NCBI RefSeq assembly: GCF_030848565.1 | Contig: NZ_JAVDDV010000001.1 | Coordinates: 310,001 to 374,000, forward strand | DNA length: 64,000 bases | From: Natronolimnohabitans sp. A-GB9 | Lineage (GTDB): Archaea; Halobacteriota; Halobacteria; Halobacteriales; Natrialbaceae | Reading direction: 5' to 3' | Shown: positions 1 through 64,000 of the stretch, piece after piece | Layout: the number at the start of each line of letters is the position of its first letter | How positions within the stretch are numbered: position 1 is the first letter of the stretch | Made by a program: the position numbers and the translations under genes | The notes under the pieces: generated by a model | What the model was told of the DNA's origin: nothing | Databases searched by the model: none | The model's input: only the letters and a program-made list of their open reading frames with translations

Positions 1-294
1 GATGGCGCAGTCACAGGGCGTCCCGTTGACGGCGTAGCCGAGTTCGTGATCGGTGTGGGGAACCGGCGAGGTGAACATCCCGTCGGCCATGCTCGTCGCC
101 AGGTCGGGGTCGTCGTCGTCCGAGGCCGTCCGGCCGTAGGACAGCGAGCGGCCGACCGCACTCTGATTTCGGTCGGGAGCGACGACGGTGACCGATCCGA
201 CCTCGGTGAGCGCGTCGTACAGCGCGCGAATACCTGGTGCATCGATCCCGTCATCGTTCGTCAGGAGGATCTCCGGCTGGTCGTCGACGTCCAT
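1..294 (-). CDS. surE: 5'/3'-nucleotidase SurE, first copy (C-terminus cut by window edge)
   Basis: Survival protein E family, a metal-dependent nucleoside monophosphate phosphatase of the cytoplasm. The start ATG is at 294 on the minus strand and the visible 98 residues begin [18 protein letters not shown], with the paired Asp metal ligands in LTNDDGID, then [14 protein letters not shown] and the conserved GTPCDC segment near the window edge. The frame stays open to base 1, so the rest of the gene (usually about 250-280 residues in total) lies outside. It sits directly downstream of truD on the same strand with a 36-base gap, so the two may be cotranscribed. A second full surE lies at 45984-46790; the two differ clearly in sequence (this one has an inserted acidic DDDDPD stretch), so they are diverged paralogues rather than a recent duplication. 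Confidence 0.93.
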
Positions 295-330
295 ACGGTC
301 GATGTTGGGGTTCGGGCTGGATACGAGTGT

Positions 331-1680
331 CTATCCTAACTGGACCGGATCGACCTTCAGGAACTCCCGCAGGACGACCGTCGCGTACGATCCTTTCGGG
401 AGCGCGAACTCGAGGGTCAGTGGATCCTGCTCGAGGGCCAGATCCGTCCGCACCAGAATGGCCCGTCGAGTGCCACTCGAGTAGAACTCGCCGGGGAGAT
501 CGAAGTCCGCGGGCTCGAGGTCCAGTTCGTCGAGGACGGCCCGTTCTATCGCTCCTTGTTCGCCGTCGGCGAGTTCGGTTTCGGTGCCGACGAGTGGCGC
601 GGTGACGAACGCTCGTCCGCGCTCGCAGTGCCGGGAGACCGAGCGGACGCGGCGTTCGTCGACCCGCTGGAGGCGGTCGGTATCCGGAAGCTCGAGGCCT
701 TCGGGGGCGTCCGTATCGGCGAAGCAGACCACGTCGCCAGCTATGGGTTCGTCGAACGCCAGTCCACGCTCGAGGCGTTCGCTCAACATCAGGTTGAAGG
801 CGTAGGATTGGGCGGCGTGGACGAACAGCCGCTGGAGGTTCGATGGGAGACGCTCGAGGGCGGCGCGGTACTCGGCGGGCTCGGGTTCGCCGTCGACTTC
901 CGCGAGGCCGTGACAGAGCGAGCGCTCGTATCGGAGGCGGTTCGGAAACCGCTCGAGGGCATCGTCCCAGTCGCGGGTCTCTTCAACGAACGAACGGGCC
1001 GCCTGCGTGTCCTCGGGCTCGGCGTCCGTCGGATTCCCGAGGTAGGCCATCACGGCCCCCTCCCAGTCGCCGCGGACGATCTCGAGGCCGACCTCGTGGG
1101 TTACCGGCCGCCGGCTCCCGAAGCGTTGCTGCCCGAAGAAGTTGGGGACACCGATCGACGTCGCGTCGTCGCCGTCGGTCTCGAGACCGCCGAAATCGTG
1201 CAGTTCGTCGGTGATCTCCGCCGCCAGATCCGGCTCGTCGGGCTCGCTGACGACGAGTTCGAACTCGTTGCCCGCCAGATCGCCGAACTCGAGCGATCGT
1301 CCGGCCCGACCCAGGACTTCGATCTCGGCGCCGTCGATGTCCGGCAGATCCTCGAGGTCGGCGCCGTAGACCGAGAACAGCTGCGTAGTGACGGCGTACT
1401 TGTCCTTCGTGCCGGCCCAGTTGACGCGTTCTCGGGAGATCCCCAGCGCGTCCGAAAGCCGGGAGGCGAAGTCGTTGGTGTCCCAGCCCGACAGCGTCGC
1501 CCGGAAGACGAGGTGGGGGTAGGCGTCGACGTTCGAATCGACGGGTTCGGTCTCGAAACGCTCGAGTTCGCGCACCCGGAAGTGTTCGTCGTCTTCGCGC
1601 AGGTGACCGCCGACGCCGTCGGCGTCGCTGACGTAGTACTCCATACCGACGGCCTGCTCCGTAGGATGTGCCGGACGCAT
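331..1680 (-). CDS. truD: tRNA pseudouridine(13) synthase TruD
   Basis: Isomerises uridine 13 of tRNA to pseudouridine. With the ATG at 1680 the product has 449 residues, the size usual for archaeal TruD. The TruD signature [13 protein letters not shown] is at residues 88-100, with the catalytic Asp at residue 93, and the family motif NFFGQQRFG follows in the middle of the protein. The frame is open upstream to 1977, but the extra residues look non-coding (Cys/His/Ser-rich and not acidic), so an internal start is preferred. An ATG at 1644 ([10 protein letters not shown]) is the other possible start. It is divergent from the HalOD1 gene at 1918 and upstream of surE. Grouping with pth2 nearby suggests a tRNA housekeeping neighbourhood. 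Confidence 0.95.
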
Positions 1681-1740
1681 GTGGTTGCTGGCGCTTGGAT
1701 CGCCGGGGATAAATCGGTTCGTTCTCGCGGCGCCCATCGG

Positions 1741-1756
1741 TACGGACTGCTGTACC
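1741..1756. repeat. Single copy of the TACGGACTGCTGT intergenic motif
   Basis: TACGGACTGCTGTACC in the region upstream of truD matches the left arm of the palindromic elements at 14880 and 15034 and the sequences seen right at the fetB and 49416 stop codons. Only one arm is present here, so it may be a decayed element or a chance half-site. Confidence 0.4.
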
Positions 1757-1917
1757 GACGTCCCGAGACCGTCGTAACGTCGAGAGCTGCAGCCACTCGA
1801 GTGGTGAATAGTGACAATAGATATAGATACGGCTCTGTTCGGGTGTGTTCCTATGTGGTATCGACACGTAGCGTCGCTGTGGAAACAGTGTGAGAACGCA
1901 CATCTAGGAGGCCGATA

Positions 1918-2199
1918 ATGGGAACACACGAACGGAGAAGAGACGACGGACCGGGAGGACAGGCGCTCGAGAACCACGCCGACTCGAGTCTTCGCGTCGT
2001 CGGTGCCGTCGCAAGCGAGTTAGGGATCGATCCGGTCGACTGCGAACCGCTCTACGAGAGTATCGATCCGACGGCGCTGGACGAACTATTCACTACCTCG
2101 GACGGCACGGCGGGACGCGTGATTTTCGAGTACGCTGGCTACAGCGTCACCGTCGACAACGAGGGTCAGGTAACACTCGCCGAACTGAGCGATACCTGA
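1918..2199 (+). CDS. HalOD1 output-domain protein
   Basis: A 93-residue soluble protein. After a charged N-terminus of about 25 residues it carries a single HalOD1 domain: [32 protein letters not shown] followed by [18 protein letters not shown] is the pattern of this haloarchaeal family (read here as separate pieces). HalOD1 is found as an output module of response regulators or as a stand-alone small protein; its biochemical role is not established. The ATG at 1918 is supported by an AGGAGG Shine-Dalgarno at about 1906-1911. It is divergent from truD. A second HalOD1 protein is encoded at 48085-48402. Confidence 0.82.
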
Positions 2200-2239
2200 T
2201 ACCAAAACGGGTATTCGATAGCCGGTGGACGTCGGAACG

Positions 2240-2488
2240 ATGGGAACGCGACAGGACGCAGTACGGCGGACACTCGAGGTGGCACTCGGCTTGCTGGTCG
2301 GCATCGGTCTCGTCTCGCTTGCGACGGGCGACCGCCCAAATGCAGGTGTCGTGCTCGGCGTCGGGTTCGCCTCGGTCGTCGTGCTGGCGCTGTCGTGTCT
2401 CGACGGCCCCCTCGAGAAACGCACGGCGCGTATCGCCGCGATCGTCTGCTCGACGATCTTCGTCGGGGCGGCGCTGTTACTCGTCTGA
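2240..2488 (+). CDS. Small integral membrane protein, unknown function
   Basis: An 82-residue protein starting MGTRQDAVRRT, with three hydrophobic stretches at about residues 12-28, 36-52 and 64-82 and a positively charged N-terminus, so it is most likely a three-helix membrane protein. A GTG at 2225 in the same frame would add five residues; the ATG is preferred. Its last 12 bases overlap the convergent PRC-barrel gene. The family is not recognised. Confidence 0.65.
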   Translation: MGTRQDAVRRTLEVALGLLVGIGLVSLATGDRPNAGVVLGVGFASVVVLALSCLDGPLEKRTARIAAIVCSTIFVGAALLLV

Positions 2489-2749
2489 CTCGTCGGCCTC
2501 GCTGCTGAGATCGGCGTCGACACGCAGCTCCGAATCGGTGACCGTCGCGACGTTTTCGGCGGGGATCTCGAGGTCGTCCTCGCCGGCGCTTCCGCGGCCG
2601 AGACTCTGGATCCACGCGTTCGTCAGCGTCGGCTCCGGATCGACGTACGCAATCTGTTCGATGGGGTCGACCTCGGTGACGATGCCGATCTGTTCGCCAC
2701 GGACGTCCATCAGGAACTTCCCTTCGTCTTCCTCCGAAAGAACTGTCAT
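2477..2749 (-). CDS. PRC-barrel-like domain protein
   Basis: A 90-residue acidic protein starting MTVLSEEDEGKFLMDVRG. The segment GKFLMDVRGEQIGIVTEVD followed by an AYVDPEP strand and a final NVATVTDSELRV strand fits the small PRC-barrel beta fold, which in archaea occurs in RNA-metabolism and membrane-associated proteins. It ends in an acidic tail (DLSSEADESDE). It shares the opening pattern EDDEGK..VD..GE.VGI with the 79-residue protein at 32542-32781, so the window has two members of the same small family. It overlaps the convergent membrane-protein gene by 12 bases. The role is unknown. Confidence 0.8.
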   Translation of the reverse strand: MTVLSEEDEGKFLMDVRGEQIGIVTEVDPIEQIAYVDPEPTLTNAWIQSLGRGSAGEDDLEIPAENVATVTDSELRVDADLSSEADESDE

Positions 2750-2830
2750 CGTATCCGAACGAACGCTTGCCACAAATATATAGGTGCTGCTATCTTTCCA
2801 CCCTGGTAACACGTCCGCTGCGATTCGCGA

Positions 2831-3169
2831 TCAGAACAGCGAGAGGTCGCCCGTGACGCTGTCGACGCGGTCGTCGGCTGCGGGGCCGACGGCAAGCGCC
2901 GTGACGGTACCGGGCTCGAGTTGGGTGTGACCGGCGTCCCGAACCAAGGCGTTGGGGATCCCCTTGCTGTCGGCGATCTCGGAGAGTTCGTGGAGTTGGC
3001 GTTCGCTCTCGCCTTTGAGGACGACCTTCTTCTGCCCGCCCTGTTTCCACTGATCACGCAGCTGCGCGTCGGCCTTCTCGTAGGCCGACAGCGAGGCGTG
3101 AGCGACCTGCGCAGCGAGTTTTCCCTGTCCCATGCCGATGTCGGTGCGGGCGACGATGGCCTGTTTCAT
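2831..3169 (-). CDS. pth2: Peptidyl-tRNA hydrolase, Pth2 type
   Basis: Cleaves peptidyl-tRNA released by stalled ribosomes. The 112-residue product starts [20 protein letters not shown], the N-terminal signature of archaeal/eukaryotic Pth2, and contains the conserved K in [12 protein letters not shown], the KVVLKGESE strand and the [19 protein letters not shown] block that closes the fold. The length matches the family (about 115). The frame extends further upstream, but the ATG at 3169 gives the exact family N-terminus. It is divergent from the DsbA-like gene at 3288. Together with truD it belongs to the tRNA/translation set at this end of the window. Confidence 0.97.
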
Positions 3170-3287
3170 ACGCCGACACTCGAGGGCGATCGATAAAGCG
3201 CCGGCGATCGAGACCGTGACACGAGCCAGCGGCGCGTACCGTGTTACGGACGATACGTATTTGGGAGCCGCGTCACTAGTCGCCGGC

Positions 3288-3911
3288 ATGCGACTCACGC
3301 GACGTGCGGTTTTGGGAGCGACGGCAGCCACCGGTCTCGGTTCCGTCGCCGGCTGTCTGGGTAGCGAGGATCCGCCGGAGCCGCCGGTCGCCGGCGACCC
3401 GGACGCCGACGTGACGGTAACCGTTTACGAGGACTTCGCCTGTCCGGCCTGTGGGGCCTTCAAACAGAACGTCGTTCCAGTACTCGAGGAGGACTACCTC
3501 GAGCCGGGACAGGTCCGATACGAGCATCGTGACTTTCCGCTCCCGGTCGACAGCATCTGGTCGTGGGCCGTCGCCAGCGCCGCACGGGAGGTCTTCGAGG
3601 AGGGTGGAAACGAGCCGTTCTGGTCGTTCTCGAGCGAGATCTACGACTACCTGGGCTCGTACTCCTACGACGCGATCGAGAGCGTCGCCGACGGGCTGGA
3701 CGTCGACGCCGCGGCAGTCCGCGACGCCGCCGAAGACGACGCCCATCGGTCGACGATCGAGGCCGACCACGATTACGGCGACTCGAACGGCGTCCGCGGC
3801 ACCCCGACTGTCCTCGTCGACGGCGATCAGGTCGAGTTCGTCGACGACGGCGAGTTCGCGGAGATGGCACTCGAGCGGACGAGCGCTGCGATCGAGGACG
3901 CACTCGAGTAG
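3288..3911 (+). CDS. DsbA-like thioredoxin-fold lipoprotein (Tat-exported)
   Basis: A 207-residue protein with an N-terminal twin-arginine signal ([19 protein letters not shown]) followed by a lipobox VAGC, so it is predicted to be exported folded by Tat and lipid-anchored outside. The mature part has [17 protein letters not shown], where CPAC is the redox-active CxxC of a DsbA/thioredoxin fold, and a later GTPTVLVDG loop with the conserved cis-Pro. It likely acts as an extracytoplasmic thiol oxidoreductase. The start at 3288 is fixed by the signal peptide; longer frames upstream are not signal-like. It stands alone between pth2 (divergent) and dcd. A second, CGNC-type thioredoxin-like protein is at 23380. 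Confidence 0.92.
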
Positions 3912-4045
3912 TCTCGATCGCCCTCGCGCCCGATCGCTGTCTCGGTCCGATACCGGAATCGGCGCCGTCTCGCGGCGACCGTGATGGACACTCATCGATC
4001 GACCGGATCGAACGGTTTACACCCCCACCGTTCGACTCGTCGGGT

Positions 4046-4648
4046 ATGATCCTCTCGGACGCGGACATCCTGAAACGGCTCGAAGACGGCGACCTCGTCG
4101 TCGAGCCCTTAGACGATCCCGAACTGCAGATCCAGCCGGCGAGCGTCGACCTCCGACTGGGCCGGGAGTTCCTCGAGTTCCAGCGGACGAACATCCCCTG
4201 TATCCACCCAAACTCCGAACAGGAGGTCGACGACTACGTCACCGAGACGTACGTCGAGGAGGGTGACGACTTCATTCTTCATCCCGGTGACTTCGTCCTC
4301 GGGACGACCCACGAGCGCGTCGAGATCCCGGCGGACCTGATCGCCCACGTCGAGGGGCGGTCGTCGCTGGGTCGGCTCGCCGTGGTCGTTCACGCTACAG
4401 CCGGACTGTGCGACCCCGGTTACAAAGGGCAGATCACCCTCGAACTGTCGAATCTCGGAACCGCACCTGTCGCACTAACGCCCGGGATGCGGATCTCGCA
4501 GCTGACCTTTACGGAACTGAAAACCGAAGCCGACCGCCCCTACGGCAGCGAGCGCGGCTCGAAGTACCAGGGTCAATCCGGCCCACAGGCCTCACGGATC
4601 CAAAGCGACGACGAGTTCGGCGGCGATCAACTCGAACGAAACGAGTAA
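4046..4648 (+). CDS. dcd: dCTP deaminase
   Basis: Deaminates dCTP to dUTP for thymidylate synthesis. The 200-residue product starts [17 protein letters not shown], the canonical Dcd N-terminus, and carries [11 protein letters not shown], the [11 protein letters not shown] block and [19 protein letters not shown], which holds the catalytic Glu and nucleotide-binding residues of the dCTP deaminase/dUTPase trimer family. The length matches other archaeal Dcd proteins. The ATG at 4046 follows a TTTACA promoter-like element about 30 bases upstream, consistent with a short leader. The next gene on the same strand, thiR, starts after an 86-base gap. Confidence 0.96.
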
Positions 4649-4734
4649 TCCCATCGTCTCGAGCCGTCCCCGTGACGGTTGATCACCGGTACAGACCCCA
4701 TAGTTATTGCCAGCGCGCTCTTAGGACCAGTAGC

Positions 4735-5634
4735 ATGCAATTCGTCGAAGAGATCGTCGTCGACGAGTTCCTCCCGACGGTTCGGTCGCTGCTGGCCGGG
4801 GAACTCCGCGAGCGCGGGTTGACACAGAGCGAGGTCGCGGACGTCCTCGGTATCAGTCAAAGCGCCGTCTCGAAGTACGCCCACGGCGACGTCACCACCA
4901 ACGATCGTATCGCCACCGACGAGCGTGTCGAGGCGCTCGTCGTCGAACTCGCCGACGGCCTCGAAACCGGCGACATCACGCCCGTCCAGGCCCTGATCGA
5001 GATCGAGGTGCTGATCCGCGAACTCGAGACCGGCGGCGATCTGCTGGCACAGCTCCACGAGGAGGCCGTCCCGGAGCTCGCCGACCACGGCGAGAGCTTC
5101 CGCGTTCACGACCCCGAGAGCGACCTGCGGACGAGCGAACGGGTCCTCTCGTCGCTTCGCCGCGGGCTGCGCATCCTCGAGAACGCAAGCGGCTTCGCGA
5201 GCCTGATCCCGGCAGTTGGCTCGAACCTCGTCGCCTGCACCCCCGACGCGACCGACGTCGACGACGTCGCCGGCGTTCCGGGACGGATCTTCGACGTCAA
5301 GGGACAGGCGAAAGTGCCGTCGGATCCCGAATTCGGCGTCTCGGAACACGTCGCGACGGTGTTGCTGGCCGCACGCGACCACGGCGCCGACGCCTCGGCG
5401 GCGATCAACATTACGTACGATCCGGACCTGCTGGCCGCACTGAGCGAGCAGGGCCACGTCACCGCCGAGTTCGACGAGGAAGACGACGTCGCCTCAAGCG
5501 TCGGGGCCGTCATCGAAGACGAACCCGAGGCGACGGTGTTGTACCAGACCGGCGGGATGGGAATCGAGCCGCTGATCTACGTCCTGGGACCGGACGCGGA
5601 GTCGGTCGCGGACTCGGTTCGCTCGGTGCTCTGA
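4735..5634 (+). CDS. thiR: Thiamine regulator: HTH domain fused to ThiN-type thiamine-phosphate synthase domain
   Basis: A 299-residue protein. Residues about 15-50 form a helix-turn-helix (LRERGLTQSEVADVLGISQ followed by SAVSKY), then a helical linker, and from about residue 125 to the end a ThiN-type domain (VLSSLRRGLRILENASGFASL, CTPDATDVDDVAGVPGRIFD, VLYQTGGMGIEPLIYVLG in pieces). In haloarchaea this architecture is the reported ThiR repressor-type regulator, in which the ThiN domain senses thiamine phosphate instead of catalysing. It is inferred to control thi4 (13950 in this window) in trans, since thi4 is not in the same operon. The ATG at 4735 follows an AT-rich TAGTTATT promoter-like patch. 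Its stop abuts the ATG of the following methyltransferase (TGA-ATG), so they are probably translationally coupled. Confidence 0.85.
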   Translation: MQFVEEIVVDEFLPTVRSLLAGELRERGLTQSEVADVLGISQSAVSKYAHGDVTTNDRIATDERVEALVVELADGLETGDITPVQALIEIEVLIRELETGGDLLAQLHEEAVPELADHGESFRVHDPESDLRTSERVLSSLRRGLRILENASGFASLIPAVGSNLVACTPDATDVDDVAGVPGRIFDVKGQAKVPSDPEFGVSEHVATVLLAARDHGADASAAINITYDPDLLAALSEQGHVTAEFDEEDDVASSVGAVIEDEPEATVLYQTGGMGIEPLIYVLGPDAESVADSVRSVL

Positions 5635-6369
5635 ATGGCTGCGCTGCGCTCGAAACTCCCGACGACAGACACGGAGACCGCACAGGAGTTCTACGGTCGC
5701 TGGGCGCGGCTGTACGACGTCATCTCGCGTCGAACGCCCGGTATCCCGGCGCTTCGCCGCCGAGTGGCCGCCGCCTGCGAACTCGAGCCCGGCGACACCG
5801 TCGTCGAGATGGGCTGTGGGACGGGAGCGAACCTGCCGTATCTCCGCGAGCAGGTCGGCCCCGACGGGACCGTCGTCGGAATCGACTTCACGGCCCCGGT
5901 CCTCGAGCGAGCACGCGAACTGACCGCCGAGTACGACAACGTCCACGTCGTTCGGGGCGATGCGACCCAGCCGCCGTTTCGCCGAGGAGCCGCTGGCGGG
6001 GATAGACCACTCGACGAGGAGACGGACGTCGACGCCCTCCTCGCGACGTTCGTCGTCGGGATGCTCGACGATCCCGCGGGCGCGGTCGACGACTGGTGTA
6101 ACCTCGTCGGGCCCGACGGCAACGTCGTCCTCGCGAACGCCGCGCGCAGCGACGAGTGGTACTCGCTGCCGGTAAACGCCGTTTTCCGGGCGATCGTCGT
6201 CCTCTCGACGCCGCCGACGACGAAACTGCGATACGAGAACGAGCCACACCTGCGTCTCGACCGGAAGATCGACGCCGCCCATCGACGCCTCCGTGAGCGC
6301 TCGCGTGCCGTCGCCGACGAGACCCACGTCTTCGGCATCGTGCGACTGACTGGCGGCCGCCTCGAGTAA
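5635..6369 (+). CDS. Class I SAM-dependent methyltransferase
   Basis: A 244-residue cytoplasmic protein with a Rossmann methyltransferase core: VVEMGCGTGANLPYL (motif I, SAM binding), VVGIDFTAPVLERAR (motif II), VHVVRGDATQPPF and DALLATFVVGMLDDP (motif IV region). It resembles the UbiE/Methyltransf_11 class; the substrate cannot be assigned. The N-terminal ETAQEFYGRWARLYDVIS is typical of the UbiE-like subgroup, which often acts on quinones or lipids. The ATG directly follows the thiR stop codon with no spacer, suggesting cotranscription. Confidence 0.88.
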   Translation: MAALRSKLPTTDTETAQEFYGRWARLYDVISRRTPGIPALRRRVAAACELEPGDTVVEMGCGTGANLPYLREQVGPDGTVVGIDFTAPVLERARELTAEYDNVHVVRGDATQPPFRRGAAGGDRPLDEETDVDALLATFVVGMLDDPAGAVDDWCNLVGPDGNVVLANAARSDEWYSLPVNAVFRAIVVLSTPPTTKLRYENEPHLRLDRKIDAAHRRLRERSRAVADETHVFGIVRLTGGRLE

Positions 6370-6455
6370 CGCGTCGCCGGAGTCGACGTCTGCCGCTCGT
6401 GGAACCCAAAGCGGCGCGGACAGTGACTTGTGTCCGGTCGCCGTATATCGGCCGA

Positions 6456-7127
6456 ATGGCGTCGAAACTCGAGACAGAAGAGCTGACGCGGGTCGTCGAC
6501 GGCGAGCGGATCGTCGATTCGGTCTCCGTTCGGATCCCGACCGCCGAGGTCGTGGCCGTCATCGGCCCCTCCGGTGCCGGGAAATCGTCGTTTCTCCGTC
6601 TGCTCAACCGGCTCGACGAACCGACCGCGGGGACGGTCTATCTGGACGGCCGCGACTACCGCGAACTCGATCCGCTGGCGCTGCGGCGGCGCGTCGGCTT
6701 CGTTCCACAGGCACCCGCGCTGGGGTCTGGCACCGTCGCCGACGCCGTCACCGTCGGCGATCGGCTGTGTGACAACCCAGTCGACGACGAACGCGTCGAT
6801 CGCCTCCTCGAGCGCGTTGGACTGGCGGGCTATCGTGACGCGTCCGTCGACGATCTCTCGGGTGGCGAGCAACAGCGCGTGGCAATCGTCCGCACGCTGT
6901 ACGTCGAACCCGAGGTCGTCTTACTCGACGAACCGACCGCCCATCTCGACGAGAACACGGAAGCGCGACTCGAGGCGTTACTCGAGGACCTGATCCGCGA
7001 GGAGGCGTTGACCTGCGTCGTCGTCACCCACGACACCGACCAGGCGCGCCGGTTGTCCGACCGCATCGTCCGCCTCGAGGACGGTCGCGTGACACAGGTC
7101 GGGACGCCCCAGGAGGTGATTCCGTGA
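6456..7127 (+). CDS. ABC transporter ATP-binding protein (FetA/YbbL-like)
   Basis: A 223-residue single nucleotide-binding domain. Walker A is GPSGAGKSS (residues 37-45), the Q-loop is at FVPQAP, the signature is LSGGEQQRVA, Walker B is VVLLDEPTAHLD and the switch His is in VVTHDTD. The ATG at 6456 was chosen because it gives the normal NBD length and lies after a TATATCG patch. Its last four bases overlap the GTG of the permease at 7124, so the two are a coupled operon. The pairing with a UPF0014-family permease resembles E. coli FetA-FetB, reported to export iron under oxidative stress; substrate transfer to this archaeon is inference only. Confidence 0.9.
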   Translation: MASKLETEELTRVVDGERIVDSVSVRIPTAEVVAVIGPSGAGKSSFLRLLNRLDEPTAGTVYLDGRDYRELDPLALRRRVGFVPQAPALGSGTVADAVTVGDRLCDNPVDDERVDRLLERVGLAGYRDASVDDLSGGEQQRVAIVRTLYVEPEVVLLDEPTAHLDENTEARLEALLEDLIREEALTCVVVTHDTDQARRLSDRIVRLEDGRVTQVGTPQEVIP

Positions 7128-7948
7128 GCGAAGACGCGCTGGCGACGCTGGTCGAACACGCCAGCGATCCGGCCGTCATCACGGGTTTCGTCCAGATCGC
7201 CATCGCGGTCGTCCTCGCAGCGGCCGTGCTCGTGCTCACGTATCTGCGCGATCTCGGCTTCGGGCGCGAACTGATCACGACGAGCAGCCGCGGCCTCGTC
7301 CAGATCGTCGCGACCGGCGCGGTGATCGGGCTGTTGCTGGCGGCCCACATCGCGTGGGCGAGTGTCGTCCTCGCGTTCATGATCGCCGCCGCGGCCTGGA
7401 TCTCCCACGAACGAGGCGCCGATCTGCCGGGCTCCTTTCGCGCGTCGCTGCTTGCGATCGGAGTCGGCTCCGCCATCGTCATCGCCTCGATGGCGGTCGC
7501 CGGTGCGATCGAGCGGACGATGCGGGATCTGATCGTCATCGGAAGCATGGTGATCGCGATGGCGATGAAGACCAACTCGCTCGCCCTCGAGCGGTTCACG
7601 GACGAACTCTCGAGTAACCGGGCGGAGATCGAGGCCGTGTTGAGCGTCGGCGTGCCGCCCGAACGCGTCGTCAGCGAACACGTCTCGACGAGTGTCTACG
7701 CGTCACTGATCCCGATCCTCGATCGGCTCAAGAGCCTGGGGGTCGTCTCGATTCCGGGGCTGATGGCCGGGATGATCATCGCCGGCGCGAACCCGATCTA
7801 CGCCGCCCAGTACCAGTTCGTCATCATGCTCATGCTCTTTTCGGCCGCCGCGGTGACGAGTATGGTGAGTACGCTGCTGGTCAGTCGGTACGTGTTCACC
7901 GAGGCAAAACAGCTCGATAACGACGTTCTCGAGTCGATCGACGCCTGA
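7124..7948 (+). CDS. UPF0014/FetB-family ABC transporter permease
   Basis: A 274-residue polytopic membrane protein with about seven hydrophobic segments, beginning with a GTG inside the GTGA overlap with the upstream ATPase. The family signature is visible: SRGLVQIVATGAVIGLLL near the N-terminus, the conserved cytosolic loop NRAEIEAVLSVGVPPERV, and SIPGLMAGMIIAGANPIYA then AQYQ near the C-terminus. It is the membrane partner of the FetA-like ATPase. The stop TGA (7946-7948) is itself the start of a TGATACGGACTGCT motif, one of several places in this window where that repeat begins at a stop codon. Confidence 0.9.
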   Translation: MSEDALATLVEHASDPAVITGFVQIAIAVVLAAAVLVLTYLRDLGFGRELITTSSRGLVQIVATGAVIGLLLAAHIAWASVVLAFMIAAAAWISHERGADLPGSFRASLLAIGVGSAIVIASMAVAGAIERTMRDLIVIGSMVIAMAMKTNSLALERFTDELSSNRAEIEAVLSVGVPPERVVSEHVSTSVYASLIPILDRLKSLGVVSIPGLMAGMIIAGANPIYAAQYQFVIMLMLFSAAAVTSMVSTLLVSRYVFTEAKQLDNDVLESIDA

Positions 7949-7994
7949 TACGGACTGCTCGATGTCGTGGCGCGACTCGTCCTGCGGTCGCGCC
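7946..7994. terminator. Hairpin and repeat motif behind the fetB-like gene
   Basis: TGATACGGACTGCT begins at the permease stop codon and is followed by a perfect 8-bp stem, GGCGCGAC (7969-7976) with GTCGCGCC (7987-7994), around a 10-base loop. Position and structure suit a transcription-termination or 3'-end processing signal; no U-rich tail follows immediately, so the function is inferred. Confidence 0.45.
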
Positions 7995-8206
7995 GGCACT
8001 AACTTCTAGTCGATCGTCTGACACGGCCGTCGCCGTTACCAGTTATGAATATAATTTCTTTATTTATGACTGGTTGTAGAACTACTATACAATGTCCTTC
8101 ACAAGAGCGTCTTCGAAAGGTCGTGATGAATACATAGCACGAATGTGGTATGGTTCAATCGCCAACCAACATTGATTGTGACCGCTCATTGTGTGGTCGG
8201 TGATAT

Positions 8207-8401
8207 TCACTCCGCGCTTGCACCGTCCGGTGGCGATTCGTCGTCAATGTCACTGATGATAACAAAGTCAGAGGAGCCGCACTCGCAGCGATCACTTCCG
8301 ATTGGCTGGACTTTGCCAGTAGGCCACTGTCGTGCTGCATACACAGCACCGCAGTCGACACATCTGGCGAGTTTTCTTTCGACGTCGTCCCTGTTCGCCA
8401 T
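8207..8401 (-). CDS. Small zinc-ribbon protein
   Basis: A 64-residue protein, MANRDDVERKLARCVDCGAV at the start, with CVDC and a later CEC (RCECGSSDF), a pattern for one treble-clef or zinc-ribbon site, and an acidic tail. Haloarchaea encode many such small zinc finger proteins, mostly of unknown role. It lies in an AT-richer islet at 8.0-10.2 kb and is convergent with nothing close by. Confidence 0.75.
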   Translation of the reverse strand: MANRDDVERKLARCVDCGAVYAARQWPTGKVQPIGSDRCECGSSDFVIISDIDDESPPDGASAE

Positions 8402-8739
8402 TTCTTAATAGAAGAAACGCAATATTCCTCGAATTATCCTTTCTATTTGCTAATTTGTTAGCCAAAACTCATTACGGTCATCTACTGAGCGGTAAAAATT
8501 GATGAATTAGCCTACGTCAATCAAACTTGTTATGCTGATTTTATTATTTGGATCTCACACGTACTATCTACCAATTATAGGATAGGCTGAGCGAAGTGTG
8601 CGAGACACAAGGCACGAATGCGGCACAACCGCTCATCCACCTATCAGAGCTACGGAGCGATCAGTACAGAGCGCTCTCTGAGAGAAATTGGTACAATCAG
8701 GGCCAACTCCTACCTTTCTGGCCAGCCTGTACTCACTGT
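8402..8739. other. AT-rich intergenic region before the Bat-type regulator
   Basis: No convincing coding sequence is visible. The stretch is much AT-richer than the surrounding chromosome and includes an inverted repeat GCTAATTTGTTAGC at 8449-8462, the same GCTAA-N4-TTAGC pattern found twice in the origin unwinding region (35994 and 36023). It should hold the promoters for the divergent zinc-ribbon gene and the regulator at 8740. An in-frame GTG at 8596 would extend the regulator, but the added residues do not match the family. Confidence 0.5.
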
Positions 8740-9399
8740 ATGAGCGTTATCCTCGAGTTCACAGTTGAGAACGAAGAGTTCACGCTCGGGGAAGTACTGT
8801 CTGGGCCGCCTCACATGTACATCGAACTCGAACGGATCGTACCCACCGGAAACTCCGTCGTACCCTTCCTCTGGGTATCGGGAGACGATTTCGAGGCCTT
8901 CGAGCGAAACGTGATCGCGCACGAGTTCGTAGATGAGATTCTCGCGCTCGATAAAGTGGAGGATAGCACGCTCTATCGCGTGAGATGGTACGGGCAGCAC
9001 AACGACCTCATTCAGGGAATCACGGAGGCCGATGGGACGATTTTAGAAGGGCATGCCGATGACAAGTGGTATTTCCAACTCCGATTTCCCGACCACGACG
9101 CACTCTCGCGGTTTCACAACTTTTGTACCGACCTGGGAATACAGATTCACATCGTTCGAACGTATACGGAAACCGACCGAACTGAGAGCGTCAAACAGTT
9201 CGGCCTCTCTCAGGAACAGCGCGAGGCCCTCATCGTCGGGCTTCGGAAGGGGTACTTCGATACGCCGAGTCAAGCGAGCATGGACGAACTCGCCGACGAA
9301 CTCGGTATCTCTCAACAGGCCATGTCGAATCGGATTCGTCGAGGAACGAAACAGGTCCTTAGCGAGGCGTTGCTGTCGAGCGCGACAGACTTCGAGTGA
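8740..9399 (+). CDS. Bat-type helix-turn-helix regulator (HTH_10)
   Basis: A 219-residue protein starting MSVILEFTVENEEFTLG, the usual opening of stand-alone Bat-like (bacterioopsin activator-like) regulators. The N-terminal and middle parts form the sensor-like Bat N-terminal region. The C-terminal HTH_10 domain is clear at about residues 160-215: LSQEQREALIVGLRKGYFD, then DELADELGISQQAMSNRIRR. It likely binds DNA as a transcription factor; ligand and targets are unknown. It sits alone in an AT-rich islet, consistent with accessory DNA. Confidence 0.88.
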   Translation: MSVILEFTVENEEFTLGEVLSGPPHMYIELERIVPTGNSVVPFLWVSGDDFEAFERNVIAHEFVDEILALDKVEDSTLYRVRWYGQHNDLIQGITEADGTILEGHADDKWYFQLRFPDHDALSRFHNFCTDLGIQIHIVRTYTETDRTESVKQFGLSQEQREALIVGLRKGYFDTPSQASMDELADELGISQQAMSNRIRRGTKQVLSEALLSSATDFE

Positions 9400-9559
9400 T
9401 CTTCCGAGCCGACTTAAAAGAGTTGTTGGGACTATGAACACCTTTTCTTAAAGTAGGCCACTACTCCGTTTCAGTGTCAACATCCCGCCCCAGTCCCCCC
9501 ATCAAGGCCGCGTCCAGTCGGGAAAGTGTGCCAAATACGAACAGCAAACGGCTTTCGAT

Positions 9560-9931
9560 ATGAACGGCATCATGAGTAAACGAAGCATCGAATTCGACAC
9601 GGTACTTGACCTGTGTCGAGATCGACAACGTCGAATCGTTCTTGCGGTCCTTGCCGACCAGCAACGATCGTTAACGTTGAACGACCTCGTGAAAGCAATT
9701 AGTAAACACAATCATCACCGCGATGTTACAGCGGTTTCTGGAGACGAATTATCGCAGATTGCTCTCTCATTGTATCACGAACATATTCCGATGCTGGAAA
9801 CGGCGTCGGTTATCGACTACGATTCGGAACGGGACCTTGTGGAACCAACAGAGCGGTTTGACGAATTGCAGCCCTATCTGTCGGCTATCGTCGAAGCTGA
9901 TCCCGAACTCGAACCACCGGTCGGATTGTAA
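9560..9931 (+). CDS. DUF7344-like winged-helix protein
   Basis: A 123-residue protein (or 119 from the ATG at 9572, MSKRSIEFD). The segment DTVLDLCRDRQRRIVLAVLADQ is the hallmark start of the haloarchaeal DUF7344 domain, followed by LTLNDLVKAI and the LSLYHEHIPMLETASVIDYD stretch that pairs with it. These resemble degenerate winged-helix DNA-binding domains, so a regulatory role is inferred. It follows the Bat-type regulator on the same strand after 160 bases and shares its lower GC content. Confidence 0.8.
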   Translation: MNGIMSKRSIEFDTVLDLCRDRQRRIVLAVLADQQRSLTLNDLVKAISKHNHHRDVTAVSGDELSQIALSLYHEHIPMLETASVIDYDSERDLVEPTERFDELQPYLSAIVEADPELEPPVGL

Positions 9932-10216
9932 TCTCAGTTAGTCTGTTGACAACGGTGTTACCGGTCTGTTCGCATGTGCAGTGGGCGGATGGTTCAACGG
10001 TTTCTGCGTGAAACAAACGAGGTCGTCGTGCTGTACTTACGCTCTGGATGTTGCACGCTATTTTCGCCAGTTGACATATGGGTCAAACTCCATTGCGATA
10101 CATCACCTACCTGTACCAACCACCGATCGAATCCACGAGAAGTGTTCTATGATACCCTTATTTTACTCCAATTAAATATATGTAAATTTAATGATAAATC
10201 GTATTCATAACAACTG
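9932..10216. other. Intergenic AT-rich stretch, nothing recognised
   Basis: Open frames here are short, Cys- and Ser-rich, and lack the acidic composition of real genes in this genome. The end (10165-10210) is very AT-rich and marks the right edge of the low-GC islet. Confidence 0.5.
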
Positions 10217-10627
10217 TTACGCCGACGCCTCGAGACCCTCGTACTCGACGATCGGCTCGCGGACCGCATCGGGAATCGGCGATGGCCGCTTCGAGTCGGA
10301 ATCGACGTGGACCATCGTCGTCTCGGCCGTCGCGGCGATGTCGTCGTCGACGCGGATCTCGTACTCCATCGTACAGCTCGTCTCACGCAGGCTGCTGATC
10401 CAGAGGGCGACTTCCGGCTCGTCGCCCTGTTTGATCGGCTGCTTGTAATCGATCTCGAGGTTCGCGATGACGAACGGGAACTCCTCGACGGAGAGATCGA
10501 CGACGGCCTCGAAGTAGTCGACGCGGGCGACCTCGAGATAGGTCGCGTAGACGGCGTTGTTGACGTGATCGAACGGATCGAGGTCACGATAGCGGACGGG
10601 AACGTCGACGGTAAACGCGTCAGTCAT
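10217..10627 (-). CDS. Acyl-CoA thioesterase, hotdog fold (4HBT)
   Basis: A 136-residue protein starting MTDAFTVDVPVRYRDLDPFD. The motif RYRDLDPFDHVNNAVYATYLE-type (D, H, N spaced as in the 4-hydroxybenzoyl-CoA thioesterase family) holds the catalytic Asp, and ARVDYFEAVV and YKQPIKQGDE complete the hotdog helix and strands. It probably hydrolyses a CoA thioester in the cytoplasm; the substrate is unknown. An upstream extension to 10741 is open, but the ATG at 10627 matches the family. It is next to the unknown gene at 10713 on the same strand, with an 85-base gap. Confidence 0.88.
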   Translation of the reverse strand: MTDAFTVDVPVRYRDLDPFDHVNNAVYATYLEVARVDYFEAVVDLSVEEFPFVIANLEIDYKQPIKQGDEPEVALWISSLRETSCTMEYEIRVDDDIAATAETTMVHVDSDSKRPSPIPDAVREPIVEYEGLEASA

Positions 10628-10712
10628 CGTACGATAGCGAACTCGATTGTGACAGAAGAACGCACCGGTACGGGCAATCTCGAGCCGTCCGCGTAGCTCG
10701 TGGCTAGTCGCT

Positions 10713-11483
10713 TCAATCGGCCGGTTCGTACAGCCACGCATGCTCGCTACAGAACGCGGGCTCGCGAAGCTGGGCGTCGATCAGGTCTTCGTGGTAGTGG
10801 GCGTTGTAGAGCCGACACACCGCCCGGTCACAGAAGGCCTCGCCGGTCTCGAGATAGTGGTAGGCCTGCAGGACGTAGCCACACAGCGCGTCGGTCGTTC
10901 GGGGATCGTCGTCGACCAGAAAGTCGCCCTCGACCTGGTTCTCGAGGACCTCACGCGGTGGCGCGTCACCCGAGAGCAGGGCGTGGCGCTGTTTTTCCTT
11001 GTAGTAGGCCTCCGGCTTGGCGGGCGCTTCGTAGAGTCCCGGTACCGACACCAGCCCGGGCTGGCCGAGGACGTTCACACGCTTGTGCCAGCGCCCGTCG
11101 TGGTCGCCCCAGGTGCCGATCGCCCGGTCGAGGATCGGCACGTGCAGCGTCTCGAGGTCGCGTTCTTCGCCCGGCAGAGCACTGTTTAGCGCGCGTTGTA
11201 CCTGGACGCCGTCGTAGAGGACACCCCCTTCGCGCTCGGGGTTCTCGAGGGCGCGTTCCTCGTAGCGGATCGTTCCGAGCATCGTGTTGCCGGTCTCGCG
11301 GTCGTAGGGCGAGGGAACCCGCGCCTCGGCGAACCGCTCTGCGAGGTCGTCGGTCCGGTAGCTGTCGAGGAATCGATCGCGAACCGTGACCGAGGCGTCG
11401 ATTCGAGGCTCGAGCCAGTCCCCGATCGCGTCGGCGTCGGCCACGGTCGATGGCGCACGGTAGAGGACAACGGTATCGACCAT
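10713..11483 (-). CDS. Conserved archaeal protein, possibly DUF6775-type putative metallopeptidase
   Basis: A 256-residue soluble protein, MVDTVVLYRAPSTVADADAI at the start. Notable conserved-looking blocks are RWHKRVNVLGQPGLVSVPGL, AYYKEKQRHAL and CDRAVCRLYNAHYHEDLID with CSEH near the C-terminus. The His/Cys-rich C-terminal part could bind metal. I recall a haloarchaeal family labelled DUF6775 putative metallopeptidase with this look, but cannot verify it; no classical HExxH motif is present. It is upstream of the thioesterase on the same strand. Confidence 0.6.
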   Translation of the reverse strand: MVDTVVLYRAPSTVADADAIGDWLEPRIDASVTVRDRFLDSYRTDDLAERFAEARVPSPYDRETGNTMLGTIRYEERALENPEREGGVLYDGVQVQRALNSALPGEERDLETLHVPILDRAIGTWGDHDGRWHKRVNVLGQPGLVSVPGLYEAPAKPEAYYKEKQRHALLSGDAPPREVLENQVEGDFLVDDDPRTTDALCGYVLQAYHYLETGEAFCDRAVCRLYNAHYHEDLIDAQLREPAFCSEHAWLYEPAD

Positions 11484-11519
11484 GTATAACCTAGTCGTAC
11501 CACTTGGTGAAACACTTGC

Positions 11520-11745
11520 GATCGTCGGAGCGCGACTCGGGAACGGACACGCAACCGTCCCGGGCGCCCGTGGGTCGTCTACAATAGTTAGGAAGGGCGA
11601 GTGGCCCGCCCCACCGCGGGCGGGGGTGAAGCCCGGCAGCCACGACGCCGCGACCCCAGTAGGGGAGCGCGAGAGGAATTAAATTCGGTTGCCCCCACTT
11701 CGGGGTAGACACCGAAGCCCCGCGCCACCGCGTGCGGGGTACTTC
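11520..11745 (+). mobile_element. Remnant of an IS200/IS605-type tnpB 3' end with right-end hairpin
   Basis: One frame reads RKGEWPAPPRAGVKPGSHDA then ATPVGERERN and stops at about 11682, which resembles the C-terminal tail of haloarchaeal IS1341-type TnpB proteins. After the stop, 11685-11745 carries small hairpins ending in GAAG-CCCCGC (loop) GCGGGG-TA-CTTC, a bulged subterminal palindrome like those at the right ends of IS200/IS605 elements, where the TnpB guide RNA scaffold also lies. No transposase body is left. The assignment rests on pattern memory and needs a database match. Confidence 0.5.
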
Positions 11746-13312
11746 ACTGGGGGCCGATCGGCAGCCACTTGCGAAGCGTCGGGCTGAACTCCGCGACCAT
11801 CTGGGCGTCGGCGTCGGTGAAGGCGTCGGTCGCGAGCAGCGTCCACAGGTAGACGCCGACGACCACGATCGGTAACACGGCGGCGACGAGGAGATCCGAC
11901 TCGAGGAGGACGACCACGGGTGCGCCGGCGATCGCTGCGGGAACACCGGCGGCGACGATCTTCGCGAAGTCACGCGTAAACGGGTGGATGCCGTCGAGGT
12001 AGTAGACTTCGGCGAGGGTGAGCCCACCGACGAGAACGAGCGCCGTCGCCGAGCCGATCGCCGCCCCTTCGATACCGACCAGCGGGACGAGCGCGAACGA
12101 GACCACCAGGTTCACGCCGAAGAGGACGAGTGTGTTGAGGAAGACGAACCGCGAGTAACCGAGTCCCTGTAGGAGCGAGCCGTCGGGGCCGCCGAACGTG
12201 ACGTTGAACAGAAACGCCGCGGCCAGCAGCGCGACGACGGTGCTGGCTGCCGAGTACTGGGGCGTATACAGCACTGCGAGATACGAACTCGCGCCCAGCG
12301 AGAGGAAAATCGCGACCGGGAGCGTGATTCCAGCGATCCAGCGGGCCATGATCCGGAACCGCTGTTCGACGAGGTCGATGTCGTCTCTGGTCTCGGCGAT
12401 CAGCGGTTTGAACACCGGCGACAAGGAGTTGAAGATGATCATCAGCCCCGAGCCGAGCATGTAGCCGACGCGGTAGATGCCGACGTTGTCCGACTCGAGG
12501 AAGAATCCAAGGACGAAGTAGTCGACGTGGCCCATCAGGACGAAGACGACGCTGGTCATCGCCAGCGGCATCGAGTACCTGACCATCGGCCCCGGCGCGA
12601 CGAGTTCGATCTCGGTCGTCAGGAGGTCCCAGGCCTTGTACGTGAAGACGGCCGCGCCGACGGTGATCGCGACGAACAACCCGACGACGTAGCCGGCGAT
12701 GAGGCCGAGCAGCCCGTAGCCGACCAGCAGCAAGCCGGCGGTGACCCCGAAGCGAACGGTCGGCCGGACCAGATCACGCATGATAACCCGGTACTGGAGC
12801 TTCTTGATGCTGTAGTAGGAGGTCAACAACACGTTGTAGATCGCCAGCATCGGGATCGTCACCGACAGAAACAGCAACGCGACCCGCATCGCGGGCTCCT
12901 CGAAGAACGCGCCGACGTACCCGGCACTGATCGCGAGTGCGAACGCGACCAGCGACGACGTGACGAGCACCGTCGCAGTCACCTGGACGATGACGCCGTT
13001 GGCTTTCCCCCGCTCGCCCTCGTCTAAGTACTGGGGTACGAAGTAATCGATCGCCAGGGGCAGCCCCAGGTTCGCAAACACCTGCATGAAGAGGATCACG
13101 GACGTCGCCAGCACGAACAGTCCGTACACGGACGGGCTGACGAACCGCGTCATCAGCATGACGATCGCGAAGCCGAAGACACCGTTGACGACGTTGCCGA
13201 CGAACGTGATCGAGCCCTGCTTTGCGAGCGTCGAGATACCCTCGTCGCGGCCGGAACCGTCCCCGACGGCCGGACTCGAGTCGGCATCGTGGTCGGAGTT
13301 CGATTCCGTCAT
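11744..13312 (-). CDS. Polysaccharide/oligosaccharide flippase, MOP superfamily
   Basis: A 522-residue membrane protein with an acidic cytoplasmic N-terminus of about 25 residues and some 14 hydrophobic segments, as in Wzx/MurJ-type lipid-linked sugar flippases. The N-terminal GSITFVGNVVNGVFGFAIVM and LPLAIDYFVPQYLDEGERGK blocks are typical of the polysaccharide biosynthesis protein family. It is likely to move lipid-linked glycans for protein or lipid glycosylation, but no glycosyltransferase genes are adjacent. Its 3' end touches the tnpB remnant. Confidence 0.88.
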   Translation of the reverse strand: MTESNSDHDADSSPAVGDGSGRDEGISTLAKQGSITFVGNVVNGVFGFAIVMLMTRFVSPSVYGLFVLATSVILFMQVFANLGLPLAIDYFVPQYLDEGERGKANGVIVQVTATVLVTSSLVAFALAISAGYVGAFFEEPAMRVALLFLSVTIPMLAIYNVLLTSYYSIKKLQYRVIMRDLVRPTVRFGVTAGLLLVGYGLLGLIAGYVVGLFVAITVGAAVFTYKAWDLLTTEIELVAPGPMVRYSMPLAMTSVVFVLMGHVDYFVLGFFLESDNVGIYRVGYMLGSGLMIIFNSLSPVFKPLIAETRDDIDLVEQRFRIMARWIAGITLPVAIFLSLGASSYLAVLYTPQYSAASTVVALLAAAFLFNVTFGGPDGSLLQGLGYSRFVFLNTLVLFGVNLVVSFALVPLVGIEGAAIGSATALVLVGGLTLAEVYYLDGIHPFTRDFAKIVAAGVPAAIAGAPVVVLLESDLLVAAVLPIVVVGVYLWTLLATDAFTDADAQMVAEFSPTLRKWLPIGPQ

Positions 13313-13340
13313 GGCGGTCCTCTCGATCCGTTCGCGGCCA

Positions 13341-13730
13341 TCAGACCCCGGTCGCGGGCTCGAGTTCGTACGTCGCGACTGCGGCGGCGTCCTCGCCGAA
13401 CCGTGGGTACTCGACGTCGAACGGCCACTCGTCGCCGGTGCTTAGGTCGGCGTCGACGTTCTCGATGACGCTCTCGAGTTCCTCCCCCTCGTCGTCGAAG
13501 AACGTCGCCCGAATCTCGAGATACGAGAGGGTGCGATCGCCGACGTTTCTGACGACGCCCCAGACGACGACGCGTTCGTCCTCAGTGCCGGGGTTCTCCC
13601 GGACGAGGTCGCTCCAGGTGACCTCGACGTCGCCGGGTTCGGTGATCTCCTCGCCGTCGTCGTCGAGAAACTCGAGACAGCCCGCAAGCGGCGCGAGGAC
13701 GGCGACCGCGAGAAAGGCGCGACGGTACAT
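13341..13730 (-). CDS. Small lipoprotein with FxLYD-like domain
   Basis: A 129-residue protein with signal peptide MYRRAFLAVAVLAPLAGC, where LAGC is a lipobox, and a mature beta-sandwich: VVVWGVVRNVGDRTLSYLEI then ATFFDDEGEELES fits the FxLYD-type domain found in surface lipoproteins. It lies 28 bases upstream of the flippase on the same strand and may be cotranscribed. The function is unknown. Confidence 0.75.
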   Translation of the reverse strand: MYRRAFLAVAVLAPLAGCLEFLDDDGEEITEPGDVEVTWSDLVRENPGTEDERVVVWGVVRNVGDRTLSYLEIRATFFDDEGEELESVIENVDADLSTGDEWPFDVEYPRFGEDAAAVATYELEPATGV

Positions 13731-13949
13731 CTGGACGATGTAGACCGGCGCGAGCCTTCAGCGTTCGGGTCCCGTAGCCGTCGCGGTCGCTATCCGGCGT
13801 AGCGACGAATGGTTGCGGCGGCCCGGAACAGGTGATACAACTTCAACGATTAATACTCCAAAACCAGTGCGTGAACCGTCCGAAAGCTAAATATTTGACG
13901 ACGTCCGTCACGACAGACTTTTCACCACTAACTCCTACCACCTAGTTGT

Positions 13950-14879
13950 ATGAGCGAATTCGAGCAGTTCAGTCAGGTCGGTGAAGCCGACGTCACACGC
14001 GCAATCGGACAGGAATGGACCGAGGAGTTCATGGACTTCTCGGACTCGGACGTGATCATCGTCGGCGGTGGGCCCTCCGGCCTGACCGCCGCCAAGGAAC
14101 TCTCCGAGCGCGGCGTCAAGACGATGGTCGTCGAGAAGAACAACTACCTCGGCGGCGGCTTCTGGCTCGGCGGCTTCCTGATGAACAAGGTAACGGTCCG
14201 CGACCCCGCCCAGAACATCCTCGAGGAACTCGAGGTCTCTTACAAGCAGTCCGAAAACAGCGAGGGACTGTACGTCGCAAACGGTCCCGAGGCCTGTTCG
14301 GGGCTCATCAAGGCCGCCTGTGACGCGGGCGCGAAGATGCAGAACATGACCGAGTTCACGGACATCGTCATCCGTGAAGATCACAAGGTGTCCGGTATCG
14401 TCATGAACTGGACGCCGGTCCACGCACTGCCCCGGGAGATCACGTGTGTCGACCCGATCGCCGTCGAGGCCGACCTCGTCATCGACGCGACGGGCCACGA
14501 CGCAATGGCCGTCAAGAAACTCGACGAGCGTGGCGTCCTCGACGCCCCCGGGATCGGCGACGCCGAGGCCTCCGCGACGGGGATGGACCAGACCGACGAC
14601 GACAGCTACGGCGCGCCCGGCCACGACTCGCCCGGTCACGACTCGATGTGGGTCGGCAAGTCCGAGGACGCCGTCGTCGAACACACCGGGCTCGTCCACG
14701 ACGGCCTGATCGCGACGGGGATGGCTACCGCGACGACCTACGGTCTGCCGCGCATGGGTCCGACCTTCGGCGCCATGCTCGTCTCCGGCAAGCGCGCCGC
14801 CCAGGAAGCGCTCGACGAACTCGAGGTCGACGCCGAACCCGTCGACATCACCTCTCGAGCGGCGCCGGCGGACGACTAG
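13950..14879 (+). CDS. thi4: Sulfide-dependent/suicidal thiazole synthase Thi4
   Basis: Makes the thiazole moiety of thiamine from NAD and glycine. The 309-residue product has a dinucleotide-binding motif [19 protein letters not shown] at residues 35-53, [16 protein letters not shown] (60-75) and [10 protein letters not shown], all Thi4 signatures. Cys166 in PREITCVDP aligns with the sulfur-donor Cys described for yeast and Haloferax Thi4, so this is the Cys type. A haloarchaeal acidic, His-rich insertion ([12 protein letters not shown]) is present. The ATG at 13950 follows a TAAATATTT promoter-like patch about 60 bases upstream. No TPP riboswitch is seen; control by ThiR (4735) is inferred. 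The stop TAG (14877-14879) runs straight into a palindromic repeat. Confidence 0.97.
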
Positions 14880-14961
14880 TACGGACTGCCGTCCGCAGTT
14901 TCGCCACACCGCAACCCGGTCGCGAATGCACCGGTAGATCGCTACTTTTTGCGCTCCGTTA
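14880..14961. repeat. Palindromic intergenic element, copy A
   Basis: Begins immediately after the thi4 stop codon with TACGGACTGCCGTCCG, itself a 5-bp stem hairpin, and continues with GCAACCCGGTCGCG and GCACCGGTAGATCG blocks that align with copy B at 15034. The right arm is decayed (CTCCGTTA in place of AATCCGTA) and runs into an ATACTGTCGG motif at 14961. Confidence 0.6.
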
Positions 14962-15033
14962 TACTGTCGGTGGCAGCATCGTCGTGTAACCCACTACGTG
15001 AGCAGCGACCGACGATGTCTCAACCTCGACCTC

Positions 15034-15115
15034 ATACGGACTGCTGTACGTCGTTGCCGGCGCAACCGCAGCCCGGGTCGCGGTTGCACCGGTAAATCGG
15101 TACAGCAATCCGTAT
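15034..15115. repeat. Palindromic intergenic element, copy B
   Basis: An 82-bp near-palindrome with terminal inverted repeats ATACGGACTGCTGTAC and GTACAGCAATCCGTAT and an inner stem GCAACCGC/GCGGTTGC. It could form a cruciform or long RNA hairpin. It is related in sequence to copy A at 14880, and its arms share the GGACTGCTGT core with the 109-bp elements at 24750 and 32851. Confidence 0.7.
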
Positions 15116-15242
15116 CAGTCGTATCTGTACGATCCGAGGGACAGGACTTTGTCGCCGGACGATGTCGTCACGGGTACGAACGAATGACCGGAACCGACGG
15201 TTTCGAACGACTTCGTCCCGAGGAGAGAGGCGACACGCGACG

Positions 15243-15599
15243 ATGACCGACGACACGCCACATCGACGAGTGAAACGGGACGATCCCGTTCCGGAGATCC
15301 TCTGGTGTCTCATCGACGCCGTTGATGACAACCGGATCGTCGGGACCTACCTCACCCGGAAAGCGGCGAAGGAAGCGGCGGTCGAGAAGGCGGAACGACG
15401 CGGTCAGATGACGGCCGACTTTCCGGTCGTCGCGGTCCACTTCAAGGACATGCAGGACCTCTACGACGCACTCGAGGGCGGGATCCGCGACGACGTCCTC
15501 GTTCCGACGCCGGACGGGTTCGAGGCGTATCAGGAGTTTATGGACGGGTCGGAACTCGAGGAGTCGGGAGTACAAGACCGAACCGACAGGAACGACTGA
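15243..15599 (+). CDS. Conserved hypothetical acidic protein
   Basis: A 118-residue soluble acidic protein starting MTDDTPHRRVKRDDPVPEIL. It has a small alpha/beta look: WCLIDAVDDNRIVGTYLTR, AAVEKAERRGQMTADFPVVA, HFKDMQDLYDALEGGIRDDV. I do not recognise the family. The ATG at 15243 is preferred because the upstream extension lies inside repeat-derived sequence. It is followed by the convergent zinc ribbon gene at 15660. Confidence 0.7.
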   Translation: MTDDTPHRRVKRDDPVPEILWCLIDAVDDNRIVGTYLTRKAAKEAAVEKAERRGQMTADFPVVAVHFKDMQDLYDALEGGIRDDVLVPTPDGFEAYQEFMDGSELEESGVQDRTDRND

Positions 15600-15653
15600 C
15601 AGCAAACTGCTCGCTTCGCTCGCAGTGTCTACATAAAGAAACCGTACTACTAT

Positions 15654-15669
15654 CTACTGTTAACAGTAG
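15654..15669. terminator. Perfect 16-bp palindrome at a stop codon
   Basis: CTACTGTTAACAGTAG is an exact palindrome containing the TAA stop of the zinc ribbon gene on the minus strand (15660-15662). It lies between convergent genes, so a role in termination is possible; this is inferred from position only. Confidence 0.4.
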
Positions 15670-15833
15670 TAGACCCAGAAGCTGTGTCCGGCCGAACATT
15701 CGACTTTCGTGTGCTCACCGAACGCAGCTCTGTACGGGCTAACTTTCAGTTCCACGTCCGCGCCTGGAACCGATATACTACTGGCTTCTCCACATCTCGG
15801 ACACGTAACTTCCCGCGTTTTTGGTACTTGCAT
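15660..15833 (-). CDS. 57-aa zinc-ribbon protein
   Basis: A short gene reading MQVPKTREVTCPRCGEASSI at the N-terminus and HTKVECSAGHSFWVYYC at the C-terminus. CPRC, a central C..GH and the final aromatic-rich FWVYYC fit the small haloarchaeal two-knuckle zinc finger proteins, which commonly start with a VPKTR-like segment and end FWVYxC. Start ATG at 15833, stop TAA at 15660. The role is unknown; such proteins are often linked to regulation or biofilm phenotypes in Haloferax. Strong motif agreement makes it real despite the length. Confidence 0.85.
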   Translation of the reverse strand: MQVPKTREVTCPRCGEASSISVPGADVELKVSPYRAAFGEHTKVECSAGHSFWVYYC

Positions 15834-16335
15834 GCACTAATCGTGCACTGTACAACACGAATAATAATGATGTTTTCTGCTCCTATGTGATATGTTAACG
15901 TCTATTACAGTCCCAAGACGAAAAACCGAACCGATCAGTTCGCTCGTTTCGTCGGAACGTCCTCCCCTGGTTCTCCGTCGAACTCTCCACGGTACGTGTT
16001 CAGTCCGAGCAGACGACTGATACTGCCGGGCAACACGATGCACACACCGAGCGCACTCGAGACGCTGTCGTGTTGCGCGACAGGCGTCGAGACGCGATCG
16101 GACGTGTTGACTGTTGTCTGGTAACACGATCGAATCCGCCTACGTTTTACATCTCGAGGACCGTCTCGCTGCCCTTCCTCAACTCACACCTCTCGCACGC
16201 GCAAGCGCAATCGCCCGCGAACGCACGCATACCCGCGCTGTCTTCCGGTTTTTGGCGAAAGCGTTATCAAATCCTCAGTCGTAGCGAGCGACGATGCAGA
16301 CAACTCGCTCCCGGATTCCGGGATCGACCGCTCAC
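15834..16335. other. Intergenic region upstream of topA
   Basis: No gene is supported. The first 70 bases are AT-rich and should hold the zinc ribbon promoter; the last 80 bases include the topA leader. A minus-strand frame between about 15940 and 16090 reads GVCIVLPGSISRLLGL then EPGEDVPTKRAN and stop, which is acidic at its end and could be a decayed small gene, but it lacks a clear start. Confidence 0.5.
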
Positions 16336-16345
16336 GGAGGTGATC
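16336..16345 (+). promoter_or_regulatory. Strong Shine-Dalgarno site of topA
   Basis: GGAGGTGATC lies 4 bases before the GTG at 16350 and is almost fully complementary to the 3' end of 16S rRNA. It settles the GTG as the topA start. Confidence 0.8.
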
Positions 16346-16349
16346 CGGC

Positions 16350-18863
16350 GTGGAACTGATAATCACCGAAAAGGACAACGCCGCGCGCCGGATCGCCGAC
16401 ATCCTGAGCGGCGGCACGTACGACTCGAGTCGTGAGAACGGCGTCAACGTCTACGAGTGGGGAGGGAAGCGTTGTGTGGGGCTGTCGGGACACGTCGTCG
16501 GCGTCGACTTCCCCTCGGAGTACTCCGACTGGCGGGACGTCGAACCCGTCGAACTCATCGACGCAGACGTCGAGAAGACGGCGACGAAGGAAAACATCGT
16601 CGCGACGCTGCGGATCCTCGCACGCAAGGCCGAACGCGTGACGATCGCGACCGACTACGACCGCGAGGGCGAACTCATCGGAAAGGAGGCCTACGAGATC
16701 GTCCGAGATGTCAACGAGGACGTTCCCATCCGCCGCGTTCGGTTCTCCTCGATCACGGAAAACGAGGTCCAGGAGGCGTTCGAGAACCCGGACGACCTCG
16801 ATTTCGATCTCGCCGCCGCGGGTGAGGCTCGCCAGATCATCGACCTCATTTGGGGTGCCGCGCTCACCCGGTTTCTCTCGCTGTCGGCTGGCCAGCTCGG
16901 CGACGATTTCATCTCCGTCGGCCGCGTGCAGTCGCCGACGCTGAAGCTGATCGTGGATCGCGAACGGGAGATCCAGGCGTTCGATCCCGAGACCTACTGG
17001 GAGCTCTTTGCGGATCTCCAGAAAAGCGACGGGGCAAGCGATGCCGAACCGCAAGACGACGGCACAAGCTTCGAAGCCCAGTACTTCTACCGCGACGAGG
17101 ACGACAACGAGGCCGAGCGCGTCTGGGAGGAGCCCGTCGCCGACGAGGTCTACGAGACGCTCGCCAACCGTGACACGGCCACCGTGGTCGACGTCAACCG
17201 CCGGACGCGAACTGACACACCGCCGACGCCGTTCAACACGACCCAGTTTATCCGTGCGGCCGGCGCTATCGGCTACTCCGCCAAACGGGCGATGTCGATC
17301 GCCGAGGACCTCTACACCGCCGGCTACATCACCTATCCGCGGACCGACAACACCGTCTACCCCGACGACCTCGATCCAGAGGAGTTACTCGACGAGTTCG
17401 TCAGTCACTCGACGCTCGGCGACGACGCCGAGAGCCTGCTCGAGGCCGACGAGATCACCCCGACGGAAGGCGACGAGGAGACGACCGACCACCCGCCGAT
17501 CCACCCGACGGGCGAGATCCCTTCGCGGGGCGACGTCAGCGACGACGAGTGGGAGGTCTTCGAACTCGTCGTTCGCCGATTCTACGCGACGGTCGCCGAA
17601 GCAGCCGTCTGGGAACACCTCAAGGTCGTCGCCGAAGTCGACGACTACCGCCTGAAGGCAAACGGCAAGCGGCTCGTCGAACCCGGCTACCACGACGTCT
17701 ATCCCTATTTCAGCACCAGCGAGAACTACGTTCCCGACGTCGACGAGGGCGAGGAACTCGCGCTCACGGACGTCGACCTCGAAGAGAAAGAGACCCAGCC
17801 GCCGCGCAGATACGGCCAGTCGCGGCTCATCGAGACCATGGAGGATCAGGGGCTCGGAACGAAAAGTACGAGACATAATACACTCGAAAAATTATACGAC
17901 CGGGGCTACATCGAGGGTGATCCGCCACGCCCGACGAAGCTCGCGATGGCCGTCGTCGACGCCGCCGAAGACTACGCCGACCGCGTCGTCAGCGAGGAGA
18001 TGACCGCCCAACTGGAACAGGACATGGACGCCATCGCCAGCGGCGAGGCCGGCCTCGAGGACGTCACCGACGAATCCCGGGAGATGCTCGAGGAGATCTT
18101 CGCCAACCTCGCCGACTCGCGCGAGGAGATCGGCGAGCACCTCCGGAAGTCGCTCAAAGAGGACAAACGCCTCGGTCCCTGTCCGGAGTGTGGCGAAGAT
18201 CTGCTCGTCCGGCGCAGCCGCCACGGCTCCTACTTCGTCGGCTGTGATGGCTACCCCGACTGTGAGTTTACGCTCCCGTTGCCCTCGACTGGCAAACCGC
18301 TGATCATGGAACGCGAGTGTGAGGAACACGGCTTGAACGAGGTCAAGATGCTCGCCGGGCGGCAGACGTTCGTCCACGGCTGTCCGCTCTGTAAGGCCGA
18401 AGACGCCGGCGAGGGGCCGATTCTGGGCGACTGTCCCGAATGTAGTGCGGAACACGGCGGCGAACTGGCAGTCAAGACCCTCCAGAGCGGCTCGCGACTG
18501 GTCGGCTGTACGCGCTACCCAGACTGTGAGTACTCGCTGCCGCTTCCCCGCCGCGGCGAGATCGAAGTCACCGACGAGTACTGCGAGGAACACGACCTGC
18601 CGGAACTCGTGATCCACAGCGGCGACGAGCCCTGGGAACTGGGCTGTCCGATCTGTAACTATCAGGAGTTTCAGGCCCGCGAGTCGGACAGTGGCTCCGA
18701 CCTCGAGGCACTCGACGGAGTCGGTGCCAAGACAGTCGAGAAGCTCGCCGACGCCGGTATCGAGAGCATCGACGACCTGACCGAGGCCGATCCCGACGCC
18801 GTCGCCGAGGACGTCGACGGGGTCAGTGCCGACCGGATCCGAACCTGGCAGGCCAAGGCCTGA
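16350..18863 (+). CDS. topA: DNA topoisomerase I (type IA)
   Basis: Relaxes negative supercoils by single-strand passage. The 837-residue enzyme starts with a GTG preceded by a near-perfect Shine-Dalgarno. Domains in order: Toprim (residues 1-150, with TDYDREGE at 101-108 supplying the acidic metal ligands), the type IA core with GQLGDDFISVGRVQSPTL, the active-site Tyr329 in GYITYPRTDNT, then from about residue 605 a zinc-binding tail with repeated CPEC...GC..YPDC modules (two) alternating with CEEH...GCPxC modules, and a final helix-hairpin-helix (LEALDGVGAKTVEKLADAGI). The HhH tail is common in haloarchaeal TopA. It is monocistronic, with the HEAT/PQQ gene 199 bases downstream. Confidence 0.97.
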   Translation: MELIITEKDNAARRIADILSGGTYDSSRENGVNVYEWGGKRCVGLSGHVVGVDFPSEYSDWRDVEPVELIDADVEKTATKENIVATLRILARKAERVTIATDYDREGELIGKEAYEIVRDVNEDVPIRRVRFSSITENEVQEAFENPDDLDFDLAAAGEARQIIDLIWGAALTRFLSLSAGQLGDDFISVGRVQSPTLKLIVDREREIQAFDPETYWELFADLQKSDGASDAEPQDDGTSFEAQYFYRDEDDNEAERVWEEPVADEVYETLANRDTATVVDVNRRTRTDTPPTPFNTTQFIRAAGAIGYSAKRAMSIAEDLYTAGYITYPRTDNTVYPDDLDPEELLDEFVSHSTLGDDAESLLEADEITPTEGDEETTDHPPIHPTGEIPSRGDVSDDEWEVFELVVRRFYATVAEAAVWEHLKVVAEVDDYRLKANGKRLVEPGYHDVYPYFSTSENYVPDVDEGEELALTDVDLEEKETQPPRRYGQSRLIETMEDQGLGTKSTRHNTLEKLYDRGYIEGDPPRPTKLAMAVVDAAEDYADRVVSEEMTAQLEQDMDAIASGEAGLEDVTDESREMLEEIFANLADSREEIGEHLRKSLKEDKRLGPCPECGEDLLVRRSRHGSYFVGCDGYPDCEFTLPLPSTGKPLIMERECEEHGLNEVKMLAGRQTFVHGCPLCKAEDAGEGPILGDCPECSAEHGGELAVKTLQSGSRLVGCTRYPDCEYSLPLPRRGEIEVTDEYCEEHDLPELVIHSGDEPWELGCPICNYQEFQARESDSGSDLEALDGVGAKTVEKLADAGIESIDDLTEADPDAVAEDVDGVSADRIRTWQAKA

Positions 18864-19062
18864 TCGCGTCGGCGTTTCTCTCGACGTCCGAGCCACGATT
18901 CACCACGGCCACCGACCGGCCGGTGGACGACTCGAGACGAGAGCGGCCGGTGTAGGCACGCGTTACGACGCTGTAAGCCGAGGATAGAATTAACCGTGGG
19001 CGTCGTCCGTGCGAGCACTGATACGACGTGCGGGGACGCATGCGCGTCGTGAACGGCTCGCT

Positions 19063-22000
19063 ATGAACGAACGAAACGCGCTCTCGACCGACTCGGCGTT
19101 CGACGAACAGGGCAACGGGATCGAAGTCACCGTCGGAATCGACCGCCTCGAGGCGTTCCTCTCGGCCGACGATCCGGACGTCAGGGAGTACGCGGCCCGA
19201 ACGCTCGCGATCGAGGCGGCAAAACGGCCGGACGACGTCCGCTCGGCGGTCGGCGAACTGACCGTCCGCCTCGAGGACGAGCCACGGATCAGCGCTCACG
19301 CGACCGCGGCGCTGTCGGCCGTCGCTGCCGCCGCTCCGATGGCGGTACGCGAGTCGGTACCTGCACTGACCGATCGTCTCGAGAACGCCGAAGACGCGTC
19401 GGTTCGGGCGGATGCAGCCGATGCGCTCGCCGCGATCGCGGCAGCCGATCCCGACGCCGTCGCCGATTCGACCGTCGTGCTCGGACGGTACGTGACCGAC
19501 GAGAGCGACCGCGTCCGGACCCGGACGACGGATGCGCTCGCGGCCGTCGCCGAAGCCGACCCCGTGCGGGCGACCGCGGTCGTCGACGAGGTAGCCGTGG
19601 CGACCGCCGACGAGTCCGTGGCCGTCAGAGAGAACGCGACGGCGATTCTCGCGGCGATCGCGACGACGTCGCCGAGCGACGTCCTCGACGTCGTCACGCC
19701 GCTGGTCGATCGTCTCGGAGACGACGATACGATCCGGAGTCACGCCGCACGAGCGCTCCGGGAAATCGCCCGCGATACACCGTCTCGACTCACCGACGAC
19801 GTCGAATCGATCACGGCTGGACTCGCCGACGAACGCCAGGAGATCAGAACCGACGTGGCCAATGCTCTCGCGACGGTCGCGAGGACACACCCGGAGTCGG
19901 CAAGCGGCGCCGTCGAGGCGCTCGCCAATGGTCTCGACGATGTCGCCGACGTTCGCCGCGAATGTGTCGACGCGTTGCGCGCCGTCGCAGACGTCGTCCC
20001 GGCCGCCGTCGTTCCAGCAGTGTCGGCGTTAGTCGAGCGCCTCGAGGACGAACTCGAGGCCGTCCGCGTGGACGCGGCTGCGACGCTCGCCGCCATCGCG
20101 ATGGAACGCCCGCCCACAGTAACCGACGGTGTCCGGCCGATGGCCCGGCGGCTGGCCGGCGACGAGACGAGCGTTCGAAGTCACGCCGTCACGGCAATCG
20201 CTGCCGTCGCCGATTCGCGTCCGGCGGCCGTCGAACCCGTCGTCGCCGATCTCGCCGCGGTCGCCGACGTCGACGACGAGTCGGACCGTTTCGACGCCGT
20301 TCGAGCGATCGCCGCCGTCGCCGCGGAGTCACCGACCGCGGTGCGTTCGGTCGTCCCGACCCTGACCGATCGCCTCGAGGATCCCCACGAGCCGGTCCGG
20401 TACTGCGCCGTCGACGCCCTGGCTGCAGTTGCTCTCGAGGCACCCGCCGTCGGAACGGACGTCGACGCGCTCGTCGAGCGACTCGAGACCGGCCCGGAGC
20501 AACGCTCGGCAAGCGATCGAGCGGGCGACGATAGCAGCGACGAGTGGCACCGGGGATACGCCGCTCGCGAACTCGCCGAGGTCGCACGCTCGGAAGTCGC
20601 CGGCGCTCATCCAGCGGTCCGATCGCTCTATCGACGGCTGGACGACGACGAGACCACCGTCCGCCGGGCAGCGACGCGGGACCTCGTGACCGTCGCAGCC
20701 GAGCGACCGCTTTCGGCTCGCGAGGCCGTCCCAGCACTCGCCGACCGACTCGACGACGAGGACGAGACGGTCCGAAACAACGCGGCGATCGCCCTCGAGC
20801 GAGTCGCGACTGCAGCCCCGGACGAGATCCGGACCGTCGACGTGCTGGTCGCAGTGCTCGAGTCGGTCGGCGACCCCGACGAAACGGTTCGATCGAACGT
20901 CCGGGACGGCCTCGCGGCAATCGCACCCGCATCCGGCGGCGACTGCCGGCCGCCGTTCGCGGTGGCCGTCGACGAGACGACGGCGGACGAGCGACGACTC
21001 CGGGTCGCCGCCTGTTCGGCCCTCGAGACGCTCGGCCTGGAGACCGACGCCGAGGTCGACGCCGGTATCACAGCTATCCGCGATCGGTTGGTCGATCCCA
21101 CTCCGAGAGAACGAAACGCCGCACTGAACGCGCTCGAAACGTTCCTCGAGAACGCCGATACCGAACCGTCGCCGGCCGAAGCGATCGCCGAGAGCCTCGC
21201 TGCGGGTGATGACGGCGCCGTCGCCCTCGTGATGGCACTCTCCGACGTCGCCCGTGACGAGCCGGAACTCGTCGACGCCGTCACCGACGTGTTGTGCGAG
21301 CGCCTGTCGGCGGCGACTGGGGCCGAGCGACGCGCCCTCCTCCGGACGCTGACGACGGTCGTTGCGGCGACCGATCGCGATCCCGTCACGGCCACGCTGC
21401 TCGAGCGACTCGACGGGGCGAGCGATCGACGCGCCGTCGCCGCCGACCTCGTGCGGGTAGCAGTGACGTCCCCGGCCGACGTCGCAGCCGAGCGCGAACG
21501 CCTGCGAGGACTCCTCGACGACGACGGCGCCGACGCGGGCGTTCGAGGGTACGCTGCGCTCGCACTGGGGACGCTCTCGGTTACGGACCACGACACGGTC
21601 TCGACACTTGGCGACGAACTCGAGCGGATCGACGATCGGCTGTTCGACGCGGCGTCGCTGGCGGCCGGCGTCGAGACGCCGTCTCACGTCGACGAGATCA
21701 ACGGCCAGCTCACGGCGATGGGGAACCGTCTCGAGGACGATCCGTGGGCGGCCGGGCTCGCCGTCCTCGCGCTTTCGGCCCTGGCCGACGAATCGGACGC
21801 TCTCCGGCCGACGGGGATCGCGAAACTCTCTCCCGGACTCACCGCCGAGCAGCCGGTCGTTCGGCTCCTCGCCAGCCACGTCCTCGAGCGGATGGCCGAC
21901 GCCGATCCGGACGGGTTCGAAAAGGCCGTCCCGGAACTGTTCGCGGCGCTCGAGGATCCGGATGCCGACATTCGGGCGGCAGCTGCGGCTGCGCTGGTGT

Positions 22001-23325
22001 CCTGTGTGGACTCCAGGCATGGGCCGTCGCTTACGGACGCCGACCCTGATCGCGTCTCGATGCTCCGTGACCGACTCGCCGACCCAGACGGCCGCGTCCG
22101 TGCGCGAGCGGTCCGAATCCTGGCGGCACTCGAGGCGACCGACGCGTTGCCGACCGTCGAAACGCTCACCGACGATCCCGTTTCGGCCGTCTCGGAGGCA
22201 GCCGACGACGCGACGACGCGACTCGAAGCCGCCAGAGAGCGCGACCGAGACGATAGCGACTCCGAAGCCAACGACTGGTCGATGACACGGGTCGGCCCGG
22301 CACGGACGGGCCATCTCGTCGCAGGCGAGGCCCTCGGCCGCCGGCCAACCGAGCGCTGGCGCACCGAGGACGCGTTCGCGGACGAGCCGGCGGTCGTCGA
22401 CGGGGTCGTCTACGCCGGTCGCGACGACGGCACCGTCGTCGCACTGACGACCCCTGACGGCCACGAACGATGGCAGTTCGAGACCGGCAACGTCGACCCG
22501 ACAACGCCGGCGGTCGTCGACGGAACCGTCTACGTCGGCGGTGACGCGCTCTACGCGATCGACGCCGAAACCGGCGACCGGGCGTGGCGCTACCGGACCA
22601 GCGCCCACGTCGAGACCGCGCCGGTCGTCGCCGACGGGACCGTCTACGTCGGGGCCGACGCGCTCTACGCGATCGACGCCGAAACCGGCGACTGCGACTG
22701 GACGGCCGCCCTCGAGACCGATCCCCTCGAGCTGGCGGCCGCGGACGGTACGATCTACGTCGTCACCGACGAGCGACTGCTCGCGCTGTCGGCGGCAGAC
22801 GGGAGCCAGCGCTGGCGTCACGATCTCGAGGCGCCGACGGGTGTGCCGCCGGCAGTCGCCGACGACACGGTGTACGTCCCAGACGGTGCGACGTTGCTTG
22901 CGGCCTCGAGCGACGGCTCGAGCCGGTTGCGGTTCGATACGGGCGGCCCAATCGAAACGGCGCCCGCGATCGGAGACGACTCGGTCTACGTCGGCAGTGA
23001 CGACGGCAGCGTCTACGCCCTCGAGACGGGGACGTTGACCGAGCGCTGGCGCGCCGACGTCGGGTCGCCGACGACGGGGCTCGCCCTCGTCAACAGGGCG
23101 TGCTATCTGGGGACCGCCGACGGCGGGCTGCTCTCGCTGGGAACGAGAGACGGCCTGCAGCGCTGGAAACTGCGCCGGGAGTCGACCCAGACAGCGCTGA
23201 CCATCACCGACGTCGGCCTCTGTACCGTCGACGAAGCGGGCCGGCTCGCGGCCTTTGGCGCCGGTGGCCTCTCGCTGTCGGCGTCGCTTTCGGGTCTGGT
23301 CTCGCGACTCGGCGGAGACCCGTAG
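19063..23325 (+). CDS. Giant HEAT-repeat / PQQ beta-propeller fusion protein
   Basis: A 1420-residue cytoplasmic protein with no signal peptide or membrane segment. Residues about 20-1050 are some 28 HEAT/PBS-lyase-like repeats of roughly 37 residues, each with a pattern such as RLEDEDETVRNNAAIALERVA. After an acidic linker (ERDRDDSDSEAND), residues about 1069-1420 form a PQQ-type beta-propeller opening with WSMTRVGPARTG and containing repeats like VVDGTVYVGGDALYAIDAET. No quinoprotein active-site or redox Cys pattern is seen, so the propeller is more likely a binding scaffold of the BamB/Eis type. The start at 19063 avoids a basic, non-acidic extension. It is flanked by topA and a convergent thioredoxin-like gene. 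Function unknown; protein-protein scaffold inferred. Confidence 0.88.
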   Translation: MNERNALSTDSAFDEQGNGIEVTVGIDRLEAFLSADDPDVREYAARTLAIEAAKRPDDVRSAVGELTVRLEDEPRISAHATAALSAVAAAAPMAVRESVPALTDRLENAEDASVRADAADALAAIAAADPDAVADSTVVLGRYVTDESDRVRTRTTDALAAVAEADPVRATAVVDEVAVATADESVAVRENATAILAAIATTSPSDVLDVVTPLVDRLGDDDTIRSHAARALREIARDTPSRLTDDVESITAGLADERQEIRTDVANALATVARTHPESASGAVEALANGLDDVADVRRECVDALRAVADVVPAAVVPAVSALVERLEDELEAVRVDAAATLAAIAMERPPTVTDGVRPMARRLAGDETSVRSHAVTAIAAVADSRPAAVEPVVADLAAVADVDDESDRFDAVRAIAAVAAESPTAVRSVVPTLTDRLEDPHEPVRYCAVDALAAVALEAPAVGTDVDALVERLETGPEQRSASDRAGDDSSDEWHRGYAARELAEVARSEVAGAHPAVRSLYRRLDDDETTVRRAATRDLVTVAAERPLSAREAVPALADRLDDEDETVRNNAAIALERVATAAPDEIRTVDVLVAVLESVGDPDETVRSNVRDGLAAIAPASGGDCRPPFAVAVDETTADERRLRVAACSALETLGLETDAEVDAGITAIRDRLVDPTPRERNAALNALETFLENADTEPSPAEAIAESLAAGDDGAVALVMALSDVARDEPELVDAVTDVLCERLSAATGAERRALLRTLTTVVAATDRDPVTATLLERLDGASDRRAVAADLVRVAVTSPADVAAERERLRGLLDDDGADAGVRGYAALALGTLSVTDHDTVSTLGDELERIDDRLFDAASLAAGVETPSHVDEINGQLTAMGNRLEDDPWAAGLAVLALSALADESDALRPTGIAKLSPGLTAEQPVVRLLASHVLERMADADPDGFEKAVPELFAALEDPDADIRAAAAAALVSCVDSRHGPSLTDADPDRVSMLRDRLADPDGRVRARAVRILAALEATDALPTVETLTDDPVSAVSEAADDATTRLEAARERDRDDSDSEANDWSMTRVGPARTGHLVAGEALGRRPTERWRTEDAFADEPAVVDGVVYAGRDDGTVVALTTPDGHERWQFETGNVDPTTPAVVDGTVYVGGDALYAIDAETGDRAWRYRTSAHVETAPVVADGTVYVGADALYAIDAETGDCDWTAALETDPLELAAADGTIYVVTDERLLALSAADGSQRWRHDLEAPTGVPPAVADDTVYVPDGATLLAASSDGSSRLRFDTGGPIETAPAIGDDSVYVGSDDGSVYALETGTLTERWRADVGSPTTGLALVNRACYLGTADGGLLSLGTRDGLQRWKLRRESTQTALTITDVGLCTVDEAGRLAAFGAGGLSLSASLSGLVSRLGGDP

Positions 23326-23379
23326 GTGCCCGGCGAGTCGGGCGACGGTTCGAGCACGAAACCGTCGGTTCGCCCATCG

Positions 23380-23976
23380 CTACGATCTGCGGTCGTCGTT
23401 GCAGTCGGTGTCGGCCTCGAGAACGGCACCCACTTCGTCGACGATCGTCTCGGCCTCGAGGACGCCGAGGTCGCGCCATCGCTTCTCGCCGTCAGGGAAG
23501 AGAGCGACCGTGACCGGATAACCGACGACGCCGTAGGCCCCGGCGAGTCCCGAGTCGTAGCCGACGAGGCCGTTCCCGTCGTGGGTCGCCCACCAGTCTC
23601 GAAGGTCGGACTCGGGAAGCTGGTGGCGCTCCTGGTAGGTGACCGCGAGAAAGCGGACCGCGTCGCCGCACTCGTCGCGGAGTTGCTCGCGGGCGGTCGC
23701 GAGCCGCGGAATCTGGGCCTGGCAGTTGCCACAGCCGGTGACGAAGAACGTGGCCACCGTGACCGTCTCGCCGTCCGGGACGGTGACCGAGCCGGCTTCG
23801 CTTCCCCGCGCGTTGATCGTCTCGACGGTGATCGGACCGCTCTCGTCGTCTTCGGTTCCGTCGTCCGGACTCGGCTCGTCGGTGCCAACCGACGGCGGTC
23901 CGTACCGGAAGAGCCCACCGGCACCGGCGGGAACACCGACACTACCGACGCCCGCGACGATCTCGCGCCGGTTCAC
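23380..23976 (-). CDS. TlpA/redoxin-like thioredoxin-fold protein
   Basis: A 198-residue protein with a short hydrophobic N-terminal anchor (MNRREIVAGVGSVGVPAGAG), an acidic linker of about 30 residues, and a thioredoxin fold from about residue 48: VTVATFFVTGCGNCQAQIPR holds the CGNC active site and VVGYPVTVALFPDG the cis-Pro loop. It is likely an extracytoplasmic thiol-disulfide oxidoreductase acting on surface or cytochrome proteins. It is convergent with the HEAT/PQQ gene. A further DsbA-like lipoprotein is at 3288. Confidence 0.88.
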   Translation of the reverse strand: MNRREIVAGVGSVGVPAGAGGLFRYGPPSVGTDEPSPDDGTEDDESGPITVETINARGSEAGSVTVPDGETVTVATFFVTGCGNCQAQIPRLATAREQLRDECGDAVRFLAVTYQERHQLPESDLRDWWATHDGNGLVGYDSGLAGAYGVVGYPVTVALFPDGEKRWRDLGVLEAETIVDEVGAVLEADTDCNDDRRS

Positions 23977-24149
23977 GACGCTTTCCCTCCCGGAGCGCTC
24001 GATCCGGTTTCGGTCCCGTATCGGTGGCGGTTCCGTCGCCTCGAGGCCCCTCGCATACGAGATCGTACGGTCTCATCCGGGAAGGATTCAGGGATCAGTC
24101 GGAAACGGTGAACACCACCTCCAAGTACATCGTCTCCGTCTACCCGGCC

Positions 24150-24773
24150 ATGGCCGAGGAGCGCGAGCGATGGAACGAGCGGTACAGCGGCGTCGACTTC
24201 GACGTTCCAGACGATCCGATCCCCGAACTCGAGCGGCGGCTCTCGACGCTGCCGGATGGCAAGGCGTTGGACATCGCAACCGGCACCGGGCGGAACGCAC
24301 TCTTCCTCGCCGCGAACGGGTACGACGTCGACGCGATCGACGTCTCAGACGTCGCGATCGAGACGGCGCGAGAGCGGGCCGCGGAACGCGGCGTCGACGT
24401 GAACTGGCACCGGGCGGATCTGGCCGACGTCGACCTCGCAGCCGGCGAGTACGACGTGATCACCGTCGGTTTTTTCGCGGCACTCGAGCATCTCCCGGCG
24501 ATCAAGGAGGCTCTGGCGCCAGATGGCGTCCTCGTCTACGAACACCACCTGCGCTCGAGCGATCCCGTCGAGGTCGGCCCCTCGAGCGAACGCTACCGAT
24601 ACCGGTCGAACGATCTCTTGCGGGCGTGTCTCGACCTGACGATCCTCGCTTACGAGGAGCGACGGCGACCGGTCGCCGGCGGCACCGCCGCGGTCGCGAC
24701 GCTCGTGGCCCGCAACTCGAGTGGCGGCACCCAGTCGTATCCGAAACTGATACTGTCGGACAGCAGTCAGTGA
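24150..24773 (+). CDS. Class I SAM-dependent methyltransferase, TehB-like
   Basis: A 207-residue protein starting MAEERERWNERYSGVDFD. SAM motif I is ALDIATGTGRNALFLAANGY, followed by VDAIDVSDVAIETARERA and the VITVGFFAALEHLPAIKEAL and GVLVYEHHL segments, as in the TehB/Methyltransf_25 group. The substrate is unknown. The last eight residues (LILSDSSQ) and the stop codon are encoded by the left end of a 109-bp repeat element (24750-24858), which suggests that the element inserted into, and re-terminated, this gene. The ATG at 24150 is preferred over upstream starts because it gives the normal family N-terminus. Confidence 0.87.
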   Translation: MAEERERWNERYSGVDFDVPDDPIPELERRLSTLPDGKALDIATGTGRNALFLAANGYDVDAIDVSDVAIETARERAAERGVDVNWHRADLADVDLAAGEYDVITVGFFAALEHLPAIKEALAPDGVLVYEHHLRSSDPVEVGPSSERYRYRSNDLLRACLDLTILAYEERRRPVAGGTAAVATLVARNSSGGTQSYPKLILSDSSQ

Positions 24774-24858
24774 GCCGTCGATCGCGAACGCGCGGCCGTC
24801 ACCGTCAGGACGGCCGCAGTCGCGCGACCGATCGTCGACTCGTGCTGTCCAACAGTAT
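24750..24858. repeat. 109-bp palindromic element, copy 1
   Basis: Terminal inverted repeats ATACTGTCGGACAGCAG and GTGCTGTCCAACAGTAT flank an interior closely matching the copy at 32851 (shared blocks GCGGCCGTCACC, TCGCGCGAC, GCTGTCC). Both copies are exactly 109 bp. No coding capacity. It overlaps the 3' end of the methyltransferase gene. MITE-like or a mobile terminator module. Confidence 0.78.
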
Positions 24859-24929
24859 GAGCAGGTGACGGCGCGAAGTGGGCGTCTCGAAACGGTCTCC
24901 GCTGTCGAACCGCTCGGTCGCTCGCCGAA

Positions 24930-25007
24930 ATACTGTCGGACAGAACGAGTGTGTGGAGTCGCCGTTTCCATCCGACGAATTCGCTTCAGCGACTGCTGTC
25001 TGATAGT
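24930..25007. repeat. Degenerate short palindromic element
   Basis: ATACTGTCGGACAG at 24930 and GACTGCTGTCTGATAGT at 24991 form imperfect inverted ends of the same family as the 109-bp elements, with an unrelated interior. It lies 72 bases after copy 1. Confidence 0.45.
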
Positions 25008-25061
25008 CTCTTCCGTCAACGCCGGCGACTGTCTTTCGAGTCGATAGCTGGGGGAACAACT

Positions 25062-25310
25062 ATGGCAGGTTTTGCCGTGGATGTCACACACACGATGACA
25101 AACTGCTCGACCCGGGGACTACTGTGCGTTCTCGACGAGCGGGGGCCAGCGGAGGTGACGGCGCTCGCGGAGTGCCTCGAGGTCCACCCGGTGACGGTGA
25201 CCAAGGAGTGTTACGACCTCCAGTCCGACGGCCACATTCGCCAGATCTCGGGCGGCGTCTACAACATCACCGACGAGGGCGAGGAGTACCTTCGAACGCT
25301 CTCGGAGTGA
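25062..25310 (+). CDS. Winged-helix DNA-binding protein, small
   Basis: An 82-residue protein starting MAGFAVDVTHTMTNCSTRG. A compact wHTH is seen at about residues 18-80: LLCVLDERGPAEVTALAECLE, then VHPVTVTKECYDLQSDGHIR and the wing ISGGVYNITDEGEEYLRTL. It looks like a MarR/ArsR-type single-domain regulator. The start is placed at the ATG after GGGGGAACAACT. Its promoter region is made of repeat elements. It is convergent with the transporter remnant at 25318. Confidence 0.75.
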   Translation: MAGFAVDVTHTMTNCSTRGLLCVLDERGPAEVTALAECLEVHPVTVTKECYDLQSDGHIRQISGGVYNITDEGEEYLRTLSE

Positions 25311-25317
25311 CGGAGAG

Positions 25318-25545
25318 TTACGACGAGTCGGACGACGGCCCGCGGCGTCGCTCCCGCTCGACCGTCGTGACGTAGATTCCGACGAGAACGACCAGTCCGC
25401 CGATCACCGTGATGGCGTCGGGGACCTCCGCGAGCAACACGAGCGCGAGCAACGTCGCCCATCCGTGGCCGGTTCCAAACGGCTTCCGGAACACGGTCGG
25501 TGAGTCGCCGACCGACTCGTAGCGCCGATCAGAGACGAGAATCAG
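25318..25545 (-). pseudogene. Remnant of an EamA/DMT-family transporter (C-terminal helix pair)
   Basis: A minus-strand frame ending TAA at 25318 reads GHGWATLLALVLLAEVPDAI, TVIGGLVVLVGIYVTTVERE and a charged tail, which matches the last two helices of EamA-type drug/metabolite transporters (the conserved AEVP between helices). Upstream the frame runs only about 30 codons of poorly matching sequence before it meets the stop of the NosL gene, so some eight helices are missing. A GTG start would give a tiny protein, but loss of the rest of the transporter makes a truncated pseudogene the better reading. Confidence 0.6.
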
Positions 25546-26127
25546 TCAGATACGGTTCTCCCGATAGATCGACGCGGCATCGTAATCGATCTCGTCGAAC
25601 TCGATGATATCGTCCTCGGTCAGTTCTTCTGGCTCCCACCCCTCGACGAACTCGAGGGCGTCGTCCTCGTCGGCGAACGTCCGCGGGTTGATCGTCATCG
25701 GGTCGTCGATCGTCGTCGAGTCAGTGATGAGGACGAAGTGTGCGTCGGTGGCGTCGACGAGATCCCCCGTTCCGGAGTCGACCGCCCAGGCGCCGGCGAC
25801 GTCCGAGTCGGCCGTGTTCGCGACGAGGTAGGCGAACAGACAGCCCGTGGTATCGAAGACAGCACCCTCCCCGTTCTCGTGGGCGAGCTGTGCGTACCAC
25901 TGCGAGTAGTTAGACGGCGTCATCGCACAGACCGGACAGCTCTGGTCGTCCGTAAACTCGATCGGTTCGTCGCCGGGGTGGTCCTCGACGTTCGGGTCGT
26001 ACGCCTGTGCCCCGTTATCGCCACCGTCGTCGTCACTGGCGCAGCCGGCGACGGCGACCACCGCACCCGTCCCGAGCAGCCCCAACAGCTCCCGGCGGTC
26101 GAGCGCTCGGACGTCGTGTCCACACAT
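25546..26127 (-). CDS. NosL-like lipoprotein (copper-site accessory)
   Basis: A 193-residue protein. Near the N-terminus LDRRELLGLLGTGAVVAVAGC is a Tat-type signal (RRELL) ending in the lipobox VAGC, split here as signal plus lipobox. The mature part has CPVCAMTPSNYSQWYAQLAH, the NosL signature in which the Cys/Met cluster binds Cu(I), and AWAVDSGTGDLVDATDAHFV plus DDPMTINP. NosL delivers copper to nitrous oxide reductase in denitrifiers, but stand-alone NosL proteins in haloarchaea have no proven partner and no nos genes are nearby. The start at 26127 places the Arg pair correctly; an upstream start at 26154 is possible. Confidence 0.88.
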   Translation of the reverse strand: MCGHDVRALDRRELLGLLGTGAVVAVAGCASDDDGGDNGAQAYDPNVEDHPGDEPIEFTDDQSCPVCAMTPSNYSQWYAQLAHENGEGAVFDTTGCLFAYLVANTADSDVAGAWAVDSGTGDLVDATDAHFVLITDSTTIDDPMTINPRTFADEDDALEFVEGWEPEELTEDDIIEFDEIDYDAASIYRENRI

Positions 26128-26229
26128 ACGCGCTAGTACCGATCCAACCGGCAAAACGACCCTGGTTCGATCGTTGATACGGACGGTGGTCCGTACGAAG
26201 CGTTCGCGAGTCGGCGATCGACGACACAG

Positions 26230-26727
26230 TCACTCGAGTCTGGCCTTCGTCCGCCGGTGGCGGGCCCGAAACATCGCCTCGAGGCCGACCGTCGAAAGCG
26301 GTGTCGCCGCGCCGACGAGCCGCCCGATGCCGGCGACGTCGCTGCCGGGGAGGTCATAGTCGACGTGATCTCGGAGGACCGTCCGGTCGCCGTTGGCGTA
26401 GAACGCGTGGGTGTGGACCCACCGCTCGAACGGCCCGTGGAGCATCTCGTCGCGAAAGAACGCGGCTCCATCGGTTCGTTCTCGTGCGGTGATCCGCGAC
26501 GTCGTGTACTGTGGCGGGCCGATCCCGAACGGGCGGATCGACAGCGCGACCTCACTACCGGCCACGAGCCGGTCCGGATCCGTCTCGCCGGCGGGTCCGA
26601 TCACCGACTCGACGCGCAACCCCATCCAGCCGGGGGTAACGGCTTCCAGTCCCTCGATTTGCGAATAGAACTGCCAGACGTCGGCAAGCGGTGCGTCGAT
26701 CGTCGTCCGACGCTCGTAGACGGACAT
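26230..26727 (-). CDS. SRPBCC (START-like) family protein
   Basis: A 165-residue protein starting MSVYERRTTIDAPLADVWQF, the typical first strand and helix of the SRPBCC/polyketide-cyclase fold, followed by LEAVTPGWMGLRVES, the long beta stretch SITARERTDGAAFFRDEM with FERWVHTHAFYANG, and a C-terminal helix with LEAMFRARHRR. It would bind a hydrophobic ligand in a deep pocket. The role is not known. The ATG at 26727 is preferred over 26769. Confidence 0.85.
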   Translation of the reverse strand: MSVYERRTTIDAPLADVWQFYSQIEGLEAVTPGWMGLRVESVIGPAGETDPDRLVAGSEVALSIRPFGIGPPQYTTSRITARERTDGAAFFRDEMLHGPFERWVHTHAFYANGDRTVLRDHVDYDLPGSDVAGIGRLVGAATPLSTVGLEAMFRARHRRTKARLE

Positions 26728-26793
26728 CGAACGGTCATACACCGTCGACCGTGAAAACGAGACGGCCAAACGACACCAAAACTGCGCGACGGA

Positions 26794-27222
26794 TTACTTC
26801 AGGCGTTCCTGCAGAAACGACGGGTGGGCAGCAGTGACACCCTCGATCTCGAGTAGTTTCTCGGAGATGATATCACCCAGCGCGTCGCCGTCCTCGGCGC
26901 GGACCTCGGCCATCAGCATGTGGTCTCCACTCGAGCTATACAGCGCCTCGATCTCCGCGAGATCTTTCAATGCCTTCGTCGCCTCGACGTAGCGTTCGCT
27001 GGCCACGTCGATCCCAACCATCGCGATGGTCTGACTCGAGAGCTTCTTCGGATCGATGTCGGCCGAGTAGCCGACGATGACCCCCTCGTCCTCGAGTTGG
27101 TTGATATACTTTCGCACGGTCGGTTTCGAGACGTTCGCCCTGTCGGCGATTTCGGCGTAGGACGCCTGGGCATCCTCTTCGAGCACCTCGAGGATGCGAT
27201 CTTCCGTCGCCTGTGTACTCAT
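26794..27222 (-). CDS. Lrp/AsnC-family transcriptional regulator
   Basis: A 142-residue two-domain regulator. N-terminal HTH: TEDRILEVLEEDAQASYAEI, ADRANVSKPTVRKYINQLED, then the RAM/AsnC ligand domain GYSADIDPKKL, TIAMVGIDVASERYVEATKAL, YSSSGDHMLMAEVRAED. It likely forms dimers or octamers and senses an amino acid or related metabolite. It is divergent from the small membrane protein at 27386; the korAB genes lie 650 bases away, so a local link to 2-oxoacid metabolism is possible but unproven. Confidence 0.93.
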   Translation of the reverse strand: MSTQATEDRILEVLEEDAQASYAEIADRANVSKPTVRKYINQLEDEGVIVGYSADIDPKKLSSQTIAMVGIDVASERYVEATKALKDLAEIEALYSSSGDHMLMAEVRAEDGDALGDIISEKLLEIEGVTAAHPSFLQERLK

Positions 27223-27385
27223 AGTAGTAGGTTTTGCTCCGACAGGAAAATATCTTTTGTATACGAAAACGTCGGATTACCTGAATCATTGTTCGACTAC
27301 GTGAAAGCAATATTTGCGGAAACGCCCGAGACCGTTCCCGCAAATGATCGTCGGATTTATTCATGCGCCCCGCCGACACCCGCCG

Positions 27386-27709
27386 ATGGTCGACGCCAAC
27401 GTGTTTCTGGGTCTGTTCTGGATCTTCTGTGGGCTCATCATCCTTGCCCCGGCTGTCCTGATCGCGTTTCGCGGCCGAGCGGATCTCCACGTCCACTACG
27501 ACGACGACGTAGATCCCGAGTACGTCTCGCGCCGGGCCGGCGCGACGGCACTCCTCATGGGCATCTTGGTCGTCGGTTACGGTGTCCACCAGCTGTTGTA
27601 CGGCTTCTCCCCGACGGCGTTTGGTGGCCTCATCGTCGCACTGGTCGTGCTGAGCCAACTGACGAAACGGTTCGCACAGGGGTGGGGGTACAGCGGGGCG
27701 GACGACTGA
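27386..27709 (+). CDS. Small membrane protein, unknown function
   Basis: A 107-residue protein starting MVDANVFLGLFWIFCGLIIL, with three hydrophobic segments at about residues 6-28, 53-72 and 76-94, and an acidic hydrophilic loop (YDDDVDPEYVS) between the first two. No family recognised. Its ATG lies in a divergent promoter region shared with the Lrp gene. Confidence 0.7.
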   Translation: MVDANVFLGLFWIFCGLIILAPAVLIAFRGRADLHVHYDDDVDPEYVSRRAGATALLMGILVVGYGVHQLLYGFSPTAFGGLIVALVVLSQLTKRFAQGWGYSGADD

Positions 27710-27873
27710 TTCATGGAGTAACCGCTTCGACTACCGATCTCGAATCACCAGGCGCTGGCACTCGCGTGTCCGGACTCGAGGGGCTCACGTATCTGGACTC
27801 GAAACGTCTACGCACCACTCGAGGGAGGTGACCTGGACTGGTCGAAAAAACGGTGGTTGGACTGTCGGTTCGG

Positions 27874-28809
27874 TTACTTGTGTCGGTCGAGCAGGTCGTA
27901 GCTACGCTCCCACTCGGCGTCGTCGTCGAAGTACCGCTCGGCGAGCGGTTCGTCGGGCATCTCGCCGACGGCTGCCTTCTCTTCGGTGTAAGACGGTCGG
28001 TCCTCGTCGACGTAGTACCGTCCCGTCAGGACGGTGCCCTCGTTGAGGACGTCCTCGGTCTCGCGCATCATCTCGGCGGCCTCGCCCCGGTCCGTGTGGT
28101 CGAAGTCGTAATCGTCGGACTCCTGGACGTCGATGTAGGGGACGTACTGGCGTGCGTCCTTGTTCCAGGTCGGACACTGGGTCAGGAAGTCGACGTGGGC
28201 GAAGCCGTCGTGTTCGATGGCTTCCTTGATGATCTCCTTGGCCTGGTTGGGGTTGACCGCAGCGGTACGGGCGATGTAGCTCGCACCGGCGTTCAGCGAC
28301 GTCGACAGCGGTCGCAGCGGCGTCTTCGCGCTGCCGGATGGCTGGGTCTTGGACTTGTGACCCTTCGGGCTCGTCGGGGAGGTCTGACCCTTCGTCAGCC
28401 CGAAGATCTCGTTGTTGAACACGATGTAGGTCATGTCGTGGTTCTCCCGGGCCGTGTGGATGAAGTGGTTGCCACCGATCCCGTAGCCGTCACCGTCTCC
28501 GCCAGCGGCGATGACCTCGAGTTCGGGGTTGGCGAGTTTGGCGGCACGGGCCACGGGCAGCGAACGACCGTGGATCGTGTGGAAACCGTACGTGTCCAGA
28601 TAGCTGTTCAGCTTGCCGGAACAACCGATCCCGGTGACCGTCAGGACCTCCTCAGGGTTTTTCCCGACCTCAGGGAGGGCCTGTTTCAGCGACTTCAGGA
28701 CGCCGAAGTCGCCACAGCCCGGACACCAGGTCGGCTGCGGTTCGACACCAGGGGTAAACTCGTCCCGGTCGATCTCCCGTTCCTCACCGATTGCGTTGAA
28801 TGCACTCAT
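27874..28809 (-). CDS. korB: 2-oxoacid:ferredoxin oxidoreductase, beta subunit
   Basis: The thiamine-diphosphate subunit of an oxidoreductase that turns a 2-oxoacid and CoA into acyl-CoA with ferredoxin as acceptor. The 311-residue protein has PTWCPGCGDFGVLKSLKQAL near the N-terminus, GIGCSGKLNSYLDTYGFHTI, and the TPP/Mg motif GGDGDGYGIGGNHFIH. Its start lies 3 bases after the korA stop in the direction of transcription (korA stop 28813, korB start 28809), so the two are one operon. Haloarchaea have pyruvate (Por) and 2-oxoglutarate (Kor) versions; this one resembles KorB, but the substrate is not certain. Confidence 0.93.
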   Translation of the reverse strand: MSAFNAIGEEREIDRDEFTPGVEPQPTWCPGCGDFGVLKSLKQALPEVGKNPEEVLTVTGIGCSGKLNSYLDTYGFHTIHGRSLPVARAAKLANPELEVIAAGGDGDGYGIGGNHFIHTARENHDMTYIVFNNEIFGLTKGQTSPTSPKGHKSKTQPSGSAKTPLRPLSTSLNAGASYIARTAAVNPNQAKEIIKEAIEHDGFAHVDFLTQCPTWNKDARQYVPYIDVQESDDYDFDHTDRGEAAEMMRETEDVLNEGTVLTGRYYVDEDRPSYTEEKAAVGEMPDEPLAERYFDDDAEWERSYDLLDRHK

Positions 28810-28812
28810 TGT

Positions 28813-30717
28813 TCAGTCACCTGCAGCGGGTTCGATTCGTACCTGTGCGGTTGGCTGGCGGTCCTCGTCGGCCAGGTTGACCTCGTAGCCCTCGACGATC
28901 TCGGCGGGCTCGAAGGGGTTGCCGTTGAACTTCAGCAGGCTGGTCATCTTGTCGCCAAACCGGCCCAGCTCCTTCTGGATCAGTCCGCGGAACTGTGCGG
29001 TGGCGTTCATCTCGACGACCATCGCCTCGTCGACGCTCTCTAGGAACTCCGTCACTTCCTTCTCGGCAAACGGCATCATATCCGAGACGCTGAGTCCTTT
29101 GACCGAGTGACCGTTCTCGTTCAGGCGCTCGATGGCCTCCTCGACGGCACCCTGGGAGGAGCCCCACGTGATGATGCCGTACTCGGCATCCTCCTCGCCG
29201 AAGTAGGTCTGCGTGGAGTCGCGTTCCTCGTCGAGTTCCTCACGGATCGCCTCGAGTTTCTCGAGGCGCCGTTCCATCTGAGCGACGCGGTTGTCGGGGT
29301 CTTCGCTGATGTGCCCGACCGGCGAGTGCTCGTTGCCGGTCGCGAGATAGCGCCCGCCCTTCTGGCCGGGGATCGAGCGCTTTGCGACGCCGTCTTCGGC
29401 GGTCTCGTAGTTGAACCGTTTGAACTTCCCGGAGGCGTCGTGGGCGGCCTCTTTCAGTTCCTCCTCGGTCATCGTCGAACCCAGGTCCGGCGACGGTTCG
29501 CGGTCGAAAAAGTCGACGTCGACGTTTTTGTTCTCACCGGAGAGCTTCTGGTCGTAGATGACGATCGCCGGGATCTGGTAGTCCCAGGCGATGTCGAAGG
29601 CCAGACGCGTCTGCTCGTAGGCCTCCTCGATGGTACCCGGCGCGAAGACGACACGCTGGGAGTCGCCCTGGCTCGTATAGAGGACGTGTTCCAGGTCGGC
29701 CTGTTCGGGCTTGGTCGGCATCCCCGTCGAGGGGCCAGCACGCATCGACTCGACGAGCACGACCGGCGTCTCGGTCATCTCGGCGAGTCCGAGCGGTTCG
29801 CTCATCAGCGCGAAGCCACCGCCGGAGGAACCGGACATGGCCTTGACGCCAGCGTGGCTGGCACCCACCGCGAGCGCGGCCGCGGCGATCTCGTCTTCGA
29901 CCTGTTCGGAGACGCCACCCATATCGGGGAAGTTCTGGCTGAGGATCGTAAAGACGTCCGTCCACGGCGTCATCGGGTAGCCGGCGATAAAGCGACAGCC
30001 GGCGTCGATCGCGCCGTAGGCGATCGCGTTCGATCCGGACAGAAGCGCCTGTTCGTTCTCGTGTTCGCCCTCGGGTGCACGCAGCTCGTGTTCGAAGTCG
30101 TACTCCTCGGAGACCGTATCGTAGGCCTCGTGGAGGATCTCGATGTTGGCCTCGAGGATGTCCCCGCCCATGGCGTCGGCCATCAGGTCCTTGATGTGCT
30201 CGAGTTCCATGTCGAGCAACGCCGCCGTGGCACCTACGCCGGCGGTGTTGCGCATGACTTCGCGGCCGTGTTCTTTCGCGAGGCCGCGGAGGTCCATCGG
30301 ATAGACGTGCCACCCGTTCTCCTCGGCGCGTTCGTGGAGGTCGATCTCTTCGACGTCCTCCTCGCTGATCAGACCCTCGTCGTAGATGATAACCCCGCCT
30401 TCGCGAAGGTCGTCTAGGTTCTCCGACAGCGGCTTGATCTCCTCGTTACCGTAGTAGGCCTCCTCCTGTGGGTTGCGGGCGAACGAGTCGCCAAGCGCCA
30501 GCAGGAAGTTGTAGCCGTCACCACGGGACTGTACTTCGTGTTCTGCGGCTCGGATCTCGACGTACGTGTGGCCGCCGCGGATCCGCGACGGATAGTGTCG
30601 ATGGGTAAACACGTTGAGCCCCGAGCGCATCAGTGCCTTCGCGAAGTTCTGGCTCGTCGAGTCGATCCCGTCACCGGAACCGCCTGCGATTCGCCAGATG
30701 AGTTCGTCGTCGCTCAT
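28813..30717 (-). CDS. korA: 2-oxoacid:ferredoxin oxidoreductase, alpha subunit (gamma-alpha fusion)
   Basis: A 634-residue subunit. The N-terminal 190 residues are the fused gamma domain (WRIAGGSGDGIDSTSQNFAK, THRHYPSRIRGGHTYVEIR), followed by the pyrimidine-binding alpha domain (GSNAIAYGAIDAGCRFIAGY, GVKAMSGSSGGGFALMSEPL, VVLVESMRAGPSTGMPTKPE) and a C-terminal domain with YGIITWGSSQGAVEEAI. The start at 30717 gives MSDDELIWRIAGG; an extension to 30825 is open but non-acidic and overlaps the promoter. It replaces the pyruvate dehydrogenase-type complexes in central metabolism of haloarchaea. Confidence 0.95.
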   Translation of the reverse strand: MSDDELIWRIAGGSGDGIDSTSQNFAKALMRSGLNVFTHRHYPSRIRGGHTYVEIRAAEHEVQSRGDGYNFLLALGDSFARNPQEEAYYGNEEIKPLSENLDDLREGGVIIYDEGLISEEDVEEIDLHERAEENGWHVYPMDLRGLAKEHGREVMRNTAGVGATAALLDMELEHIKDLMADAMGGDILEANIEILHEAYDTVSEEYDFEHELRAPEGEHENEQALLSGSNAIAYGAIDAGCRFIAGYPMTPWTDVFTILSQNFPDMGGVSEQVEDEIAAAALAVGASHAGVKAMSGSSGGGFALMSEPLGLAEMTETPVVLVESMRAGPSTGMPTKPEQADLEHVLYTSQGDSQRVVFAPGTIEEAYEQTRLAFDIAWDYQIPAIVIYDQKLSGENKNVDVDFFDREPSPDLGSTMTEEELKEAAHDASGKFKRFNYETAEDGVAKRSIPGQKGGRYLATGNEHSPVGHISEDPDNRVAQMERRLEKLEAIREELDEERDSTQTYFGEEDAEYGIITWGSSQGAVEEAIERLNENGHSVKGLSVSDMMPFAEKEVTEFLESVDEAMVVEMNATAQFRGLIQKELGRFGDKMTSLLKFNGNPFEPAEIVEGYEVNLADEDRQPTAQVRIEPAAGD

Positions 30718-31031
30718 AGGTAAATCAGTGGCCAGTGGCCAACCGTACCTCGATTTCGCCCTATGTGAACTAAAGCCTTTGCTATATATTGCCATATATC
30801 GATCGTTAAGAATGAACAACCACACAATATATGGGATGAAAGACCATGATCATCCATCGGTATTGGCAATCGGGTTTGTATTTGTGACGATGCGGTCAGT
30901 GTTCGTGAAGGGAGATATCCGGAGTATTGCACGAACGAGAATCGGGATGTCCGGATATCTGTGGCGACGGGACAACAAACGCCAACCCGTACCGTGCTAC
31001 TCGAGAAATCGGAAACCGCAGCGCCGACGCG
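30718..31031. promoter_or_regulatory. Intergenic region between korA and aroC with korA promoter candidates
   Basis: Near the korA start there is TGGCCAGTGGCCA (30729-30741), an imperfect palindrome that could be an operator, and a TATA-rich near-palindrome CTATATATTGCCATATATCG (30782-30801) that would be the TATA region on the minus strand. The remaining stretch (30830-31030) shows no convincing gene. Confidence 0.5.
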
Positions 31032-32234
31032 CTACTCGTTGCGCGGGTTACTCGGGTGGTAGTCAGTGTCGTACTCGCCGGGCTGATCGTCGACGCGGTC
31101 GGGATTGATCCGTCCCGACAGCAGCATGAAGTCGACTAGCGTCAGTGCGAGCATCGCCTCGACGACGGGAACGCCACGAGGCGGCAAGACGGGGTCGTGG
31201 CGGCCGATGACTTTCTCCTCTTTCAGTTCGCCTGTCTCCCAGTCGGCGGTCTGCTGGCTCTTCGGGATCGACGTCGGCGCGTGCAGCGTGACTTCGCCAT
31301 AGATCGGCTCACCACTCGAGATCCCCCCCTGAATGCCGCCGTGGTCGTTCTCGACCGGCGTCGGATTGCCCCACGTTCGCGGCTCGTCGCCGCTCTCGTC
31401 GTCCGAGGCGCGGTGCGCCTCGCTATCGTCGAACTCCCAGTCGTCGTTGCGCTCTTTACCCGTCCATTCGCGGGCTTCGCGCCCGAGGCCGAACTCGAAG
31501 GCCGTCGTCGCCGGAATCGCCATCATCGCCTGGCCCAGCCGCGCAGAGAGCGAATCGAAACGGGGCGCACCGAGCCCGACAGGGACACCCTGCGCCTCGA
31601 ACTCGATGCTGCCGCCGATCGAGTCGCCTTCCTCCTGGTACTCCTCGATCAGCTCCTGCATCTCCTCGGCCGTCTCGGGGTGAGCACACCGGACGTCGTT
31701 TTCCTCACTGTGCTCGAGCATCTCCTCGAAGCTCACCTCCGGTGCCTCGACGTCGCCGATGGAGTTGACGTGGGCCTTGAGTTCGATTCCCTCTCGTGCG
31801 AGTAGTTTCTTCGCGATGGCGCCCGCAGCGACCCAGTTGACCGTCTCGCGGGCCGACGAGCGACCGCCGCCGCCCCAGTTTCGCGTGCCGAACTTCGCCG
31901 AGTAGGTGAAGTCACCGTGGCTGGGCCGCGGTGCGGTGATGAATGGCTCGTACTTGCCCGAGCGGGCGTCTTTGTTCTGGATGACCAGCCCGATCGGCGT
32001 CCCGGTCGTGTAGCCGTCCTGGATGCCCGACTTGATCGAGACGTCGTCGGGTTCGCCGCGGCTGGTCGTGATCATCGACTGGCCCGGCTTGCGCCGATCT
32101 AGGTCCTCCTGAATGTCCTCCTCCGAGAGCTCGAGGCCGGCGGGACAGCCCGAGATGGTACAGCCCATCGCCTCGCCGTGGCTCTCACCGAACGTGGTCA
32201 CCTGGAAGAGGCGACCGAAACGGTTGCCGTTCAT
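31032..32234 (-). CDS. aroC: Chorismate synthase
   Basis: Last step of the shikimate pathway, using reduced FMN. The 400-residue protein starts MNGNRFGRLFQVTTFGESHG, the family N-terminus, and has RPSHGDFTYSAKFGTRNWGG, GGRSSARETVNWVAAGAIAK, PRFDSLSARLGQAMMAIPA and GGIQGGISSGEPI. Compared with bacterial AroC it contains an acidic insertion rich in D and E before GNPTPVENDHGG, a halophile feature. The start at 32234 is clear. aroA is 2.1 kb away on the same strand and tyrA at 43506, giving three aromatic-pathway genes in 13 kb. Confidence 0.97.
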   Translation of the reverse strand: MNGNRFGRLFQVTTFGESHGEAMGCTISGCPAGLELSEEDIQEDLDRRKPGQSMITTSRGEPDDVSIKSGIQDGYTTGTPIGLVIQNKDARSGKYEPFITAPRPSHGDFTYSAKFGTRNWGGGGRSSARETVNWVAAGAIAKKLLAREGIELKAHVNSIGDVEAPEVSFEEMLEHSEENDVRCAHPETAEEMQELIEEYQEEGDSIGGSIEFEAQGVPVGLGAPRFDSLSARLGQAMMAIPATTAFEFGLGREAREWTGKERNDDWEFDDSEAHRASDDESGDEPRTWGNPTPVENDHGGIQGGISSGEPIYGEVTLHAPTSIPKSQQTADWETGELKEEKVIGRHDPVLPPRGVPVVEAMLALTLVDFMLLSGRINPDRVDDQPGEYDTDYHPSNPRNE

Positions 32235-32541
32235 TACGGGTTCCTCGGAGACGGGGACACTTAGCGGTGCAGGATTCTTCGACGGGACGAGCAGCGATCG
32301 CCGCTCGACGGTGATCAACGCTTGGGTCCCGTTCGTCGCTTGCGGGTCGAGTCCTGCTCGGACATCGTCGGTCACTTCCTCTCGTACTACTCGTTTGGAA
32401 CTCGAAATCCACGTACAGGCAAGCAGTTACCGACGTCTTTTTCGTCTAATCCGATAAGTGTCAAAATTAGAATGATAAGTGTGGAGATTGCCGGCACATG
32501 TAGGTGATACGTCTATTTTGTTGGTCAGTAGCGGTCACTGT
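32235..32541. other. Intergenic region upstream of aroC
   Basis: A frame extends upstream of aroC to 32375, but it is not acidic and lacks family support. An AT-rich stretch at 32440-32520 should hold the promoter of the PRC-barrel gene at 32542. Nothing else is recognised. Confidence 0.5.
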
Positions 32542-32781
32542 ATGTGTGCTACGTTCACAGAAGACGACGAAGGGAAACGAGTTGTCGACGCAGACGGAGA
32601 AACGGTCGGGATCATCGAGTCAGTCGAAGCGGGAACTCCCCACGTTGCTCCTGATCCAGGAGTGACAGATACGATCAAATCAAAGCTTGGGTGGGGAGAG
32701 GCTGACGATGAAACCTACAGACTCGACGAGAATAATGTAGAGTCGGTTACAGGCGATGAAGTGCGCATAGAGCGATTCTAG
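32542..32781 (+). CDS. PRC-barrel-like small protein, second copy
   Basis: A 79-residue acidic protein starting MCATFTEDDEGKRVVDADGE. GKRVVDADGETVGIIESVEA followed by PHVAPDPGVTDTIKSKLGWG and a final strand NNVESVTGDEVRIERF matches the layout of the 90-residue protein at 2477 (EEDEGK..DV.GE.IGIV). Both probably form a single small beta barrel. It is convergent with the phosphodiesterase gene, and the 109-bp repeat lies between them. The function is unknown. Confidence 0.78.
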   Translation: MCATFTEDDEGKRVVDADGETVGIIESVEAGTPHVAPDPGVTDTIKSKLGWGEADDETYRLDENNVESVTGDEVRIERF

Positions 32782-32850
32782 AGGCCAGTTCGCGCGGTCA
32801 GTGCTACCGTGAACTCTCAGCTGGCCGCGAAACCGAATTTTCCGTGGTTC

Positions 32851-32959
32851 ATACTGTCGGACGGCAATCAGTGAACAGTCGGTCGTGACATCGCGGCCGT
32901 CACCCTCGGGGCGGTCACAATCGCGCGACAGATCGCCGACTCGTGCTGTCCGACAGTAT
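32851..32959. repeat. 109-bp palindromic element, copy 2
   Basis: Inverted ends ATACTGTCGGACGGCAA and GTGCTGTCCGACAGTAT, interior about 80 percent like copy 1 by eye. It fills the gap between two convergent genes, and its right end overlaps the stop codon of the phosphodiesterase gene (TGA at 32959-32961 on the minus strand). Confidence 0.78.
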
Positions 32960-34296
32960 CAGTTGCGACTCGAGTGACACAGCGATGCGAGATCGCTCGC
33001 CGCAAACGGCACCAGCATCTCGTCGGGATGGAGCCCACCGTGGACGCCGACCAACTCGAGGTGGTCCCGGTCGCTGCCGAACCAGACCGAGCGGTCGCGG
33101 TGACAGACCACGAGGTCACCCAGTCGCCGCCGAAACGTCTCGCTTGTGGGACCGTCACCGAAGAGACCACGCTCGAGGGCGTCTTCACGGGTGAAGATTC
33201 TGGCCTCGAGCTGCTCTTCGAGGATCGCCTGCACGCGATCGCGGGTCCGGTCGGGGTCACGCAGGTGGAGGTGGAGGTTCCGTGGACTCCCGGCGTACCG
33301 AACCGGCTCGCCCGTGGCGTGGCGCTCGAGGCGGGCCATAACCCCATCGTAGCGCTCGAGATCGACGTTTCGATCGGGATCGGTGTCGACGTGGCCGTGG
33401 TCGGCGGTGACGACGACGAGCGTCTCACCGGCGTCGGTGTCGTTACGGTCGAGCCGCGAGAGGGCGCGCTCGAGCGTGTCGAACGTCGTCGCGACGGTCT
33501 CTCGGTAAGCCGTGCTGTCGGTCCCGGAGGCGTGGGCGGCGGCGTCGATCTGGGGGAGATACGCAAACAGGGAAGCGGGATCGTCGGCGGCCGCGAACGC
33601 GTCCTCGAGTGCGTCGCCGAACCCCTCGATCACGTGATCGCGACGCGACTCGTGTTGGTGGTCACGATCGGAGAGCGAACCGGTATCGTCCGTGTTCTGG
33701 ACGTCGCGGTTCCACTGGTAGGAGTGGGCCACCGCACCGTCGTAGGTGTCGGCAAACGGGACGACGTGATGGGAGTCGATACCGGCGTCGGCGAGGGCGG
33801 GATAGATCGGCTCCCCCTCGAAGACCGCCTGTAGTTCGGGATCGACCGACTCGTCGCCGGCCTTGACCTCGCCCGTGAACGCCTCGTAGGAGGCGTCGGC
33901 AACCGGGTCGTAGATGTCCCAGCCGATGGCGCCGTGGGACGCGGGAAGGCGGCCGGTGTGGAAGGTCGTCATCGCCGCCGCCGTCTCGGAGGGATAGGTC
34001 GCAGTCAGCGGCGAGACGGTCCCTTCGGACTCGAGTCGCTCGAGCAGCGGGTGACTGTGGCGCTTCCAGAACTCGAGGCCGAAGCCGTCGACCACGACGA
34101 CGAGCACCCGATCGTAGACGTCACCGACGCCCTCGAGGACGTCGTCGGGCAGCGGCCGTCGAGCGACGCCGTCCGCGCCGAGTACCGAGGCGACTGTGTC
34201 CGGAACGCCGGCGAAACAGTAGCCGTCGTAGTCGGGAAACAGGTAGCCGTTCTCGGTTTGCCGATCGCGGAGGCGGCGCTCGAGATCGGTGCGCAT
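32959..34296 (-). CDS. Alkaline-phosphatase-superfamily phosphodiesterase/pyrophosphatase
   Basis: A 445-residue soluble protein of the type I phosphodiesterase / nucleotide pyrophosphatase group. VLVVVVDGFGLEFW supplies the first metal-binding Asp, ATYPSETAAAMTTFHTGRLP the nucleophile region (S/T after YP), ASHGAIGW and VVTADHGHVDT the Asp-His metal ligands. No signal peptide, so it acts in the cytoplasm. The substrate is unknown (nucleotide sugars or phospholipid head groups are common in the family). Its start is 42 bases from the end of aroA on the same strand. The stop codon is formed by the end of the 109-bp repeat. Confidence 0.9.
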   Translation of the reverse strand: MRTDLERRLRDRQTENGYLFPDYDGYCFAGVPDTVASVLGADGVARRPLPDDVLEGVGDVYDRVLVVVVDGFGLEFWKRHSHPLLERLESEGTVSPLTATYPSETAAAMTTFHTGRLPASHGAIGWDIYDPVADASYEAFTGEVKAGDESVDPELQAVFEGEPIYPALADAGIDSHHVVPFADTYDGAVAHSYQWNRDVQNTDDTGSLSDRDHQHESRRDHVIEGFGDALEDAFAAADDPASLFAYLPQIDAAAHASGTDSTAYRETVATTFDTLERALSRLDRNDTDAGETLVVVTADHGHVDTDPDRNVDLERYDGVMARLERHATGEPVRYAGSPRNLHLHLRDPDRTRDRVQAILEEQLEARIFTREDALERGLFGDGPTSETFRRRLGDLVVCHRDRSVWFGSDRDHLELVGVHGGLHPDEMLVPFAASDLASLCHSSRN

Positions 34297-34338
34297 GGCG
34301 TGACCTACGACGCGGAGCGGATAAGAATCGAGGGTTCG

Positions 34339-35634
34339 CTATCGGCGCTCGAGTGAGACACCGAGGTCTTCGAGCAACCCGAAGAAGCCGGGGAAGGAGA
34401 CGTCGACGTGGTCGGCGCCCTCGATGATCGTCTCGCCGTCGGCGACCAGTCCGGCGAGTGCAAGCGCCATGATGATCCGGTGGTCGCCACGACCGGAGAC
34501 GGTCGCCCCCTCGAGGGTCGATTCGCCGCCGTGGATCGTCAGCGAGTCGTGTTCCTCGGTCGTCACGACGCCCAGCTTCCCGAGTTCGTCGGCCATCGCG
34601 CTCACGCGGTCGGTCTCCTTGTAACGGACGTGCTCGGCGTCGGTGATGTGGGTGTCGCCGTCGGCGACGGCCCCGAGCGTCGCGATCGTCGGCAGCAGGT
34701 CCGGCGTGTCCTCGACGCCGACCTCGATACCCGTAAGCGGGGCGCTCGAGACGTCGATCACGCCCGCCTCGCGGTCCCACTCGACGTCGGCGCCCATCCG
34801 GTCGACGATGTCGACGATGGCGGTGTCGCCCTGTGCGCTCGGGTTGGCGCCTTCGATTCGGACGCCCTCGTCGTTATCGCCCGCGATGGCGCCCGCCGCC
34901 AGCGGGTAGGAGATCGACGAGAAGTCACCCGGAACCGCGTACTCGCCACCTGCAGGGGCGTAGGACTGGCCGCCGTCGACCGCGAAGCCGGCGTCCGTTT
35001 TGCGAGCCTCGACGCCGAAGTCCTCGAGCACCTCGAGAGTGATGTCGACGTACGGTGCCGACTTGAGGTCGGTCTCGAGGTCGATCTCGATCCCCTCGTC
35101 GGTGACGGCACCGGCCATCAACAGGGCGGTGATATACTGTGAGGAGACGTCGCCCGGAATCGAGACCTCACCGCCCGAGATCGGGCCGGTGACGACCAGC
35201 GGCGCCTGGCCGTTCCGCCGGGTGCTGTATGCTTCCCCACCGAGGTCCGAGACGGCCTCGAGCAACGGTCCCTGGGGTCGCGAGCGCAGCGACTCGTCGC
35301 CGGTGAGAACCGAGGTGCCGTCGGCGAGTGCGGCCGCCGCGGTGACGAGACGCATCGTCGTCCCGCTGTTCTCGCAGTTGATGACGTCGGCCGGGACCGC
35401 GGGTCGTCCGTCGAAGCCGTCGATCTCGAGGGTCCCGTCGTCGGCGCGCTCGACGTCGCCGCTAAAGCGCTCGACAGCGCCGGCGGTCGCCTGTGTGTCC
35501 GCACTCCAGAGTGCGTCGCGGACGGTCGCTCGATCGGCGTAGCCCGCCGCGAGGATCGCTCGGTGGGTGTAGCTCTTCGACGGAGGTGCCCGTGCCGTCC
35601 CCTCGACGCTCGAGGGCGTGATACTGACGTTCAT
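34339..35634 (-). CDS. aroA: 3-phosphoshikimate 1-carboxyvinyltransferase (EPSP synthase)
   Basis: Adds enolpyruvate from PEP to shikimate-3-phosphate. The 431-residue protein has all landmark motifs: [18 protein letters not shown] near the N-terminus, [45 protein letters not shown] and [19 protein letters not shown]. The start at 35634 ([12 protein letters not shown]) is supported by alignment to the family; the upstream extension is basic. It lies next to the replication origin, with its promoter within 180 bases of the first origin box. Confidence 0.97.
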
Positions 35635-35810
35635 GATCGTCCTGTGTACTGGCCCCGTCTTACCGATACCGATACCGCTGTCCTGTTTTGGGCGGAGACG
35701 GCGGTTCGGACTCGAGTTCGCGCGGTAGCTCGTCGGCCGTCGCGCGGTAACTAGCCGGCTCGGGTCGACTCGGCTGTCTCGATCGACTGCCGTTTCGAGT
35801 ACGGTCCCCC

Positions 35811-35829
35811 ACACCCCGGGTGTCGAGTG
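35811..35829 (-). repeat. Origin recognition box, inverted orientation
   Basis: On the minus strand this reads CACTCGACACCCGGGGTGT, matching the boxes on the other side of the AT-rich region but pointing the opposite way. Inverted boxes around an unwinding element are the classic haloarchaeal oriC arrangement. Confidence 0.85.
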
Positions 35830-36209
35830 TAGATGCCTGAAAGAGTGGGTGAGAGCTTCAGTATCGCGAGATCATGAACAGGCGGCGGTTTCGTGTGATA
35901 TCACCATTGAACGGAGCTATTGATATCAGAAAGGTTTATTTACACCAAATAGAAACCAAACCCGTAGTGGATCTTTAGCTAGAACTAGAGTCAGCTAATA
36001 CGTTAGCCCCATTATGTTGGACGCTAACACATTAGCTCGTCTCGTTCCTGAATTACCCATTTCGGTCTCTGGGTCTCTCATTTCGATCCCTGGGTCTCTC
36101 ACGTTCGAGGACACGTTTCCCTGAGCGTTCGGAAGAAGCGAAAACGAGGCTACATATGCAATCCTAATGGGGCATCTCAGGAACCATACCGTCCGCTATC
36201 TGGAATCTA

Positions 36210-36230
36210 CACTCGACACCCGGGGTGTGG
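36210..36230 (+). repeat. Origin recognition box
   Basis: CACTCGACACCCGGGGTGTG, forward orientation, same core as the box at 35811 including the CCC variant; the two form the nearest matched inverted pair around the unwinding region. Confidence 0.85.
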
Positions 36231-36266
36231 GCCCCGTCGTTCGCCCCGCCCTCCCCAGCGGTCCGA

Positions 36267-36290
36267 TTTCACTCGACACCTGGGGTGTGG
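36267..36290 (+). repeat. Origin recognition box
   Basis: TTTCACTCGACACCTGGGGT continues into GTGG; a full-length forward box, identical in its core to those at 37798 and 38135 behind orc1. Confidence 0.88.
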
Positions 36291-36346
36291 GGCCTCGAGG
36301 AGACGACGATTCGAAAACGGAAGTCGGCACCCCAGTTGCTCTCGAG

Positions 36347-36365
36347 TTTCACTCGACGGCTGGAC
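36347..36365 (+). repeat. Degenerate origin recognition box
   Basis: TTTCACTCGACGGCTGGAC keeps the TTTCACTCGAC half but has lost the G-string, so it may be a weak or inactive box. Confidence 0.5.
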
Positions 36366-36487
36366 TCGTTCACCGCTCACATCCGTGGTGTAGAGACTCT
36401 GTATGGCACTATTATCGGCAGTTACACACGACTCCCGGTGTCCGTCGACCACTAGTCTTCATATGTGAACGTTCGCTTTCGGTGTAT

Positions 36488-37750
36488 ATGGGAAACGACT
36501 CCGAACGCGAAAACGGGTCGCTGGACGACTTCTGGGGGTCGGAGGATCCGATATTCGATCGCAAGGAACTGCTCGATATCGACCTCGTCCCGACCGAGGA
36601 CCGGATCATCGGCCGCGATAGCGAAATCGAGAGCGTCGCCTCGAGCATCCATCCCGCTGTGAAAGGCCAGTCGCCCCGGAACACGCTCATCTACGGGAAG
36701 ACCGGGACCGGCAAATCGCTCGTCGCGAAACACGTCACCCGAAGCGCACAGAACTACTCGCTGGACAACGGGACGAAGATGGGGCGGGCCTACATCGACT
36801 GTACTCAGACGAAGACCGAAACCCGCGTCGTGATCAACCTGGCTCGAGCACTGAACGAACCCGAGGAGACGGGGATCAGCATTCCGGTCACCGGACTCTC
36901 GACGGACGTCTACTACGAACGGTTCTGGTCGATCCTCGACCAGCTCTACGACGTCGCGATCATCATCCTCGACGAGATCGACAAGCTCCAGAACAACGAG
37001 ATCCTCATGCAACTCTCCCGGGCGGGCGAAGCCGGGAAGTTGGATTCGTGTAAGGTCGGGATCATCGCGATCAGTAACAAGATCTCGTTCAAGGAGTCGC
37101 TCGACGAGCGGATACTGAGTAGCTTACAGGACCGTGAGTTCGTGTTCCCGCCCTACGATGCGAACCAACTCCGCGAGATCATGTACAACCGGGAGGACGC
37201 GTTCAAAGACGGCGTCCTCTCGGATGACGTGATTCCACTGAGTGCCGCCTTCGCCGCCCAGGAACACGGTGACGCACGGAAGGCGCTGGATATTCTCCGA
37301 AACGCCGGCGAACTGGCCAAAGACGAGGGCGCACAGCGAGTGGTCGAAGACCACGTCCGTAACGCGCGGGAGAAAGCGAACATCGACCGATTCTCACAGC
37401 TCCTCGAGGGGCAGCCGACGCAGATCAAAGCGACCGTCTATGCGCTGTCCGTCCTCGCGGATCGACACAGCGACCGTGAGGAGTTCGCGACGCGGGAGAT
37501 CTACGAGATGTACAAGACCATCACCGCGGATAGCGCACTCGGGATCGAGACGCTCTCACAGCGCCGAATGAGCGACAAACTCGACGAACAGGTGTTCCTC
37601 GATATCCTTGGTCGGGTCGAACGCGTCGGACGGGGGTACGGAAGCGGCGTGACGAACTACTACTACCTGTTAGAAGACCCGTCGGTCGTCCAGGCCGTGA
37701 TCCACGACGACAGTCGGTTTTCGGAACTCGAGAAGCACCGGTCGGAGTGA
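36488..37750 (+). CDS. orc1: Orc1/Cdc6-type origin-binding initiator ATPase
   Basis: Recognises origin boxes and loads the MCM helicase. The 420-residue protein has an AAA+ core with Walker A YGKTGTGKSLVAKH (about residues 72-85) and Walker B IIILDEIDKL, sensor region GIIAISNKISFKESLDERIL, arginine finger region, and a C-terminal winged helix (QPTQIKATVYALSVLADRHS onward, with RVERVGRGYGSGVTNYYYL). The start ATG at 36488 is preceded by a TTCATATG promoter-like patch about 30 bases upstream; the longer open frame overlaps origin boxes. It is sandwiched between two sets of origin boxes, so it probably acts on both and may be autoregulated. Haloarchaea have several Orc paralogues; which one this is cannot be told here. 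Confidence 0.96.
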   Translation: MGNDSERENGSLDDFWGSEDPIFDRKELLDIDLVPTEDRIIGRDSEIESVASSIHPAVKGQSPRNTLIYGKTGTGKSLVAKHVTRSAQNYSLDNGTKMGRAYIDCTQTKTETRVVINLARALNEPEETGISIPVTGLSTDVYYERFWSILDQLYDVAIIILDEIDKLQNNEILMQLSRAGEAGKLDSCKVGIIAISNKISFKESLDERILSSLQDREFVFPPYDANQLREIMYNREDAFKDGVLSDDVIPLSAAFAAQEHGDARKALDILRNAGELAKDEGAQRVVEDHVRNAREKANIDRFSQLLEGQPTQIKATVYALSVLADRHSDREEFATREIYEMYKTITADSALGIETLSQRRMSDKLDEQVFLDILGRVERVGRGYGSGVTNYYYLLEDPSVVQAVIHDDSRFSELEKHRSE

Positions 37751-37797
37751 AACACCGATCGGAGTGATTACGTTCGCACCTCCACTGAGCAGTCGGA

Positions 37798-38156
37798 TTT
37801 CACTCGACACCTGGGGTGTCCGCGTACACTCGACCGTTCGTACGACAGAGGAGTTCGCTCGATGATCCGCGTGGCCATCTGCTACTCAGCCACCATCCAT
37901 AGCGTCCGCTCTCACTCCCACTCCCGTCCGCTCCCACTTTGATGATGAGAATACATTTCATTCGACAGCCGGGGTGTCCAGTTCACATTCGAACTCGAGA
38001 CGCCGTCTATCGCACGAAATCGCGATGTTTCACTCGACAGCCGGGGTGAGGGAGACCACGTCGATTTCACTCGACACGTGGGGTGGGAACAACCGACAAT
38101 TTCATTCGACACCTGGGGTCGGGCCCGCGAACGTTTTCACTCGACACCTGGGGTGG
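37798..38156 (+). repeat. Second array of six origin recognition boxes behind orc1
   Basis: Six forward copies of TTTCAYTCGACASSYGGGGT start at 37798, 37956, 38028, 38065, 38100 and 38135. The last three are spaced exactly 35 bp apart. Copies at 37798, 38100 and 38135 keep ACACCTGGGG; 37956 and 38028 have ACAGCCGGGG; 38065 has ACACGTGGGG. No AT-rich unwinding region lies among them, so they may titrate initiator or regulate origin firing or orc1 expression instead of being a second start site. Confidence 0.88.
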
Positions 38157-38174
38157 CACAACGGTGGCGAGCGG

Positions 38175-39323
38175 TCACGGACAGCCGACCGAGGCCGCGA
38201 TCTCACGTAGCGGATCGTCGTCGACGAGACTCGAGACCTCGTAGTTTAGCTCGCCGCAGTCCCAGAAGATACTCTGTATGCCCCCATCGCGGGAGTAGGC
38301 CGTCCGGCCGTCGAGTTCGATCTCCTCGAGGGCGTCCGGGCTGAACCGTCGTTCCTCCCGGACGGCCACGTAGAGTTCGCGGGCGACCACGTCTGGATCG
38401 TCGTACCACAGTTTCGTCGTCGTTCCGAACGACGGGTCCTTCTCGACGACGATTACCCGGTCGAGGGTGTACGCTTCCGGAACGTCGGGATCGGGGAGAT
38501 CGTACGGCGTGATTTCGGCGGCGTTCGTCGGCGACTCGAAGATCCCGTCGGGTTCGGGACCGTCGGTGACGACGGTGGCGTCGTCGGGCGGTTCGTACGT
38601 AAACGTCCCGGCCTCGAGCCCTTCGTCGATCGCGAGATCCGTGTACGTAACGGCGGTCTCGTGGCGGACGTCTCCGTCCTCGCTCACCGTATACTGCTCT
38701 TTGACGGGATATCGGTACTCGTCGTCGATCCAGACGGTCCGGGAGACCTCGAGTTCTTCGAGGTCGCCCACCGCGGCCAGCGGGATCACGTACGTCGTAT
38801 CTCCGACGACGAGATCGACCGTGGGACCGACGTCGTCGACCGGCGGCCGCGTCTCGAGGACGTGGGTCTCGCGGCCATCGACGGTCGCCGTCCGCTCGTA
38901 TGCCACTCGGTGGTCCTCGAGCAGCGCCTCGAGGACGCGCAGCGTTCGGTCGTCGTCGACTTTGGTCGGGTGATAGCGCTTGTCGACGGTCTCCGTCGTC
39001 GGGTTGTACTCCCAGGTTTCCGCCCGGTTCGTGACGGTGACCGAACCGGACGGGACGGCGGGGTCGGTCGACTCGACGACCTCGATACGCTGTTCGGACG
39101 GTGGCCGTCGTGCGATACGTTCCGTGCGTTCGACTTCGCCGTCGGGGGTCACGACCGTGACCGCCCGACGACCAGCGAGATCCGACATTCCCCGGCGTGT
39201 CTCGATCGCATCCTGGAGGAGGTCCTCGCTCGAGGGATCGTCGTCGCCGTCGTCGTCGGTGTAACTGACACAGCCGGCTAGTACGACCCCCGATCCGACC
39301 GCCAGGTACCGTCGCCGGTTCAT
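38175..39323 (-). CDS. Secreted lipoprotein, LolA-like fold
   Basis: A 382-residue protein starting MNRRRYLAVGSGVVLAGC: an Arg-rich (Tat-like) signal with lipobox LAGC. The mature part has an acidic linker and then a long beta-rich domain (RRAVTVVTPDGEVERTERIA, TWEYNPTTETVDKRYHPT, YEPPDDATVV), as in the LolA/outer-membrane-lipoprotein-carrier-like proteins of haloarchaea (DUF2092/LolA group). It could bind lipids or act at the cell surface; no partner genes are adjacent. Its 3' end lies 18 bases from the origin-box array. Confidence 0.8.
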   Translation of the reverse strand: MNRRRYLAVGSGVVLAGCVSYTDDDGDDDPSSEDLLQDAIETRRGMSDLAGRRAVTVVTPDGEVERTERIARRPPSEQRIEVVESTDPAVPSGSVTVTNRAETWEYNPTTETVDKRYHPTKVDDDRTLRVLEALLEDHRVAYERTATVDGRETHVLETRPPVDDVGPTVDLVVGDTTYVIPLAAVGDLEELEVSRTVWIDDEYRYPVKEQYTVSEDGDVRHETAVTYTDLAIDEGLEAGTFTYEPPDDATVVTDGPEPDGIFESPTNAAEITPYDLPDPDVPEAYTLDRVIVVEKDPSFGTTTKLWYDDPDVVARELYVAVREERRFSPDALEEIELDGRTAYSRDGGIQSIFWDCGELNYEVSSLVDDDPLREIAASVGCP

Positions 39324-39417
39324 ACTCGCGTGACAGCTATTGAAATTTATAAATCTATGGATGACCTTCTCGCAAAGGATAGAAGACTGTCCGTAGACCG
39401 ACGGGAATCTCGAGTCA

Positions 39418-39497
39418 CGATCGGCTGCCGAGAACACGAGGCAGAGACCGGCTGCCGGGACTCACAAGACAGAGATCGGCTGCCGGGATCCCCGAGG
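39418..39497. repeat. Three tandem repeats of about 28-30 bp
   Basis: Units share CGGCTGCCG(G/A)GA followed by CA(A/C)(G)A(G/C)..AGAGA; they start near 39420, 39450 and 39478 and end 30 bases before the M24 peptidase ATG. They lie in the untranslated or promoter region. Confidence 0.6.
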
Positions 39498-39526
39498 TTA
39501 TGTGGCCACCCGCGGGATATCCCGCT

Positions 39527-40717
39527 ATGGAGCTCGACGTCGACCTCACCCCGCTTCGCGAGTCGCTCGAGGCCGCAGGGGTAGACGGCTACTGTATCGA
39601 CGACGATGCGTCGGACGCCGACCAGCGGTACGTCTCCGGCTTTACGGCGCCGGACCCCTATCAGACGCTGGTTACCCACGACGGCGTCCACCTGCTCGTC
39701 TCGGGACTCGAGTACGGCCGCGCGAAGAAGGAAGCGAGCGCCGACTCCGTGACGCGGCGGTCGGACTACGAGTACCGAGAGCTGGTCGCCGAACACGGCC
39801 CCTACGAGGCCAAGTGCCGTGTCCTCGCGGCGTTTCTCGCAGACCACGACGTCGAATCGATCGCCGTCCCGCGGACCTTCCCGACCGGGACGGCAGACGG
39901 CCTCCGCGAGCAGGGTGTCGAGGTGACGGTCGAGACCGAGGACGTCGTCGCCGAGATCCGGGCGACGAAAACCGAGTGGGAACGCGAGCAGATTCGGGCG
40001 ACCCAGCGAGCCAACGAGGCCGCGATGGCTCGCGCCGAGGAGCTACTCGCGACGGCAGACGTCGCCGCCGACGGCACCCTCGAGATCGACGGCGAACCGC
40101 TCACCAGCGAGCGCGTCACAGAGGCGATCGAGATCACCCTGTTGCGTCACGGCTGCGGACTCGACGACACGATCGTCGCCTGTGGTGCCGACGGCGCCGA
40201 CCCCCACGACCGCGGCTCGGGGCCGCTCGAGGCCGACGAACTCGTCGTCATCGACATCTTCCCGACGGACAAGGAGACGGGCTACTTCGGCGATATGACC
40301 CGTACGTTCGCCCGTGGCGACCCCAGTGCGGAGGCCCGACGCCGCTACGACGTGACGAAGGCGGCCTACGAGGCTGCTCTCGAGACCGTCGAGGCAGGCG
40401 TCACCGGCGCGGACGTCCACGACGCGGCCTGTGACGTCATCGAGGACGCCGGCTACGAGACGCTCCGGAGCGATCCGAGCACAGAGACCGGCTTCATCCA
40501 CAGCACGGGCCACGGCGTCGGGCTGGACATCCACGAGGAGCCACGCGTCTCCCCGTCCGGCGGCGAACTCGAGGCCGGCCACGTGATCACGATCGAGCCC
40601 GGAATCTACGATCCCGACGTCGGCGGGGTTCGGATCGAGGATCTCGTCGTCGTCACCGAGGACGGCTACGAGAACCTGACCGACTACCGCGTGGGTCTCG
40701 AGCCGACGGCGGAGTGA
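39527..40717 (+). CDS. Xaa-Pro aminopeptidase / M24 metallopeptidase
   Basis: A 396-residue pita-bread-fold peptidase: creatinase-like N-terminal domain (residues 1-150, YVSGFTAPDPYQTLVTHDGV) and C-terminal catalytic domain with the metal ligands in VVIDIFPTDKETGYFGDMTR (two Asp), HSTGHGVGLDIHE (His), VITIEPGIYDP (Glu) and GGVRIEDLVVVTEDG (Glu). It removes N-terminal residues before proline or cleaves Xaa-Pro dipeptides in the cytoplasm. The ATG at 39527 is preferred over 39500. A set of short tandem repeats lies just upstream. Confidence 0.94.
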   Translation: MELDVDLTPLRESLEAAGVDGYCIDDDASDADQRYVSGFTAPDPYQTLVTHDGVHLLVSGLEYGRAKKEASADSVTRRSDYEYRELVAEHGPYEAKCRVLAAFLADHDVESIAVPRTFPTGTADGLREQGVEVTVETEDVVAEIRATKTEWEREQIRATQRANEAAMARAEELLATADVAADGTLEIDGEPLTSERVTEAIEITLLRHGCGLDDTIVACGADGADPHDRGSGPLEADELVVIDIFPTDKETGYFGDMTRTFARGDPSAEARRRYDVTKAAYEAALETVEAGVTGADVHDAACDVIEDAGYETLRSDPSTETGFIHSTGHGVGLDIHEEPRVSPSGGELEAGHVITIEPGIYDPDVGGVRIEDLVVVTEDGYENLTDYRVGLEPTAE

Positions 40718-40781
40718 CGGCCGCGACTCGAGCGGTCGACGTTCGACAGCCGATCGTTGCGCCGGAGTCGATTCGCTCTGC

Positions 40782-40905
40782 GGTGGCGCGTGCTGAACCC
40801 CGGTGAGCGACCAGCGAACCGGGGATCGAAGTCACGCGAGGGATGAGCGAGCGACTCCCGGAGCGAGTGAATCGGCTGGGGAGGACGAGGAAGCCCTCGT
40901 TGCCA
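40782..40905 (-). repeat. Long inverted repeat, left arm
   Basis: About 124 bp whose reverse complement aligns with 41192-41308, sharing TGGCAACGAGGG, CCTCCCCAGCCG and GCGCGCCACC at matching positions, with many mismatches between. Together the arms could have bounded a mobile unit or come from inverted duplication. Confidence 0.6.
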
Positions 40906-40944
40906 GTGCGAGCGGACGATACCCGGTGTGAGCGGACAGTACTC

Positions 40945-40996
40945 TCGCCAGATCTTCGTCTCGCCAGATCTTCGTCTCGCCAGATCTTCGTCTCGC
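40945..40996. repeat. Tandem repeat, 16-bp unit x3
   Basis: TCGCCAGATCTTCGTC occurs three times head to tail (40945, 40961, 40977) and starts again partially (TCGCC). Confidence 0.9.
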
Positions 40997-41080
40997 CTCC
41001 TCTTCGAGCCGATCTCGCCCGACCTCTGGACCACTTTTGCCTGAGCGTCAGCGATCTCAAAGAACGGATCGCTCTTGCCT

Positions 41081-41130
41081 GAACGCTAGCGGTCCCGAGA
41101 ACGCTGAACGCCAGCGGTCCCGAGAACGAA
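41081..41130. repeat. Tandem repeat, 25-bp unit x2
   Basis: Two copies differing at a few bases, core AGCGGTCCCGAGAACG; a more diverged copy (GAGCGTCAGCGATCTCAAAG) precedes them at 41043. Confidence 0.75.
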
Positions 41131-41191
41131 CCGGTTTACCGTTCAGTTCGGAGTCCGCCGACTCACGGACGTGTCGGTCCCTCGATTCTCG

Positions 41192-41308
41192 TGGCAACGA
41201 GGGATTCCACGCCCTCCCCAGCCGCTTCGCTCACTCCGTTCGCTCAGCCCTCGCACGATTTTGCGCCGCGGTTCACTGGTCGTTCACCGCGGCACAGCGC
41301 GCGCCACC
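41192..41308 (+). repeat. Long inverted repeat, right arm
   Basis: Partner of 40782-40905 in opposite orientation. It contains palindromic CGCTTCGCTCACTCCGTTCG-like sequence of a kind that is frequent in haloarchaeal intergenic DNA. Confidence 0.6.
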
Positions 41309-41352
41309 ACATGTATTCGGCAACTCGAGTACATGTATTCGGCAACTCGAGT
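41309..41352. repeat. Exact 22-bp tandem duplication
   Basis: ATGTATTCGGCAACTCGAGT preceded by AC occurs twice in direct succession. Confidence 0.9.
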
Positions 41353-41391
41353 ACTACGGCGGGCTCGACAGTCGGCACCACACGAAGACGG

Positions 41392-42450
41392 TTACACGTC
41401 GTCGGCCACGCGCTCGCCGACCTCGAGGCCGTTTCTTAACGCGGCGTGGACTCGTCCCTCGCCGGCGACCCAGTCGCCGAGACAGTACAGCCCCTCGCGT
41501 TCGGCTGCCCGAAGCGGTTCCGGATCGATCTCGGCCTCGGGCTGGGCGTAGCGCCACCCCTGGTGGTCCGTCCAGTCGGGCTCGAGCAGTCGTTCGTCTG
41601 CCAGTAGTTCGGCGGTCAGTTCGGCGAGTTCTGCGAGGGTCGCGGCCGGATCGTCGTCGTAGTGATCGACGGACCACTCGTGGTTGGCCTGGACGATCAG
41701 CAGCGACTCGCCGTCGGGGACGTGGCCCGGCTTACACTCTTCGCGGGCGAGCCACCCCACCTCGTGGGCGTTGTCGGTGTTGACCAGCGCGTAGTAGGGA
41801 ACCTCGAGTTCGAACGGATAGTGGAAGACCCCCGTCCAGACAGTTCGATAGGGGACGGCGTCGACGGCCTCGAGCAGCCGCGCTCGAACGTTGCCGTCCG
41901 GATCCCACTCCGCGGCCCGTAGCAACTCGGCCGTCTGCGGTGCCGGCGGATTCAACAGGACCGCGTCGAAGGGGCCCCACTGATCGCCGTCGGCGTCCTC
42001 GAGTCGCCACGTGTCCGCCGCGGGGTCTCGACGGATCGTTACGATTCGGGTCTTCCGGTGGACCGTCGCGTCGGTACGCCCGAACAGGCGTTTGGCGAGC
42101 TGCGTCAGTCCGCCCTCGTAGGTCCACTTGTGCTCGTCGGCGTCTCTCCCCTCCGAAACCGTGCCATCGGCGTCGAAGGTCCAGATCGGCTCGGTGACGT
42201 CGACGAGCCCGTCGGTCGCGAGCGTCTCCGTGAGCAACTCGACTACGCGCTCGTCGTCGGGTTTGACGTAGTTCGCGCCGTAATCGTAGGTGATATCGTT
42301 CCGACGGCGGGTGGCCGCACGGCCACAGAGGCCGCCGGATTTCTCGAGGACGGTCACCTGCACGTCCTCGCGGTGTGTCTCGAGTGTGTACGCCGCAGCC
42401 GCGGCCGCCGCGCCAGCGCCGACGATCCCGATTCGAGTCATGGTCGACAC
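41392..42450 (-). CDS. FAD-dependent oxidoreductase, renalase/amine-oxidase-like
   Basis: A 352-residue flavoprotein. The N-terminal RIGIVGAGAAAAAAAYTLE is the Rossmann GxGxxA FAD-binding motif, followed by VLEKSGGLCGRAATRR (the second FAD-contact segment of the amine oxidase/renalase fold), and the C-terminal GLYCLGDWVAGEGRVHAALR FAD-binding motif with the final helix. The middle holds the substrate domain. It acts in the cytoplasm; the substrate is unknown. An internal ATG at 42441 is an alternative start. Confidence 0.9.
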   Translation of the reverse strand: MSTMTRIGIVGAGAAAAAAAYTLETHREDVQVTVLEKSGGLCGRAATRRRNDITYDYGANYVKPDDERVVELLTETLATDGLVDVTEPIWTFDADGTVSEGRDADEHKWTYEGGLTQLAKRLFGRTDATVHRKTRIVTIRRDPAADTWRLEDADGDQWGPFDAVLLNPPAPQTAELLRAAEWDPDGNVRARLLEAVDAVPYRTVWTGVFHYPFELEVPYYALVNTDNAHEVGWLAREECKPGHVPDGESLLIVQANHEWSVDHYDDDPAATLAELAELTAELLADERLLEPDWTDHQGWRYAQPEAEIDPEPLRAAEREGLYCLGDWVAGEGRVHAALRNGLEVGERVADDV

Positions 42451-42508
42451 TCAGCGCCGACGGGCCAAGTATTTCGGCGCCGGTGGTCCGGATTGCCGGC
42501 ATCGGGGC

Positions 42509-42560
42509 CGACACGCGGAGCAGCGGTTCCGACACACGGAGCAGCAGTTCCGAACCCGGA
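42509..42560. repeat. Short tandem repeat, 21-bp unit x2
   Basis: CCGACACGCGGAGCAGCGG and CCGACACACGGAGCAGCAG follow each other at 42509 and 42530, between two genes on the minus strand. Confidence 0.65.
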
Positions 42561-42625
42561 ATCGCCGATCGGCTCGAGCGGTCGTGATGCGTGTCCCGCC
42601 GCGACCGGCGCGATCGCGGTGAACG

Positions 42626-43357
42626 CTACAGTTCCCGTGCCATCATCACCTCGTCGACGCAGTCGCCGTCGATCTCGTAGTGGTTGCGCCGGATCGCCTC
42701 GGTGTCCCAGCCGTGTTCGGTCAGGAATTCGAGGGCTCGATCGTTCGTGATCGGGACGCTGTTGTACACCTTCCGGAAGCCGTTGGCCTCGGCCCACTCG
42801 ATCCCGCGGTCGAGCAGTTTGCTCCCGATGCCGTGTCCACGGTACTCCTCACGGACGCCGACGGTCTGTTGGGCGGTGCCCTGGAGTTGATCGACCTGTG
42901 GAAGGTCGAGGTGTGTCCAGCCGACGACGTCGCCGTCGACCGTCGCGACGAAGAACATTCGCGATTTGACCGTGTTGTGTCTGCTGACCGTGTCCTCGTA
43001 GAGCAGTTCCTCGGCGATGGTCTCGGCGACGACGTACGTCTCCTCGGCGGTGACGTCCCGGATGGTGTCGATGAGGCCGTCGAAGTCGGCCTGTCGCCCC
43101 GGCCGAATGATAAACTCGAGGCCGTCGGTCTCGTACTCGGTGATCGCGCCGAACTCGAGGGCGATCTGTAAGGTCCCGCCGTCCTCTTCCAGATAGCCGT
43201 CGGCTTTCAGTGACTCGAGGTGAGACTGAAACTCCTCGGCCGGCAGCGAGAGCAGATCAAGCAGTCGATGACGCTTGACCGTCCCGTGTCGTTCGACGTA
43301 CTCGTAGATCTGTCTGCTTGCCTCCGAGGAAAACGTCGGTCGCTCGGTAACGCCCAT
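42626..43357 (-). CDS. GNAT acetyltransferase with N-terminal winged-helix domain
   Basis: A 243-residue protein. Residues about 8-75 form a wHTH-like domain (SRQIYEYVERHGTVKRHRLL, LLSLPAEEFQSHLESLKADG, YLEEDGGTLQIAL), and from about residue 83 there is a GNAT domain: FIIRPGRQADFDGLIDTIRD, MFFVATVDGDVVGWTHLDL, the acetyl-CoA loop VREEYRGHGIGSKLLDRGIE and the end NDRALEFLTEHGWDTEA. It may acetylate a protein or metabolite; the helical domain could bind DNA or mediate contacts. The substrate is unknown. Confidence 0.88.
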   Translation of the reverse strand: MGVTERPTFSSEASRQIYEYVERHGTVKRHRLLDLLSLPAEEFQSHLESLKADGYLEEDGGTLQIALEFGAITEYETDGLEFIIRPGRQADFDGLIDTIRDVTAEETYVVAETIAEELLYEDTVSRHNTVKSRMFFVATVDGDVVGWTHLDLPQVDQLQGTAQQTVGVREEYRGHGIGSKLLDRGIEWAEANGFRKVYNSVPITNDRALEFLTEHGWDTEAIRRNHYEIDGDCVDEVMMAREL

Positions 43358-43505
43358 ACGCCCAGTACGGAAACACCTGATTTAGGTCTTGTGTACTGGT
43401 ATCACACAGCATGTTCGGTTTCCGCGGTAACCGCTCGAATTCCTGATACTCACGCGAGCCGATCGATCGAACGCCTTTTGCGACGCCGGGCGGTAGCAGA
43501 AACCG

Positions 43506-44324
43506 ATGGACGTACTGATCGTCGGCGCGGGGGCGATGGGGACGTGGTTCGGCCGGGCCGTCGACGCAGCGGTGACGTTCACCGACGTCGACGCCGACGC
43601 CGCAGCCACAGCCGCCGACGCGGTCGGGAGCGGGGCCGACACCACCGCACTCGAGGGGACGGACAGCTACGACGTCGTCTGTCTCGCGGTGCCGATGACC
43701 CACGTCACCGACGCCGTTGCCGATCACGCGGACCGAGCCGAACGAGCGATCGTCGACGTCTCCGGCGTCATGGGACCGCCGCTGGAAGCGATGGCGACTC
43801 ACGCTCCCGATCTCGAGCGTGCGAGTCTCCACCCGCTGTTTGCCCCCGAACGAGCGCCCGGCTCTATTGCCGTCGTCTCCGAGGACGCCGGTCCGACGAT
43901 CGAGACGCTACTCGGCGATCTCACCGACCGCGGCAACGAGCCGATCGAGACCACGGCGACCGAACACGACGAGGCGATGGAGACGGTTCAGGCGGCGACC
44001 CACGCCGCCGTCCTCTCGTTTGCTCTCGCAGCAGAACCGGTTCCCGACGGGTTCGAGACGCCGATTTTCGAGGGGCTGCGGACCTTAGTCGAGAAGCTCA
44101 CCGAGGGGACGCCCCGTGTCTACGCGGACATTCAGGGGACCTTCGACGGCGCCGACAGGGTCGCCGAGGCCGCCGCGACGATCGCCGACGCCGACGCCGC
44201 CGAACTCGAGTCGTTGTATCAGGCGGCCGCACGGGAGTGGCAGCCCGACGACAGCGAAATCAAAGCCCCTGCAGACGACACGACTGACGCTACCGATACG
44301 AACGGAGGATCTACGAATGAGTGA
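43506..44324 (+). CDS. tyrA: Prephenate dehydrogenase
   Basis: Converts prephenate to 4-hydroxyphenylpyruvate in tyrosine synthesis. The 272-residue protein starts MDVLIVGAGAMGTWFGRAVD, a dinucleotide-binding Rossmann motif, then YDVVCLAVPMTHVTDAVADH, VDVSGVMGPPLEAMATHAPD, SLHPLFAPERAPGSI (the conserved HPLF of archaeal TyrA) and the helical dimer domain with ATEHDEAMETVQAATHAAV. The tail is acidic and low-complexity. The last 8 bases overlap the next gene, so the two are an operon. Confidence 0.93.
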   Translation: MDVLIVGAGAMGTWFGRAVDAAVTFTDVDADAAATAADAVGSGADTTALEGTDSYDVVCLAVPMTHVTDAVADHADRAERAIVDVSGVMGPPLEAMATHAPDLERASLHPLFAPERAPGSIAVVSEDAGPTIETLLGDLTDRGNEPIETTATEHDEAMETVQAATHAAVLSFALAAEPVPDGFETPIFEGLRTLVEKLTEGTPRVYADIQGTFDGADRVAEAAATIADADAAELESLYQAAAREWQPDDSEIKAPADDTTDATDTNGGSTNE

Positions 44325-45876
44325 CCAACGCGAGGCCGTCCGCTCGAACGCCAAATACCTGCGCGAGGTCAGGCCGATCGACCCCGACGAGATCTGTGAG
44401 TACGTCGAGGGCAATCCCCATCCCGCGGTCGTGCGCCAGCACCTCCGCGAGCTGGCGCCCGAACTCGGACTGGTCGAACGCGAGGACGGCACGTTCGTCC
44501 CCGTCGACGACGAGCCGGTGACACCGAACCGCGACACCGTCGACCGGTTCCCGACGGTCTACGAACAGCGACTCGAGGACCTGCTGGTCGACCGCTACGG
44601 CGTAAACTGGCACGAAGACGCTACTGGCGAACTCCTGCGGTCGACGGTTCGGCGATTCAAGACCCGGTATCTCGAGCGCCGGCCGGTCGAGTACGACGAC
44701 GACGTTGCCGCAGGCTATGCGATCTATCATCTGCCGGGGTACTACGCTGCGATCCAGTACGCGCTCGACGACCTCGCCGAACGCGGCCTGCTGGGGCGTT
44801 CGCTTCGCGTCCTCGACATCGGCGCCGGCGTCGGCGGCCCCGCACTCGGGCTCTGTGAGTACCTGCCCGAGGACGCGTTGCTCGACTACCACGCCATCGA
44901 GCCAAGCGCAGCCGCCGACGTCCTCGAGGAACTGCTCGAGGAGACGGGTCCGAACGTACACTCGACGATCCACCGGACGACCGTCGAGGCGTTCGATCCC
45001 GACGCCGCGGTCGACGCCGACGACGCGTTCGAGCCGACCGCACCCGACGACGGCTTCGATCTGATACTCGCCGCCAACGTCGTGAGTGAACTCGACGAGC
45101 CGGCGACCGTCATGCGCTCGGCACTCGAGACCCTCGCCCCCGACGGAACGCTGTTGGCGATGGCGCCTGCGGACAAAAACACCAGCGTCGGACTCCGCGA
45201 CCTCGAGCGCGAACTCGAAGACGAGCGGCTGTGGACGCCAACGGAGATGGGGGTCGACGACGAAACCGAGGACGACGGCGACGCCGCCGACCGACACGGC
45301 CAGGTGACCGTCTACGGGCCGACCGTCCGGCTGTGGCCCGGCGACCGCCCGTCGGACCGGGGCTGGTCGTTCGACGCTCGCCCCGACCTCGCCGTTCCCT
45401 CCTTCCAGCGGAAACTCGACGAGGCGACGCCGGACGACGATGCCGAACACGAGCCGGGCGAGTTCGTCAACGTCGACGTCCAGTTCTCCTACTCGATGCT
45501 GCGACTGGACGGAACACGGCGACTCGATCTCTCGCTCGACACCGGTGACTGGGCGAAGATGGCCGAGATGGACCACCACGTCACCAACCGGATCGACCTC
45601 GTCGCGGCGAAACTCAGCCGTTCGCTGAGCGACGGCGGCGGGGACGGCTCCGACCGGGGCGGCAGTTCCAACCCCCTGTTCAAGATCAGCGACGGCAGCG
45701 AGTCGATCGACCACTACGCGGTCGTCACCAACGAGACCAGCCTCAACCGACCGCTGCTCGAGGCCGACTACGGCGAGGTCTGTTCGTTCGAGCAACTGCT
45801 CGCGCTGTGGAACGACGACGAGGAGGCCTACAACCTGGTCGTCGACGAGGAGACGGTCGTCGACCGGATCGGGTAG
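44317..45876 (+). CDS. Rsm22-like small-ribosomal-subunit methyltransferase
   Basis: A 519-residue protein starting MSDQREAVRSNAKYLREVRP. SAM-binding motif I is LRVLDIGAGVGGPALGLCEY, with FDLILAANVVSELDEPATVM and GTLLAMAPADKNTSVGLRDL following, as in the Rsm22 family linked to small ribosomal subunit assembly. The N-terminal 75 residues form a helical domain with PHPAVVRQHLRELAPELGLV, wHTH-like. The start is supported by a GGAGGAT Shine-Dalgarno at 44304-44310 and overlaps tyrA by 8 bases. The role in rRNA modification is inferred from the family. Confidence 0.85.
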   Translation: MSDQREAVRSNAKYLREVRPIDPDEICEYVEGNPHPAVVRQHLRELAPELGLVEREDGTFVPVDDEPVTPNRDTVDRFPTVYEQRLEDLLVDRYGVNWHEDATGELLRSTVRRFKTRYLERRPVEYDDDVAAGYAIYHLPGYYAAIQYALDDLAERGLLGRSLRVLDIGAGVGGPALGLCEYLPEDALLDYHAIEPSAAADVLEELLEETGPNVHSTIHRTTVEAFDPDAAVDADDAFEPTAPDDGFDLILAANVVSELDEPATVMRSALETLAPDGTLLAMAPADKNTSVGLRDLERELEDERLWTPTEMGVDDETEDDGDAADRHGQVTVYGPTVRLWPGDRPSDRGWSFDARPDLAVPSFQRKLDEATPDDDAEHEPGEFVNVDVQFSYSMLRLDGTRRLDLSLDTGDWAKMAEMDHHVTNRIDLVAAKLSRSLSDGGGDGSDRGGSSNPLFKISDGSESIDHYAVVTNETSLNRPLLEADYGEVCSFEQLLALWNDDEEAYNLVVDEETVVDRIG

Positions 45877-45983
45877 CGTTTCGCGATCGAACGTCGAGTA
45901 CGACACATATACCCACAAACTCGAGGGGTCCGACCGATTTATCGAAGCGGAGGGCTTTTCGCATCGGCCTTCGACCCACAGAT

Positions 45984-46790
45984 ATGAGCGACCCCCTCGA
46001 GATCCTGTTGACCAACGACGACGGGATCGACAGTACCGGGCTTCGGGCGCTGTACGATGCGCTTTCCGAGCACGGTAATGTGACCGTCGTGGCTCCTGCG
46101 AACGACAAAAGCGCTTGCGGCCGGTCGATCTCCCACGAGGTCGATGTCGAGGAACACGAGCTTGGGTACGCCGTCTACGGCACCCCTGCGGACTGCGTCG
46201 TCGCCGGTCTGGCCGAACTCGGTCCGTTTCCCGACATCGTCGTCGCGGGCTGTAACAAGGGTGCGAACCTGGGTGAGTACGTTCTCGGCCGTTCCGGGAC
46301 GATCGGCGCCGCCGTCGAGGCCGCCTTCTTCGACGTTCCTGCCATCGCGACGTCGATGTACATTCCCGCCGAGGGAGCGTCGCTCTCGACGATCGAGTTG
46401 GATGCCGACGACTTCGCCGAGGCGACCCGCGTGACGAGCTTTCTGGTCGACAACGCTCTCGAGGCTGGTGTCTTCGACCACGCCGCCTATCTCAATATCA
46501 ACGCTCCCGTCGCTGACGGCGAGCCCGCGCCGATCGAGATCACCCGCCCCTCGAAGCGCTACGAGATGGACGCCGAACGCAACGGGGACCAGGTTCATCT
46601 CAGGGACCGTATCTGGGAGACGATGGACCCCGAAACCATCCCCGACCCCGAGGGGACCGACCGTCGCGCTGTCGTCGACGGTCGTATCAGCGTCTCGCCA
46701 CTGACAGCCCCCCACTCGACGAACCACCACGAAGCGCTGTCAGAGCTCGCTGAAACGTACTCAGAGCAGGTTAGTACGGATTATCGATAG
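45984..46790 (+). CDS. surE: 5'/3'-nucleotidase SurE, second copy
   Basis: A complete 268-residue SurE. It starts [20 protein letters not shown] with the Asp pair in NDDGID, then VVAPANDKSACGRSISHEV, GTPADCVVAGLAELGPFPDI, the metal/phosphate loop GCNKGANLGEYVLGRSGTIG and HSTNHHEALSELAETYSEQV at the C-terminus. The family usually has SGxNxGxNxG in the loop; here GCNKGANLG carries C in place of the first S/I, a small deviation. It dephosphorylates nucleoside monophosphates with a divalent metal. The first copy is cut off at 1-294. Confidence 0.96.
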   Translation: MSDPLEILLTNDDGIDSTGLRALYDALSEHGNVTVVAPANDKSACGRSISHEVDVEEHELGYAVYGTPADCVVAGLAELGPFPDIVVAGCNKGANLGEYVLGRSGTIGAAVEAAFFDVPAIATSMYIPAEGASLSTIELDADDFAEATRVTSFLVDNALEAGVFDHAAYLNINAPVADGEPAPIEITRPSKRYEMDAERNGDQVHLRDRIWETMDPETIPDPEGTDRRAVVDGRISVSPLTAPHSTNHHEALSELAETYSEQVSTDYR

Positions 46791-47225
46791 TAACGCCATG
46801 GACCGTCGACAGGAAAACACGCGCTACCGAACTGATTTGTATCAGGCCGGTGAACGCTTGAATATGCCGAAGACCGAAACCGAACCCGACGTCCTGCGTT
46901 CTCACCTCACGCGGGGCGCGAACGGCCGCGGTGTGTGCTCGTCGGCGGTCGGCCAGCGACTCGAGGCCGTAACGCCGAGTCGGCGACGACAACGGTTCCC
47001 GAATCGGCCATGACTGACGACCACCGAGACGGGGCGTGTCTGTTCGGTGATCTGATAATCGACTTGCGGGTCGCAAGGCCGGCGCTATTCGCCGATGGTA
47101 GCGTTAGGATAATCAGACCGTAATTAGCAGCGACAGGGATAGATAACGAATGGGACATAAAATCAAGGTAGACGGGCGTTCAACTCACACGACTAACGAT
47201 CGGTTCCATCGAGGGTGACAACGAA
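46791..47225. other. Intergenic region without a recognised gene
   Basis: Frames on both strands are short and basic. The part at 47090-47225 is AT-rich and should contain the promoter of the wHTH gene at 47226. No repeat or RNA recognised. Confidence 0.5.
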
Positions 47226-47612
47226 ATGGTATTTAAAACACTCTGGACTCGCCTCACATCATTCTGGTCGAGCAGTTCGACGAACGAACCAACGAACGAG
47301 GAGTCGACGACCGAGCAGTCGGACGACGACGAAGACGAAACACTCAGTTACGCCGAAGAGATCGAGTACGGCGTCGACGAACGGGACCTTCCGGACGAAG
47401 ACAAGATCTTGCGACTCCTGGTCAAACGCGGCGGTCGCGTCGACCGGTCGACCGTCCAGCAGGAAACCGGTTGGTCCGACGACCGCCTCGAGAGGGTTAT
47501 CTCCACTATGGAAGACGACGGGCAGGTCAGTGCGATCACCGTCGGCCGAAAGCGTGTCATCTGCCGACGCGGGTTCGAGCCGAAGGGGTATCGATCCCAC
47601 CTCAACGAGTGA
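47226..47612 (+). CDS. Winged-helix protein with acidic N-terminal region
   Basis: A 128-residue protein. The N-terminus (MVFKTLWTRLTSFWSSSST) is amphipathic and could touch the membrane; it is followed by a strongly acidic linker (TEQSDDDEDETLSYAEEIEY), and a C-terminal wHTH at about residues 58-120: EDKILRLLVKRGGRVDRSTV, QQETGWSDDRLERVISTMED, GQVSAITVGRKRVICRRGF. It is likely a regulator of the kind described as small membrane-linked HTH proteins in haloarchaea; the target is unknown. Confidence 0.8.
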   Translation: MVFKTLWTRLTSFWSSSSTNEPTNEESTTEQSDDDEDETLSYAEEIEYGVDERDLPDEDKILRLLVKRGGRVDRSTVQQETGWSDDRLERVISTMEDDGQVSAITVGRKRVICRRGFEPKGYRSHLNE

Positions 47613-47844
47613 CGGCTGCAAACGAAGCGAGCAACACCACAGAACGCGTCGATAGGACGCCGATAATCGTAAGCTCCAGGCGATCGTCCCACAGCATCGA
47701 TTCGATAGATATCTCTCCGTGACTGTCGTCGACGCCTGCCGATCTCGAGTAGTATCCGCTTTGCCATCGGTATCCGTTCAGGGTCCCGTCTAGACGGCGT
47801 ATTAAGGCCGAATTCACTTCCCGCTGACTGCCGTTGATACGAGT

Positions 47845-47991
47845 ATGTTAGAACTCGCATTGCTGTTTTTCGTGATCGCGATCATCGCCGGTGCGCTCGG
47901 TGCGGGCGGCGTCGCCGGACTGTCGATGTCCGTCGCGAAGTGGCTCGTGTTGCTGTTCGTCGTCCTCGCGATCGTCTCGCTACTGCTGTAG
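47845..47991 (+). CDS. DUF1328-like 48-aa membrane protein
   Basis: A very short gene reading [48 protein letters not shown] and stop. The two hydrophobic helices with [10 protein letters not shown] between them and a K/W in front of the second are the pattern of the DUF1328 (YtjA) family of small membrane proteins in bacteria and haloarchaea. Start ATG at 47845, stop TAG at 47989-47991. The function is unknown. A palindromic repeat follows 20 bases later. Confidence 0.85.
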
Positions 47992-48011
47992 GGGCAGTAG
48001 CGGGGCAGTTT

Positions 48012-48085
48012 ATACTGTCGGACAGCAGTCGATGGAGCGCATTCGCCGGACGTGAGCGGCGAATTCATACATTGTCCGACAGTAT
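48012..48085. repeat. 74-bp palindromic element between convergent genes
   Basis: Perfect 13-bp inverted ends ATACTGTCGGACA / TGTCCGACAGTAT with an interior hairpin-like GAATTC/CGCCGGACGTGAGCGGCG segment. It sits between the DUF1328 gene (+) and the HalOD1 gene (-), and its right end supplies the first base of the HalOD1 gene's stop codon region (TGA at 48085-48087). Same end sequence as the 109-bp elements, different interior. Confidence 0.75.
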
Positions 48086-48402
48086 CAGTTGCGGGCGAGT
48101 TGCGACGCGGACCGTTCGAGGGTCAGGTCGGTCCGACAGAGCACACCGTCGACGAACAGTCGACCGTCGCTAGTAAGCGTCACGTCGTGGTCCGCAACCT
48201 CGAACGTGAACTCCCAGCTACCGCTGTCGTGGTCGGCCAACTCCGTCAGGACGGCCGGGTTGATGTACTCGTAGAGAGTGTACTCGACCTCGTCTAACTC
48301 GAGCCTGTCGGCGTCGGCAAGCGCCTGTACGACCTCGACGATGAGCGCGTCTTCGCGTCGCCGTGTGGCCATCGGTCGTGTCCGTGCGTACGGATCAGCC
48401 AT
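48085..48402 (-). CDS. HalOD1 output-domain protein, second copy
   Basis: A 105-residue protein. ALIVEVVQALADADRLELDE, YTLYEYINPAVLTELADHDS and WEFTFEVADHDVTLTSDGRL match the HalOD1 layout seen at 1918 ([43 protein letters not shown]), with the typical D/N-x-EG or S-DG turn before the last strand. The start is uncertain (ATG at 48402 or 48372). The last two residues (RN) plus stop match the end of the phosphodiesterase at 32959, because both genes end at the same repeat. Confidence 0.75.
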   Translation of the reverse strand: MADPYARTRPMATRRREDALIVEVVQALADADRLELDEVEYTLYEYINPAVLTELADHDSGSWEFTFEVADHDVTLTSDGRLFVDGVLCRTDLTLERSASQLARN

Positions 48403-48739
48403 CGCTCGAGCCTCGCTGGAACTGTCTTCCCACCGCGCGAGCCGTTTCTCCGGTGATCGACCGACGATCGGCGCTGCTACCGCCGTCATCGACAGCGAGT
48501 CGCATGCGACCCCGGTCGCGTCCGACAGCGGCCGTCGATCGCCGACTGCCACAACACCCTCGTCGGTCGTCGTGTGGCACTTCGAGACCTGATATCCGAC
48601 CGGACACCCGTGTGCAACCCCAAAGCTGATCGAACATCGTCACGGCCGAACCGTCCATCGGACCCCTATTAAATAAGATGTCGCTAAACGTGCCGTAGGG
48701 CCCTCAAGGACAAAATACGCCAACCCTGTGAGGGTCGAA

Positions 48740-48830
48740 TAGACGGGGTGACATCCTCCCCGCCTAAAGGAGGGGGCTTCCCGAACCGCACAGGTGGCGG
48801 TTCCCGTCAGCTCGGGAGGGTGGGAATCTA
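48740..48830. mobile_element. Scar of an IS200/IS605-type end
   Basis: GGGGTGACATCCTCCCCGCC followed by TAAAGGAGGGGGCTTCCCG is the hairpin commonly found at ends of haloarchaeal IS1341/IS605-type elements (TGACATCCTCCCCGCC...GGCGGGGGCTTCC). No transposase is near. The region 48553-49026 otherwise has no supported gene. Confidence 0.45.
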
Positions 48831-49026
48831 CGGTTTGCGACCGACGGCGCTGGCTCTGCCACGAAGCCGGTACTCCTACCGTGGTGACGGCTTGGAGTCA
48901 AATTCAGATAATCGTCGAACGACGAGTCGCCCCGACAGAACACGGGTCGGTAACGTGGCAGTCTTGAGGATCCAGTTCCTCGTATCGAGTACCAATGTAT
49001 CTCAACCTCGACGGGCGGTGGTGGCG

Positions 49027-49416
49027 ATGATCCTCGACGATTCCGACCGTCCCGCCGCGGAGTACGAGGAACTTGCTACCGCGCTCGAAGACTTACGCGA
49101 GGAAGTCGCGACCGAACAGATCCGTGATTCGAGACTCGAGGGGCTGTTCGACGAAGCGACCACGAGCAATCCGAACCTCTGGAACACCGTGACGGCGTTC
49201 ATCGACGTCGAAGACGGCGAGGCTGTCGTGACCGAGGAATCGAAACTCGCCCAGGGCAAGTGGGCCCCCGAGATCGTCGACGACTGCGATGCGATGGTGA
49301 CGGTCGATATCAACTACGGACAGATGCCCGACGACTTCAAATACACCGTCGTGAAGAAACTCGACGAGAAGATCGAGACCGCAAAGACCGAAGCAGCCCA
49401 AGCTCGAGAGGAGTGA
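49027..49416 (+). CDS. Conserved haloarchaeal acidic protein (DUF5783-like?)
   Basis: A 129-residue very acidic soluble protein starting MILDDSDRPAAEYEELATAL. A helical N-terminal half (LEDLREEVATEQIRDSRLEG, SNPNLWNTVTAFIDVEDGEA) leads to beta-like EESKLAQGKWAPEIVDDCDA, VTVDINYGQMPDDFKYTVVK and a final charged helix. I believe this is one of the haloarchaea-only DUF families (perhaps DUF5783) but cannot confirm it. The upstream open frame runs into the insertion-sequence scar and is not part of the gene. The stop codon TGA starts a TGACGGACTGCTGTC motif. Confidence 0.7.
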   Translation: MILDDSDRPAAEYEELATALEDLREEVATEQIRDSRLEGLFDEATTSNPNLWNTVTAFIDVEDGEAVVTEESKLAQGKWAPEIVDDCDAMVTVDINYGQMPDDFKYTVVKKLDEKIETAKTEAAQAREE

Positions 49417-49592
49417 CGGACTGCTGTCTCTAGTACCAACTGAATCCGTTTACAATACCGTCCGGCGATCGGGTGTGCTGACGGTCAGTGGCTATTCTAG
49501 CATTTGCAGACTCATCTCGTGGCGGTACCGTCACAGCATTTGACAACCGTCAGTAGATTTATCAGTGTTTATTCGAATACTTGACCTGACTC

Positions 49593-49802
49593 ATGCCCAC
49601 GTGTGGCAATTGCGACGGATACGTGACGCGGGACTTCGTTCGAGTGTTCGGAATCGACGGCACGGTCTACGGCTGTCCGAACTGTTCGACGTATCGTGAA
49701 CTCTGTGACGGAAGCGGTGCCAATCGCGCCGTCGAGAATCAAGACGAACGGTCCGGTCTCGACGATCAGTTCTCGCAGACCGTCCCCGAAGAGATTCCGT
49801 AA
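49593..49802 (+). CDS. DUF7563-like small zinc finger protein
   Basis: A 69-residue protein. MPTCGNCDGYVTRDFVRVFG then GTVYGCPNCSTYRELCDG gives a CxxC...CxxC zinc site with the VTxDFxRVFG and YGCPxCxTYRxL words characteristic of the haloarchaeal DUF7563 family. The role is unknown; probably DNA or protein binding. Confidence 0.85.
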   Translation: MPTCGNCDGYVTRDFVRVFGIDGTVYGCPNCSTYRELCDGSGANRAVENQDERSGLDDQFSQTVPEEIP

Positions 49803-50387
49803 TTGGTCGCGCCGCTGATCAGTCGGAAGTCGGTGCTCCAACGAGGTACCGACTACAGTTTACAGCGGTAGCGAGGCGAACGCCCACCTCTCGCCGCTCG
49901 AGAGGCGTCGTTACGGTAAGCGATGACCGTCGCTGTAGCTCGAGAACCTCTCGGTCGTCGCCTAGTACGGTAGCTGTATTGTCTCGAGCGGACCGACTAC
50001 TGATCGAGTTCGTCGACGGTCGTGAATGGCATGAGAACAGAAGGATGGCGAGGATCCATACTCTCGTAATGTGGACAGCCTCGGAGGTCACGATCGGCCC
50101 ACAGTGGTCGGATTGGTATGTGTAGTCGTATCGTGTGAACCACTCCTGTGGTAATAGGTAACATGACACGCTAAATAAACGTTACTGTAGCGGAAAGCGC
50201 CATTGTTCAGATTAGCTGAGTCCATAGTATGCGTCGCTTTGCAACCATGCTTCGGCGGTTGCTGGGTCTGCGCTTCCGCAAGCGGTATAGGAGAAGGCCC
50301 CAGGGTCGTTCGGAAATGGGATATTTCCATGATCACGAGAATCTCCGATTCTCGAATCACTTGACCCAGAGACGATTCACTGTGCCG
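49803..50387. other. Intergenic region, nothing recognised
   Basis: Frames on both strands are basic and Cys/Arg-rich, unlike genes of this genome. GC content is lower than average. Likely decayed accessory DNA between the zinc finger gene and the protease. Confidence 0.5.
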
Positions 50388-52142
50388 TTACAGATCCGTA
50401 CACTTCAAATCGGCCTCGTTGTTATTTTCGTCAATAACGGTAAGTCGGACCGCCTCCGGTTTGTTACGGGTTCTGAGGGAGTGTCTGTCCGAACTGGTAG
50501 TGTCACGGATATCCGTTGTTTCAGCGTCCAAGACAGCACCGTCCCCATCCATCAGTTCTGTCGTGGCTTCGTAGAGGTCACCATCCTCGTTTGAGACCTC
50601 CCATTCGACATCTGCACGGGTCCACGGCCCCGTGTTTCGTGGCTGGACTGTGAACTCTTCGATCACGGAGTCAGTGTCAGTCGGTTCATCCCCGCTGCCA
50701 GTGGTGAACGTATCCGTCTCGCCCACTTGCGTAGTGTCGCCCGCCTCGGCGACAGCACGAAACTCGTATTCCGTACTGCTTCCAAGGGTAGTCACCTCCG
50801 AATCGAACTCACTCGAAGATTCTAGAGTTTGTCTCTCAGTCGTGGTCCATCGATCACTGTCGCTTTCACGCCATTCGAAGTAGACCGTCACTTCATCGTA
50901 TCCTTTCAATTTTGTTACCTTCCCAGTGAGAGTAGCCGATGAGTCGGTTACGTCGTTACTACTGGTAGTTTCAATTGCAAGGTCTTTCCCACCGGCGTCG
51001 TCCTCTTCGCCGTTAGTAACGAGTGCTTCAACGTTTAGAAGACCGCTCCCCTGTTCTGTTTCTTTAAGTTCGAGATCTACCGCGGTGTCAGTCAGTTCCG
51101 TCTCTACCTCCGTGTGATCCTTTCCGGTTGCCATCAGGTATGCAGCAGCACCCGCGACGTGCGGCGCTGCCATAGATGTTCCACTTTGGGTAGTATACTG
51201 GTTGTCCAGATGTGTAGAGTAGATTCGCTCTCCCGGCGCAGCGATGTCGACCTCCTCACCACGTGAAGATAGGTCAGCGATAGAATCATCTTCAGTGGTT
51301 GCGCTGACAGCAATACACTCCTCATAAGCGGCAGGATATAGAACGGTATCCTCGTCCGGACCGTTATTTCCTGCCGCTGCAACGATCACCGTCCCCTCCT
51401 TGGCCGCATACCTGACGGCGTCTTTGATCGCATCGGAGTCGACGCTACTACCGAGGCTGAGATTCCCGACGTCGATCCCCTGGTTGACGGCCCACTCGAT
51501 TGCGGCAGCAACGTCAGTGTTTGTACCGGTCCCGTCGTCGTCCAGAACTTTTACTGCGTACAGTTCGGCTTCGGGTGCGACGCCGACAACACCGACATCA
51601 TTGTCGAGAGCGGTCGCGATACCAGCGGCAGATGTCCCATGCCCATTCCTGTCTGTCCAATCGTCTGTACTTTCACCAGTGAAATTCTGGCCGCCAGCGA
51701 CACGTAAGGACTCATGGTCGGGATCGATACCCGTGTCGATAATCGCGATTTTGCTACCTGATGCCTCGATATCGTCGTCATTGATAGCTACGTCGGCGTT
51801 GGTTCGATCAATTCCCCATGGTACCGATTGGTCACCGAGAGCTTTCACCTCTACCTCGGGCTCGATGTACCGGACGTTTGGGTTGTTCCGTAGCGCGCTC
51901 AACGCTTGCTGGGGAAACCGCCCGGAAACGACCTGACCGACATCACCGAAATCGAGTTCTCGATATACATCGTCGGCCTCTCGGCGGGCCAGACCAGCCT
52001 GTCCAGGTTTCACCCCAACGATATAGCGCTCAGGTGGCTTTTTTTGTTCTGCGTTAACCGGCTGTATGCTGACGACACTGCTTACACCGACCCCACCAGC
52101 ACCTTGTAGTACGCGCCTCCGCGATAGAGTATTTCCTGACAT
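50388..52142 (-). CDS. Subtilisin-like serine protease (halolysin type), Tat-exported
   Basis: A 584-residue S8 peptidase. Tat signal SRRRVLQGAGGVGVSS, an inhibitor-like propeptide (residues 38-100, RYIVGVKPGQAGLARREADD and NPNVRYIEPEVEV), then the catalytic domain with Asp136 (AIIDTGIDPDHE), His168 (NGHGTSAAGIA), oxyanion Asn259 (AAAGNNGP) and Ser323 (SGTSMAAPHVAGAAAYLMA). After residue about 375 come two beta-sandwich domains, the first fibronectin type III-like (SATLTGKVTKL, VYFEWRESDSDRWTTTE, YEFRAVAEAGDTTQVGE). Extracellular protein degradation. It lies in the gene-poor, decayed part of the window and its codon use is more relaxed (more AT), consistent with acquired DNA. Confidence 0.94.
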   Translation of the reverse strand: MSGNTLSRRRVLQGAGGVGVSSVVSIQPVNAEQKKPPERYIVGVKPGQAGLARREADDVYRELDFGDVGQVVSGRFPQQALSALRNNPNVRYIEPEVEVKALGDQSVPWGIDRTNADVAINDDDIEASGSKIAIIDTGIDPDHESLRVAGGQNFTGESTDDWTDRNGHGTSAAGIATALDNDVGVVGVAPEAELYAVKVLDDDGTGTNTDVAAAIEWAVNQGIDVGNLSLGSSVDSDAIKDAVRYAAKEGTVIVAAAGNNGPDEDTVLYPAAYEECIAVSATTEDDSIADLSSRGEEVDIAAPGERIYSTHLDNQYTTQSGTSMAAPHVAGAAAYLMATGKDHTEVETELTDTAVDLELKETEQGSGLLNVEALVTNGEEDDAGGKDLAIETTSSNDVTDSSATLTGKVTKLKGYDEVTVYFEWRESDSDRWTTTERQTLESSSEFDSEVTTLGSSTEYEFRAVAEAGDTTQVGETDTFTTGSGDEPTDTDSVIEEFTVQPRNTGPWTRADVEWEVSNEDGDLYEATTELMDGDGAVLDAETTDIRDTTSSDRHSLRTRNKPEAVRLTVIDENNNEADLKCTDL

Positions 52143-52472
52143 ACATCAAGTAATAATAATTTAGTATATAATTATATTTCGGAATGGACGATGCAATAAC
52201 ATCTTTAGATCGTCTCGTTCTCTCGCTGTTAGCCCGGTGCTCGATCGAACGGGTCCGAGCGTCCTGCACCATGTACACGGTGATGTCGACACGATCTCGC
52301 TCTGTTCAACGTCTCTCGAGAAGGCGAGCCGCCTGATCGTTCGTGCCAAGCGCTCCGAAAATATAGCGGTCGTATCGAGGGTCTTCACGCGCCCGGTTGT
52401 CGGCTTCTTCGCCGACCTCGAGGGTCGGGGCATCCGCCTCGTATCGTCTGTGAAACGAGCACGGCGGCCGTT
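52143..52472. other. Intergenic region between protease and pseudogene
   Basis: AT-rich for the first 60 bases (protease promoter), then no recognisable gene. Short frames only. Confidence 0.5.
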
Positions 52473-53468
52473 TCAGGATCCGGTCGCGTCGACGAATTCG
52501 GCGAGTTCCGTCCTCGCTTCTGCCGTCTCGGGTTCCTCCGCAGCCTCGACCCCCGCTGCATCTGGGGATCCTGCCGTCCCTTCGGTAAACAGGATCCCGT
52601 TTACCTCGATCTGATTGTCGTCTCCAGTGATGATGGTCGGGCCAAGTGGATTCTCCCCGGCAGTGTTGCCACGTCCGGTATTACGGTTCGATGCCAACAG
52701 GAGATACCCGGGGCCGCCACCAACGGCTGTATTCTCGTTTGCGGTGTTCTGAATGAGCGATTACCATCCGCGCCCCGAAGGGAAATCCCGAGTCCGTCGG
52801 CCCCGATCACGGTGTTTCCGAGAAGCCAGTTGTCGTTCGATTCGACGAGTTCAATTCCCGGGAAGAACGTATCAGTGGACGTATTCTGGGTGAGTACGTT
52901 TTCGTTCGACTGCGAGAGTAGTATCCCTAACCCACCGCTTTCGATACTGTTTTCGATGAGTTGGTTCCGATCAGAATCGAAGAGCGCGATGTGGGTGCCT
53001 ACCAGATCCGGAATCGTGCTCTGAACCTCTTTGATAAGCCCATCGGTGACGGTATCGAATACGATGCCGGCGAAGAGCGCCTCCAGGGAGAGATTCGTGA
53101 CCGTGACGTCCGAGATCGGTTCGCCATCGGGAGACTGCACCAAGACGCGGCCCCTTCGGCACCGAACTCATCCGGTCCGGTGATCGTCTGGCCCTATCCA
53201 TCCAAGAGGACGTCGCTCGATCGAATCACGATACAGGCTTCGCCCGGTTCCGCCTCGAGATCCTCCGTGAGGACGTACGATCCGGGTTCGGTAATCGTCG
53301 TACACTCGGTGATTGCCGTTCGGTCTCTCTCGTCGTTAGGTCGCTCGTCTTTTTTCTCCGTTGCGCCAACAGACCAGTACCGAATGTGACCGCGCCCAGC
53401 GCCGCAGCGCTTCCTGCGAGGTACGATCGTCGGTTTACTGCGTCGTCATCGTAACTGTTTTCTGACAT
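52473..53468 (-). pseudogene. Broken secreted right-handed beta-helix (NosD-like) gene
   Basis: Pieces of one protein lie in different frames. N-terminus (53226-53468): SYLAGSAAALGAVTFGTGLL, a Tat-like signal. Then in a second frame TITEPGSYVLTEDLEAEPGE and CIVIRSSDVLLDG followed by an in-frame TAG (53194-53196) where GQGQ is expected. Then a third piece (52745-53140) with repeats such as FDSDRNQLIENSIESGGLGI and SNENVLTQNTSTDTFFPGIE, the parallel beta-helix pattern. Finally a C-terminal piece (52473-52697) with NRNTGRGNTAGENPLGPTII. At least three frameshifts plus one stop make it inactive. It was likely a surface carbohydrate-binding or NosD/CASH-type protein. Confidence 0.85.
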
Positions 53469-54351
53469 TACGAGAGAGACGTTGCCCGATTCTATCTTTG
53501 TTATTTTAGCCGTATTGAATCATCTATAAACTGTATTATTCTGCTATAATGTGGCATTCTTTGCTAGCAGAATGGCGATAGTACGAGTATTTGATTGTAG
53601 AATGGACAGCTTCAATCACAATCGTAGCGGGACAACTCACTGATTTGGACGACAGTAATCGGTTTTTCACTCTTCATATCGCTGCGTGTGAAACGTTGAT
53701 CGGTTTACTCATGGTCGGAGTAAGGCGCCCCTCCGATTCAAACGAGGTAGCGAGACGGATTTCCCGCCCCACCGTAGGCGGGGAGGAAGCCGACACTCGC
53801 TACGCCACACAGATCAGTTACTGTGTGGCATCCCAACTCGATGGTAGTGGTCGGCGGCCAACAGTTGTGGTCGGCTACGGTTCGCCGTCAACCAACTCTC
53901 GAAGTTAGGGATGCCGATCTGTGAACGCCCGAACGCTCTTCGGGTACGACGCGGTGAACCCACTGGCAAGTCATGGCTCACCCGCCTGTGGGGGTTGACA
54001 TCTCTCACAGATCGAACCACAGCTCATGGTGTATTCAGTGGAAAAAGCGGTCTGCTAACGGAATTTGAGTCCGTAATCTAATCCTTCCGAAGGATCCGTA
54101 TCGATAGTCAGGGCGTCATTGGATGCGTCGTGTATGGTTATCCAGAGGAAAATATACTGATATAATCACTCTTTATTCAATATATTTGTTACCCAAATCT
54201 AATGGAGCAGTCACAGAGTCTGTGGATGCTGAACGGGGTGTGGATTCCAACAGCATCTGCGATGATATTTAACTGGGCCGATGATTCGATCGCTTGTCCA
54301 GTGGGTGATGGGAACAGTTAACAAGACTCGTCGAGACTGTGGTAGGTGCGC
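53469..54351. other. Gene-free AT-rich stretch with an insertion-sequence scar
   Basis: 53469-53730 and 54060-54260 are strongly AT-rich without supported genes. Between them, 53740-54010 holds hairpin sequences resembling IS200/IS605 ends. The whole interval separates the pseudogene from the thiolase gene and looks like a graveyard of past insertions. Confidence 0.55.
53745..54012 (-). mobile_element. Decayed IS200/IS605-type element
   Basis: On the minus strand the sequence reads GGCTTCCTCCCCGCC next to TACGGTGGGGCGGGAAAT, a hairpin like that at 48760, and at the other end GATGTCAACCCCCACAGGCG, similar to TTGACATC-type ends. No intact transposase frame exists. The identity is by resemblance only. 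Confidence 0.4.
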
Positions 54352-55521
54352 ATGCCAGAGCCAGTCATCGCGTCGGTCGGCGCCTCGGCGCTCGGCCGCA
54401 CGGACCTCCCGGGTCGCGACCTGTTCTCGGTCGCCCTCGAGGAGGCGTTCGACGAACTGCCCGACCCTGCCGATCTCGTCGAGGCGGTGTACGTCGGCAA
54501 CCAGTCGGAGAGCTACGAACACCAGATCATGTACGGGACGCTTTTGGCCGAGTGGGCCGGCCTCCGTCACGTCCCCGCCGAGCGGGTCGAAGGGTGTGCC
54601 GCCGCGGGCGCGCTCGCGTTGCGCCACGCGGTCAAAGACGTCCGCAACGGCGAACACGAGGCCGTGCTCGCGTGCGGCGTCGAGAAGATGACGTCGGCGG
54701 GCACCAGCGGCGCGACGGACGCACTGTCGGCGGCGTTCGACCGTGCCATCGAGCAGCGCTCTGGCATCACCGCGCCCAGCCAGTACGCATTGCTCGCCAA
54801 GCGCTACCTCCACGAGACGAATGCCACGGAACACGACCTCGCTGAGATCGCAGTGAAGAACCACGCAAACGCCGCTCGCAATCCCCGGGCGCAGTTTCCG
54901 AAGGAGATCGACGTGGAGACGGTCCTGGAATCTGACCCCATCGCCCCGCCGTTGAAGCTCTACGACTGTGCGCCGGTCGGGGACGGTGCCGCGGCCGTCC
55001 TGGTGACGACCGCCGAGCTGGCGGCCGACCTCGGCCGCCCGCAGGTGCGCGTCGCAGGCAGTGGGGCCTCCGCGAACAACATCGCGGTCGCCGAGCGGGA
55101 CATGACCGACATCGCGGGTGCTCGCATCGCCGCCGAGACGGCTTACGAGGAAGCGGGCATCGACGCCGCGGCTGTCGATATCGCGGAAGTTCACGATGCC
55201 TTCACCGTCTGTGAGGCGCTGCTTGCGGAGGCCGCCGGCTTCGCCCCCGCGGGAACGGGCTATCAGAGCTACCAGTCGCCAGCGGAGCGGGCAGACGGCT
55301 GGACTGACGTGCAGTTGAGTCCGAGCGGCGGACTGAAGGCTCGCGGCCATCCCATCGGCGCGACCGGGCTCTTGCAGGCACTCGAAGCCTACGAACAGCT
55401 CACTGGGGCCGCAGGCGACCGCGCGATCGAAGGGGCCGAGACGGCCTTGTTGCTCAACGAAGGCGGCGTCGCGGACGCCGTCACCGTCGGTCACGTACTC
55501 ACGACGGCGGAGGCACCATGA
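54352..55521 (+). CDS. Thiolase / acetyl-CoA C-acyltransferase, archaeal SCP-x type
   Basis: A 389-residue thiolase-fold protein. The nucleophile Cys lies in VEGCAAAGALALRHAVKDV, the catalytic His in AEVHDAFTVCEALLAEA and the conserved GLKARGHPIGATGLLQALEA closes the active site; the usual second Cys near the C-terminus is replaced (LLLNEGGVADAV), as in archaeal SCP-x-like thiolases. Start ATG at 54352, with GTG 54346 as alternative. It overlaps the next gene by 4 bases (ATGA) and works with it: thiolase plus DUF35 protein form a channel complex with HMG-CoA synthase in other archaea, though here the HMG-CoA synthase is not adjacent. The pair lies between insertion scars and the tRNA-Ala duplication, so transfer is possible. 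Confidence 0.92.
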   Translation: MPEPVIASVGASALGRTDLPGRDLFSVALEEAFDELPDPADLVEAVYVGNQSESYEHQIMYGTLLAEWAGLRHVPAERVEGCAAAGALALRHAVKDVRNGEHEAVLACGVEKMTSAGTSGATDALSAAFDRAIEQRSGITAPSQYALLAKRYLHETNATEHDLAEIAVKNHANAARNPRAQFPKEIDVETVLESDPIAPPLKLYDCAPVGDGAAAVLVTTAELAADLGRPQVRVAGSGASANNIAVAERDMTDIAGARIAAETAYEEAGIDAAAVDIAEVHDAFTVCEALLAEAAGFAPAGTGYQSYQSPAERADGWTDVQLSPSGGLKARGHPIGATGLLQALEAYEQLTGAAGDRAIEGAETALLLNEGGVADAVTVGHVLTTAEAP

Positions 55522-55949
55522 CTGACGGTGACCTCGATGCGACCGATCCGCGGACACTGCCGGGCTTTTTCGACGCCCTTGCGGACGGCAAACTCCTGGG
55601 CGGGGTCTGTACGGACTGTGGACAGGTACTGTTACCGCCGCGGCCGGCCTGCTACGCCTGCGGCAGTCGCGCCGTCGACGTCGAACCGCAGTCGCGAGAG
55701 GGCACGGTCTTCTCGTACACGGAGGTTCACACGCCGCCGCCGGCGTTCGCGGCGGACGCGCCCTACACGGTCGCCGTCGTGGAACTCGCGGACGGTGGCC
55801 GCCTCCTTGGGCGCGTGGCCGCCGACTACAGCGACGTCGCAATCGGTGACTCGGTCGAACTCACGGTGCACGAGCCAACGGCCGCAGAGCGGGAGGTCGC
55901 GCTCGACTACGAGACCGACTGGCCGGTCCACATCTTCGAGCCACGGTGA
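55518..55949 (+). CDS. DUF35 Zn-ribbon/OB-fold acyl-CoA-binding protein
   Basis: A 143-residue partner of thiolases. GGVCTDCGQVLLPPRPACYA then CG gives the rubredoxin-like zinc site (CxxC...CxxC), followed by the OB fold (VFSYTEVHTPPPAFAADAPY, VAVVELADGGRLLGRVA, IGDSVELTVHEPT). In archaea such proteins hold CoA intermediates between thiolase and HMG-CoA synthase. Its ATG overlaps the thiolase stop by 4 bases, so the two are an operon. Confidence 0.93.
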   Translation: MTDGDLDATDPRTLPGFFDALADGKLLGGVCTDCGQVLLPPRPACYACGSRAVDVEPQSREGTVFSYTEVHTPPPAFAADAPYTVAVVELADGGRLLGRVAADYSDVAIGDSVELTVHEPTAAEREVALDYETDWPVHIFEPR

Positions 55950-56343
55950 AGGTCAGGCCCGGCTCTACATCGGTAACAGGCAGAGTGGCCCAGGCCACCG
56001 TTCCTGTGGCAGTTGCCATCACGTCCCAGTGATTGTCGAGAGACAGGTGCAACTCTCCGTCTCTGAGTGAGGGTTCGGTAAAAGGGCGTTGACGCCGTCT
56101 GTTCTGTCTGGTCGCGGCGTGCTCGGAATGGATCCGCCGGGATCGAGCAAACCCTACGGGTTTGCACTGTTCGGCGAGTTCACGACTGAACGAGCGAAGC
56201 GACGTGAAGAAGTGGACTCGCCGGGATTTGAACCATTGGAAGACGGTCGCTCGCTTCGCTCGCGCTGCGACTTCCAGGGGCTCAAATCCGGGCTTCGACG
56301 ACGATTCGCGCGACTCACGAACGTGTGAGCCGCGCAAAAATCA
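55950..56343. other. Intergenic region with duplicated tRNA 3' end
   Basis: No gene supported. It contains short palindromes (CAAACCCTACGGGTTTG at about 56147) and a copy of the tRNA-Ala 3' end with an inverted partner (56213-56300). Confidence 0.6.
56213..56234 (-). repeat. Duplicate of the tRNA-Ala 3' end (att-like)
   Basis: Exactly 22 bases identical to the first 22 plus-strand bases of the tRNA-Ala gene (56344-56365), covering its 3' acceptor strand and part of the T arm. Such direct duplications of a tRNA 3' end are left by tyrosine-integrase elements. An imperfect inverted copy (GGCTCAAATCCGGGC, 56278-56293) lies 44 bases further on. Confidence 0.75.
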
Positions 56344-56415
56344 TGGACTCGCCGGGATTTGAACCCGGGGCCTCTCCCATGCCAAGGGAGTGATCTACCT
56401 CTGATCTACGAGCCC
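56344..56415 (-). tRNA. tRNA-Ala (anticodon GGC)
   Basis: On the minus strand a full 72-base cloverleaf: acceptor GGGCTCG pairs with CGAGTCC, including the G3:U70 wobble pair that identifies alanine tRNAs; D arm GATC...GATC; anticodon stem CTCCC/GGGAG with loop TTGGCAT (anticodon GGC); T arm CCGGG/CCCGG with loop TTCAAAT; discriminator A. No intron. The CCA end is not encoded. The 3' half is duplicated at 56213-56234. Confidence 0.97.
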
Positions 56416-56686
56416 TCGTTCGCATTCATCCCTTTCTGGTGGGAATAGATAAACCCCTCGAAATTCTCGAGCCAACCCACACGTTACCACACAATCCCGG
56501 TACATAACGTATCCGACGTGAGTCCACCTCGAGCGAACCGACCCTCGAGACGATCTCACACGACTGGTTCGACCGCTCTAGAAACCCTTTAGTCGGTCCG
56601 ACCGAAAGCCCTGGTGGGAAGCGCACGGCCGCAAATCTGACTGTGTCGTCCACTATTTCGGGCGACTTGGGATTGCGGAAGTGCAC

Positions 56687-56710
56687 CGACAGTCGGCCAA
56701 CCGACTGTCG
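56687..56710 (+). promoter_or_regulatory. Perfect 10-bp hairpin in the rps15 leader
   Basis: CGACAGTCGG (56687-56696), loop CCAA, CCGACTGTCG (56701-56710), ending 38 bases before the rps15 ATG. A shorter palindrome GTCGGTCCGAC is at 56592. If transcribed, it could be an RNA regulatory structure, for example for feedback by a ribosomal protein; otherwise it may be a DNA operator. Confidence 0.6.
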
Positions 56711-56748
56711 TACACTCGGAGCGGTCAGTGCGGTTCCTATCCTCACCA

Positions 56749-57216
56749 ATGGCACGAATGCACACCCGCCGCCGTGGCTCGTCCGGTTCGGACAAGCCGG
56801 CGGCAGACGACCCACCGGAGTGGAGCGACGTCGACGCGGACGACATCGAAGACCGCGTCGTCGAACTGGCAGAGCAGGGCTACGAGCCCAGTCAGATCGG
56901 GATGAAGCTGCGTGACGAAGGCGTCACGGGCACGCCCATCCCGGACGTCAAGCTGGCAACCGGGAAGAAGATCACCGAGATCTTAGCGGAGAACGACGCC
57001 ACGTCGGATCTTCCCGAGGACCTGCGGAACCTCATGGAACGTGCCGTGCGCCTGCGCGAGCACGTCCAGGAGAACCCACAGGACTACCAGAACAAACGCG
57101 CCCTGCAGAACACGGAGTCGAAGGTCCGACGACTCGTCGACTACTACCGCGGCGACGAACTCGAGCCGGACTTTACGTACTCCTACGACGTCGCGAAGCA
57201 GCTCCTCGAAGAGTAA
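56749..57216 (+). CDS. rps15: Ribosomal protein uS15
   Basis: Small-subunit protein that binds the central domain of 16S rRNA. The 155-residue archaeal form starts MARMHTRRRGSSGSDKPAAD and contains VVELAEQGYEPSQIGMKLRD, EGVTGTPIPDVKLATGKKIT, then the S15 core (LMERAVRLREHVQENPQDYQ, NKRALQNTESKVRRLVDYYR). It is the first gene of the rps15-recJ-pcc1-rps3ae operon, with a gap of 9 bases to the next gene. Confidence 0.97.
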   Translation: MARMHTRRRGSSGSDKPAADDPPEWSDVDADDIEDRVVELAEQGYEPSQIGMKLRDEGVTGTPIPDVKLATGKKITEILAENDATSDLPEDLRNLMERAVRLREHVQENPQDYQNKRALQNTESKVRRLVDYYRGDELEPDFTYSYDVAKQLLEE

Positions 57217-57225
57217 TCTAACGAC

Positions 57226-58470
57226 ATGTCCACAGAGGGTCGGTCCGCTGAGTCGTCGCCCGCCCGTGCGGAGCCGATCGAGAGCGCTGGCTTCGTCCAC
57301 GTCGTCACGCGAGCCGATGGCGACGCACTTGCGGCGAGTGGCCTCCTCGCGAGTACTCTCGCCGACCGCGGGACGCCCTACCAGGTTAGCGTCGGTCGGA
57401 CCGTCGCGGACCGAACTGAACGCGTCCGTGATCGCGACCACGCGCCAGACGACGTGACGATCGCCGTCGGCGCCGTCGACGGCAGCGACGCGGATGTCGC
57501 TCGACTCGACGCAGACGATCGACCCGCGACGCTTGTGGCACTCGAGATCGCCGACGCGCTCTCGCTCGAGACCACGCCGGATTATGGCCTCGCGCTCGCG
57601 GGGCTCGTGGCTGCCGGCGTCGAACCCGGCGCCGGTGAGAGCGAGTGGGTCCTCGAGACTGCCCGCACGCAGGGACTCGTCGAGCGTCGCCCCGGTGTCG
57701 CGGTTCCGACGGCCGATCCGGTCGACGGCCTCGCCCACTCGACGCGCCTTCGTGCGCCGTGGTCGGGCGATCCCGACGCGACTCGAGACGCGCTCGCGGG
57801 GCTCGAGGTCGACCTCGACGCGCCGGAGACCGTCGACGCCGACGACCGTCGGGCGATCGGCTCCGTCGTCGCCATAGACGTCGTCGGCGACGCGGACGCG
57901 GCGCCGGCCGCTGCGGAGACGATCGGCCACGCGCTCCGTCCGTACGCGACGCCCGACGGCCCGTTCGCGACGGTCGGCGGCTACGCGGACGTCCTCGAGG
58001 CGACCGCCCGCGTCGAGCCGGGAACCGGCGCCGCACTCGCGATGGGCCATACGGCCCGCGGGCCGGCCATCGACGCCTGGCGAGAACACGGCCGAACCGC
58101 ACACACAGCTCTCGAGAGCGCCTCGACGGGCCGGTACGACGGTCTGTTCGTCGTCGGAATCGACGATGGGCCGGTCGAGACGGTTGCCCGTCTCGGCGTG
58201 GGCTACTGCTCGCCGGAACCGACCGTCCTCGCCGTCAGCGAGGGGGCCGATCCGACGAGCGATCGGCCCGACGACGCTGTCGGCGAAGCCGCGATCGTAA
58301 CCCGCGAAGACGACGCGCTCGACGCCACCGTCGAAGCCGTCGCGCGGGAACTCGAGGACGTCGGCATCGACGACGTCGCCTACGATGGGGGGCGCCGGCG
58401 GGGCTATCTGCGGTACAACCCAGACGTGGACCAGTCGACGATCGTCCAGATCGTGAGGGAGCTACGATGA
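57226..58470 (+). CDS. RecJ-like DHH-superfamily protein with altered motif I
   Basis: A 414-residue protein at the place where haloarchaea carry a RecJ-type exonuclease gene between rps15 and pcc1. N-terminal GFVHVVTRADGDALAASGLL corresponds to motif I (normally THxDADG or DxD), here RADGDAL; the DHH triad motif is not evident in the middle region. The C-terminal DHHA1-like part has FATVGGYADVLEATAR, ETVARLGVGYCS and the end GGRRRGYLRYNPDVDQSTIV. It may be a degenerate nuclease or a structural relative (as GAN/Cdc45-type proteins are). Overlaps pcc1 by 4 bases (ATGA). Confidence 0.75.
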   Translation: MSTEGRSAESSPARAEPIESAGFVHVVTRADGDALAASGLLASTLADRGTPYQVSVGRTVADRTERVRDRDHAPDDVTIAVGAVDGSDADVARLDADDRPATLVALEIADALSLETTPDYGLALAGLVAAGVEPGAGESEWVLETARTQGLVERRPGVAVPTADPVDGLAHSTRLRAPWSGDPDATRDALAGLEVDLDAPETVDADDRRAIGSVVAIDVVGDADAAPAAAETIGHALRPYATPDGPFATVGGYADVLEATARVEPGTGAALAMGHTARGPAIDAWREHGRTAHTALESASTGRYDGLFVVGIDDGPVETVARLGVGYCSPEPTVLAVSEGADPTSDRPDDAVGEAAIVTREDDALDATVEAVARELEDVGIDDVAYDGGRRRGYLRYNPDVDQSTIVQIVRELR

Positions 58471-58796
58471 GTCGGCGCGCGACTATCCGAACGAGTCACG
58501 AGGACCCACGGCTCGTCGCCCGGGCGCTCAGTCCGGACAACACCGACGAGATGGAGACCGTCGTCGAAGACGAGAATCAGCGTCCTTCGAGCGACCGGAC
58601 GCAGGGAGACGACGGCGAGGTCGTCACGCGGATCGAACGCGAGACGACGAGCGGACTCCACTCGACGGTCGACGACTACGTGGTCAACCTCGAGGTCGCG
58701 GTCGACGTCGCTCACTCCGGGCGAACCGAACACCAACCGACGGACACGGGATCTGTGTCCGACACAGACAGCAACATACACGATAACAATGAGTGA
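58467..58796 (+). CDS. pcc1: KEOPS complex subunit Pcc1
   Basis: Small dimerising subunit of the KEOPS complex that makes t6A37 in tRNA. The 109-residue protein has the Pcc1 layout: TIRTSHEDPRLVARALSPDN at the N-terminus and a long C-terminal helix TSGLHSTVDDYVVNLEVAVD, with an acidic loop (EDENQRPSSDRTQGDDGEVV) and acidic tail. ATG at 58467 within the RecJ-like stop, and its end overlaps rps3ae by 8 bases. The arrangement is the conserved archaeal one. Confidence 0.85.
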   Translation: MSRRATIRTSHEDPRLVARALSPDNTDEMETVVEDENQRPSSDRTQGDDGEVVTRIERETTSGLHSTVDDYVVNLEVAVDVAHSGRTEHQPTDTGSVSDTDSNIHDNNE

Positions 58797-59430
58797 ACGA
58801 TCAGTTTCACGCGCGAAACAGGAGAAGCGGTGGTACACCGTGCTGGCGCCGGAGCAGTTCGACCGGCAGGAGCTCGGCGAGACCCCAGCTGACGAACCCG
58901 AAAAGGTCTACGACCGAACAATCGAAACGACGCTCGGCGAACTCAACGACAACGCCAGCGAGAACAACACGAAGCTGACCTTCAAGATCACCGACGTCGG
59001 CAGCGACTCGGCGTACACGGAGTTCCAGGAACACGCCCTGACCCGTGACTACCTGCGATCGCTGGTCCGTCGCGGCGCCTCGAAGATCGAGGCCTACGTC
59101 ACCGTCCTCACGACGGACGACTACCGCGTCCAGATCCAGCCCGTTGCCTTCACGACCAAGAAGGCCGACGCGAGCCAGGAGAAGGCCATCCGCGAGCAGA
59201 TGGTCCAGATGGTCGAGGAGGCTGCCGCCGAGCGTTCCTTCGAGGAACTCATCGACGGCGTCGTCGAGGGCCGACTCTCCTCGGCGATCTACGGCGAGGC
59301 GAAGACGATCTACCCGCTGCGCCGCGTCGAGATTCAGAAGGCCACGCTCGAGGCCCACCCCGAGGAAGTCGCCGAAGAGGAGGCGACGGCTGTCGACGTC
59401 GACGAGGAAGACGTCGCAACCGACGACTAA
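58789..59430 (+). CDS. rps3ae: Ribosomal protein eS1 (S3Ae)
   Basis: Small-subunit protein near the mRNA exit. The 213-residue protein has KQEKRWYTVLAPEQFDRQEL, TLGELNDNASENNTKLTFKI, YLRSLVRRGASKIEAYVTVL, AAAERSFEELIDGVVEGRLS and IYPLRRVEIQKATLEAHPEE, all S3Ae blocks, with an acidic C-terminal tail. Last gene of the rps15 operon, with 8-base overlap to pcc1. Confidence 0.97.
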   Translation: MSERSVSRAKQEKRWYTVLAPEQFDRQELGETPADEPEKVYDRTIETTLGELNDNASENNTKLTFKITDVGSDSAYTEFQEHALTRDYLRSLVRRGASKIEAYVTVLTTDDYRVQIQPVAFTTKKADASQEKAIREQMVQMVEEAAAERSFEELIDGVVEGRLSSAIYGEAKTIYPLRRVEIQKATLEAHPEEVAEEEATAVDVDEEDVATDD

Positions 59431-59494
59431 CGGCCGCAAGCGAACGATACCGCGATTTTTCTGTCGGTGACCGAAACGTCGGAGCCGACGGTGT

Positions 59495-59878
59495 TCAGTC
59501 GATCACCGCTACCATCTCGGTAACGGTATGTGCACCCGTATCGACCCGTACGGGGAACTCCTCGTACCCGTCTGCCGGATCACCAGCCCGGAACTCGAGG
59601 GTGATCGTCTCTCGATCACCGGGTCCAAGCGTTAGCAGTACGCTGTCCTCGATCTGGGGGTCGTAGCCGACGACGAGCTCGACGTCAGTCGTGCCGGTCT
59701 CGTCGCCGACGTTCTCGATAGTCGCGTCTACCTCGAGTATCTCGCCGGGACCGACCGGCGAGTTCGTCCAGACGTTCGATACCTCGAACAGGGCCGGATC
59801 CTGCGCGCTCGCGGCACCCACGTAACCGGCGACACCGAGGCCCGTTCCCACCGACGTGAGGACGGTGCGCCGCCTCAT
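59495..59878 (-). CDS. Secreted CARDB-domain protein
   Basis: A 127-residue protein with a Tat signal (MRRRTVLTSVGTGLGVAGYV) ending near ASAQDP, and one CARDB-type beta-sandwich: FEVSNVWTNSPVGPGEILEV, DATIENVGDETGTTDVELVV, LGPGDRETITLEFRAGDP. No lipobox Cys, so it is released or wall-associated. The start at 59878 is chosen to place the Arg pair at the N-terminus. Convergent with rps3ae. Confidence 0.82.
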   Translation of the reverse strand: MRRRTVLTSVGTGLGVAGYVGAASAQDPALFEVSNVWTNSPVGPGEILEVDATIENVGDETGTTDVELVVGYDPQIEDSVLLTLGPGDRETITLEFRAGDPADGYEEFPVRVDTGAHTVTEMVAVID

Positions 59879-60139
59879 ACGAATACCTTGTTTGTCAATC
59901 ACAATCAAACTATACGGTAGCTATCACGTTCACGTACTGTCAACGATGACTGTGTGTGTATGTCAGCGCTCGAGTCGCCGATCGTGGAGATCGAAGGCGT
60001 CCTCGAGGTGACATGAGAGGAACGTTAGCGATCGATCCGTGGACTGTTGCACTGAGTGAATCAGTCCGTGTTTCCGGATAGAAACGGTGCTACCGCATCG
60101 ATAAGTAACAGGGACGGATGGCTCTCTTCGAGCGAGATC

Positions 60140-61612
60140 ATGTTCGAGTGCGAACGACGAGACGTGTTGAAGTACACCGGACTCGCGGTGACTGCCGGGA
60201 CAGTGACGACGGGTTCGGTCGCCGCCGAGTCGACCGCGACGGCCGAGACTGACGACTGGTCGTCGGTTCGGGGGGACGCCGGCAACAGCGGATCCGTACA
60301 GGGAACACACGGTCCAGAAGCACCGGTTGCCGTCGACTGGGCGGTCGATCACGGTGGACAGTTCGCCGCTGTCGACGGGACGATCTTTCTCGTCGCCGAC
60401 GACGGGCGCGTGTACGCGTTCGACGCCGCCGATGGTGCCCTCGAGTGGGATACCGCGATTACGCTGGCCGACGGTACGGAGCCGGTAGATGCGGTCGGAT
60501 CGCCGATGGTGGCCGACGATACCGTTTACGTGACCAGTACGGGAGAGCGTGCGGCTGTAACCGCACTCGACGCCGCAAGCGGCGAGCGTCGCTGGCAGAA
60601 CCCTGATCTCGGTCAGGCGACGAACCGGACACCGATCGTCGCGAACGGGCTGGTGTTCGTGGTCGCCGATCAGAAGCTATACGCGCTCGACGCGGACACC
60701 GGCGAGCAGCGGTGGCAGTTCGACCCGGAACCGATGACGCTCAACGACGAGCGGGAGCGTGGCGACCCTCTCACCCGAAACGCGGTCGCCGTTGCCAACG
60801 GGACGGTGTACGCTACCAGTAACAATCGGCTGTTCGCTCGCGACGCCGAAACCGGAGCCAAACAGTGGACGGACAGCGTAGACGACCGGACGGCGAGTAC
60901 GTTCTCCGGTCGGCCGATCGCCGTCGAGGAGGGCGTCGCTATCGTCAAAGCCGGTACGGTGACCGTCCTCGATGCGGAAACTGGCGACGAACGCGCGACG
61001 GTAGCCACCGATTCGGTGGACGTGCTCGCGGACGATCGCCTGTACGCGATGACCGAAGATGAGAGGACCGAAGACGAGAGGATCGACGGCGACGACGATG
61101 AACGAGCGATCGTCGCTGGCTACGACTGGCAGACGGGAAACGGTACCTGGCAGCTGTTCGAACACGCGGTCTCGTTCGACGCGCTCGCCGTCGACGCCGA
61201 AACCGTCTACGCGGGATTCGATGCACGTGACGAGACTGGTGTGGCCGCGTTCGATCGCGACGACGGGAGCCGCACGTGGCGTCTCGAGACTGACACGGCG
61301 ATCCGACAGGTCGCCGTCGTCGACGGGACCGTCTACGCGAGCGGTGACGGTCTGTTTGCGATACGGGGTGAGAACACGGACGAAAGCGAGAGCACAGCCG
61401 AGAGTACGGACGAAGTCGAGAATACGGACGAGAGTCCGAACGAAGACGCTGAATCTGCCGTGGAGGAAGCGTCCGACGCACGTACCGAGACGGACGCAGA
61501 CGACGCAGACGAAACCGCCGACGGTGCCCCCGGACTCACCGTCGGGACGGGCCTCGTCGGGGGTGTTCTCTCCCTCGCGGTGCTTCGACGGATCGCCGAC
61601 AGGTCCGAGTAG
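60140..61612 (+). CDS. Secreted PQQ-type beta-propeller protein with C-terminal membrane tail
   Basis: A 490-residue protein. N-terminus MFECERRDVLKYTGLAVTAG is a Tat signal with cleavage near SVAAES. Residues about 40-415 form a PQQ-like propeller starting WSSVRGDAGNSG, with blades such as DGRVYAFDAADGALEWDTAI and DQKLYALDADTGEQRWQFDP. Then a long Glu/Asp/Ser/Thr-rich stalk, and a C-terminal APGLTVGTGLVGGVLSLAVL followed by RRIADRSE. The PG[L] plus helix plus Arg ending resembles PGF-CTERM archaeosortase substrates with L in place of F. A second, cytoplasmic propeller is fused to HEAT repeats at 19063. Confidence 0.87.
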   Translation: MFECERRDVLKYTGLAVTAGTVTTGSVAAESTATAETDDWSSVRGDAGNSGSVQGTHGPEAPVAVDWAVDHGGQFAAVDGTIFLVADDGRVYAFDAADGALEWDTAITLADGTEPVDAVGSPMVADDTVYVTSTGERAAVTALDAASGERRWQNPDLGQATNRTPIVANGLVFVVADQKLYALDADTGEQRWQFDPEPMTLNDERERGDPLTRNAVAVANGTVYATSNNRLFARDAETGAKQWTDSVDDRTASTFSGRPIAVEEGVAIVKAGTVTVLDAETGDERATVATDSVDVLADDRLYAMTEDERTEDERIDGDDDERAIVAGYDWQTGNGTWQLFEHAVSFDALAVDAETVYAGFDARDETGVAAFDRDDGSRTWRLETDTAIRQVAVVDGTVYASGDGLFAIRGENTDESESTAESTDEVENTDESPNEDAESAVEEASDARTETDADDADETADGAPGLTVGTGLVGGVLSLAVLRRIADRSE

Positions 61613-61680
61613 AGACGGCGAACTCCCTCTCGAGGACGGCCGACGAAACCGTCGACGACAGTGTCTCGTACCGAGTCCCG

Positions 61681-62436
61681 TTACGTGTCGTCGTACGACG
61701 GGCGTTCGGCGTACTCGATCGGGTCCCGGACACCGATGTTCTGGAACGCCTGTAGACGGAACGCACACGCGTCACAGGTCCCGCAGGCGGGTTCGTCCTC
61801 GCGGTAACAGCTCCAGGTGTGTTCGTAGGGGACCTCGAGGTCGACCCCGCGTTCGGCGATTTCGGTCTTCGAACACTCGACGAACGGTGCTTCGATCGAA
61901 ATCTCGGTCTCGGGTTTCGTGCCGACGTCGACCACCGACTCGAAGGCCTCGAAGAACTCGGGACGGCAGTCGGGATATCCCGAGAAGTCCTCGCTGTGAG
62001 CGCCGATGAAGACGGCCTCGCAGTCGTTGGCCTCCGCGTAAGAGACCGCCATCGCGAGCAGGTTCGCGTTTCGAAACGGGACGTACGATGTGGGGATCTC
62101 GTCGCTTTCCATGTCGGCGTCGTCGACGGCCATCTCGTCGTCGGTGAGACTCGAGGCGCCGATCTGCGAGAGGTGGCCGGTCTCGACCCGCAGAAAGTTC
62201 GCCGCGTCGAGTTCGTCGGCCAGCCGGCGGGCACATTCGAGTTCGCGATCCTCGGTCCGCTGGCCGTAGGAGGTATGCAGGGCGTAGAGCTCGTATCCGC
62301 GCTCACGGGCCAGATAGGCCGCAGTAGCGCTGTCCATCCCGCCCGACAGCAAGACGACGGCGCGTTTCGCGGCCGGTTCGTCGGCAGTCGATTCGTCGGG
62401 AGACTGGGCGTCGGTCGTGGTGGTGTCGTTGGTCAT
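61681..62436 (-). CDS. queC: 7-cyano-7-deazaguanine synthase QueC
   Basis: Makes preQ0 from 7-carboxy-7-deazaguanine, ATP and ammonia; in archaea preQ0 leads to archaeosine at G15 of tRNA. The 251-residue protein has the PP-loop AVVLLSGGMDSATAAYLARE, ALHTSYGQRTEDRELECARR, YVPFRNANLLAMAVSYAEAN and the zinc site WSCYREDEPACGTCDACAFR. A GC-rich acidic N-terminal extension (TTTTDAQSPDESTADEPAAK) is present. Start ATG at 62436. Third gene of the queD-queE-queC operon, 37 bases after queE. Confidence 0.95.
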   Translation of the reverse strand: MTNDTTTTDAQSPDESTADEPAAKRAVVLLSGGMDSATAAYLARERGYELYALHTSYGQRTEDRELECARRLADELDAANFLRVETGHLSQIGASSLTDDEMAVDDADMESDEIPTSYVPFRNANLLAMAVSYAEANDCEAVFIGAHSEDFSGYPDCRPEFFEAFESVVDVGTKPETEISIEAPFVECSKTEIAERGVDLEVPYEHTWSCYREDEPACGTCDACAFRLQAFQNIGVRDPIEYAERPSYDDT

Positions 62437-62473
62437 TGTAGTGTGAAATCTCGGTGGCAGTCGTATCGATCGT

Positions 62474-63256
62474 CTACGTTTCGGGCGCGTCGTTCCAGAG
62501 GTCGACGTGGAGCCGCGGCGTATACCGGAACCCGTATTCCATCGCCAGGTCGGCGACACGATTGCGGGTCTCCGCGAGTCGCTCTCGGGTCGCCCCTTCT
62601 GGCATCAAGAGGACGTCGTCGTCGCGGATCGGAACGGCGGCCGTCGCTCGGAGGTCCTCAAGCACGTCGAGTATCTCCGGCATATCGTCCGCGTCGGTGA
62701 CGACGAACTTCAGCTGGAACGTGTAGGATTCGACTAGCTCCGCAAGCGCCTCGAGGTCGATCCGGTCGGCCTCGTGTCGGGCTGCGTGCTCGCCCTCGCC
62801 GTTCGGGTCTCGTTCGGGCGTGGGCGTACTGCTCGCGAGTTTCGGGCTGATCGAGGCGAGGTCGATCGGCGCGTCACGGGAGATCGTCCCGTTGGTCTCG
62901 ACGGTGGTGTGATAACCACGCTCGTCGAGCGCCTCGAGCAAGGTGACGCTCTCCTCGTGAAGCAGCGGCTCGCCACCGGTGAGAACGACGTGATCGGCGT
63001 CGTGGGACTCGACCTCCGCGAGAATCGTCTCGAGATCCATCCAGGCGTGGGTTGGTTCCCAGGAGGTGTGATACGAGTCACAGAACCAACAGCGGAGGTT
63101 GCAGCCGCTCGTGCGGACGAACACCGACGGTACGCCGGCGAGCCGTCCCTCCCCCTGCAGAGAGTAAAACAGCTCGTTGATCGGAAGCCCGTCGCCTGCC
63201 TTCTCATCGGTGTCGTCGGCGAGCGCTTCGCGGTCCGTCGAGTCCGAAACCGGCAT
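62474..63256 (-). CDS. queE: 7-carboxy-7-deazaguanine synthase QueE (radical SAM)
   Basis: Ring-contracting radical SAM enzyme. The 260-residue protein has INELFYSLQGEGRLAGVPSV, the cluster motif TSGCNLRCWFCDSYHT (CxxxCxxC), HVVLTGGEPLLHEESVTLLE, VETNGTISRDA and SPKLASSTPTPERDPNGEGE. The ATG at 63256 begins one base after the queD stop (TAAGATG), the most plausible start; a GTG at 63277 would overlap queD by 20 bases. Middle gene of the operon. Confidence 0.95.
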   Translation of the reverse strand: MPVSDSTDREALADDTDEKAGDGLPINELFYSLQGEGRLAGVPSVFVRTSGCNLRCWFCDSYHTSWEPTHAWMDLETILAEVESHDADHVVLTGGEPLLHEESVTLLEALDERGYHTTVETNGTISRDAPIDLASISPKLASSTPTPERDPNGEGEHAARHEADRIDLEALAELVESYTFQLKFVVTDADDMPEILDVLEDLRATAAVPIRDDDVLLMPEGATRERLAETRNRVADLAMEYGFRYTPRLHVDLWNDAPET

Positions 63257-63257
63257 C

Positions 63258-63746
63258 TTAGAATCGGCCTCCGCCACAGAGTTCGCTCGTCTCGCTCACC
63301 TCGGCGGTGACGTCGACGACGTTGTCGCCCAGCGCGGCCTCGAGTTTCCGCTCTAAGACGACGCTCATCACTTCCGCCGTCGGTGGCTCTTCGAGGACGA
63401 TGACTCCATCGTCGTCGCCAGCCGCCTCGAAGGCCTCGACGAGCGGGTCGCCGGCCTCGAGCAGAAACATGTGATCCCACTCGTCGATTACTGCAGTAAT
63501 ATCACCCTTGTCGGCGACCCACCCCTCTTCGGTCAGTTCCCCGACGACGGTGACGGCGACCTCGTAGTTGTGGCCGTGTGGCCGAGAACACTTGCCGTCG
63601 TGGTGGCGGATCCGGTGGCCAGCACTGATCCTGATCGGTCGGTCGTGTCCGACACGGAGGACGCGCTCGGTGCCGACGATCGACTCGCTCTCGCCGTCGC
63701 GGTCGATCGCAGCGGACCGATCGGTGCCGGTAGCTCGCTCAGTCAT
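63258..63746 (-). CDS. queD: 6-carboxytetrahydropterin synthase QueD
   Basis: First committed enzyme of the 7-deazaguanine branch, from 7,8-dihydroneopterin triphosphate. The 162-residue protein has the zinc His cluster ISAGHRIRHHDGKCSRPHGH (HxxH and HGH) with the catalytic Cys in GKCSRPHGHNYEV, EGWVADKGDITAVIDEWDHM, LEEPPTAEVMSVVLERKLEA and the final SETSELCGGGRF. Start ATG at 63746. First gene of the queDEC operon. Confidence 0.95.
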   Translation of the reverse strand: MTERATGTDRSAAIDRDGESESIVGTERVLRVGHDRPIRISAGHRIRHHDGKCSRPHGHNYEVAVTVVGELTEEGWVADKGDITAVIDEWDHMFLLEAGDPLVEAFEAAGDDDGVIVLEEPPTAEVMSVVLERKLEAALGDNVVDVTAEVSETSELCGGGRF

Positions 63747-63778
63747 ACTGCAGTATTCTCGTGGGATTACTTAAGAAT
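63745..63778 (-). promoter_or_regulatory. queD promoter region with palindrome over the start codon
   Basis: ATACTGCAGTAT (63745-63756) is an exact 12-bp palindrome overlapping the queD ATG, and CTTAAGTAA (about 63767-63775) lies where a TATA box for a leaderless transcript would be, about 25 bases upstream. The palindrome may be an operator. Confidence 0.5.
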
Positions 63779-64000
63779 GTCCGACCCGAGGCGGCAGTTA
63801 GCGCACTCTATTGCTAGTCAGTGACATATAAGGACGTCGCCAATACGAGTATATATCTCTCGCAGACGTACCGTAGAACGAGGCTTTCTGATCGCCGTAT
63901 TCGCTGGTGTACGAATGGTCTCGGAGAGATTGATATGCTTCGACAGCACACCGATGTGAGCAACCTGGTATCGAAAACGAGACTCGAAACGGCGAGGAAA
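63779..64000. other. Window end, no gene supported
   Basis: AT-rich promoter-like sequences (TATATATC at 63851) precede a short plus-strand frame from an ATG at 63936 (MLRQHTDVSNLVSKTRLETA) that stays open to the window edge. It is too short to judge. Confidence 0.35.

Follow-up and report, generated by a model that had tools for sequence, protein, structure and literature searches.

The DNA analysed here, called the window throughout, is a stretch of 64,000 nucleotides from Natronolimnohabitans sp. A-GB9. ARAGORN called only one tRNA in it, tRNA-Ala(GGC), at 56344–56415 on the minus strand. The features of the locus, read from the tRNA gene outward, are as follows:

56344–56415, minus strand: tRNA-Ala(GGC), the anchor or target gene (ARAGORN; RF00005, 67.3 bits)
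56294–56343, minus strand: hairpin-bearing spacer (H1) that separates the tRNA from the left arm
56281–56293, minus strand: left arm, which repeats part of the T-arm of this tRNA in inverted orientation (about nt 54–64)
56235–56280, minus strand: inner stem-loop core of the GGAAG-TCGCAGC...GACCGT-CTTCC subfamily, with a C-GAA-G mini-hairpin
56213–56233, minus strand: direct copy of tRNA-Ala nt 53–73, the right arm of the hairpin and the right end of the type-1 unit
56129–56212, minus strand: second unit, type 2, with an inverted acceptor end, a hairpin, and a short copy

An earlier note on this DNA had reported an exact 22-bp copy of the tRNA-Ala 3' end at 56213, 131 bp away from the original, and an inverted partial copy at about 56278. 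The exact copy was confirmed: with nt 52 included, 56213–56234 is identical to 56344–56365 over 22 nt, the repeat offset is 131 bp, and 109 bp lie between the tRNA and the copy. The inverted copy is also present, at 56281–56293, and is paired with the direct copy. A type-1 unit of 131 bp is made up of the spacer hairpin, this inverted T-arm, a stem-loop core, and the nt 53–73 copy, and in it the left arm, core, and direct copy folded into one long hairpin (DNA fold −22.3 kcal/mol, z −5.2; none of 200 shuffled sequences folded equally well). The type-2 unit has a worn copy at 56129–56143 with 2 mismatches over 15 nt; in relatives without type 1, a unit resembling it begins immediately after the tRNA. 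The sister unit behind tRNA-Ala(CGC), elsewhere in the genome, differs in its spacer sequence, and its hairpin is still readable. The 15-nt pattern alone is common, with 8 window matches at up to 3 mismatches vs. 4.8 expected; the weight of the case lies in the exact 22-nt copy and its recurrence.

Open frames run through the unit at 56089–56328 (plus strand) and 55861–56337 (minus strand), with translations such as PGFEPLE...RSRCDFQG, and frames of this kind may be annotated as hypothetical proteins in haloarchaea. Rfam searches of 12 loci gave 14 matches at the gathering score, consisting of the 12 tRNAs and two ribosomal-protein leaders, and none at the unit. One match was the S15-Halobacteria leader (RF03143, 73.4 bits) upstream of rps15, at about 56614–56684 (plus strand) in the window (locus L020).

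Of nine matches between the window unit and its own genome, one was the unit and two were the tRNA-Ala ends; the remaining six all adjoin tRNA genes, and each has a copy of its own tRNA's 3' end (the tRNA-Tyr copy being poor). The genome-wide survey was based on 44 tRNAs found with RF00005, 43 of them usable, and on the 200 nt downstream of each; ARAGORN made 45 calls, from which two longer than 110 nt were left out. A match of at least 16 of 22 positions to the tRNA's own 3' end was found behind 23 of the 43 tRNAs, 11 of them perfect with Asp among these, or behind 22 when Asp was not counted because its match is the neighbouring tRNA. At 18/22 or better, own ends matched for 20 of 43 tRNAs, vs. 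16 of 1742 comparisons with the ends of other tRNAs; at 21/22 the numbers were 17 of 43 vs. 3. The ends of other tRNAs reached 16/22 in 188 of the 1742 comparisons, as expected because the T-loop is common to tRNAs. None of 2150 shuffled downstream stretches reached 16/22 to the own 3' end, and only 1 of 41 stretches taken 600–800 nt away did so. A chance origin of the own-end copies is excluded. Several tRNAs without a copy have apparent remnants behind them, either a spacer hairpin or an inverted T-arm. The two tRNA-Ala units of this genome are 97% identical over 111 bp, and their genes differ in the anticodon arm. At two loci (L032 and L021), tRNA-Asp and tRNA-Gly(GCC) stand in tandem, and both Gly copies have near-identical hairpin units with cores 0.96 alike; from this likeness, the tandem pair may have been duplicated together with its unit.

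The anatomy of the unit was determined from 136 units carrying 53 genome or locus labels and lying behind tRNAs of 18 amino-acid types. Units entered this set only if no more than 4 of 17–19 copied positions differed from the tRNA; because of this selection, identity within the repeat (0.86–0.99 over nt 54–73) is inflated and identity at its edges is not. At the inner edge, identity rose from 0.27 at nt 51 to 0.70 at nt 52 and 0.93 at nt 53, and beyond nt 73 it fell to about 0.5 and then to 0.35–0.44. With identity of only 0.27 at nt 51, the copy does not reach into the 5' part of the tRNA, and duplication of the gene or a pseudo-tRNA was rejected as its source. Because the unit ends in a copy of nt 53–73 of its own tRNA, the tRNA stays whole. 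First units had a median length of 130 bp (10th–90th percentile 111–158; 104 units), and units of the family as a whole are mostly 110–160 bp long and contain no genes. Tandem arrays of near-identical units occur, such as two that are identical over 109 bp at Leu-TAG of this genome. Behind tRNA-Ala of Halorientalis pallida (L127) there are 88-bp tandem repeats, and behind another tRNA-Ala (L125) tandem repeats of ~55 bp; each repeat ends in the acceptor end of its own tRNA, as in type 2.

Complementarity of the left arm runs from nt 54 to about nt 64 of the tRNA, and the arm is tRNA-specific only in part. At nt 57, it matched its own tRNA at 0.92 and other isotypes at 0.56; left arms were placed by their own best match, which inflates such loop positions, and the permutation test therefore used the stem only. 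Stem fit was 2.98 of 5 to the own tRNA vs. 2.20 of 5 to others, a result that none of 5000 permutations equalled, after 12 of 56 units had been dropped for a neighbouring tRNA, duplication, or a weak arm. The own tRNA was the best or tied for best in 21 of 44. Simple cut-and-paste gives no account of an arm that is only partly specific, and the match of the left arm to each tRNA is the least explained part of the unit.

One way of obtaining such arms would be replication itself. Quasi-palindromes are known hot spots of template switching, and switching at T-arm palindromes would make inverted and direct copies locally, with no mobile element. That both copies come from the same tRNA, and that the arms fit their own tRNA above chance, agrees with this origin, which we nevertheless regard as improbable: independent local events would not give covarying cores that are shared across isotypes and genera, as described below. 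Quasi-palindrome correction as a continuing maker of arms was also considered, and rejected. At positions where the copy was mutated, the left arm agreed with the tRNA in 59 cases, with the copy in 9, and with neither in 9; because left arms mostly do not follow the mutated copy, no continuing correction is seen.

The core of the hairpin is structurally conserved. Among 90 aligned units, 14 of 18 pairs had changed on both sides, with a covariation score of 0.374 vs. at most 0.087 for slid structures; the alignment used (A4) was fitted to the structure of the model and so favours that structure, and alignments A1 and A2 have some rows visibly misplaced. A C-GNA-G mini-hairpin with a further paired base was present on the tRNA strand of 99 of the 136 cores and on the other strand of 7, compared with an average of 10.7 in shuffled cores. 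At CGNAG places, the outer position was unpaired in 68 and paired in 112. GNA loops form very stable DNA mini-hairpins, and their presence on the tRNA strand is a hint of single-stranded DNA, although RNA would give an equal strand bias.

An RNA-level role is the main rival explanation. The hairpins would be a cis-acting module transcribed with the tRNA and acting in 3' trailer processing, termination, or feedback; the antisense T-arm would be able to pair with the copy or with the tRNA, and variable presence would mean that the function is dispensable. Strong covariation, a strand-specific stem-loop, a fixed place and orientation downstream of tRNAs, and retention throughout the class all agree with such a module, and the 59-to-9 count at mutated copies would be expected if pairing with the tRNA were required. 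The same count is given equally by independent decay of the two arms, however, and the module accounts neither for the sharp-edged, near-exact copy of nt 53–73 and the stacking of units in arrays, nor for similar cores behind different tRNAs and the patchwork of occupied and empty loci at one site. Roughly half the tRNA genes of this genome have no unit. We consider the RNA module unlikely, while giving it more weight than template switching.

Similar cores recur at tRNAs of different kinds. For 115 of the 136 units, the nearest core in another genome was at least 0.70 alike, the amino acid of the two tRNAs being the same in 41 cases (10.2 expected) and different in 74; none of 136 shuffled cores reached 0.70, and no unit occurs under two genome labels. 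Thr-CGT shares a core with Glu-CTC, and Val-TAC with Gly-GCC, the arms in each being like those of the own tRNA. Because cores track the amino acid above chance, much of the spread has been within one tRNA kind or by descent.

The distribution of the family was examined with a covariance model built from 17 type-1 units. In the class and phylum searches, part of the candidates in each genome was scored, so that per-genome counts are lower bounds. At E ≤ 1e-5, matches were found in 111 of 116 haloarchaeal genomes and 43 of 46 genera of the class sample, with 1 to 35 per genome. In the phylum sample, which overlaps the class sample, 22 of 24 genomes of the order matched, and there were no matches in the other 124 archaeal genomes, 106 of which enter through the total and have no individual entry. 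In the A-GB9 genome, for which 150 of 3554 candidates were scored, all 17 model matches (E ≤ 0.01) coincided with tRNA loci. A tRNA was called upstream of the unit at 63 of 70 loci examined (27/30 and 36/40). The 27 among the 30 class-search loci include the Leu-TAA unit of this genome; at a 28th, a tRNA-Gly is split by Ns. The 40 phylum-search loci were weaker matches picked by hand, not at random, from the lower part of the list; 36 have a tRNA on the same strand within 650 nt and 31 have the own end of that tRNA, and at the remaining four, where no tRNA was called, the unit nevertheless ends in an apparent tRNA 3' end. The five class-sample genomes with no match at E ≤ 1e-5 were G014, G021, G039, G054, and G076; four of them have Cas1, and all have tyrosine recombinases. 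No description of tRNA-end hairpin units was found in searches of an open-access library, from which subscription papers are largely absent.

To follow presence and absence at one site, the neighbouring gene rps15 was used and gave 80 haloarchaeal loci, of which 55, together with the window, entered the comparison of the tRNA-Ala(GGC) site; loci were omitted if the retrieved flank contained no tRNA-Ala or the sequence was too short. Type 1 was present in 11 of the 56 (the window and 10 relatives, in one of which it is decayed) and absent from 45, where one locus (L082) was scored as occupied though its copy is lost and two island loci (L114 and L131) as empty. The earlier note had taken conservation of the duplicated segment in distant relatives without an element as the sign against its reading; the segment is present at this tRNA, with nothing integrated in between, in 10 of the 55 relatives, patchily. 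On the tree of the neighbouring genes, occupancy required at least 10 changes, the mean for shuffled labels being 10.2. For 6 of the 10 occupied relatives, what comes after the copy can be aligned, starting within a few bases, to the tRNA-adjacent sequence of loci without type 1, and that sequence is a type-2 unit; type 1 is therefore a precise insert there. Comparison of the window with Natrialba swarupiae (L086) likewise placed type 1 between the tRNA and shared downstream sequence.

The one probable congener compared (G240) has a tRNA-Ala flank equal to that of Natronolimnohabitans innermongolicus (L056) and differs from A-GB9 at many tRNAs. At Leu-CAG, A-GB9 is empty and the congener has a 126-bp unit followed by the same flank, which makes one clean empty and occupied pair. 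At Val-CAC and Leu-TAG, A-GB9 has one extra unit each, both adjacent to the tRNA. These three shifted pairs were used, the tandem-gene Gly pairs being omitted and most other flanks being too diverged; 2 of 393 control pairs passed the same test. Leu-GAG was rejected as a shifted pair: its flank matches at the tRNA in both genomes and again 304 nt further on in the congener, at an internal repeat of that flank. Units seem to come and go quickly. Because repeat-mediated deletion also leaves a clean empty site, presence and absence alone are no proof of insertion.

Order within arrays was polar. In type-1 arrays, the nearer copy was the more tRNA-like in 18 pairs, the farther in 3, and the two were equal in 10 (p 0.0015). 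A count over all types (34 vs. 8, with 6 equal, in 48 arrays) was set aside because type-2 units copy the acceptor end only and so score lower by construction; in both counts, some distant low-scoring copies are possibly chance matches. Polarity could alternatively come from conversion of the nearer copy.

The earlier note had read the repeat as the footprint of a single large element, brought in by an integrase at the tRNA 3' end and then mostly lost. Insertion at the tRNA 3' end is supported, and relatives do use tRNA-Ala(GGC) for integration, as two loci show. At these class-search loci, which have no called tRNA, the unit follows a partial tRNA-Ala end, and a 335-aa tyrosine integrase with PF00589 and SAM-like domains (Pfam) adjoins that end. 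The measured distance from tRNA-Ala(GGC) to the displaced partial end is about 16 kb in one (L192) and about 44 kb in the other (L193–L195). Islands therefore do enter tRNA-Ala(GGC), with pre-existing units on their far side, since in both the hairpin unit lies outside the integrase, past the displaced end. The window, too, has extra DNA next to its units: a segment of ~6.7 kb at 49417–56128 (49.4–56.1 kb), which separates a conserved gene from the tRNA-Ala units, is missing at three Natronorubrum loci. It contains a subtilase, a NosD-like beta-helix fragment, and a thiolase with a ChsH2-like OB protein, and GC content is lower (0.53–0.56) over 50–54 kb. The far edge has no tRNA-Ala end, and no integrase was found among ten ORFs scanned, a part of those between 47.2 and 58.5 kb. 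The extra DNA may be an island. The repeat itself belongs to the 131-bp hairpin unit, which has relatives throughout the class. Islands at tRNA-Ala(GGC) in two relatives and lower-GC DNA adjoining the unit are what a large-element scar would lead one to expect; recurrence of the same architecture at many tRNAs, in nearly all sampled haloarchaeal genomes, contradicts it, and the position of the unit outside the integrase in both islands speaks against it. We consider this reading very improbable indeed, the least probable of those weighed here.

Possible carriers and enzymes were sought in several ways. One core pattern gave 8 matches in viral contigs; they were treated as chance because none of these 8 loci had a tRNA by ARAGORN or a visible copied tRNA end beside the match. 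The window unit had only 2 short matches, at E 5, in phage records, and 6 in plasmids, two of them haloarchaeal. A plasmid of Natronorubrum bangense (L142) has its unit beside tRNA-Gly, and a plasmid of Natrinema thermotolerans (L143) next to a tRNA-Glu-like sequence without an ARAGORN call. Neither an enzyme nor an excised circle nor an autonomous partner came to light, and there was no autonomous transposon partner among the model matches examined. Tyrosine-recombinase matches in the A-GB9 genome number 17, of which 16 exceed the cut-off; none was singled out, and tyrosine recombinases were found in 12 of 12 genomes tested, whether unit-rich or unit-less. Matches to the integron integrase IntI (TIGR02249) were over the cut-off in 0 of 112 genomes; weaker matches occurred in 86 of the 112 and also in 14 of 14 control genomes.

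Cas1 was present in 47 of the 112 genomes and had no match in 65. Integration of the Cas1 type, by a casposase or by CRISPR adaptation, would put the tRNA end into the duplicated part of the repeat and the newest unit next to the leader. Some casposons target tRNA 3' ends with target duplication, and a fixed duplicated stretch with polar growth, as in casposons and CRISPR arrays, agrees with the constant 21-nt duplication and the polarity seen here. Six unit-rich genomes (G071, G101, G001, G002, G032, and G062) are nevertheless among those without a Cas1 match, and four of the five unmatched genomes have the gene. We therefore regard Cas1-type integration as very unlikely.

The unit has partial likenesses to other known systems. 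Integrases use the tRNA T-stem-loop or 3' end, and the tRNA is reconstituted after integration (PMC8371274). Like the islands of tRNA-targeting tyrosine integrases (SSV, pNOB8, and SNJ2), the units use the T-stem-loop or 3' end and keep the tRNA; unlike them, they measure ~130 bp, have no coding content, share a conserved hairpin, and form stacked arrays. Of the marks by which a provirus or IME is recognised, the locus has the direct repeat of the tRNA 3' end (nt 53–73) and lacks an integrase between the repeats. MITEs, PATEs, and small mobile repeats of Haloquadratum have terminal inverted repeats or near-terminal palindromes of their own, and repeat-mediated deletion is described in that genus, including two cases with partial tRNA duplications (PMC3119063). 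Such elements are likewise short, gene-less, and palindromic, and repeat-mediated loss is thus known in haloarchaea (PMC3119063); in the present family, by contrast, the end of the unit is the sequence of the target tRNA and nearly all matches are at tRNAs.

A further likeness is to integron cassette arrays, with their attC hairpins and attI. Both systems have arrays apparently growing beside one anchor, and both have an imperfect hairpin with the core in its outer arms, unpaired spacers, and a variable inner stem. They differ in that the anchor here is a tRNA, the units are gene-less, the outer arms are partly tRNA-specific, and no IntI was over the cut-off. The attC R-box core has the consensus GTTRRRY; the unit core, GTTCRAA in the tRNA T-loop, has C at the fourth place and does not fit it. 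Archaeal integrons have been described, in an article whose main text is without words beginning haloarch- or Halobact- (PMC9668308).

We favour, with somewhat better than even confidence, the reading that the repeat belongs, as one unit, to a family of gene-less insertion cassettes that is specific to haloarchaea and lands on tRNA 3' ends. The family itself, of units standing behind tRNAs throughout the class, is probably mobile. Insertion would take place by strand exchange in the T-loop (TTCRAAT, nt 54–60), carried out by a recombinase supplied in trans; we place the exchange there because the edges run from the T-loop to the discriminator base, the tRNA is intact, and the empty site is precise. 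The folded single-stranded hairpin would be the recombination site, much as attC is in integrons, and repeat-mediated deletion across the 21-nt repeat could account for loss without trace. A bolder proposal, which we put forward tentatively and think on the whole doubtful, is that these arrays stand beside integrons and CRISPR as cassette arrays of a third kind, in which a T-loop recombinase that also uses a folded single strand stacks cassettes newest first and the arms are re-made for each tRNA.

The repeat family is present in nearly every sampled haloarchaeal genome and, in A-GB9, at about half of the tRNA genes; it matches no Rfam family and is not described in the papers searched. For annotation, it follows that repeats of tRNA ends in haloarchaea are no proof of a provirus. 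If the bolder proposal is true, almost any haloarchaeal tRNA gene would be an anchor for gene-less hairpin cassettes, and haloarchaeal tRNAs would carry a record of turnover and a reserve of their own 3' ends, which could also be of help in restoring a tRNA that an island has used. The family gives a culturable archaeal system for three questions: the identity of the recombinase that acts on tRNA T-loops, the reason why insertions favour tRNA ends, and any use of folded single-stranded DNA sites beyond integrons.
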